Part shown: positions 1 to 22,577 of the stretch, piece after piece
Numbering within the stretch: position 1 is the stretch's first letter
How the letters are laid out: each line of letters starts with the position of its first letter
Source of the DNA: a virus
Length of the DNA stretch: 22,577 nucleotides
Direction: 5' to 3' (one strand)
Virus record (IMG/VR): IMGVR_UViG_3300022910_000021
Span: 1-22,577 of that record
The notes under the pieces: model-generated
Database searches by the model: none
Seen by the model: the letters and a program-made list of their open reading frames with translations, nothing else
Told to the model about the DNA's origin: nothing
Position numbers and translations under genes: made by a program

Positions 1-1
1 G

Positions 2-109
2 AAGGTCGTCCCGATTTATCCGAAAAACTATGGCTGGTACCGCAAGTCAGCGTACGACTACGTACAGATGCACAAGAACAACTCTCACCTACTGGAGGAA
101 CTGACGTGA
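2..109 (+). CDS. 3' end of an unrecognised phage protein (partial)
   Basis: An open frame runs from the left edge to a TGA at 107-109, giving 35 residues with no start in view. The tail is aromatic and basic (Trp, several Tyr and Lys) and ends in Leu-Glu-Glu-Leu-Thr. The TGA overlaps the GTG start of the next gene (106-108), and that gene's GGAGG ribosome site (93-97) lies inside this frame. This is the usual packing of co-transcribed phage genes and supports it being real coding. Too little is visible to assign a family. Confidence 0.6.
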   Translation, partial: KVVPIYPKNYGWYRKSAYDYVQMHKNNSHLLEELT

Positions 110-633
110 GCTACACCGCAGAAGACATTGCCAACCTGATGATTGGCAACCGAATCAGTGTTGACGACATCAGCGAAGCGCTGGACGGAAAGGTCGGCAA
201 GACCTTGAACATCATCGACGAGCCCAAGCCCGACTTCGAAAGCTTCACCGCGAAGGATCTGGAGGAGTACTTCAACCAGGAGAACCTGCTCGAAGATGGC
301 TGGGGTGAGCTGAGCTACAGCCTGAAGAACGAGCAGACCTACGACTACGAGGAGGGCAAGTACGCTCCGCTCAAGCCCTTCGTCCACGGCAAGGTCGAGG
401 TTGCTGACGACGAGGAGACTGGCGGCAAAGGCAGCCAGGAGGACATCTACGTGGTGTTCTCGGTGGAGGATGTTCACGGGAACGCGAGCGATACCGTGCC
501 GCCTCGCAAGCGGTACTTCATGAAGACCGGCTACTACCTGAGCTACGACGGTTCGAACTGGGACGGGGACTTCATCGAAGTCTTCCCGAAGCAGAAGGAG
601 ATCACGGTCTGGGTCACGAAGAAGTTCGCATGA
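106..633 (+). CDS. Hypothetical acidic phage protein, 175 aa
   Basis: Starts at GTG 106 with a well-placed GGAGG at 93-97 and overlaps the preceding stop by 4 bases. The product is acidic and soluble, with no membrane segment or signal peptide. Residues 1-30 look helical (MSYTAEDIANLMIGN...). Residues 95-175 alternate short charged and aromatic stretches, consistent with a small beta domain (YFMKTGYYLSYDGSNWDGDF near 140-160). No catalytic motif or metal site is visible. It is the largest gene of the left plus-strand cluster and heads the run of micro-genes. I do not recognise the family; real coding is well supported by the ribosome site and overlaps at both ends. Confidence 0.85.
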   Translation: MSYTAEDIANLMIGNRISVDDISEALDGKVGKTLNIIDEPKPDFESFTAKDLEEYFNQENLLEDGWGELSYSLKNEQTYDYEEGKYAPLKPFVHGKVEVADDEETGGKGSQEDIYVVFSVEDVHGNASDTVPPRKRYFMKTGYYLSYDGSNWDGDFIEVFPKQKEITVWVTKKFA

Positions 634-755
634 CGCCGATGAAAATTGACGGAGGTTGGCAGTGCCCGTCGTGCGGGCATAAGTTCCGTGGCAAGGGCGA
701 CTGCCAGGACCACATCAACACGGTGTGCAAGGGCCAGCCTGACAGGAGCTACTGA
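630..755 (+). CDS. Single zinc-finger micro-protein, 41 aa (C2HC)
   Basis: ATG 630 overlaps the previous stop (631-633), and its TGA (753-755) overlaps the next ATG. The product carries one compact metal site: C12-P-S-C15, then H28 and C33 (CPSCGHKF...DHINTVC), a CX2C-X12-HX4C finger on a basic background. Nothing lies outside the finger except short tails. Single-finger proteins of this size can bind nucleic acid or another protein; the specific role is unknown. The same module recurs in at least four nearby genes. Coding is supported by the conserved Cys/His spacing and the overlaps; the ribosome site is weak. Confidence 0.75.
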   Translation: MTPMKIDGGWQCPSCGHKFRGKGDCQDHINTVCKGQPDRSY

Positions 756-859
756 TGACCTTGGACCCGAACGATCCGGACACGGCGAGATGGTGCGCGC
801 TGATCTTCGTGATCAGCGCCACCCTGTTCATCTGGGGAGCGTACGAGTTGTGGTTGTAG
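755..859 (+). CDS. Tiny predicted single-pass membrane protein, 34 aa
   Basis: ATG 755 overlaps the previous TGA (ATGA-type junction), and AGGAG lies about 7 bases upstream. A polar N-terminus (MTLDPNDPDTARW) precedes one hydrophobic segment (CALIFVISATLFIWGAY), which would place the N-terminus and the few C-terminal residues on opposite sides of the membrane. No family is recognised. Coding is supported by the ribosome site and the junctions on both sides; at this size a chance frame cannot be excluded. Confidence 0.6.
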   Translation: MTLDPNDPDTARWCALIFVISATLFIWGAYELWL

Positions 860-1272
860 AACCGGAGATCACCAAGTTCACCAGGCTGATGCTCAGCCAG
901 GGTTATGCCATGACCGACTTCGGCTGGGCCGCCCCTCCGAAGGAGGCGCTACCTGTGACGGTCACCATGTTCGAGGGCATCCAGCTTCGCAACGTCCACG
1001 ACTGGCGTCAGTGCCAGCCGGAGGATGGTTTTTACAAGCGGACCTGTGTCATCCATCGGCCGACGCCGCATCGAATGCGGCTCTGGCCTTTGACCTGGCG
1101 TGACGATCGTGGTATCTTCGAGAGGCATTGCAAGCACGGGATCGGTCACCCCGATCCCGATCAGATTCCTTATTGGGAATCTGTCGGCAGGTCGACTGAG
1201 GCAATACACGGATGTGATGGCTGCTGTGGGATTCGGAATGAAGGTAAAGAAATGCAGAATGCCGGGGTGTGA
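850..1272 (+). CDS. Hypothetical Cys/His-rich phage protein, 140 aa
   Basis: The open frame extends upstream to 646, but GTG 850 is preferred. It sits just before the previous gene's stop and has GGGGAG about 11 bases upstream; longer versions would cover two well-supported micro-genes. The C-terminal half holds HCKHGIGHPDPDQIPYW (about residues 94-110) and then HGCDGCCG (about 122-129), which look like a metal or redox cluster. From memory, the HGIGHPDPD and HGCDGCC signatures recur together in small proteins of actinobacteriophages, with no function I can name. Its last codons (1238-1272) are overlapped in other frames by the next two genes. Confidence 0.8.
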   Translation: MVVEPEITKFTRLMLSQGYAMTDFGWAAPPKEALPVTVTMFEGIQLRNVHDWRQCQPEDGFYKRTCVIHRPTPHRMRLWPLTWRDDRGIFERHCKHGIGHPDPDQIPYWESVGRSTEAIHGCDGCCGIRNEGKEMQNAGV

Positions 1273-1345
1273 TTTCGAGACGTTCGACTCCAGCATTCTG
1301 TACAACCACTACCGAGACGTTCACGGGAGAACCAGAAATTCCTAA
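1238..1345 (+). CDS. Single C2H2 zinc-finger micro-protein, 35 aa
   Basis: ATG 1238 lies inside the end of the previous gene. The product is almost all finger: C6-X4-C11-X12-H24-X4-H29 (CRMPGCDFETFDSSILYNHY..VH), with Phe and Leu at the positions expected for a C2H2 core, flanked by basic tails (MKVKK, GRTRNS). It differs from its C2HC neighbours in ending in His rather than Cys. The stop is TCC TAA G, and the downstream zinc ribbon is in the +1 frame (see findings). DNA or RNA binding is plausible but inferred. Confidence 0.65.
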   Translation: MKVKKCRMPGCDFETFDSSILYNHYRDVHGRTRNS

Positions 1346-1433
1346 GGAGTCTGACTACAAGTACTGCTGGCTCTGTGGTGGTAAGATGCACTGGGCCAAG
1401 GTCCAGTGTCCGAAGTGCGGAGCTAAGCAATAG
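1269..1433 (+). CDS. Zinc-ribbon micro-protein, 54 aa (start uncertain)
   Basis: The C-terminal part reads YCWLCGGKMHWAKVQCPKCG, two CX2C knuckles 15 residues apart, a clear zinc ribbon ending at TAG 1431-1433. The only ordinary upstream start in frame is GTG 1269, which overlaps the TGA of the 140-aa gene in a GTGA junction. That start forces residues 2-25 or so to be an unremarkable Thr/Ser-rich stretch antiphase to the C2H2 gene. A strong AAGGAG at 1344-1349 has no ATG, GTG or TTG at the right distance. The real N-terminus may come from +1 frameshifting out of the C2H2 gene or from a rare start codon. Confidence 0.45.
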   Translation: MISRRSTPAFCTTTTETFTGEPEIPKESDYKYCWLCGGKMHWAKVQCPKCGAKQ

Positions 1434-1448
1434 CCACCGGAGGATCCA

Positions 1449-1559
1449 ATGGGCAAGCACGCAGTGCACCGCTGCGACATCTGCAAAAACTACGAGACAA
1501 CCAACTGGGGAGCGCTGATGGCCCACCAGGCCATCTGCCGGGGAAGACGGAGGTCGTGA
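1449..1559 (+). CDS. Single zinc-finger micro-protein, 36 aa (C2HC)
   Basis: ATG 1449 has a strong ribosome site, GGAGG at 1439-1443, five bases upstream. The finger is C9-D-I-C12 ... H26-Q-A-I-C30 (CDICKNYETTNWGALMAHQ), followed by an Arg-rich tail RGRRRS. The pattern CX2C-X13-HX3C and the following RG closely parallel the 41- and 34-residue fingers in the same cluster, suggesting common descent. Unlike most neighbours it does not overlap the gene before it. Likely a nucleic-acid or protein-binding micro-protein; the role is not known. Confidence 0.75.
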   Translation: MGKHAVHRCDICKNYETTNWGALMAHQAICRGRRRS

Positions 1560-1560
1560 A

Positions 1561-1653
1561 GTGAAGTGTCCAAACGGCTGCGGTGCCGAACTGAAGACGA
1601 TGGAAGATGCACGAGTCCATCTGACGGACAAGTGCCCGAAGCGGAAGAAGTAA
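1561..1653 (+). CDS. Single zinc-finger micro-protein, 30 aa
   Basis: GTG 1561 has GGAGG at 1549-1553, inside the end of the previous gene and 7 bases from the start. The 30 residues hold C3-P-N-G-C7 and then H20-L-T-D-K-C25 (KCPNGCGAELKTMEDA..H), a finger with one extra residue in each knuckle compared with its neighbours, followed by a Lys/Arg tail. It is one of the shortest genes here, and the finger accounts for nearly all of it. Coding is supported by the ribosome site and metal-ligand spacing. Function unknown. Confidence 0.65.
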   Translation: MKCPNGCGAELKTMEDARVHLTDKCPKRKK

Positions 1654-1657
1654 GGCG

Positions 1658-1801
1658 ATGGGGTTTTTTGACGGACTGGGCGAGGGCAGGGTAAAGTGTT
1701 CTCACTGCCGAAACCTGGTCACCAGAAAAGGCAAGGAAATTCACGACAAGCAATTCAAGAAGCTGGGCTACTGCCCACCACTGGAATGGGAGAAGAAATA
1801 A
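1658..1801 (+). CDS. Small basic protein with CX2C knuckle, 47 aa
   Basis: ATG 1658 begins 4 bases after the previous stop, and the TAA overlaps the next ATG by one base (1801). The sequence begins MGFFDGLGEGRV, then KCSHCRN (C14, C17), a Lys-rich centre and a lone C39 in GYCPPLEW. The knuckle with H30 and C39 could make a CX2C-H-C metal site like the other micro-proteins, with a longer gap. The MGFFDGLG opening resembles short phage proteins that begin with an amphipathic segment. No function can be assigned. Confidence 0.65.
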   Translation: MGFFDGLGEGRVKCSHCRNLVTRKGKEIHDKQFKKLGYCPPLEWEKK

Positions 1802-1896
1802 TGGCCAAAGGCGACAGGCTCGGTGGAGGATGGACTACTCTTGACCCGAAGACGGGCAAGACGGAGCCGCGCAAGCCGGACAAGAAGGGAAAGTAA
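1801..1896 (+). CDS. Small Lys/Gly/Pro-rich protein, 31 aa
   Basis: ATG 1801 shares one base with the preceding stop, has GGGAG a short way upstream, and its TAA shares one base with the next ATG at 1896. The protein is basic and probably unstructured: a Gly-rich turn (RLGGGWTTLDPKTGK) followed by a KPDKKGK tail. No cysteines, no membrane segment and no recognised domain. The A-of-ATG overlaps at both ends argue that it is translated as part of the chain. Confidence 0.55.
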   Translation: MAKGDRLGGGWTTLDPKTGKTEPRKPDKKGK

Positions 1897-2054
1897 TGGG
1901 ACTGCTTGATTTCTTCTTCGGTAATTCGGCTAGGATCGAAGAGCCCACGGCTCGGCCCATGCCGTCGTACTGGTGGGACGGGGACAACGGCCTGCGTGAA
2001 GACGCGACCGACGAAGGCAACACAGACACAAGCTTCCTCGGTCTGTTCAAATGA
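1896..2054 (+). CDS. Small acidic protein, 52 aa
   Basis: ATG 1896 overlaps the previous TAA, and its TGA (2052-2054) overlaps the next ATG (2051). The product opens with a hydrophobic amphipathic stretch (MGLLDFFFGN), followed by an acidic, Pro/Trp-containing middle (PMPSYWWDGDNG) and a hydrophobic end (FLGLFK). The opening resembles that of the 47-aa neighbour (MGFFDGLG), so both may carry a short membrane-associating or protein-binding segment. No family recognised; coding is supported mainly by gene packing. Confidence 0.55.
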   Translation: MGLLDFFFGNSARIEEPTARPMPSYWWDGDNGLREDATDEGNTDTSFLGLFK

Positions 2055-2143
2055 CCTGCTCCTGCGGCGTTGACTTCAGAACGCAGTGGGCATTGGATGC
2101 CCACAAGAAGATCATGCTGAAGCTCTACGGAGAGAAGCGCTGA
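2051..2143 (+). CDS. Micro-protein with reduced zinc-finger-like motif, 30 aa
   Basis: ATG 2051 sits in an ATGA overlap with the previous stop, and TGA 2141-2143 overlaps the next ATG. The sequence MTCSCGVDFRTQWALDAHKK keeps the look of the neighbouring fingers (Cys pair, aromatic, Leu, then His). The Cys pair is CXC rather than CX2C and the fourth ligand is missing. It is either a degenerate member of the finger family or a site needing a partner. The tail is basic. Ribosome site weak, so translation may depend on coupling. Confidence 0.55.
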   Translation: MTCSCGVDFRTQWALDAHKKIMLKLYGEKR

Positions 2144-2247
2144 TGAAGGGTCCGTGGCACACAGTCCAGTGCGCTACCTGCGGCGACAGGTTTACCTTCG
2201 CCGAACTGTCCGATCACATCAAGCAATGTCCTGGGAGGACGAAGTAA
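2143..2247 (+). CDS. Single zinc-finger micro-protein, 34 aa (C2HC)
   Basis: ATG 2143 overlaps the previous stop by one base with GGAGAG upstream, and the TAA overlaps the next ATG (2247). The finger is C10-A-T-C13 ... H25-I-K-Q-C29 (CATCGDRFTFAELSDHIKQC), nearly the same layout as the 41-aa finger at 630-755 (CPSCGHKF ... DHINTVC). The shared C-G-x-x-F and D-H-I elements make the two likely paralogues. Short basic tails flank the finger. A role in binding host or phage nucleic acid or protein is inferred only. Confidence 0.75.
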   Translation: MKGPWHTVQCATCGDRFTFAELSDHIKQCPGRTK

Positions 2248-2354
2248 TGGCGAACGACACGAACAACAAGCGTGGAGCTACTGCTGGTAGTTCCACGGCC
2301 CAGCAGACCATCGTAGGCACTGCGAAGACCATCGCAGCAGTGAAGAAGGGGTAG
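2247..2354 (+). CDS. Small Ala/Thr-rich protein, 35 aa
   Basis: ATG 2247 overlaps the previous stop by one base, with GGGAGG about 9 bases upstream. The product begins MANDTNNKRG, then a Ser/Thr/Ala-rich central part likely to form one helix (STAQQTIVGTAKTIAAV), and ends KKG. No cysteines and no continuous membrane segment. No family recognised. Support comes from the good ribosome site and position within the coupled series. Confidence 0.55.
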   Translation: MANDTNNKRGATAGSSTAQQTIVGTAKTIAAVKKG

Positions 2355-2356
2355 CA

Positions 2357-2506
2357 GTGGCTGGAGAGCAGTGGCGCAAGGACGAGGAAGCTGCCAAGAA
2401 GCGCGCTGATAGCGCGGCGAAGGCCAAGCGCGAGGTCGAGAAGGTGGGTCGCGAGGCCCTGGAGAAGCTGAAGAGGTCGAAGCGTCGCGAGGGTGACGAG
2501 AAGTAG
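2357..2506 (+). CDS. Small highly charged helical protein, 49 aa
   Basis: GTG 2357 follows the previous stop by two bases, with AAGGGG in reach as a ribosome site. Almost the entire product is Lys/Arg/Glu/Ala and would form one long charged helix or coiled coil (EEAAKKRADSAAKAKREVEK). It is the last protein gene of the plus-strand cluster; the tRNA-like region begins within about 15 bases of its TAG. Such composition fits a nucleic-acid-associated peptide, but no family is recognised. Confidence 0.6.
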   Translation: MAGEQWRKDEEAAKKRADSAAKAKREVEKVGREALEKLKRSKRREGDEK

Positions 2507-2520
2507 CGTTTCCCTGAGCG

Positions 2521-2610
2521 GGTAGCGTATGGTACAGTTCTACTGCAACGAAAGCTTGACGCTCAGCTCCCTACGAACCGGGTCGCTACCGGCTAGCGGA
2601 GCAGCGTCAA
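2521..2610 (+). ncRNA. Structured RNA, possible degenerate tRNA with a competing hairpin
   Basis: Two alternative folds are visible. First, 2521-2527 (GGTAGCG) pairs perfectly with 2584-2590 (CGCTACC) at the spacing of a tRNA acceptor stem, followed by TA as at tRNA positions 8-9, and a TACGAAC stretch sits where a T-loop would be. The T-stem and D arm are poor. Second, TTGACGC (2556-2562) pairs with GCGTCAA (2604-2610), enclosing GCTCC/GGAGC and an inner CCGG/CCGG hairpin, a long near-continuous stem. The folds exclude each other. It could be a tRNA relic, a small regulatory RNA or a processing signal. No protein gene is seen here. Confidence 0.3.
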
Positions 2611-2662
2611 CGGGTGGTAAGCTCAAGCCGTAGCCAATGGGCAAGCGGTATGAGAGCCACTC

Positions 2663-2733
2663 AGGGTGGTAGCTCAATGGTAGAGCTTGGTCCGAGAAGG
2701 ACCAGGATCCGGGTTCGAGCCCCGGCCACCCAC
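2663..2733 (+). tRNA. tRNA-like gene with closed 5-base anticodon loop
   Basis: Acceptor GGTGG-type stem 2663-2669/2726-2732 (only the 1:72 A-A pair fails), TA at 8-9, D stem GCTC/GAGC (2672-2675/2683-2686) with GG in the loop, anticodon stem TGGTC/GACCA (2688-2692/2700-2704), T stem CCGGG/CCCGG and T-loop TTCGAGC (2714-2720). All are well-formed. The anticodon loop 2693-2699 is CGAGAAG: position 33 is G, not the near-universal U, and C32 can pair with G38 to leave a GAGAA pentaloop. Read at 34-36 the anticodon would be AGA, but there is no class II variable arm for Ser. No CCA is encoded. Decoding ability is doubtful. Confidence 0.6.
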
Positions 2734-2779
2734 GGGGAGAGAGGAACGGGGTCAGTACCCGAGCCAGGCGGCTTCGGCC

Positions 2780-2871
2780 ATGCGGCGCTTGGTGTAATGG
2801 TTAGCATACTCTCCCGTGGTTCAGGTTAGTCCGTCCCGCTTGCGACGGACCAGGGCAGCAACCTGGCGGCG
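2780..2871 (+). ncRNA. Hairpin-rich RNA with tRNA 5'-half-like start
   Basis: GGTGTAATGGTTAGCAT at 2791-2807 looks like a tRNA D arm, and the sequence before it could be an acceptor strand. No matching anticodon 3' strand or TTCRA T-loop follows. Instead there is a perfect 7-bp hairpin (GTCCGTC 2829-2835 / GACGGAC 2844-2850, 8-base loop), then CCAGG/CCTGG (2850-2854/2862-2866) with a 7-base loop GCAGCAA at T-arm spacing. CAGGTT (2822-2827) can also pair with AACCTG (2860-2865) around the hairpin. It may be a rearranged class II tRNA, a broken tRNA or an unrelated small RNA. Confidence 0.3.
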
Positions 2872-2894
2872 TGGTAGCCGTCGAATAGCTGGTA

Positions 2895-2970
2895 GCTTCG
2901 TTAGCTCAGTGGAGAGAGCGCTGGCGGTCTAAACCCTCAGAGGCGCCAGGTTCGATTCCTGGACGGAGCA
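2895..2970 (+). tRNA. tRNA-like gene with enlarged 10-base anticodon loop
   Basis: Acceptor GCTTCGT 2895-2901 pairs with ACGGAGC 2963-2969 (one G-U), TA at 8-9, D stem GCTC/GAGC (2904-2907/2916-2919) with GG in the loop, T stem CCAGG/CCTGG around TTCGATT (2951-2957), discriminator A2970. Between them the anticodon arm is three bases too long: CTGGC 2921-2925 and CTCAG 2936-2940 frame a 10-base segment GGTCTAAACC, which can itself close as GGT/ACC with a CTAA tetraloop. If a 7-base loop GTCTAAA forms, the anticodon would read CTA (amber), but the supporting stem would then be poor. No CCA encoded. Confidence 0.6.
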
Positions 2971-3039
2971 CGGAAGCCCAGATCGAGTGTGATGAACTCG
3001 GGAGTAAGGGGTTTCTGGCGAAGGCTCATCACCTTCGCC

Positions 3040-3114
3040 GCTACTGTAGCTCAGCCCGGTAGAGCGCCCGACGTGGAGTCGGGAGGATCGTGGGTTCAAA
3101 TCCCACCAGTAGCA
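3040..3114 (+). tRNA. tRNA-like gene with closed 5-base anticodon loop (TGG if read)
   Basis: The best-formed tRNA here: acceptor GCTACTG 3040-3046/CAGTAGC 3107-3113 (7/7), TA, D stem GCTC/GAGC with CCGG in the loop, anticodon stem CCCGA/TCGGG (3067-3071/3079-3083), T stem GTGGG/CCCAC with TTCAAAT loop (3095-3101), discriminator A3114, no CCA. The anticodon loop 3072-3078 is CGTGGAG. Positions 34-36 read TGG (Pro), but position 33 is G instead of U, and C32-G38 can pair, giving a GTGGA pentaloop. Everything except the loop looks functional. The plus-strand frame through it translates as a typical spurious tRNA peptide. Confidence 0.7.
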
Positions 3115-3121
3115 CTGCGGT

Positions 3122-3215
3122 CGAGCGTCCGTTATCGCTCAGGATGGCAACCTCTCTTGGTGCACCAAGGGGAATCAGCCGGTAGGCCGGAGGGGTTCAA
3201 GGCCCCCGTGCTCCT
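3122..3215 (+). ncRNA. Class II tRNA-like RNA with sealed anticodon arm
   Basis: A T-arm is clear: AGGGG 3191-3195, loop TTCAAGG 3196-3202, CCCCC 3203-3207, preceded by a variable-arm hairpin CCGG/CCGG (3179-3182/3187-3190). GAGCGT (3123-3128) can pair with GTGCTC (3208-3213) as a 6-bp acceptor with two wobbles. In the anticodon-arm position is an 8-bp hairpin TCTCTTGG 3153-3160 / CCAAGGGG 3165-3172 capped only by TGCA, so no 7-base loop is available. The D arm is long and irregular, and GAGCG/CGCTC (3123-3127/3136-3140) is a competing hairpin. A degenerate Ser/Leu-type tRNA or tRNA mimic is possible. Confidence 0.35.
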
Positions 3216-3224
3216 CGGAGTATT

Positions 3225-3245
3225 GGCGTGGTTCGAGGCCGCGCC
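3225..3245 (+). other. T-arm-like hairpin (7 bp, TTCGAGG loop)
   Basis: GGCGTGG 3225-3231 pairs with CCGCGCC 3239-3245 (one G-U) around TTCGAGG, a typical T-loop sequence. No acceptor or anticodon arm fits around it. Just beyond, CGCAGT (3252-3257) can pair with ACTGCG at 3114-3119, which would enclose the whole 3114-3257 stretch. It looks like a solitary T-arm remnant or a domain of a larger RNA. Confidence 0.35.
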
Positions 3246-3322
3246 CGGGTACGCAGTTCGCTACATCTGAAAAGGAGAGTCCCCCTCCTGCTCAACTGAG
3301 TAAGATGCAAGCTGAACGCCAA

Positions 3323-3358
3323 AAAGCCCCGGCCTCCCATTAGGGAGGCCGGGGCTTT
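3323..3358. terminator. Strong symmetric (bidirectional) intrinsic terminator
   Basis: A perfect 16-bp inverted repeat, AAAGCCCCGGCCTCCC (3323-3338) and its complement (3343-3358), around an ATTA loop. On the plus strand the stem ends in TTT after the RNA cluster; on the minus strand the run of five A at 3321-3325 gives a U-tract. It lies where the plus-strand micro-gene/RNA cluster meets the end of the long minus-strand late operon, so it can stop transcription from both sides. The stretch 3246-3322 holds only this and a weak AGGAG/CTCCT hairpin. Confidence 0.92.
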
Positions 3359-3373
3359 GGGTAGTGCTAGGTA

Positions 3374-3826
3374 CTACGCTTCGCCGAGAACCTTGGCGAA
3401 CTCCTCGTCCACGACGCCCGTAGGCGTCAGGCCGTGCTGGGACTGGAAGCGCCTGACGGCGTCCACGACCTCAGGAGTCCAGACGTCTGTGTTCGCGTCC
3501 AGGGCGAGGCGTCCCCGCAGTAACCGGACGTCCTCGCCGAAGTAGTCGAAGACGTCCTCCGGACGCAGTTCCAGCTTGTACCATTCCGGGACCAGGCCAG
3601 CGCGGCTGGCCTGGGTTTCACCGAGCACACCAGCGAGCTCGTCGTTCACTTCACCGAGGCTGGCCTTCGAGTTCTTGGTAGACATAGCTCTGATCATTCC
3701 TTCGCATGTGCGGTCATAGGAGCCAGGGCCAAGCCCAAGCTTGCGCCGGACGATGTCGACGTCCGGTCCGGTCATTCCCCTGGTGATGGTTCTATAGAAC
3801 CAATGGGGCAAGGTCTCACTAGTCAT
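3374..3826 (-). CDS. Peptidoglycan-binding-like phage protein, 150 aa
   Basis: The C-terminal half (about residues 98-146) reads like a peptidoglycan-binding type 1 repeat: DVRLLRGRLAL..., then a helix AVRRFQSQHGLTPTGVVDEE, the usual xxVxxFQxxxGLxxxGxVxxxT/E pattern. Residues 18-48 (GMTGPDVDIVRRKLGL) look like the first half of a second, incomplete repeat. No catalytic domain is present, so this is a binding module only. It is the last gene of the minus-strand block, right before the terminator. It could anchor the virion to the cell wall, assist lysis, or be structural. ATG 3826 has a weak ribosome site. Confidence 0.8.
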   Translation of the reverse strand: MTSETLPHWFYRTITRGMTGPDVDIVRRKLGLGPGSYDRTCEGMIRAMSTKNSKASLGEVNDELAGVLGETQASRAGLVPEWYKLELRPEDVFDYFGEDVRLLRGRLALDANTDVWTPEVVDAVRRFQSQHGLTPTGVVDEEFAKVLGEA

Positions 3827-3846
3827 ACGCTAAACGCCTTAAGGTC

Positions 3847-5766
3847 TCACAGCTGGAGCACCGTAATCAGACATAGTCCACCGAAGTTCGGTCGGTTCCT
3901 GCTGGGTGGTGTGTCTGAGATGAACTGCACGGTCCGGACCTGAGCCGAGTACGACTCGCCGTTGCGGAAGTCCTGAACCAGAATCTCGGACCTGCCCTGC
4001 TCGAGCCCTTCCAGTGCGGCGAGCTTGCGCGCGCCGTCGCCGATCTTGCCCGTCTTGTTCCCGTTGCGGTCTTCCTCGACGTCCTGAATCAGGACGGGGT
4101 ATCTGATCAGCCGCTGGATCCTGGGTAAAGGCGTCGCCTTTACCTGGAAAGAGTTCAAGGTCGGCGTAAGCAGACCATCGTCGCTGGAGTCCAGCGTCAG
4201 CAGAATCTGAGCGTGCGCCTGGCCAGTGTCAGCCACCGACTTCAGGGTCAGGTCTTCGTCCGTGTTGAAGGATCCGCCGAGGCGGATGATGAACTCCTCA
4301 ACGCCCTGAGCGTTCACGGTCGTCAGCGAGACGCCAGTCCCTTCCGGGATGGCAGCTCTGATCTTGGCACGGTTGAAGGCCTTCGGCTCCACTGTGCCGA
4401 ACCTGATCCGGCCGGACATGATGTAGCCGGTGTCTTCGTACAGCGTGGCCGACTGAAGGTAGAAGCCCTTGGCGAATGCTCCGATGGCGACGCGCTCGGT
4501 CGTGCCGAGGAAGGCCACCGACTGGACCTGGCCAGTCGTCTGGATGTTCGCGTCGTAGGCGTAGGCGAATCGCAGGTCGGAGACCTGCTGGCTGAGGTCG
4601 ATACGAGCACAGCCAGACATGCCGTCAATGCCCGCTTCAATACCCGCGTAAATGAATCGGTCGCGTGCACCGAAGCAGCGGACCGGATTCACAGTCTCAA
4701 TGATCAGCGGCCCGTACTGAACGGAACCGTCGACGTCCATCAAGCCGACGCGGACGCCACGAGTTGTGCCGATAGCGAGATAGGTAGAGAGATAGCTCTT
4801 AATAGAGTGTACTTCCTCGCCGGGAGGAAAGTCGGCTACCTGGCTTGCGCCGCCTACAGTGGGACTGGCGCCAGCAGCTCCGTCAGTAAGATTGAAACGG
4901 TAAATAAACCCGTAGCCATTAGAGTAGCCTGAAGCCAGAATGGCACCAGGCGCTTCCGCCACAGCGGTCCACGTCCAGTTCGCATCGGGGTGCTCGTAAA
5001 GTTTGGGAGTACTGCCATCGATCGTTCCGCTCGCCAGGGTAAGGTCGTAAAGGACATTCGCCTTCGAGGCGATGATGCGGGACTTGACCCACCACGGTCG
5101 AACGGCCGCGCCGGTCGATGCCCACAGAACGCTCAAGCTGGATCCGGTGGTGTCACCGGCGAGGATGCCAGCGGTAGAACCGGTGAGAACCTTCGAGCCT
5201 GCGACAACAGGCTCGGAGCCTGCGGTGCCGGTGTAGTCGGTCTTGGTCGTGCCGTCGTAGCGGCTCAGGGTCGTTCCTACGACCATGAACACCACATTGG
5301 TACCCGATACCTTGGCCGGGGTGCAGTAAGCGTTCTGGCCGCCACTGGCGGCCGTTACGAGAGGCGTCTTGTGGAGCAGCTTGGCTTCACCCTCGGTCCA
5401 GACGTCGACTCCGACCGAAGAGTCGTAGCGGTACTTCGTCACACCCTCGTTGCTGCCGGGTTCGTAGAAGTTGATTCCCGCTCCACGGTGCCACGACTCC
5501 TGGTCGCGCACCCACCACTGAGCCAAGGTCTGCTCGCCCGGCTCAGCGGACGTGTCGATCTGCTGGCGCCGGAAGTCAGCGGTCTCTCGCTGGTAAGGAT
5601 TCTGGTCACTGATAGCCAGCCGGAACGGAAGTTCCGCAATGGCGATATCAGCAAGGACTCCCTTGGAGATATAGATCGGGTTGGAGGTCCGACCCGAGAT
5701 GTGAGTCGGGATGGACTCACTGATATCCGGGTCGGTAGTCTCTAGGAAGCTACCCTCGAATACCAT
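3847..5766 (-). CDS. Tail protein, probable beta-rich nozzle/tail-hub type, 639 aa
   Basis: Long soluble protein with many repeated beta-strand and turn stretches between residues 120 and 460 (for example GTTLSRYDGTTK, SNGYGFIYRFNLTDG, YLAIGTTRGVRVGLMDVDG), which look like beta-propeller blades, then a beta-sandwich-like C-terminal part. The N-terminal 85 residues include Pro/Ile-rich strands and an RRQQID segment. Its size and place next to a connector-like gene and fibre genes fit a podoviral tail nozzle or central tail protein, an inference from context. ATG 5766 follows the upstream gene closely. No enzymatic motif seen. Confidence 0.75.
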   Translation of the reverse strand: MVFEGSFLETTDPDISESIPTHISGRTSNPIYISKGVLADIAIAELPFRLAISDQNPYQRETADFRRQQIDTSAEPGEQTLAQWWVRDQESWHRGAGINFYEPGSNEGVTKYRYDSSVGVDVWTEGEAKLLHKTPLVTAASGGQNAYCTPAKVSGTNVVFMVVGTTLSRYDGTTKTDYTGTAGSEPVVAGSKVLTGSTAGILAGDTTGSSLSVLWASTGAAVRPWWVKSRIIASKANVLYDLTLASGTIDGSTPKLYEHPDANWTWTAVAEAPGAILASGYSNGYGFIYRFNLTDGAAGASPTVGGASQVADFPPGEEVHSIKSYLSTYLAIGTTRGVRVGLMDVDGSVQYGPLIIETVNPVRCFGARDRFIYAGIEAGIDGMSGCARIDLSQQVSDLRFAYAYDANIQTTGQVQSVAFLGTTERVAIGAFAKGFYLQSATLYEDTGYIMSGRIRFGTVEPKAFNRAKIRAAIPEGTGVSLTTVNAQGVEEFIIRLGGSFNTDEDLTLKSVADTGQAHAQILLTLDSSDDGLLTPTLNSFQVKATPLPRIQRLIRYPVLIQDVEEDRNGNKTGKIGDGARKLAALEGLEQGRSEILVQDFRNGESYSAQVRTVQFISDTPPSRNRPNFGGLCLITVLQL

Positions 5767-5768
5767 GA

Positions 5769-6995
5769 TTACCCAATCGCAACAGTAGGAAGCATCTGAA
5801 TACCGATCCAGTGGACAGAGTAGGTCTCGTCGTCCGGCAGGGGATCACCCTGCGTCTGAAACACCCGGTAGGAAACGCTGGACGTCGTGACAATGCTCGC
5901 CATGTTGACAGCGACGCGACGCTTCGTCGTGCTCGCTTCCTTCTGCCGCACAGTCAGACAGATCACGGGGCCGATGTCGAAGCCGTACGGCGTAAGGTCG
6001 ATCGTCCCGAACTGGGACGACGCACCAGCACCGATGGTCACGGTGTCCACGCCAGCGTGGATCTTGAACGGGACGACGTTGGCGGCAGTGCCACCGTGGA
6101 ACAGTTGCCAGGAACCGGTCTGACCTTTGACGCCTGCGACCTGAGTCGCGGCAGGAGTCTGCACCACCAGAGGCGGGGCGGTGGTACCAGTAGCAGCCTG
6201 GACCGTCATGGCGCTGACGCCGGTATCGGTGTTCTTCGCCAACGAAGAGTCGGTGGTCGTCAGGTTCTTCAGCTGCGTATCAGCAGACACCGTGAGGTTT
6301 CCGCTGACGTTGGTGGACTTCGCCGTCAGCACGCCATCGAAGGCGATGGACGCCAGCTCGATGTCGGCCGCGTCGCGAGCCGAGAACAGCTTCGCGGTCT
6401 GAGCCGCTGCGCCCTTGGCGATCAGCGGAACCGTGCCTGCGGCACCCGCTGTGAACGTCGAAGAGTTCGTTCCGTCCACTCCGGGCGTAGAGATACGCCC
6501 AGTAGGTTTGATGCTGGCAAGGGTGGTCCCCGCGCTGTTCTGGATCTGTACCAGGTCCGCCGTCTGGACGACGGCGTTCTTCACCTTCAGCGGAGTGTGA
6601 TCAGTGTTGGCGATGAAGGTCTTGTTGTCCAGCGACTGGACGGCGTCCACGCCTGCGAGCTCGCCGTCCACACCGTGGACGTCAACCTCCTGGTTGATGT
6701 GCTCAGCCGGTTCGCGGAAGTCGCGAGCCGTTGCCATGTGGCGCACAGTGGCGCCAGCATCATGCGGGCTGGCAGCAGTTCCGTCCACACCACGGACCAC
6801 GGTCAGGTTCAAGCCGACGACCGCAGTGACGGTGACGGCTTCCTCAACAGTCCGAGCCGGGTCGATGACCAGCGTGAACGGAGCAGTGGGGAAACCCGTG
6901 GTTTCCGTCACAGTAATGACGGTAGCGGATCCGTTGACGGAACCGGTCAGCGTGGTCGCTCGCGCGACCGAAGAGTAATTCCGGTTCGATGCCAT
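5769..6995 (-). CDS. Tail fibre / minor tail protein, 408 aa
   Basis: The N-terminal 100 residues contain beta-strand repeats ending in GATVRHMATARDFREPAEHI, a signature I associate with the N-terminal attachment region of actinobacteriophage tail fibres. The middle (130-300) is Ala/Thr/Val-rich and fibrous with a degenerate repeat (GAAGTVPLIAKGAAAQTAKL, FSARDAADIELASIAFDG). The end (300-408) is a compact beta domain with Trp/His/Tyr residues, likely the receptor-binding tip. Its ATG is coupled to the upstream gene's stop at 6995. Likely a trimeric fibre; the receptor cannot be predicted. Confidence 0.8.
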   Translation of the reverse strand: MASNRNYSSVARATTLTGSVNGSATVITVTETTGFPTAPFTLVIDPARTVEEAVTVTAVVGLNLTVVRGVDGTAASPHDAGATVRHMATARDFREPAEHINQEVDVHGVDGELAGVDAVQSLDNKTFIANTDHTPLKVKNAVVQTADLVQIQNSAGTTLASIKPTGRISTPGVDGTNSSTFTAGAAGTVPLIAKGAAAQTAKLFSARDAADIELASIAFDGVLTAKSTNVSGNLTVSADTQLKNLTTTDSSLAKNTDTGVSAMTVQAATGTTAPPLVVQTPAATQVAGVKGQTGSWQLFHGGTAANVVPFKIHAGVDTVTIGAGASSQFGTIDLTPYGFDIGPVICLTVRQKEASTTKRRVAVNMASIVTTSSVSYRVFQTQGDPLPDDETYSVHWIGIQMLPTVAIG

Positions 6996-7891
6996 CAGCG
7001 AGTCCTATGTGATCTGGTCGGGTACCGGTCGAGTAGTGCTCGCCGTTCTTGGTCCAGCCTCAGCTGGTACTGCTGCCGGATGGCGCTGGCGACCTGAGTC
7101 GCATTGCCGACAGGCTTGTTGTTGTCAAGCGCATCCGATGGAACAGTCTCTACGGGAAGTCGCGCCGAGTCCTGCCAGGGCAGCAGTCTGGCAGCAGTAC
7201 CGAGAACAACGACGTCCCGGCAGGACGCGGCCAGGCCACTAAACGTAAAGACGGACTCGGGAAGCGATAAAGCTTTCGGCAAGGTAGCGTAGACGACGTG
7301 GAGTTTCTCGTTCGCGCCTAGCGGCTCTCCGATCAGGAGAGACCTGCCGGTGGGAAAGTCCACCGAGTTAGCACTGAAGGTGGTCTCCCACGACTTCACG
7401 GTGGACCAGGCGTCAGGGTAGGCGTACCTGCGCTCAACAGAAAGAACGCGCTCGCAGTCTGCTGGCAGTTCGTACTGCCAGGTGGATCCGCCAGTCACCA
7501 ATTCGACCGTAGCCACACCGAACAGCTGCGGGTACAGCGACTTGATGGTGTTGTTGATCTCGCGTGCGACAGCAGCGCGAGGCCAGGTAGGAGCAACCCA
7601 TACAGGAACACCGGCTGCGTGAGCAGCAGCAGTGGTTCCCTTGAATCCCCGGCCGAAAGCCGGGATGGTAATAGTCCCGTTGTCCGCTGAGGTGACGTAG
7701 ATGATTTCTTCGTCGATCTCTATCAGTCCACGGGAAATGCTGTCCGTGTCGTCGACCTGCATAGTCAGGTCGGTTCCGAGCATGTCCGAGGTCAGCGTAA
7801 CGACCTGGTCGTTCGCGGTGCCGTACCCCTGAAGGGACGTGATAACCTCGTCAATCAATGACGAGAATGTGTCGATCGTAGGATACGGCAC
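6995..7891 (-). CDS. Connector-like / tail-adaptor structural protein, 298 aa
   Basis: Residues 1-100 are beta-rich, with GLIEIDEEIIYVTSADNGTI and a RGFKGTTAAAHAAGVPVWV segment related in style to the N-terminus of the neighbouring fibre. Residues 100-298 are helical with AREINNTIKSLYPQLFGV, ELPADCERVLSVERRY and a C-terminal RQQYQLRLDQERRAL helix. This architecture, an early helix followed by AD.ERVLSVE and a beta domain, is what I recall for head-to-tail adaptor or connector proteins of actinobacteriophages. Function inferred from pattern and neighbours. Start ATG 7891, 9 bases after the previous stop. Confidence 0.65.
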   Translation of the reverse strand: MPYPTIDTFSSLIDEVITSLQGYGTANDQVVTLTSDMLGTDLTMQVDDTDSISRGLIEIDEEIIYVTSADNGTITIPAFGRGFKGTTAAAHAAGVPVWVAPTWPRAAVAREINNTIKSLYPQLFGVATVELVTGGSTWQYELPADCERVLSVERRYAYPDAWSTVKSWETTFSANSVDFPTGRSLLIGEPLGANEKLHVVYATLPKALSLPESVFTFSGLAASCRDVVVLGTAARLLPWQDSARLPVETVPSDALDNNKPVGNATQVASAIRQQYQLRLDQERRALLDRYPTRSHRTR

Positions 7892-7900
7892 TTCTTCTCC

Positions 7901-8158
7901 TTAGCCGAGGTCGGACATGTTGGTAACCATTTCGGCTACCCGCTCCGAACGGTCCATCTCTTTGTGCGTGGTGCCGATCGGGTTGATGCCGGACGCTTCC
8001 ATCGAACGGAAACGTTCGAGCTCGCCGTCCCACTTCTTCTGCTTGGTGTAGTCCTGGCCGTTCACACTGTTCGCGTACGCCACCCGCATACCGGAATCCC
8101 GGCAGCAGGCAGCGTACGACGAGTGGTCCTTGGTGCGGCAGCCTGAGCGGCAGCTCAC
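7901..8158 (-). CDS. Cys-rich phage protein, 85 aa
   Basis: GTG 8158 overlaps the holin stop in a GTGA junction. The N-terminus MSCRSGCRTKDHSSYAACCR holds four cysteines and a His in 20 residues, probably a small metal- or disulfide-stabilised unit. The remainder is charged and helical (KKWDGELERFRSMEASGINPIGTTHKEMDRSERVAEMV). From memory, actinobacteriophages often carry a small protein opening with SGC.T.DH.SY..C.R near their virion genes; its function is not known to me. Position between the holin and the connector-like gene suggests a structural or assembly role. Confidence 0.75.
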   Translation of the reverse strand: MSCRSGCRTKDHSSYAACCRDSGMRVAYANSVNGQDYTKQKKWDGELERFRSMEASGINPIGTTHKEMDRSERVAEMVTNMSDLG

Positions 8159-8370
8159 TCGGTGAAGGCAGGCGACTCGGGGTCGCCTACCTGCTTGGCG
8201 AGGAAGCCCTTCACGACGGCCAGTGCCGCAGGAATGGCCGCAAGGGCGACGCCCTTGAGGAAGCTGACGTCGAGGTAGTCGGCACCATCAGCCAGCAGCA
8301 GGGTCACTGCGCTGTACAGGTACGAGACCACGACGTTCTCGATGAGCTTGGAGGTGAACGAGCTGTTCAT
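8155..8370 (-). CDS. Holin, r1t-like, 71 aa
   Basis: Two hydrophobic segments, about residues 13-30 (VVVSYLYSAVTLLLA) and 40-60 (VALAAIPAALAVVKGFLA), are separated by a short polar turn, with a charged C-terminus KQVGDPESPAF. The second segment followed by VGDPESP is the hallmark of the r1t holin family. Holins accumulate in the inner membrane and open it at a set time so the endolysin or proton leak can end the cycle. It lies two genes downstream of the endolysin with 4-base overlaps on both sides, forming a compact lysis cassette. Confidence 0.85.
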   Translation of the reverse strand: MNSSFTSKLIENVVVSYLYSAVTLLLADGADYLDVSFLKGVALAAIPAALAVVKGFLAKQVGDPESPAFTE

Positions 8371-8705
8371 TCTTTGTCCTTTAAACTAGACCGTGCATGG
8401 TCCTGGATGTGGGTGTCGACCTTGTCCTCGATCCGGCGAGTGTCCTTGCGGACTTCGCAGATCAATTCCTTGATCTCGGCAAGCGAATCCTTGGTGCCCT
8501 TGGCGAATCCGTTGGAGATGGGTTTAACACCTTCAGCGGCAATGGCAGCAGTTTGCTTGGCGTCTTCCAGCTTTGCCTTGATACCTTTGTAGCCCAGCCA
8601 TGCGGTGAACCAGAATCCGCCTTGCACCAGGAGCAGAGTCGCCCACCGGTACAAGACGTCAGACTGGGCACCGCCGACTAACCAATCAATCGGGTCGGCA
8701 ATCAC
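8367..8705 (-). CDS. Membrane protein of the lysis cassette, 112 aa
   Basis: GTG 8705 overlaps the endolysin stop (GTGA), and its own stop overlaps the holin start (ATGA). An N-terminal amphipathic or hydrophobic region, about residues 15-40 (VLYRWATLLLVQGGFWFTAWLGY), is followed by a long charged helix (KAKLEDAKQTAAIAAEG... LICEVRKDTRRIEDKVDTHI) that can form a coiled coil. This layout resembles the DUF2746-type actinobacteriophage proteins found beside endolysin and holin; I am not certain of the match. It may be a second holin, an antiholin or an accessory lysis protein. Confidence 0.75.
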   Translation of the reverse strand: MIADPIDWLVGGAQSDVLYRWATLLLVQGGFWFTAWLGYKGIKAKLEDAKQTAAIAAEGVKPISNGFAKGTKDSLAEIKELICEVRKDTRRIEDKVDTHIQDHARSSLKDKE

Positions 8706-9520
8706 GCCTTCGGCTTAGCAGCCTTCGCCACTGCAATCCCATTCGCGGAGAGAGCAGTGCTGATAGCGTCCAGCTTCGCATTGACCAGCTTGAAGTCCTC
8801 ATCGACCTCACGCCGCAGGCGAGCAACGCTCGGAGGGAACCGAACGATCTCGTCGTACGACTTCTTGTCGCCAGGCTCAAGGTCCGGGTCCGCGTACGCG
8901 CGGACGTCAGCCTCGGTCAGTTCGTGCTTGTCAGAAAAACTCACGTCGTCATCATCCTCTGTGGTGGCTTCGTCCGGGAGCACTGCCCTCCGGACTCGAG
9001 TGCGGAACGAATCCATGCTGAAGCTAGGATCCGACTTGCGCCCGGGAGGGGCGCAGGTTTCCTTATGTCCTCGGACATCGGCCACTGCTAGACCGAACTC
9101 TTCAATCAGCGCCTTGCACAGCTTGGCGTACGAATCCATCTGCTTCTCGGGCCAGTCGCCCGGAGTTCCGGGAACGCCCACAGCCTCAGCCTCAATGCCG
9201 ATTGCGTGGATCTTCTCGTAGTCCACGGAGCGAGACTCGCCAGCGTGGTTGGCCGAGCCAGCCGCGAAGACGTAGATGGTTCCGCTACGGCCAATGCCGT
9301 ACTGTGCCAGCGGACCAGGAAGGTCCGCACCACGGCCATTCAGCACCGTGTTGAAGCTGGGGTAGTCGCCCTTCGCACCGCCGTTAGCGGTGTGATGGCA
9401 GGTAATGGTTCGCACGTCCGACATCAGCTGCGGGCGGGTGCGGGTGCGCCAGCCAGGAACCTCGACAACCGGGTAACCGGTTCGCCGGGCGACCCTGGCT
9501 AGGCCTGTGTACATGGTCAT
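8702..9520 (-). CDS. Endolysin: N-acetylmuramoyl-L-alanine amidase (Amidase_2), 272 aa
   Basis: The zinc amidase fold is evident: TITCHHTANGG (His42/43), NHAGESRS near 91, and GHKETCAPPGRKSDPSF with His152, Lys162 and Asp164. These match the zinc ligands (His, His, Asp) and the catalytic Lys of amidase type 2. The enzyme cuts the amide bond between muramic acid and the stem peptide. Residues 190-272 form an acidic linker and a charged helix, possibly a wall-binding or oligomerisation tail. The frame is open to 9568, but ATG 9520 is preferred: it overlaps the upstream stop as ATGA, and MTMYTGLARVAR begins the domain. It has no signal peptide, so holin release is expected. Confidence 0.93.
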   Translation of the reverse strand: MTMYTGLARVARRTGYPVVEVPGWRTRTRPQLMSDVRTITCHHTANGGAKGDYPSFNTVLNGRGADLPGPLAQYGIGRSGTIYVFAAGSANHAGESRSVDYEKIHAIGIEAEAVGVPGTPGDWPEKQMDSYAKLCKALIEEFGLAVADVRGHKETCAPPGRKSDPSFSMDSFRTRVRRAVLPDEATTEDDDDVSFSDKHELTEADVRAYADPDLEPGDKKSYDEIVRFPPSVARLRREVDEDFKLVNAKLDAISTALSANGIAVAKAAKPKA

Positions 9521-10974
9521 GTGGATTCCTCTATGTGTTCGTCTGGATCGGGAGCTTCCGTTACCCACTGGCCGTAGCCAGCGGCTCGAAGCCGGAAGGC
9601 TTCGGCCTTGGTGACCCGGTAGGTCCGACCGCCAATGTAGGCAGCATCAGCTGCCGTCACCTGCTCTGCCGACGGCTCGTCGATCTGCTGATACGACTCT
9701 CCGTACCGAAGGATCGAGATGCCTCGGTCCAGGTACATCCGCGACCAGAGGCCGTGACGTCCAGCCCAGCGCTCGCGGATTGTCGGCGTGGTGAAGAAGT
9801 AGATCAGGCCAGAGTCAGCGATGACTGTGGCATCAAAGGCCTGGCCGAGAGCCTCAGCCAGAACAGCTGAAGCATCAGTTGCTGCCAGCACGACCGAGAC
9901 GGTCGCGTCGAACGCTTCACCCAGGGCGGGTGCCACCGAAGGCGGCGACGTCCCGTTGATCAGAACCAGGGCATTGAATGCCTGGCCCGTAGCAGCGGCC
10001 AGCTGAGCGCTGACCGTGACCATGCTGGTTCCAGCAATGGTCGCGTCGTAAGCGGAGCCGGTAGCTCCAGCGACCAGAGGTCCAGGGCCAACCATCGGTA
10101 CGGCGTCAAACGCCTCACCGACCGCTACGAGCGCAGAAACGAGCTGGTCCACTGAATACGACGTACCCGCGATGAACGGCGCTGAGCCGGTCGCCTGAGC
10201 CGTCGTAGGCTCAACGGTGATGCTGATCGAGCTAGGCGCTCCAGCAGGAGCGGCGTCAGGCGTGGTGCCTACTGCCTCAGCCGTAGCAGGAAATGCCGAC
10301 AGGTTCGGGCTGGTCGGCCCGAGGCCAGAGCCAGCCTGGTCGGAATGTCGCCAGTCGTCAGCACGGTACAGCGAGAAGTTGGAGATCGCCGAAGACGCGG
10401 GCTTGCCGAAGCGGAAGATCTGGACAGTGCCGGTCGTGGTGCCAGTAGTTACCGTCGTCGACAGGAGAGACGTCAGCGAATCCGCCAAGAAGACCTGGGC
10501 GGCGAGGTTGGTGGCTCCTGTCGAACCGTAGTTCGACCCTTGCCATTCGGCTCGATACCAGTTCCCTGGGGTTAAGACCCCAGCGGTAAACGTCGAGGTA
10601 ATCGTTCCAGCTGCCACCCGAATCTGACCGGTGGTCGAGATGAACAAGCCACCAGAAGAACCGCCCGCTGCGTATCTGATGTCCACCAGCTGATGCGTGA
10701 CGTCCGGGTGAGCTGGGTAGTAGAAGTAGATCGAGTCCTGGAACGCTGACGTTCCAGCTCCCTGGTCGAATGCTATGAACTGAGTCGTTGCGTTCGGCTG
10801 AGTGAACAGGATGGACATGCCACCCCGGTAGACGTTCACATTCGAGAATGTGACCGCACCACCAGAGCCATTGACGACCGTGGAGAAAGCATCGCCGGAG
10901 AAACCACCAGAGTTGGCGGTCGTCACGGTAACGCCGTTGGTACCACCTTCGGCGTTATTGGAGAGGATGGTCAT
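9517..10974 (-). CDS. Composite fibre/structural protein: lectin-like domain, repeats, conserved C-terminus, 485 aa
   Basis: Residues 1-205 are beta-rich with the look of a LamG/concanavalin-like jelly roll (FQDSIYFYYPAHPD, NWYRAEWQGSNYG, FRFGKPASSAISNFSLYR). Residues 225-395 contain about seven imperfect repeats of 19-27 residues with core A-x-G-x-A-[FY]-[DN]-A (GEAFDA, GSAYDA, GQAFNA, GEAFDA, GQAFDA). Residues 395-485 (TTPTIRERWAGRHGLWSRMY, RGISILRYGE, YIGGRTYRVTKAEA, LRAAGYGQW) match a C-terminal block I recall from actinobacteriophage tail proteins. Carbohydrate binding at the virion surface is likely. Start ATG 10974 overlaps the previous stop. Confidence 0.75.
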   Translation of the reverse strand: MTILSNNAEGGTNGVTVTTANSGGFSGDAFSTVVNGSGGAVTFSNVNVYRGGMSILFTQPNATTQFIAFDQGAGTSAFQDSIYFYYPAHPDVTHQLVDIRYAAGGSSGGLFISTTGQIRVAAGTITSTFTAGVLTPGNWYRAEWQGSNYGSTGATNLAAQVFLADSLTSLLSTTVTTGTTTGTVQIFRFGKPASSAISNFSLYRADDWRHSDQAGSGLGPTSPNLSAFPATAEAVGTTPDAAPAGAPSSISITVEPTTAQATGSAPFIAGTSYSVDQLVSALVAVGEAFDAVPMVGPGPLVAGATGSAYDATIAGTSMVTVSAQLAAATGQAFNALVLINGTSPPSVAPALGEAFDATVSVVLAATDASAVLAEALGQAFDATVIADSGLIYFFTTPTIRERWAGRHGLWSRMYLDRGISILRYGESYQQIDEPSAEQVTAADAAYIGGRTYRVTKAEAFRLRAAGYGQWVTEAPDPDEHIEEST

Positions 10975-12068
10975 TACGTCCTCACCGTGATTAGTGAACG
11001 ATCGTCCATGTAGTAGTTCGCGTCAGGCCCAGTCGTCGGGCAGTCAACCGCTCCAGCCCAACCAGCAAGGAATGCCAGGGTGTAGGTGGTGTTGCCACCG
11101 GAGCCCTGCGTGCCTTGTGTGCGGTCGAACTTGTTGCGCTTGAAGCTGCCGAGGTTGACTCCACCACCAGGGTTGGAGTTGCCTCCACCGTTGACGGCGT
11201 AGTTTCCTCCGTAGACCCAGTTGTCCTCGAAGACGAAGTCGGCGGAATATCCGCTGGTCGCGTTGATCATCAGAGCAGCGATGTCGTCCGTGTTGTAACG
11301 TCCGGTCGCAGCCGTACCTGATCCCCGGTCGGGGATCGTTTGGTTGGGACCGTTAAGAGCATCGCCCAGCGAATTAAGAGCAACCGTGGTATACGGTTCT
11401 ACCAGCGGGTTGGTCACCATCCAGTGACCCTTCTGCCTGGCGTACTGAGCGTCAATCGTGTTACCACGGATGACGGTACCGAGACCACCGAACTGCTGGA
11501 TGATATCGTTATGCGTCTCAGTGTCCGACGGGTGAACGGTGCCGCCTGCGGCAGCAGTCCACCACACCGGATCGTGCAACCAGCACTGCTCTACCACGAC
11601 GCCCGTCTGATACGGGCGATTCGCAGCGGGAATGCTGGAGTTGACGATATTCAGAATGTCAGTGGTGCCGTACACGTTACAGCGGCGCAGTGTGTAGTCG
11701 TGACCGTAAACGCCACCCCAGGTATAGTGAGGGTTCAGCGTGTAGATCGTGCAGTCCTCGAAGACTGCATTGCTGACGGCTGCGTTGGTGCAGCCGACGA
11801 CGCCAGACGCTGGCGTCGTGTTACCCTGAATCTCACAGTTGATGACTGTGACATTGGCGGCTGTGATCGACAGCCGACCGAGGATTGTCTTGTCTCTGTA
11901 GACCTGATTAGGAGTAGAGAGAGTGACGTTCCCAGGGACGGTGACCCGGGGAATTCCAGGAAGGACGCCGGTATTACTAGGACCCGGCTGATCAACACCC
12001 AAGATCAGCTGATCCCGACTGGTGATAGCCGGAGGAATCGACCACCGATTAAGGACGCTGATCGGCAC
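10974..12068 (-). CDS. Tail spike-like right-handed beta-helix protein, 364 aa
   Basis: After a short N-terminal attachment part, residues 55-300 show the repeated short strands and Asn/Val/Ile/Cys ladder of a pectate-lyase-type beta-helix (LSITAANVTVINCEIQGNT, SNAVFEDCTIYT, YTLRRCNVYGT, GVVVEQCWLHD, TVIRGNTIDA, FVFEDNWVYGG). HPSDTETHNDIIQQFGG (about 178-194) is the HND-type motif seen in beta-helix phage proteins and may line a saccharide-binding or cleaving groove. No catalytic residues can be assigned. Start GTG 12068 with AGGAG upstream. Likely binds or depolymerises host surface glycans. Confidence 0.85.
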   Translation of the reverse strand: MPISVLNRWSIPPAITSRDQLILGVDQPGPSNTGVLPGIPRVTVPGNVTLSTPNQVYRDKTILGRLSITAANVTVINCEIQGNTTPASGVVGCTNAAVSNAVFEDCTIYTLNPHYTWGGVYGHDYTLRRCNVYGTTDILNIVNSSIPAANRPYQTGVVVEQCWLHDPVWWTAAAGGTVHPSDTETHNDIIQQFGGLGTVIRGNTIDAQYARQKGHWMVTNPLVEPYTTVALNSLGDALNGPNQTIPDRGSGTAATGRYNTDDIAALMINATSGYSADFVFEDNWVYGGNYAVNGGGNSNPGGGVNLGSFKRNKFDRTQGTQGSGGNTTYTLAFLAGWAGAVDCPTTGPDANYYMDDRSLITVRT

Positions 12069-12077
12069 GGAGGACTC

Positions 12078-12554
12078 CTAGAGTGTGAAGCGCATGATTC
12101 CAGAAGCGGACCACACAACGGTGAACGTGCCATTGACCACGGTGTTGGATCCACCGAAGTAGTTGTAGCAAACGCCCTGGTCTGCCACGGGCGTGGTCAG
12201 CGTGTCGTCGTAGACGAGACAGCCGTACACACCAGCAAGGTCAGCCGCAGAGCCGGACGCGGTGTCTGCCGCGTCGAACATGACGACGCCAGCGGTAGCG
12301 ACGTCGACCACGACGGACGAGAGAGTGACACCACCCTGCGCCCACTGGCCGGTCTCGTACTGCTCGTTGGCAGTCAGCCACTGGCTCGATGTCGCGTTGT
12401 ACGCGGACAGTGCAGCCGTGGTGTTCTGGTCCGGCGTGATGGCGTTGGTATACAACGCCACCTTGAAGGTGTCAGCATTCAGGTCGAACGGTGCGGTACG
12501 GTTGAGCGAGTCGGCCACATAGGGCCGGAAAATCTTAGAAGCGGTCCAGGCCAT
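12078..12554 (-). CDS. Small virion structural protein, 158 aa
   Basis: Opens MAWTASKIFRPYVADSLN, then FKVALYTNAITPDQNTTAA, QYETGQWAQGGVTLSS and a C-terminal beta segment VNGTFTVVWSASGIMRFTL. The MAW..K.F..YV.D and VALY.N.ITPD pieces are ones I associate with a widespread small actinobacteriophage structural protein near the capsid gene. It is predicted to be a beta-sandwich, possibly a capsid decoration or head-tail completion protein. ATG 12554 is coupled to the upstream stop (TAATG). No catalytic features. Confidence 0.75.
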   Translation of the reverse strand: MAWTASKIFRPYVADSLNRTAPFDLNADTFKVALYTNAITPDQNTTAALSAYNATSSQWLTANEQYETGQWAQGGVTLSSVVVDVATAGVVMFDAADTASGSAADLAGVYGCLVYDDTLTTPVADQGVCYNYFGGSNTVVNGTFTVVWSASGIMRFTL

Positions 12555-12877
12555 TAGCGGCCAGCCTTTCCTTTAGCGGTTGGTGCCATGACTGCGACGT
12601 CCTGGCCGTCATCCCTGGTGGTTACTACAGCCATGATCGGACGGCCCTTGCCGTCGATCAGAGGATTCTCAGAACCGATGTAATCTTCCCGGACGACTGC
12701 GGTCACCGAAGCTCCCACCCCCTTGGGGATCATGGGAGCGCTGATGTTGTGCAGTCCCGGGCACGAGTGATAGCGAGTGTGTGGCTGCGCCTCTCGGGTC
12801 ACATCCTCTGCGGGGCAGTTGGGACAGACCCAATGCTTGACAGCATTCAAAAGAGGAACAGCCACAACACTCACCAA
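12554..12877 (-). CDS. Small zinc-ribbon-like structural or assembly protein, 107 aa
   Basis: Residues 15-45 contain HWVCPNCPAEDVT ... HTRYHSCPGLHN: Cys18, Cys21, His33 or His37 and Cys39 could form a zinc site. The later part is a beta-rich VTAVVREDYIGSE and GRPIMAVVTTRDDGQDVAVM. This VCPNC...H.R.H.CPGL arrangement is, from memory, common in a small protein just downstream of actinobacteriophage capsid genes, of unknown function. The start is uncertain: TTG 12877, GTG 12874 or GTG 12865 are all possible and none has a convincing ribosome site. Confidence 0.75.
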   Translation of the reverse strand: MVSVVAVPLLNAVKHWVCPNCPAEDVTREAQPHTRYHSCPGLHNISAPMIPKGVGASVTAVVREDYIGSENPLIDGKGRPIMAVVTTRDDGQDVAVMAPTAKGKAGR

Positions 12878-12959
12878 TCAGTCGATAGAACAATGGAAGA
12901 CTCCCGGTCCGTGGGCGTCTTTACTCAGGTCTCAACCTCGCTGAAACCACTGCGCTAGA

Positions 12960-13937
12960 TTACGGCGTACCTGTCTGCAACGTCGGCACGGTGGAGCCGG
13001 AAAGGATCTGGACCAGGGACTCGTTGCGGTACAGAGCCCAGCCCAGGATGCCGTACCAGCCAACGGTGCGGAACCGCTGGAGCTTGTCGGTCACGGGACC
13101 AAGAACCGAGTTCGGCTCCTCGGTGACGACCTCGGCCAGGGCTTCACGGCCCAGGATGAAGGTCCGGTAGACCTTCGCCGAAGACGCGCCGTCAAGCGCG
13201 GTACGGGTACGGGTGTTCGTGACGAACCGCACACCCTCGAACTCGCCGAACTCACCAGTCCAGATCTTGGACTGGTCGGTGCCGTACTCGTTCGGGACAC
13301 GCCACGAGCCGGAGCCCGTCTCTTCCCGCAGGTCGTGCAGGACGTGCGGGTGGATACCACCCGCATAGAACCCGCCACCGAACTCCGGGACCTTGTTCGC
13401 GTTCAGCCAGGTGTTGGCCTTGCGAACGTCGCTCGCGCGGATGGTGTCGCCAGCCAGGATCTGGTTGGTCGCGGAACGGCTCTGAGCCCGGAGGATCTGA
13501 GTACCGGTGACCAGGTAGTCCTGGACCAGCTCGTCGAGCACGTCCGCCTGGTGCGCACCAACGGTGCGAGCGGCGACCATGTCGACGTCGGCGAAGCTGA
13601 AGTACCGCAGCTTCTTGGTGCTGGTGATCGCAGCACCGTACTCGTTGACGGTCAGGTCGACCGTCAGGGTCGGGGGCAGCTTCTGGCTGTCCACGTCCAT
13701 TTCCTCGTTCAGCGGCGTCTTGGCAGCGGTGACAGACGCGCTGTCGAAGAACTGCTGCTTCTGCATCTGAATGGTCTGCCCAGGCATCACCAGGTGACCC
13801 GGGGACTTGTCGGCAGCCCAAGCGCGGTACATCGGGTTTTCGCGGTAGACCATGTCGATAGCAAGGTCGTACGCGGTCTTGATGGTATTGTCACCAATAC
13901 CAGGCGTGGTAAGAATTGAGGTGTACTGGTTAGCCAC
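12960..13937 (-). CDS. Major capsid protein, N4-gp56 family, 325 aa
   Basis: Length and sequence match an HK97-fold major capsid protein of the N4-gp56 type: N-terminal arm (MANQYTSILTTPGIGDNT), E-loop region with PGQTIQMQKQQFF and NEEMDVDSQKL, a spine helix ADVLDELVQDYLVTGTQI, and P-domain/A-loop strands ending YGILGWALYRNESLVQI. It forms the icosahedral shell. The scaffold gene lies immediately upstream, as is standard. Start GTG 13937 with only a weak AGG-type ribosome site, unexpected for so abundant a protein; translation may be helped by coupling or mRNA structure. Confidence 0.92.
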   Translation of the reverse strand: MANQYTSILTTPGIGDNTIKTAYDLAIDMVYRENPMYRAWAADKSPGHLVMPGQTIQMQKQQFFDSASVTAAKTPLNEEMDVDSQKLPPTLTVDLTVNEYGAAITSTKKLRYFSFADVDMVAARTVGAHQADVLDELVQDYLVTGTQILRAQSRSATNQILAGDTIRASDVRKANTWLNANKVPEFGGGFYAGGIHPHVLHDLREETGSGSWRVPNEYGTDQSKIWTGEFGEFEGVRFVTNTRTRTALDGASSAKVYRTFILGREALAEVVTEEPNSVLGPVTDKLQRFRTVGWYGILGWALYRNESLVQILSGSTVPTLQTGTP

Positions 13938-13974
13938 CGGTCAGCCTGTCTTGTCGGCTGCCTGGCTGTGATGC

Positions 13975-14517
13975 TCAGGCAGAAGTGGGGATGGGCGTTT
14001 TGCCCGTGAGGTACTCGAAGTAAAGATCGGGGTTTCCCTTGGCGGCAGTCGCAGCTGCCTGCAACATGCCGAGCTGCTGACTCTCCACGTCCGGGGTGGT
14101 GTTCCCCGTAGCGGAGGCCTGGTTCTGAATGCGTGACCATTGGGCGGCCATAGCTGCGGTGGGGTCTTCATTAGCGGCAGCACTCGAATTAGTGTCGGTG
14201 GCTGCACTCGCGTCAGTAGGTGCCGAGCTCTGTGAGACGAAGCCGAATTTCTCAGCCCACGCCTTGAGGTTTTCTTCTGAAACTTCAAGGTCGGAGGGAA
14301 CGAGTTCTGCGTACTTCGTGTCGACGCCGACTTTGTCCAGAACCTTGGAAAGCTGGTTAGCGCGAACGGTAGGACGGAGGGTCTTAAGCTCCTCCTCGAA
14401 CGCCTTCTTAGAAGCGTTCGCTTCCTTTAGCTGCTTACGCAGCTGCTTGACAAGGTCCGAGCCGGTAGGCTGGTCGTTGTCGTTGTCGTCGTCTTCCCAG
14501 ATGTCGTCAGCAGACAT
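13975..14517 (-). CDS. Capsid scaffolding protein, 180 aa
   Basis: Acidic N-terminus (MSADDIWEDDDNDNDQ), a coiled-coil stretch at about 20-52 (VKQLRKQLKEANASKKAFEEE), a central helical domain, a Ser/Ala/Thr-rich linker (100-130) and a short C-terminal part. This composition and the position directly before the major capsid gene are typical of phage scaffold proteins, which shape the procapsid and then leave or are degraded. GGGAG sits upstream of ATG 14517. A leader of about 120 bases separates it from the tRNA. No protease motif is visible in it or its neighbours. Confidence 0.88.
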   Translation of the reverse strand: MSADDIWEDDDNDNDQPTGSDLVKQLRKQLKEANASKKAFEEELKTLRPTVRANQLSKVLDKVGVDTKYAELVPSDLEVSEENLKAWAEKFGFVSQSSAPTDASAATDTNSSAAANEDPTAAMAAQWSRIQNQASATGNTTPDVESQQLGMLQAAATAAKGNPDLYFEYLTGKTPIPTSA

Positions 14518-14636
14518 GGTGCTTTTCTCCCATAAATAGTTCCGTGAGCCGAGCGGTCAGTCCGGGGTTGGCTGGCGCTGCTCTCACTGCCGGTGGCTAA
14601 ATACACTTCAACGGGGCCGGTCGATCCGTGAAGGAG

Positions 14637-14707
14637 TGAGCGTGGCAGGAATCGAACCTGCACCCTCCCCTTATTGTGGGGAGTTCTGCCTTAGATGTGC
14701 ACGCACC
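14637..14707 (-). tRNA. tRNA-like gene with C33 anticodon loop (AAT if read)
   Basis: On the minus strand: acceptor GTGCGTG (14706-14700) with CACGCTC (14644-14638), one T-T mismatch; T stem GCAGG/CCTGC with loop TTCGATT (14656-14650); discriminator A at 14637; anticodon stem TCCCC/GGGGA (14682-14678/14670-14666). The anticodon loop 14677-14671 is ACAATAA, so position 33 is C rather than U, and 34-36 would be AAT. The D arm is short (TCT/AGA, 5-base loop AAGGC). It lies between the HNH gene and the scaffold gene and is co-oriented with the late operon. Aminoacylation and decoding are uncertain. Confidence 0.55.
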
Positions 14708-14712
14708 ATTGT

Positions 14713-14741
14713 TTGCCTTCTCGTCCCAGGCGTGATAGGGT
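14713..14741 (+). promoter_or_regulatory. Possible promoter for the HNH gene, near-leaderless
   Basis: TTGCCT at 14713-14718 and TAGGGT at 14736-14741 are separated by exactly 17 bases, resembling actinobacterial -35 and TANNNT -10 elements. Transcription would begin about 7 bases later, at or next to ATG 14749, which would make the mRNA almost leaderless, a known mode in actinobacteria. This agrees with the lack of a good ribosome site before the gene. The gene points against the operon around it, so it needs its own promoter. Confidence 0.35.
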
Positions 14742-14748
14742 TCGACTC

Positions 14749-15102
14749 ATGCCATACAAGAACAAGGACGATCTGAGGAAGTTTCAGCGAGAGTGGAAGG
14801 CGGCACGCCGTCAGGCGTGGATTGACAGCCAAGGCGCGAAGTGTATTGACTGCAACTCGACCGAGAGGCTTGAGGTGGATCATGTTGACCCAAGTCAGAA
14901 ACTTATGCGGCCCAGTCTTATTTGGTCGCTGGCCGAAGCCAATCCGAAAAGGATCGCCGAACTGGCCAAATGCGTCTTGCGCTGCCATGATTGCCACCAA
15001 GTAAAAACCAAGCGGCAGCGGGCCGGGCGGGAGTCGAACTCGCCTGTCACCATGCGGCCCTGGCTTCTCAAAGAAGCCGAAGTACTAGTACTACAACAAT
15101 AA
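14749..15102 (+). CDS. HNH endonuclease family protein, 117 aa
   Basis: ATG 14749 begins a basic helix (MPYKNKDDLRKFQREWKAAR), then Cys32-x2-Cys35 (KCIDCNS), LEVDHVDP with the catalytic His45, and CVLRCHDCHQVKT with Cys79, Cys82 and His83. This is the zinc-braced beta-beta-alpha HNH fold of free-standing phage nucleases. It is the only plus-strand protein gene in the long minus-strand region, as expected for a selfish homing nuclease, though HNH proteins can also aid DNA packaging. Residues 92-104 (GRESNSPVTMRP) are the antisense of a truncated tRNA, so the C-terminal tail may be acquired. The gene's end overlaps a minus-strand micro-gene. Confidence 0.85.
   Translation: MPYKNKDDLRKFQREWKAARRQAWIDSQGAKCIDCNSTERLEVDHVDPSQKLMRPSLIWSLAEANPKRIAELAKCVLRCHDCHQVKTKRQRAGRESNSPVTMRPWLLKEAEVLVLQQ
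15020..15060 (-). ncRNA. Truncated tRNA minihelix (acceptor plus T arm only)
   Basis: On the minus strand GGGCCG (15060-15055) pairs with CGGCCC (15025-15020), and GCGAG (15043-15039) with CCCGC (15031-15027; one A-C mismatch) around TTCGACT, a proper T-loop. Only 10 bases link the acceptor and T arm, so D and anticodon arms are absent. It lies antisense to the HNH 3' end and just after the 20-residue membrane ORF. It could be a tRNA relic or a minihelix substrate for RNase P or CCA-adding enzyme. Confidence 0.4.
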
Positions 15103-15130
15103 CCACAAGAACAATTGCGAGCAGACTCAT
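15068..15130 (-). CDS. 20-residue hydrophobic membrane micro-protein
   Basis: ATG 15130 begins two bases after the stop of the next upstream micro-gene and runs to TGA 15068-15070. After MSLLA the peptide is nearly all Ile, Val and Leu (IVLVVIVVVLVLRLL), enough for one membrane span, with a single Arg near the end. Its stop lies at the start of a 6-bp hairpin (GGCTTC/GAAGCC). Its 3' 35 bases overlap the HNH gene on the other strand. Real coding is plausible from position and hydrophobicity but no ribosome site is strong. Confidence 0.4.
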   Translation of the reverse strand: MSLLAIVLVVIVVVLVLRLL

Positions 15131-15132
15131 GA

Positions 15133-15237
15133 TCAGAATCCAATCGGCAACTGCGTGATTACTTCGTTCCAAACACCTACGAGCAAGGCGGCCAGGAAAA
15201 TACCAAGCGCCACACTAAGAATGGACCAGCCATCCAT
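15133..15237 (-). CDS. 34-residue single-pass membrane micro-protein
   Basis: ATG 15237 shares one base with the TAA of the 321-residue gene (TAATG junction), indicating coupled translation. The peptide starts MDGWS, has one membrane span (ILSVALGIFLAALLVGVW) and ends NEVITQLPIGF. With the 20-residue ORF after it, it makes a pair of tiny membrane proteins between virion-protein genes and the scaffold. Such small proteins can be pinholins, ejection-channel parts or superinfection-exclusion peptides; none of these can be chosen from sequence. Confidence 0.6.
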   Translation of the reverse strand: MDGWSILSVALGIFLAALLVGVWNEVITQLPIGF

Positions 15238-16202
15238 TAGATTGACCCTTCACTAGACTTGTTGAGGGACGTCTTGCTCTGACCAGACCCGCCACTGAAG
15301 GTGGCGCGTTCCTGCGAGGCAAGCTTCTTGCGCTTGCCCGCAGCCTGGCCGTCACCCAGGAAGGCTTCACTGACCAGGTCGGCCTGCGTCACATTGTCAC
15401 CGCCATAGATCTGGGACAGCTTGTCGGTGGTCTGCTGCTCTTGGCCGATGAACCCCAGACCCTGCTGGATGTCGTTCAGGCTTGCGCCCGTACGCCCGAT
15501 GGTCTCGGCGTTCGCCTGGTTCAGGGAGAAGCCCTGCTGGGATGCCGTAGCGGCAGCTTCCGCTGCCTTGATGCGCTGCTCGATCAAAGGCTGGGCCTTC
15601 TTCGGATCGAGCGCGTAAGCGATCATGTCGCCAGTGTTGTACCACTGGCCGAAGAAATCCTTGGTCGAAGCAGGAGCCTTGTTGATGGCTTCGGCTACGG
15701 TGTCGACCCGGGACTTGACCTCGGTCGGACTGACGTCCATGGCGAGGAAGTTCTCGAAGTCCTTGGTCGAGTCGTAGAAGCCGATGGGCAGCCCGGCGGA
15801 CTGCATCACCTGGCGGTACGCTCGCTCGGTAGCGATGTACTCGGCTGGAGAAAGGACGGGGAGTCCGGCCTTCAGGCGCTTGTCGTTGGCCGAGAACCTT
15901 TCCTTGTACTCCTTGGTTTCCTTCAGCTTGATAGCGATGACGTCGGCTCCGAAGCCGTCCTGGATCATCTTGACGATCTGAGGAGCGAGAGAACCAAGAC
16001 CGTACGAATCGAAGAGGTCGCCGATGGCGACGGCTGCGTCACGGTCTGAACCGTAGAGCGCACCGTAAGGATCGTTCTTCTTCGCCCTAGCGGCATCAAG
16101 GGCCGCCTTGGCGGCGGCCGACCCCTGATAACCCTTCTTCTTGACTGCTCCTGCGAGACTACGCCTGGCCGCATTGGGGAGCAGGTTGTCCTTGGCGGCC
16201 AT
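15237..16202 (-). CDS. Helical virion/ejection-type protein, 321 aa
   Basis: ATG 16202 overlaps the upstream stop by one base. The protein is mostly helical, soluble and Ala/Lys/Gln-rich: DLFDSYGLGSLAPQIVKMIQ (about 60-80) and LKETKEYKERFSANDKRL (about 92-110) parallel the LKNTSWYKKN region of its 287-residue neighbour, suggesting paralogy. Residues 115-230 are amphipathic helices; the C-terminus is basic and Ser/Gly-rich (GKRKKLASQERATFSGG). There is no enzymatic motif. It most resembles internal virion proteins that exit with the DNA in podovirus-like phages, but this is inferred from context. Confidence 0.65.
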   Translation of the reverse strand: MAAKDNLLPNAARRSLAGAVKKKGYQGSAAAKAALDAARAKKNDPYGALYGSDRDAAVAIGDLFDSYGLGSLAPQIVKMIQDGFGADVIAIKLKETKEYKERFSANDKRLKAGLPVLSPAEYIATERAYRQVMQSAGLPIGFYDSTKDFENFLAMDVSPTEVKSRVDTVAEAINKAPASTKDFFGQWYNTGDMIAYALDPKKAQPLIEQRIKAAEAAATASQQGFSLNQANAETIGRTGASLNDIQQGLGFIGQEQQTTDKLSQIYGGDNVTQADLVSEAFLGDGQAAGKRKKLASQERATFSGGSGQSKTSLNKSSEGSI

Positions 16203-17065
16203 CAGGCGTCAAATCCAAAATCTTTGAGGACGCTGTGAGCAACAGCGAAAGTGGAGTCTTGGGCATTCTGCGTCTTGAGCCACGCTGGATCCTTGCGCAT
16301 GTCCTGCTCGAACTGCCACAAGGACTTGGATCCAGGGGATCCATCCGTCTTCGTTCCGCTGATAGCGGAGCGGATGTCCTTGTCGAACAAGTCAATGTCG
16401 GCGGGGTTCATCTCAAGGATCTTCGCCTTGGACTCGATGAAAGGAGAGACGATGTCCTGAAGGTCGACTCCAGCGTCGAGCTCCTTGGCGAAACCAGGAG
16501 CAAGGCTCTTCGCCATGTTCCGGATCTGGCGCTGGAAGAACGCAGCGTCGTTGTTGCCCTTGGCTATGGACTGAGCCCAGCCCTGCTCGGTTGCCTTGCT
16601 GAGCTTGACACCGTTGCGGTACGCCGTCTGGCGAACCGTCTCGATATCATTCCCGGCAGACCCATGATAGACGCCGTTAGTAACTCGTACATAAGTAGCA
16701 AGAGTGTCGCGAATCTGAGCTTCATTCCACCCGAACTTCATTGCGTTCTGAGTGATCCTGGAAAGCGTCGCGCTCGAAGCCGTAGCTCCGAGCTGCATGG
16801 ACGCGTCCTTGATCTGGGCGTACAGCGAGTTCTTCTTCTGGTTGAACGACGCCGGATCAGAGGACTTCAGCAGATCGTACTGCCGAGCGGCCTCGCCGTT
16901 CTTCTTGTACCAGCTGGTATTCTTCAGCTTGGCAACGAAGCGGTCAGCAGCCCAGTTACCCTTGACCGCTGCGTTGAACAGCTTCCACAAGGACTTGTCA
17001 TGCTTCAGGAAGGACAGCGCAAATCCATACTGCTGAGCGAGCTCAGCCTTACTGAGGTTCGGCAC
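16202..17065 (-). CDS. Helical virion/ejection-type protein, 287 aa
   Basis: GTG 17065 starts two bases after the NlpC/P60 gene's stop with AAGGGG nearby. The sequence is helical: LSKAELAQQYGFALSFLKHD, LFNAAVKGNWAADRF, then VAKLKNTSWYKKNGEAARQY, a Trp-Tyr pattern I associate with internal or tape-like proteins of actinobacteriophages. A long central helical part follows (SLYAQIKDASMQLGATA, LATYVRVTNGVYHG), and the C-terminus holds DPAWLKTQNAQDSTF. It has no membrane segment. Grouping with the giant protein, the hydrolase and the 321-residue protein suggests an ejection module. Confidence 0.65.
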   Translation of the reverse strand: MPNLSKAELAQQYGFALSFLKHDKSLWKLFNAAVKGNWAADRFVAKLKNTSWYKKNGEAARQYDLLKSSDPASFNQKKNSLYAQIKDASMQLGATASSATLSRITQNAMKFGWNEAQIRDTLATYVRVTNGVYHGSAGNDIETVRQTAYRNGVKLSKATEQGWAQSIAKGNNDAAFFQRQIRNMAKSLAPGFAKELDAGVDLQDIVSPFIESKAKILEMNPADIDLFDKDIRSAISGTKTDGSPGSKSLWQFEQDMRKDPAWLKTQNAQDSTFAVAHSVLKDFGFDA

Positions 17066-17067
17066 TG

Positions 17068-17697
17068 TTACCCCTTCCCGTACTTGATGTGGACGCCGGT
17101 CGCGCCTTCGTTCTTACCGAGCTTGCGGATCCGACTCGGCCTGCCGGGCCGGGAGAACTCCATGATCTGACCGTTGCCCATGTACAGGGCAACATGGTCC
17201 GCGCCGTTGTTGCGGGACGAGTTGTCCCAGGTGACCAGGTCGCCAGCCTGAAGCTGGCCCAACGGTATGTGCTCTCCTGCGCCGTTCTGTTGGTAGCTGA
17301 CGCGAGGCAGATGCACACCGAAGTGACCGAGGACGTACTGAGTAAACCCGGAGCAGTCGAACGAAGTGGACGGGTTGGACCCACCCCACTTGTACTGCAT
17401 TCCCAGGAACTTCTTGGCGTAGGCGACGACGTCGGCACGAGTGCCGGTCGCGTCGGATCCCACGGATCCTTCAACGCCAGGCCCAGCGGCTGGCGGACGG
17501 GACAACTGCTGCAACATCTGAGAGAAGCTCAAGCCAGACGTGCCATCGTTGAATGCTCCGCTGAACGTCGCCAAGTCCGCCGATGGCAGAATGTTGTCGA
17601 TGTCCGGGGCATCCATGCCCATGCCGGTAGTGACGTCGTCCAGCGACGTGTCAATCGCGCCGAAGGCGTCAGGCTTCGACGCAGGCTGTTCGCTCAT
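17068..17697 (-). CDS. NlpC/P60-type peptidoglycan hydrolase, 209 aa
   Basis: ATG 17697 overlaps the upstream stop as ATGA and is preferred over the open frame further upstream to 17763. Residues 1-85 form a low-complexity Asp/Ser/Gly-rich N-terminal part. The catalytic domain follows: QYKWGGSNPSTSFDCSGFTQ with nucleophile Cys115, GDLVTWDNSSRNNGADHVAL with His168, and IMEFSR with a possible third residue at Glu180. The family cuts stem peptides in peptidoglycan (endopeptidase). Its place among internal-protein genes, apart from the lysis cassette, suggests a virion-borne enzyme that opens the wall during DNA entry. Confidence 0.88.
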   Translation of the reverse strand: MSEQPASKPDAFGAIDTSLDDVTTGMGMDAPDIDNILPSADLATFSGAFNDGTSGLSFSQMLQQLSRPPAAGPGVEGSVGSDATGTRADVVAYAKKFLGMQYKWGGSNPSTSFDCSGFTQYVLGHFGVHLPRVSYQQNGAGEHIPLGQLQAGDLVTWDNSSRNNGADHVALYMGNGQIMEFSRPGRPSRIRKLGKNEGATGVHIKYGKG

Positions 17698-18485
17698 GCA
17701 ACCGCCCCAATCGCGCCCTGGAGGGCGTTCATGTAGGTGGTGGCCGCCTGATACGCGCCCCACTCAGGATCGCCCTGAGCCTGATCCTCGAGGTAGCCAG
17801 CCGGGTTGAACCCCGACTTCGAGGTAGAACTCGAGCGGCTGTTGCCGTTCGGGTCAGTGGTCGTCGTGGTGGTCGTGCTAGCAGGGTTGGCCTTGAACTT
17901 CGAGATCATCATCGATGTGTACCGGTCCAGCTCGCCGTCTTCCGGGTCTCGTCCGAGCTGCTCTTTGAATAGCGTTCGGATCGCAGCCTGGGCGTCAGAC
18001 TTGCTGGGGATTGAGTACTGTGTCGAGGTGTTCGTCGTGGTCTTCGGCTCCGCAGTGGCGGAGCCAGCCCCGCCCTTGAACGTGCCCTGTTTTTCAAGCA
18101 TGTCCATAAACGCCCACGGCGTCAGGTTCTTCTTGCCTGCGGCGTTGAACGACGCGGTCTGCTTGACCGCGTACGTCCAGGCCTGAAGCATGGCATCGAA
18201 GTCGTTCGGATCCTTGATGACGCCAGCGCCGTACATCCGCTTGCCCCACTGGGCGCGCTCTTCGTCCGACCACTGATAGAAAGCGCCAACCGCTTGAGTG
18301 AGTGGGAGCTCTCTACGAGTCCACCCACCAGGCGCTTGCGCTTCGTGATCACCAGTCATTCCACCGAGGTAGACATTCGGCTCTGCATTGACGGCGGAAG
18401 CGCCGCCGCCGAGTGCGGCCCGTCCGGCTGGCGAGTTGATGAAGCTACTGAAGTCAAGCCCACCTGCGCCATTCTCCTGTGCCAC
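17694..18485 (-). CDS. Virion-associated protein, 263 aa
   Basis: GTG 18485 shares one base with the stop of the giant gene (TAGTG). It contains a flexible N-terminus, a helical region with LTQAVGAFYQWSDEERAQWG and DPNDFDAMLQAWTYAVKQTA (about 62-115), a second helical domain IRTLFKEQLGRDPEDGELDRY (about 168-190), then a striking seven-Thr linker followed by a Ser-rich tail and a short final helix. The FxxLGRDPxxxELxxY piece resembles a repeat often found in internal or tape-type phage proteins. No enzyme motif is seen. Probably part of the same ejection or structural module. Confidence 0.65.
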   Translation of the reverse strand: MAQENGAGGLDFSSFINSPAGRAALGGGASAVNAEPNVYLGGMTGDHEAQAPGGWTRRELPLTQAVGAFYQWSDEERAQWGKRMYGAGVIKDPNDFDAMLQAWTYAVKQTASFNAAGKKNLTPWAFMDMLEKQGTFKGGAGSATAEPKTTTNTSTQYSIPSKSDAQAAIRTLFKEQLGRDPEDGELDRYTSMMISKFKANPASTTTTTTTDPNGNSRSSSTSKSGFNPAGYLEDQAQGDPEWGAYQAATTYMNALQGAIGAVA

Positions 18486-21400
18486 TAGCCCACCACCTGA
18501 CTGATGTCATCGTTCTCTAGAGTGCGGTTGTAAATCTGCTCGAATGCTGGACTGCTCTTGGCGAGGAAGGCTCCATAAGCGTTGAGCAGATTTGTAGCGC
18601 TGGTATTGGTCGCCTTGCCCGAGTTCTTCAACTCGGTCAGCTGATCTCTGGCGTCGAAGTAATTCTTCAGCAGGACCTGGTCGGACCTATTGGCGAAGTC
18701 CTTGTTCTTCTTCCAGGCATCCTCGGCGACGGACCGGAGCTGAATCACACCAGAGCTGTCGCGCTGCTGATAGGCCATGGCCCACGCGGTGTTGTTCTGG
18801 CCAAGATACGAAACGTACGCGCGCTTGAGGTTCGCCAGATCCTCGGCGCCCTTGGACTGGATGGTCAGACCGCGCTTCTCCAACTCGAGGTTGATGTAGG
18901 TAGCAGCCTTGTTGTACTCGATCCAGCCCTTTTGCTCCTGGACGTCCGCGACGGCCTGAGACGGATCCTTGGTCGAACGGTAGTTCAATCCCTTGCCAGC
19001 CTCGGTCGAGCGCTGGTAGGTGTTGACGTTCGGGTTGAATTCGCCTGTTAAATTATCAGCCCCTGCGAAGAACCAGCCGAGCTTCGGGTTTTCCTTGATC
19101 TGCTTCCTGTACTTCTTCGCAGCGTCGAACGCTTCGTTCGTCGCCTGAAGGCCCGTCTCGTTGACCGAGAGCGTGGCGCTCATCTCGAAATAGCCAGGGA
19201 AGTCGTCGTAGAAATCCTCTTGCCAGTGACCCTTGCGGTTAGGATCGGCCCGGTACTGCCGGGCCTTATCGATGTAGAACTGATCCTTGGGTGTCGGCTG
19301 AATGCTGACCGGAGCAGCGTTGTTCAGCGCCGCTCGGAGGATGAACCAGTTCCTGGTCTTGCCGCCGATCTCGTCGGCGTCAGGCTTGGTCTTGCGCTCG
19401 CCTCGCTGGTAGCGGCCGAGCTCCTGGTTCATCAGTACGACGTACTGCTGGTTGAAGTCCTTGGTTCCACCGAAGGCGTCCTTGGCCTGCTTCGCCCAGC
19501 TAGGCATCACCTGGCGGCCGATGGAATCGTCAGTAATGCCGAACGGCAGGATGTAGTGCAGTACCGGGTTGTCGGCTTCCTTGACGAAATAGCGCTTGAC
19601 GACCTCGTTGGCCGGTATCTGAACCAGCGGTCCGTTACCCGGGAGCCAGGGCGGATCGCCCTGGAACAGGATGTTCAGGCTGTCCTTGCGGAGCTTGAAC
19701 GAACCATTGCCGGGGACGATCTTGTTCACGCCGGGGATCTTCGGGATGACGATGTACTCGCCGCGAGCGGCGTGCTCGCCAGCCTTCAGCGGGTTGCCGT
19801 CCTGGTCCTGAACCCATCCCATCTGGTTCGGCGCGTTCCAGGCCTTGACGAAGGTCGGCGCAACCGACGGGTTGTTCGTCATCAGCTTGGACCACTTCTT
19901 CATCGTGTCTTCCCACGCGGAGAAGAACGGGGAGATGAAGCGCATTCCGTGCGACAGGTTGCTCGCGTGGGTAGCGTCGAACAGAATGTTCGCTACTTCC
20001 TTACGCGCTGCCCTGTCGGCAGCCGCACGGATCCGGTCGATACCAACAAGGTCGACACCATCATCACCGAGGCGGTCGGCCGCGTCTTTGATGTACTGCT
20101 TGTATGAGTCGATGTAAATGGGGCTGCGCCCCACGATCGTCTCAGGAGCGTCGGCAGCCCAGTGGTAGAAGCTATTGCGGAAGTTGTTCCACCGAGCACC
20201 CCACGAGTCCTTTGTCAGCGGAGAGAATGTTTCTCCGTGAACCGGCATGGGCTCGAGCTTGCCGGTAGCGAACGTCCGCTCGCCCACAGAGGGCTTGCGG
20301 TTGAGCTGCTCTACGACATCCTTGGCTTCGGTGTGGAGATCCCTAGCCGCTTTTTTGGCGGCTCGGAACTCATCAGCCTGAGCCTTCAGAGCTCGCCTTT
20401 CGGCAGACCTGGGCTCAGCAGCCTTCCACTTGGCCATCGTTTCGGACAGCTTCTTAGAAGCCTCCTGGTACGTTTCCTTGCCGAGCTTGCGATCGGCAAG
20501 AGCGCCAGGCTTGGCTTCCTTGCGAATAGACGCAGCCGTCAGGTCGAACAGATCCTTGGCCTCCGCAGGGTTGCGGATGGTGGCCCGCAGCTCAGGCGTC
20601 GGGAACAGGTGATCGTTGTGGGCAACGATCCGGCCCAGCCATTCTTCTACCGAGTCAGAGGACTCACGGAAGTTCAGCCATTCAGCCTTGGCCTTCGGGT
20701 CTGTCTCGACGAACTTCTTCAGGCGCTCGATGTCGTCGTCTTCCAGCGCCTTGCGCGCAGTAGGAGACGTACGCACCTGGTCGGCTGACCGTTTCCAGGC
20801 GTCGAACCATCCCGGATCCGTGGGCATCGTCTTGCCCCAGGACCCATCCTTGCGCCGAGAGCGCAGAGCGGCGGCCGAGATGTCGTTGCCAATGTCTGCG
20901 GCAGCGCCACCCGTAGATTCAAACGAAGAGATGACTCTCTGAACGTCTTCGTCGTCGACCGCAGGGTTCAGCGGAATGCGCTTGTAGGTATCCGGCTTGG
21001 GGCCGAGCAGCTTCTCGCCCAGGTACGAGCGCTCGCCCTTGAGTTGCGGGCCAAGGACGGAAGCCAGACGTACGTCTTTATCGGATCCCTTCAGGCCCTG
21101 GAGCATGTACTCACCAAGGGCGGTCTTGCCGTCCAGGAAGTATTTCATCATCCCGAGGTGAGCCATGACACGAAGCTGCGTGTCGATCTGCACGCGGACC
21201 GGATAGGCCACGCGCATCAGAGCCGAGTCCTTCCAGACTCGGGTGATCATCGTGCCCCAGTTGTCCAGGGTGTCACGAGAGATCGAGCTGATGTCAGACG
21301 CTGCGGTGGCAGCACCCTTGGCAGACGGGGCATAAGCCTCGGCCCAGCGTTCCAGCATCCGCCTGTTGGTTCCACGCTTGAGGATCTGATCAAGAACCTT

Positions 21401-22577
21401 CGGGTCAGAGACGTTGTGTGTGTTCTCGATATGCGTCTGCAAGAACGCCTTCTCGAATACATCGACTTGATCGTCTTCGGGATCGTAGAACGATACTAGC
21501 TTGCCCGTGAATCCATTGCCAGCATCGGCACCGCCCGGAACAACAGCCTTTGCCAGGCCCGTTGTATCGGCGGCCGAGTACAAACGACCGGACAGGCCCT
21601 GGTTGTACGCCGAACGGCGTCCCCCCGCTTCAGTCAGAAGCTTCTTGGCTGCCTTCTCGGACACGCCGTAGCGCTTGGCTGCGTCGCGGAACATGGTCGC
21701 TTCGACCTTGTCCACGATGTTGCGACGCTCAGCCTCGGACGGGGCCTTGACGAACTCGTCCATCAGCGCGCGTCGCTGAGCAGCTGGGGTGTGACTCATG
21801 CGGGAGACGACCGAGAGAAGGTCGTCGAACCCACGGGTCGGATCCTTGACGTGAACGGAACCCTGGACCCGGGTGGACGCCTGGCCGACCACGAAACGTA
21901 TCGGCTTGCCAGCCAGGCCGTTGAACATGTACGACTCGCGGAGCTTGCCCGTGTAGCGCTCGTCCAGCTTCTCGGCCTTGCCGATCAGCCCTACCTTCTC
22001 CAGCGGGCCAGCTGCGATCTGACTGGTAGAACCAGCCGCAGTGATCACGCGCTGAAGGCGCGCGTACTCGTCTTCGTGTTCCTTGGTCAGCTGAATGACC
22101 GCGTCGCGGTCACCACCATTGTAGGCCTGGATCATCCGCTGACCGAAGTCGGTCGTGTCGTACAGCTCGTAGGCAGCGGTAGTCGCAGGAGGCTCACCGA
22201 ACCGCTGGATCTGTTCGGCGATCTGAGCCGAACGGTCCTTGACGGCCTGAATGGAGTCGACGTTACCCAGGGCTGCGCCCATGATGTCGATCTTCGCCTG
22301 GCGGCGCTGAGCAACAACGTCCAGTGAATCGCCAGCGAACTCCTTGTTCGCCGACTCAAACAAATGAGCGAACGCGCCAGCGTCGCCAGTAGAGCGCAGC
22401 TGCGGGAGCTGAGCCATCTGCGACGCAGACAGCGAATCCGTCTGCTCGATAAACCGGGTCAGCTTATCAGCGCCCTTGTTCTCACCCCTGGTGAAGGCAT
22501 CCGAGGCTACGCTCGACGCCTTCGGGGCGACGATCTCGGCCTTGACGTAGCGAACATCAACAGGCCCACGGCCTGGA
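18485..22577 (-). CDS. Giant internal virion / DNA-ejection-type protein (N-terminus beyond window)
   Basis: An ATG exists at 22417, but it has no ribosome site and the same frame continues without a stop for 53 more codons to the right edge (ending at the edge with ...RGPVDVRYVKAEIVAPKASS). The true start therefore lies outside; at least 1363 residues are visible. The protein is hydrophilic and mainly helical with many Lys/Glu/Ala runs (about 660-740 may be coiled coil), and several aromatic-rich segments (NSFYHWAADAPETIVGRSPI, HGMRFISPFFSAWEDTMKKW, WLPGNGPLVQIPANEVVKRY). No catalytic motif recognised. Size and location fit a podovirus-like internal virion protein that leaves the head with the DNA. 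Confidence 0.8.
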   Translation of the reverse strand, partial: PGRGPVDVRYVKAEIVAPKASSVASDAFTRGENKGADKLTRFIEQTDSLSASQMAQLPQLRSTGDAGAFAHLFESANKEFAGDSLDVVAQRRQAKIDIMGAALGNVDSIQAVKDRSAQIAEQIQRFGEPPATTAAYELYDTTDFGQRMIQAYNGGDRDAVIQLTKEHEDEYARLQRVITAAGSTSQIAAGPLEKVGLIGKAEKLDERYTGKLRESYMFNGLAGKPIRFVVGQASTRVQGSVHVKDPTRGFDDLLSVVSRMSHTPAAQRRALMDEFVKAPSEAERRNIVDKVEATMFRDAAKRYGVSEKAAKKLLTEAGGRRSAYNQGLSGRLYSAADTTGLAKAVVPGGADAGNGFTGKLVSFYDPEDDQVDVFEKAFLQTHIENTHNVSDPKVLDQILKRGTNRRMLERWAEAYAPSAKGAATAASDISSISRDTLDNWGTMITRVWKDSALMRVAYPVRVQIDTQLRVMAHLGMMKYFLDGKTALGEYMLQGLKGSDKDVRLASVLGPQLKGERSYLGEKLLGPKPDTYKRIPLNPAVDDEDVQRVISSFESTGGAAADIGNDISAAALRSRRKDGSWGKTMPTDPGWFDAWKRSADQVRTSPTARKALEDDDIERLKKFVETDPKAKAEWLNFRESSDSVEEWLGRIVAHNDHLFPTPELRATIRNPAEAKDLFDLTAASIRKEAKPGALADRKLGKETYQEASKKLSETMAKWKAAEPRSAERRALKAQADEFRAAKKAARDLHTEAKDVVEQLNRKPSVGERTFATGKLEPMPVHGETFSPLTKDSWGARWNNFRNSFYHWAADAPETIVGRSPIYIDSYKQYIKDAADRLGDDGVDLVGIDRIRAAADRAARKEVANILFDATHASNLSHGMRFISPFFSAWEDTMKKWSKLMTNNPSVAPTFVKAWNAPNQMGWVQDQDGNPLKAGEHAARGEYIVIPKIPGVNKIVPGNGSFKLRKDSLNILFQGDPPWLPGNGPLVQIPANEVVKRYFVKEADNPVLHYILPFGITDDSIGRQVMPSWAKQAKDAFGGTKDFNQQYVVLMNQELGRYQRGERKTKPDADEIGGKTRNWFILRAALNNAAPVSIQPTPKDQFYIDKARQYRADPNRKGHWQEDFYDDFPGYFEMSATLSVNETGLQATNEAFDAAKKYRKQIKENPKLGWFFAGADNLTGEFNPNVNTYQRSTEAGKGLNYRSTKDPSQAVADVQEQKGWIEYNKAATYINLELEKRGLTIQSKGAEDLANLKRAYVSYLGQNNTAWAMAYQQRDSSGVIQLRSVAEDAWKKNKDFANRSDQVLLKNYFDARDQLTELKNSGKATNTSATNLLNAYGAFLAKSSPAFEQIYNRTLENDDISQVVG

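Follow-up and report, generated by a model that had tools for sequence, protein, structure and literature searches.

What does a phage do with a row of genes of which most code for little more than one zinc-binding module, and is such a row made up of real genes at all? The stretch of DNA that raises the question, here called the window, is a linear virus record of 22,577 bases (IMGVR_UViG_3300022910_000021) from an uncultured virus whose hosts are probably Streptomyces-like bacteria. Late genes on the - strand, among them those for the major capsid protein, the tail proteins and the endolysin, fill its right part, and the left 2.6 kb is the 3′ end of a + strand operon converging on this late operon, with a hairpin in between that is probably a bidirectional terminator. 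The capsid is approximately 40% identical to those of Streptomyces phages of the Beephvirinae, and a tail protein is 28% identical to that of Immanuel3; with capsid genes, tail genes and the convergent gene order in common, the window can be assigned, on its sequence, to a Beephvirinae-like phage. In Immanuel3 the operon with the matching convergence on the late genes encodes primase, DnaB-like helicase, RusA and dCMP deaminase, and the microprotein genes of the window, sitting 3′ in an operon comparable to this replication operon, would thus be promoter-distal and not the first genes made. The features are given below with their counterparts in L011, a relative contig found among the 80 loci returned by a search with the 639-aa tail protein.

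106-633, + strand: 175-aa gene directly upstream of the array (phrog_8206/18295), coupled to finger 630 through an ATGA overlap at 630-633
630-755, + strand: single finger CX2C-X12-H-X4-C, 41 aa
755-859, + strand: 34-aa microprotein, predicted from sequence to pass the membrane once
850-1272, + strand: 140-aa Cys/His-rich HGC(D/C)GCC protein, widespread in actinophages and beside the array in L011 too
1238-1345, + strand: single C2H2 finger CX4C-X12-H-X4-H, 35 aa
1338-1433, + strand: zinc-ribbon microprotein CX2C..CX2C, about 31 aa, start uncertain; homologue at L011 10926-11033
1449-1559, + strand: single finger CX2C-X13-H-X3-C, 36 aa, with basic tail
1561-1653, + strand: single finger CX3C-X12-H-X4-C, 30 aa, GTG start; best match L011 10375-10491
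1658-1801, + strand: CX2C-X11-H-X9-C microprotein, 47 aa
1801-1896, + strand: basic microprotein, 31 aa, without metal motif
1896-2054, + strand: IEEP..R..PSYWW microprotein, 52 aa; homologue at L011 9673-9831
2051-2143, + strand: CXC-X12-H microprotein, 30 aa, three ligands; pattern kept in L011 9542-9649
2143-2247, + strand: single finger CX2C-X11-H-X3-C, 34 aa, beta-beta-alpha in the model; best match L011 10488-10595
2247-2354, + strand: microprotein, 35 aa, without metal motif
2357-2506, + strand: charged microprotein, 49 aa, probably helical
2663-3115, + strand: three tRNA genes (Ser, Leu, Pro) at the end of the + operon
3324-3360, no strand assigned: strong hairpin between the convergent operons, fold z -5.7
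8702-9568, - strand: endolysin
12960-13937, - strand: major capsid protein

The region is an array of genuine, probably co-translated microprotein genes in an actinobacteriophage. Between 630 and 2247, five genes (630, 1238, 1449, 1561 and 2143) code for single C2HC/C2H2 fingers with four ligands, 1658 codes for a CX2C-H-C protein with long spacing, 2051 for a CXC-X12-H protein with three ligands, and a further gene for a C4 zinc ribbon; the non-zinc microproteins of the array (755, 1801, 1896, 2247 and 2357) and the Cys/His-rich 140-aa gene complete it. If a strict finger is defined as C-X2-4-C-X11-13-H-X3-5-[HC] within an ORF of at most 60 aa, the + strand of 600-2300 contains five; 5,000 dinucleotide shuffles averaged 0.012 and never gave more than one, and the same pattern search found none on the opposite strand of 600-2300 and none in the rest of the window. 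Adjoining genes overlap or abut (at 630/633, 755, 1559/1561, 1801, 1896, 2051/2054, 2143 and 2247), and the G+C content at third codon positions is 0.65-0.91 in the array genes, compared with 0.83 in the capsid gene. A single polyfinger DNA-binding protein is ruled out by the separate ORFs, which lie in different frames and have their own starts and stops. The open reading frames named in the original prediction all exist, and its proposal of one metal module per gene describes these single-module proteins well, except that 2051 has only three obvious ligands. The ribbon that it placed at 1269 is present in that frame, but no homologue extends upstream of about codon 20, and translation probably begins at an ATT at 1338, preceded by GGGAGA; the ORFs opening with GTG at 1214, 1269 and 2086 were rejected as longer versions of internal true frames.

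That the row is real and also conserved follows from L011, a close relative (with L091 and L171 as further records of it) which has a reshuffled row of its own, in which the Cys/His positions of the window array recur. Its tail protein is 71% identical to that of the window, its convergent layout is the same, and the order on its - strand is SLOG-family (YspA) protein, 850-1272 homologue, zinc ribbon, five single fingers, charged microproteins, 1896 homologue, CXC-H protein. The window has the order finger 630, 755, 850, finger 1238, ribbon, 1449, 1561, 1658, 1801, 1896, 2051 and 2143; the two thus share a framework of 850, ribbon, fingers, 1896 and CXC-H, and what changes is the number and the order of the fingers. 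Four of the fingers of L011 match the strict pattern, the fifth (10713-10904) is a C-X2-C...H..C variant, and the ribbon is a separate gene with a GTG start (10926-11033). By inspection, all zinc ligands are kept in the likely counterpart pairs of window and L011, the opposite of the loss of Cys/His positions in homologues which had been named beforehand as a refutation. The best finger pairs reach z 5-7, among them 2143 with L011 10488-10595 (50% identity, z 6.8) and 1561 with L011 10375-10491 (z 6.6). The closest pair inside the window is the one singled out in the original prediction, 630 and 2143, although its similarity is moderate (z 5.1 with Cys/His fixed) and the shared motif has to be corrected to CX2CGX2FX6-7DHIX2-3C. 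Over ten aligned fingers, the similarity beyond the ligands stands at z = 16.7 against shuffles, a value inflated by the alignment and partly by the shared fold. Together with the varying copy number, these values bear out the proposed duplication and drift, and they support the view that fingers have been duplicated, have diverged and have been lost at one fixed place, just ahead of the convergent terminator where the operon ends. Conservation in one relative makes the whole set of zinc-finger microproteins credible at once.

Structure prediction with AlphaFold2 (twelve-finger input) for finger 2143, the sole finger modelled, gives a beta hairpin followed by a helix, that is, a beta-beta-alpha finger (strands 7-9 and 16-18, helix 19-28; mean pLDDT 80, core 88-89). 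The best PDB structures that Foldseek sets beside it are single C2H2/C2HC fingers such as those of TRAF4, RAD18 UBZ, WRNIP1 UBZ, Sgf11, GTSF1 and U11-48K, whose titles in many cases indicate binding to protein or RNA; none has an E-value under 0.1, as expected from only 34 residues. A profile of eleven phage fingers picks out 1mey in the PDB, a C2H2 finger designed to the consensus, with a whole-chain E of 5e-14 as the sum of three fingers and an i-E of 2.6e-4 for the best one, and five window fingers have the ligand spacing C-X2-4-C-X12(+/-1)-H-X3-5-[HC]. In Pfam no finger passes a curated cut-off (best scores 15-24 bits, cut-offs 25-27), so that standard annotation would miss them; short and under the family cut-offs, zinc-finger microproteins are hard to annotate. 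No Ros/MucR model matched either, and the extended domain of about 58 residues finds no room in window fingers of 30-41 aa in all. Most array genes are predicted to code for a single beta-beta-alpha zinc finger and a short tail, which is often basic, and the fingers would bind zinc. For the 140-aa protein (850-1272) the fold search gave no credible match to a known fold (model pLDDT 71).

Three or more strict fingers in one cluster were found, among the fetched loci, in the window and in L011, and L125 has such a cluster with a different motif; a profile (A6) run on 95 virus records found five fingers only in L011, the other matches being single, weak or partial. In INPHARED, tblastn gave no match for the joined micro-ORFs and 630, and for 2143 only matches with E of 1 or more; a strict pattern written at DNA level for finger 2143, with a loop length that fits the window copy only, matched no other viral contig. 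Two apparent matches were rejected, one to 2143 in Coruscant, as it is not the annotated protein of that phage, and one in L012 (13340-13516), an out-of-frame chance motif. In 296 Streptomyces genomes a second profile (A9) gave, among the matches listed, only a contig of Streptomyces composti (G096), where one similar single finger has a relative of the tail gene next to it, and a third (A10) gave tectiviruses only, the gp1 of Streptomyces tectiviruses containing a similar single finger.

In cultured Beephvirinae, short microproteins with the motif CX2C-Xn-HX3C, one or two per phage, are encoded at or near the end of the corresponding operon (Manuel 47, RosePharie 50 and 52, Stella 54, FlowerPower 51, Immanuel3 28200-28355); none was seen among the four terminal genes read in Abafar. 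The gene at 28200-28355 of Immanuel3 is absent from its annotation. These microproteins match the window fingers in position, size and motif, and they share with them the slot and, by capsid and tail proteins, the viral lineage; they differ in their one or two copies and in their loops (X6 to X11), mostly shorter than that of a classical finger, and a positional equivalence of this kind does not amount to sequence homology. With one or two at the same place in cultured phages, the window and L011 seem to have enlarged a slot of conserved position, and one that is variable, since L012 and L013, other relatives by the tail gene, have an integrase near the corresponding junction. The occurrence of finger-like microproteins at this slot in cultured Streptomyces phages (Manuel gene 47, RosePharie genes 50 and 52) makes the target of a solitary phage finger testable in the laboratory.

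Among the closest known systems, the array agrees in ligand spacing, predicted fold and consensus-finger profile match with the classical C2H2/C2HC fingers (Pfam zf-C2H2, zf-C2H2_4, zf-C2HC_2), from which it differs in having one finger per protein of 30-41 aa instead of tandem fingers in one chain, a last ligand that is usually Cys, and scores below all Pfam gathering thresholds. The UBZ4 (RAD18/WRNIP1) and TRAF-type fingers, the top structural neighbours, share the CX2C-X11-H-X3-C layout, although this is a structural resemblance with insignificant E-values and zf_UBZ falls below its cut-off for a finger of L011; to our knowledge, bacteria are without canonical ubiquitin. In the tectiviruses Forthebois, WheeHeim and RickRoss, gp1 combines one C2HC finger with a basic tail, (Q/R)GRR/K, behind it, like the window fingers, but it comes in one copy, with an extra N-terminal helix-like segment, in an unrelated virus order; it is annotated as hypothetical, and the text of the tectivirus genome paper leaves zinc unmentioned (PMC6950372). 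In Haloferax volcanii, stand-alone single-domain zinc-finger micro-proteins of less than 70 aa have individual functions; these are cellular, carry two C(P)XCG motifs (four Cys) instead of C2HC fingers of predicted beta-beta-alpha fold, and are not described as an operon array in the text consulted, whereas that of the window belongs to a phage (PMC6562870, PMC11241148). The literature on phage and prokaryotic single zinc fingers, with subscription journals mostly outside, yielded no tandem phage single-finger array, which is weak evidence.

Proteins, RNA and, more rarely, DNA can all be bound by a solitary finger with a basic tail. The most likely role of each finger is that of a small adaptor or inhibitor acting on its own, whose helix face and basic tail would attach to a single macromolecule of host or phage, in the first place a protein and in the second RNA; the array would then be a varied set of small modulators, produced before or around the change to late genes. 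The structural neighbours lean to protein and RNA binding and the array profile to C2H2 fingers in general, and the choice of a protein over a nucleic acid would lean on those same insignificant structural resemblances; against the adaptor view, the basic tails (RGRRRS, PKRKK, PGRTK) are also compatible with DNA or RNA binding, and L011 is the one array-bearing relative found. Taken as a whole, the reading of the fingers as small adaptor or inhibitor modules, each with its own partner, in a set shaped by copying, divergence and loss at one place, is one to which we give about even chances. A bolder version, which we regard as doubtful, is that an actinophage lineage keeps a dedicated diversifying locus where fingers of the classical type have been duplicated and re-specialised as free-standing microproteins, each against a different host protein, as if a polyfinger repertoire had been split into independent effectors of 30-40 aa.

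Second to adaptor or inhibitor modules, and unlikely in our estimation, come small nucleic-acid-binding regulators, in which finger and basic tail would bind DNA or RNA, for example in the early-to-late switch or in translation: all eight metal-module proteins have a net charge of +2 to +5, and the Arg/Lys tails and the profile similarity to DNA-binding C2H2 fingers point the same way, but the helix faces differ strongly between copies, and one classical finger rarely achieves specific DNA binding. A little less likely again is the reading offered in the original prediction, an anti-defence or host-takeover kit in which each finger would block a different host protein or immune system; small, diversified accessory genes of high turnover in an actinophage, varying in copy number and content between relatives, would suit it, whereas the promoter-distal position, at the operon 3′ end beside tRNAs and a strong terminator, does not, and PADLOC, a library of defence and not of counter-defence, matched no defence-related family. 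Such a kit is possible as a special case of the adaptor or inhibitor reading, and nothing in the evidence speaks for it separately. The fingers, the ribbon and the 140-aa Cys/His protein could also be subunits of one complex, a polyfinger split into chains, as translational coupling and the ribbon, 1896-type, CXC-H and 140-aa genes kept next to the array in both window and L011 would suggest; we consider this improbable, as the fingers differ in number and order between the two and the 140-aa family, present in at least 421 viral stretches, mostly occurs without fingers. Peptides that buffer metal, or neutral by-products that have no specific partner, would be very small and Cys/His-rich like these proteins, and yet are highly improbable here, given one predicted structured site in each instead of metallothionein-like clusters, and an exact ligand spacing kept at approximately 30-50% identity.

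The product of 850-1272 (+), of 140 aa and with the motif HGC(D/C)GCC, is a member of a Cys/His-rich family that occurs in at least 421 viral stretches, retains 18 invariant columns among 40 of its sequences, and has no name in Pfam, PHROG or NCBIfam. The annotation of the cultured Streptomyces phage Immanuel3 lacks the gene at 28200-28355 (-), which encodes a C2HC microprotein of 52 aa; an identical gene is annotated in Percastrophe and Olicious, among others.

Near the junction of the late operon, relatives (L-numbers denote viral loci compared) carry:

L012:14523-15815, -, tyrosine-recombinase-like integrase gene
L013:12869-13903, -, tyrosine-recombinase-like integrase gene
L011:11397-11861, -, SLOG-family YspA-like protein
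L012:13353-13961, -, SLOG-family YspA-like protein
L182:15029-15610, -, SLOG-family YspA-like protein

The integrase genes suggest that there are temperate members among the relatives. The SLOG-family protein, recurrent in three of them (only the L011 copy being scored against Pfam), is absent from the window. Inserted inside the window's minus-strand late operon is an HNH endonuclease gene (14695-15102, +; phrog_4234, E 1e-24).

Another relative encodes two overlapping, similar Cys-rich microproteins (L008:12768-13054, +) sharing HEGICxC(E/D)CxEC. Finally, a viral contig of 116.6 kb carries a tandem row of six Cys/His microproteins, 35-55 aa long and apparently paralogous (L125:208-1162, -); their motif, CP.CGG.C..GH..H.C..H.W, differs from that of the window fingers, and the set is independent of the window array.

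Follow-up and report, generated by a model that had tools for sequence, protein, structure and literature searches.

An anticodon loop that lacks U33 and can be closed by a C32-G38 pair recurs among viral tRNAs

What phages gain from carrying tRNAs is a question of long standing. We studied a 22,577-base IMG/VR record of a bacterial virus known only from environmental DNA, at its full length (the window). A preliminary description had claimed that four tRNA-like RNAs in the window, three on the plus strand (tRNA1 to tRNA3) and one on the minus strand (tRNA4), all lack U33 in a 7-base anticodon loop. What, then, are these RNAs? We called tRNAs with ARAGORN and with Infernal (Rfam RF00005, gathering score 29 bits) and folded them with RNAfold against 200 shuffles. 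The three plus-strand RNAs pass the Rfam cut-off of 29 bits and tRNA4 falls below it (Table 1). Both callers agree on the missing U33 (G33 in tRNA1 and tRNA3, no sound loop in tRNA2 and C33 in tRNA4); none of the four has the U33 and 7-base anticodon loop of an ordinary elongator. Nor did ARAGORN, Infernal or RNAfold return a U33 loop in another register, which had been named as one result that would speak against the claim.

Table 1. Positions of the tRNA-like RNAs and of the genes used to place them in the window.
Feature	Position	Strand	Remarks
tRNA1	2663..2733	+	43.1 bits with RF00005; intact cloverleaf; no encoded CCA
tRNA1 anticodon loop CGAGAAG	2693-2699	+	G33; C32-G38 pair possible
tRNA2	2895..2971	+	47.9 bits with RF00005; acceptor, D and T arms kept
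tRNA3	3040..3115	+	59.5 bits with RF00005; intact cloverleaf; no encoded CCA
tRNA3 anticodon arm CCCGA - CGUGGAG - UCGGG	3067..3083	+	5/5 stem pairs
tRNA3 anticodon loop CGUGGAG	3072-3078	+	G33; C32-G38 closable, with GUGGA at the tip
Major capsid protein	12960..13937	-	basis for placing the phage
tRNA4	14637..14706	-	22.3 bits with RF00005, below the gathering score; degraded
tRNA4 anticodon loop ACAAUAA	14671-14677	-	C33
HNH endonuclease gene	14695-15102	+	opposite strand, adjoins tRNA4; its slot holds the tRNA array in relatives

The window capsid protein shares about 39-40% identity with those of Streptomyces Beephvirinae phages and 52% with that of another IMG/VR record (G044, 47 kb); going by these relatives, the host would be Streptomyces or another actinomycete. 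Among named phages, we found no direct DNA relatives of the window. From 22.4 kb down to 3.4 kb, the minus strand carries genes with structural or lysis matches, and the plus-strand tRNA cluster lies directly past their end.

The four RNAs had been described as a single group in which T-loops and acceptor stems are kept throughout, and D arms in the three plus-strand members. The arms largely stand, as acceptor stems have 6-7 of 7 pairs in all four, T stems are kept, and the D arm is present in the plus-strand RNAs and lost in tRNA4. The single group does not stand, since it mixes two intact RNAs (tRNA1 and tRNA3) with two damaged ones (tRNA2 and tRNA4). Specifically, no stem is lost in tRNA1 or tRNA3; the acceptor stem of tRNA1 has a single mismatch (6/7 pairs; A-A at 1-72), and that of tRNA3 has 7/7 pairs and ends in G1-C72 with A73. 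Both fold better than 200/200 shuffles (z -3.3 and -3.5, respectively), and the best fold of each is a cloverleaf with a 6-pair anticodon stem and a 5-base loop. We refer to loops that can be closed in this way as capped. A likeness of the tRNA1 hairpin to the sarcin-ricin loop of 23S rRNA was judged to be chance.

The other two RNAs look different. The anticodon arm of tRNA2 (2921-2940) is irregular, reading CUGGC GGUCUAAACC CUCAG, with either a 10-base loop or a mispaired stem; there is no 7-base loop on a sound 5-pair stem. ARAGORN places the loop UCUAAAC (C33) on a mispaired stem, and a reading with U33 and CUA would likewise require a bulged or mispaired one. The acceptor stem has 7/7 pairs, one of them G-U, and the fold that RNAfold ranks best is something other than a cloverleaf (z -2.4). 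tRNA4 has lost a proper D arm and keeps its acceptor (6/7 pairs), anticodon and T stems (z -2.0). Most simply, tRNA2 and tRNA4 are remnants, for which ordinary decay is enough.

The position of tRNA4 can be compared with the tRNAs of relatives. In Immanuel3 and FlowerPower, the nearest named relatives found among the Streptomyces Beephvirinae, arrays of 22 and 21 tRNAs, respectively, lie upstream of the capsid gene and after a gene homologous to window 15237-16202, with the flanking window proteins in the same order on both sides. tRNA4 lies in the equivalent slot, flanked by the capsid gene and by window 15237-16202, the homologue of Immanuel3 gene 13. As it occupies the array-matching place, beside the HNH endonuclease gene, we read it as a remnant of that array. 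Canonical loops in related phages had been named as another result that would count against the claim. Such loops do occur, in 43/43 array tRNAs of the two Beephvirinae and in 2/2 tRNAs (Met and Trp) of G044, the nearest relative, but they occur at the 14.6-kb slot just upstream of the capsid gene, whereas at the 2.6-3.1-kb slot there is no tRNA in Immanuel3, FlowerPower or G044. The G044 contig starts at its array slot, where further tRNAs may be missing; after the homologue of the gene bordering the window's plus-strand cluster, it has no tRNA. The plus-strand cluster has no ortholog in these comparable relatives. A more distant record (G045, capsid 35%) carries Met and Leu tRNAs, both with U33, located elsewhere, and no tRNA match at E 0.01 came from 43 IMG/VR records, many of them fragments, in which the 639-aa protein has a relative. 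Among named-phage tRNAs most like tRNA3, the matched gene has U33 in 9/9 (the best 9 of 893 matching records).

The loop of tRNA3 recurs elsewhere. CGUGGAG is found in at least 23 distinct viral tRNAs beyond the window, on 21 different stems (5/5 pairs in 18 and 4/5 in 5), although some of these come in related pairs and the independent sources number about 20 or fewer. Three features define the capped-loop class, CGUGGAG, a paired anticodon stem and a tRNA body, and tRNA3 has all of them; with one CGCGGAG and one GGUGGAC tRNA, the window and the 23 viral tRNAs make a set of 26 distinct sequences. tRNA1 has C32, G33, A37 and G38 in common with this CG-UGG-AG class and differs in the triplet. 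Some candidates were dropped: L258 (weak acceptor, no ARAGORN call), L188 (no tRNA by ARAGORN) and, for CGAGAAG, L402/L403 (weak acceptor).

A wide scan was made with CGTGGAG plus the T loop, so that this loop's own share is not measurable from it; among the matches listed (118 loci, 661 tRNAs), there were 23 CGUGGAG and 606 U33 tRNAs, along with 21 C33, 2 A33, 1 G33 tRNA with a different loop and 8 tRNAs with 6- or 8-base loops. The share can be measured through an open-triplet search alone (D stem AGCTC/GAGC, GGTTC, loop CGNNNAG), which is correct on the window's own tRNAs and covers one D-stem type and few independent lineages. In viral contigs, this pattern gave 34 stretches with 35 matches, 19 of them sound (at least 4/5 anticodon, 4/5 T and 5/7 acceptor pairs). 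CGUGGAG accounts for 6 of the 19 (L192, L195, L201, L208, L215 and L217, of which L201 and L217 are one lineage, their stretches being 99.9% alike), and the remainder carry 10 other loops. A pattern that fixed only GTGGA at positions 33-37 matched 11 viral contigs. ARAGORN calls no tRNA at three of these matches; the others comprise six CGUGGAG tRNAs, a GGUGGAC tRNA (L220) and a tRNA whose register differs (L221).

Cellular genomes gave a different picture. In the bacterial/archaeal genome set, exact CGUGGAG in the searched form had 0 matches, and the open triplet gave 78 stretches with 4 sound tRNAs, 0 of them with UGG. As a control, the U33 form CTNNNAA was found in 100/100 Actinomycetota genomes (4-17 matches each), and the capped form in 1/396, Streptomyces cellulosae, where the match is no sound tRNA. 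Among viruses, CGUGGAG was absent from 40- and 45-kb stretches of huge-phage records near L334, and the capped tRNA was absent from four Azeevirinae relatives of L192, which indicates that it is easily gained or lost. Judged from these sequences, the capped CGUGGAG loop looks like a recurrent viral feature that is kept, and not like random damage. The earlier argument against random decay thus holds for tRNA3, whose seven bases recur on different paired stems. It is weaker for tRNA1, given the few other CGAGAAG tRNAs (among the matches listed in a wide scan, with 119 loci and 346 tRNAs, 4 ARAGORN tRNAs, two of them identical and one with an unpaired stem), and it falls away for tRNA2 and tRNA4, where decay suffices. 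Among the matches listed in our literature search, we found neither the CGUGGAG loop described nor phage tRNAs reported to have lost U33; one paper, in the part available, names U33 for tRNA-Pyl only and does not contain the word phage (PMC7609411).

One carrier is a cultured phage, Arthrobacter phage Molivia (L282), in which the capped RNA is annotated as tRNA-Pro(tgg). At the same place, upstream of tRNA-Tyr, Anansi and Molivia's relative Amigo have a tRNA annotated 'Undet', and Yeezus has the same sequence, unannotated. The Molivia loop is CGUGGAG on the stem ACCCU/AGGGU, and the Amigo loop is the 8-base CGUUGGAG on CCGGG/UCCGG; thus, the stem is fully changed and the CG-(U)UGG-AG frame is kept. 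Eight-base loops in the same frame also occur in L219 (CGCAAUAG) and L077 (CGUCUGAG). The Rfam tRNA model did not report the Amigo RNA at E 0.5, and such RNAs can therefore escape detection. L219, a 340-kb IMG/VR phage, carries in a single cluster two CGUUGAG tRNAs and the one with the 8-base loop.

If the arms of the class are real stems, their two sides should change together. The covariation set comprised 24 arms (the 26 distinct tRNAs after removal of two repeats, with CGCGGAG and GGUGGAC included). Across these, 96.5% of 144 pair cells are standard, compared to 53.4% in shuffles, and the covariation value of 1.098 (0.206 in shuffles) was reached by 0/500 shuffles. Two-sided changes number 63 cells vs 19.2 in shuffles, and all six pairs, 32-38 among them, show one; when the partner is slid by 1-3 columns, the paired share falls to 52.1% or less. 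Covariation of 27-31 with 39-43 is expected in any unrelated set of tRNAs, and establishes the arms as genuine stems while saying nothing about their use. At 32-38, the pair is C-G in 23/24 and G-C in one (L220), and the covariation evidence for the closing pair comes from this one swap. G33, G35, G36 and A37 are invariant in the class; as the search patterns themselves required these bases, their constancy is no independent evidence. GNRNA pentaloop hairpins, such as lambda boxB, have the motif G-N-R-N-A. By sequence, GUGGA and GAGAA, closed by C-G, fit this motif, although the window loops differ from those hairpins in sitting inside a tRNA and are not known to have a protein partner. From the known geometry of such loops, G33 and A37 would form a couple.

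How would such a loop behave? C32 would pair with G38, and G33 and A37 would couple beneath bases 34-36 (UGG in tRNA3). With U33 gone and 32-38 closed, the usual U-turn would be blocked and the RNA would be a poor decoder, while intact acceptor and T arms would allow trimming and CCA addition as in any tRNA. The result may be an RNA kept in tRNA shape that host anticodon-loop enzymes are unable to cut, or by which they are occupied, in a conflict between phage and host. The reading that we place first, and hold tentatively, is that tRNA3 is, and tRNA1 probably is, of a recurrent capped kind of phage tRNA that decodes poorly and serves as a decoy or nuclease-proof RNA, tRNA2 and tRNA4 being remnants. 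Our best guess at a role is thus one that is non-decoding and related to defence; the mimic or decoy first proposed for all four RNAs would be compatible with the data.

Escape from anticodon nucleases through loop changes has been proposed for phage tRNAs (van den Berg et al., 2023; PMC10264068, section 4). Those RNAs resemble the ones described here in being phage genes with changed anticodon loops that are otherwise tRNA-like. They differ in that the changes lie at or near nuclease sites, and that section mentions neither U33 loss, nor a closed 32-38 pair, nor a loop shared across different acceptor ends. Capped loops go beyond that proposal in that they have lost U33 and are closable. The UGG triplet is constant in the CGUGGAG class, although a pure decoy would have no need of a fixed triplet. 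A wider idea, which we consider less likely than the first, is that these are a family of non-decoding tRNA-like RNAs across phages, with many bodies, in which the UGG tip might bind a fixed host target (an enzyme, or CCA ends by pairing), acting against tRNA-based defence or steering translation.

The constant UGG could also mean that the capped RNAs are a proline isoacceptor, its loop altered against host anticodon nucleases and CCA still decoded, an explanation that we find unlikely. It can call on the nuclease-escape proposal, which was itself built upon anticodon-loop changes in phages (PMC10264068), and cluster AQ phages, Amigo among them, are described as having a polynucleotide kinase together with an RNA ligase (PMC5513430), a pair of enzymes that suggests that tRNAs are damaged in that host. 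Bacterial-type tRNA-Pro is marked by an acceptor end of C1-G72 with A73. Molivia's capped tRNA and the Amigo form both have this end, and tRNA3, with G1-C72 and A73, does not. Ordinary phage tRNA-Pro(UGG), of which the viral loci examined held 74 distinct U33 examples, share UGG at 34-36 with the class but have U33, and C1-G72-A73 in 66/73 scored. Only 6/23 distinct CGUGGAG tRNAs have that end, Molivia's included (Fisher p 6.5e-9, with sequences counted without correction for relatedness), and it is missing in the other 17, so that the capped RNAs are not simply spare proline tRNAs. The share nonetheless exceeds the background of 136/1528 among all U33 tRNAs. The nearest bodies of CGUGGAG tRNAs are of many kinds, among them Pro, Phe, Trp, Gln, Ala and Glu, with low similarity in most cases, and a loop common to many bodies argues against one proline isoacceptor line. 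Moreover, 12 of 28 loop stretches (window included, Molivia counted twice) also carry an ordinary tRNA-Pro(UGG). Finally, U33 is lost and 32-38 is closable in these RNAs, and U33 loss together with a closed 32-38 pair impairs decoding. A loop that is shared across phages, yet independent of amino-acid identity, is poorly explained by codon supply.

We also think it improbable that all four RNAs are what decay has so far left of an ancestral tRNA array, with the common features of tRNA1 and tRNA3 a coincidence. The degraded tRNA4 in the ancestral array slot, the broken anticodon arm of tRNA2 and the tRNA-like 5' half between tRNA1 and tRNA2 would all suit such a history, but tRNA1 and tRNA3 have kept their four stems apart from the one acceptor mismatch, and the tRNA3 loop recurs upon different stems in other viral sequences. 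A special decoder, such as a frameshifting tRNA, is very unlikely: the four bases (UUGG) between G and A in Amigo and the 8-base loops of L219 and L077 would suit it, but all 23 CGUGGAG members have 7-base loops. It is just as hard to credit that the tRNA shapes do no more than mark where RNase P processes a long transcript, for although RNase P recognizes acceptor and T arms, which all four RNAs retain, this leaves one loop sequence across different phages unexplained. The capped tRNAs offer a small, testable set of RNAs in which to look for roles outside decoding, with a cultured member in Molivia.

Is the loss of U33 itself unusual? In a scan of loci selected for containing a non-U33 tRNA, the matches listed (120 loci, 784 tRNAs) held 91 C33, 18 G33 and 10 A33 tRNAs and 0 CGUGGAG. 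Among 474 other tRNAs in the first 80 of these loci, 437 have U33, 25 C33, 2 G33 and 2 A33, and 8 have 6- or 8-base loops. C33 is the commonest departure, and U33 loss alone is therefore not unique to the window phage. C32-G38 together with U33 is rare (12/1574 distinct tRNAs), and in the non-U33 loci C32-G38 occurs in 1/15 distinct G33 tRNAs; thus, the capped form is not the usual G33 form. We also compared RNA ligases in 24 carriers (with L258 and L220 in, and L187, L253, L295, L298, L328 and L545 out) and 26 other tRNA-rich viral records, hand-picked for size range from 113 such loci. A T4 Rnl1-type RNA ligase is present in 10/24 carriers vs 8/26 of the others, and RtcB in 1/24 vs 3/26; neither is clearly linked with the capped loop.

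Several smaller observations accompany these results. In a 6-kb stretch of L126, a 172-kb IMG/VR phage whose record has an RtcB ligase, 8/30 ARAGORN tRNAs are non-U33, nearly all C33. In a stretch of L128, a 175-kb IMG/VR phage, 6/7 ARAGORN tRNAs have non-U33, 6-base or 8-base loops; one of its loops is UCUAAACC, a string found also in the window tRNA2 arm. A capped loop of the form CGACCAG occurs in L460 and L514 (Hyphomicrobiales, Aestuariivirgaceae MAGs) and in the viral L314. Within the window, at 2782-2816 (plus strand), a tRNA-like 5' half can be seen by eye, with the D arm TGTAATGGTTAGCA running into CTCTCCCGTGG, after which the tRNA likeness ends; it is possibly a broken relative carrying the same loop, and the stretch 2760-2892 folds no better than shuffles (z -0.3). 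A simple terminator scan listed none at 3319-3360, where the tRNA cluster and the structural genes converge and a strong hairpin with adjoining A and T runs looks like a two-way terminator.
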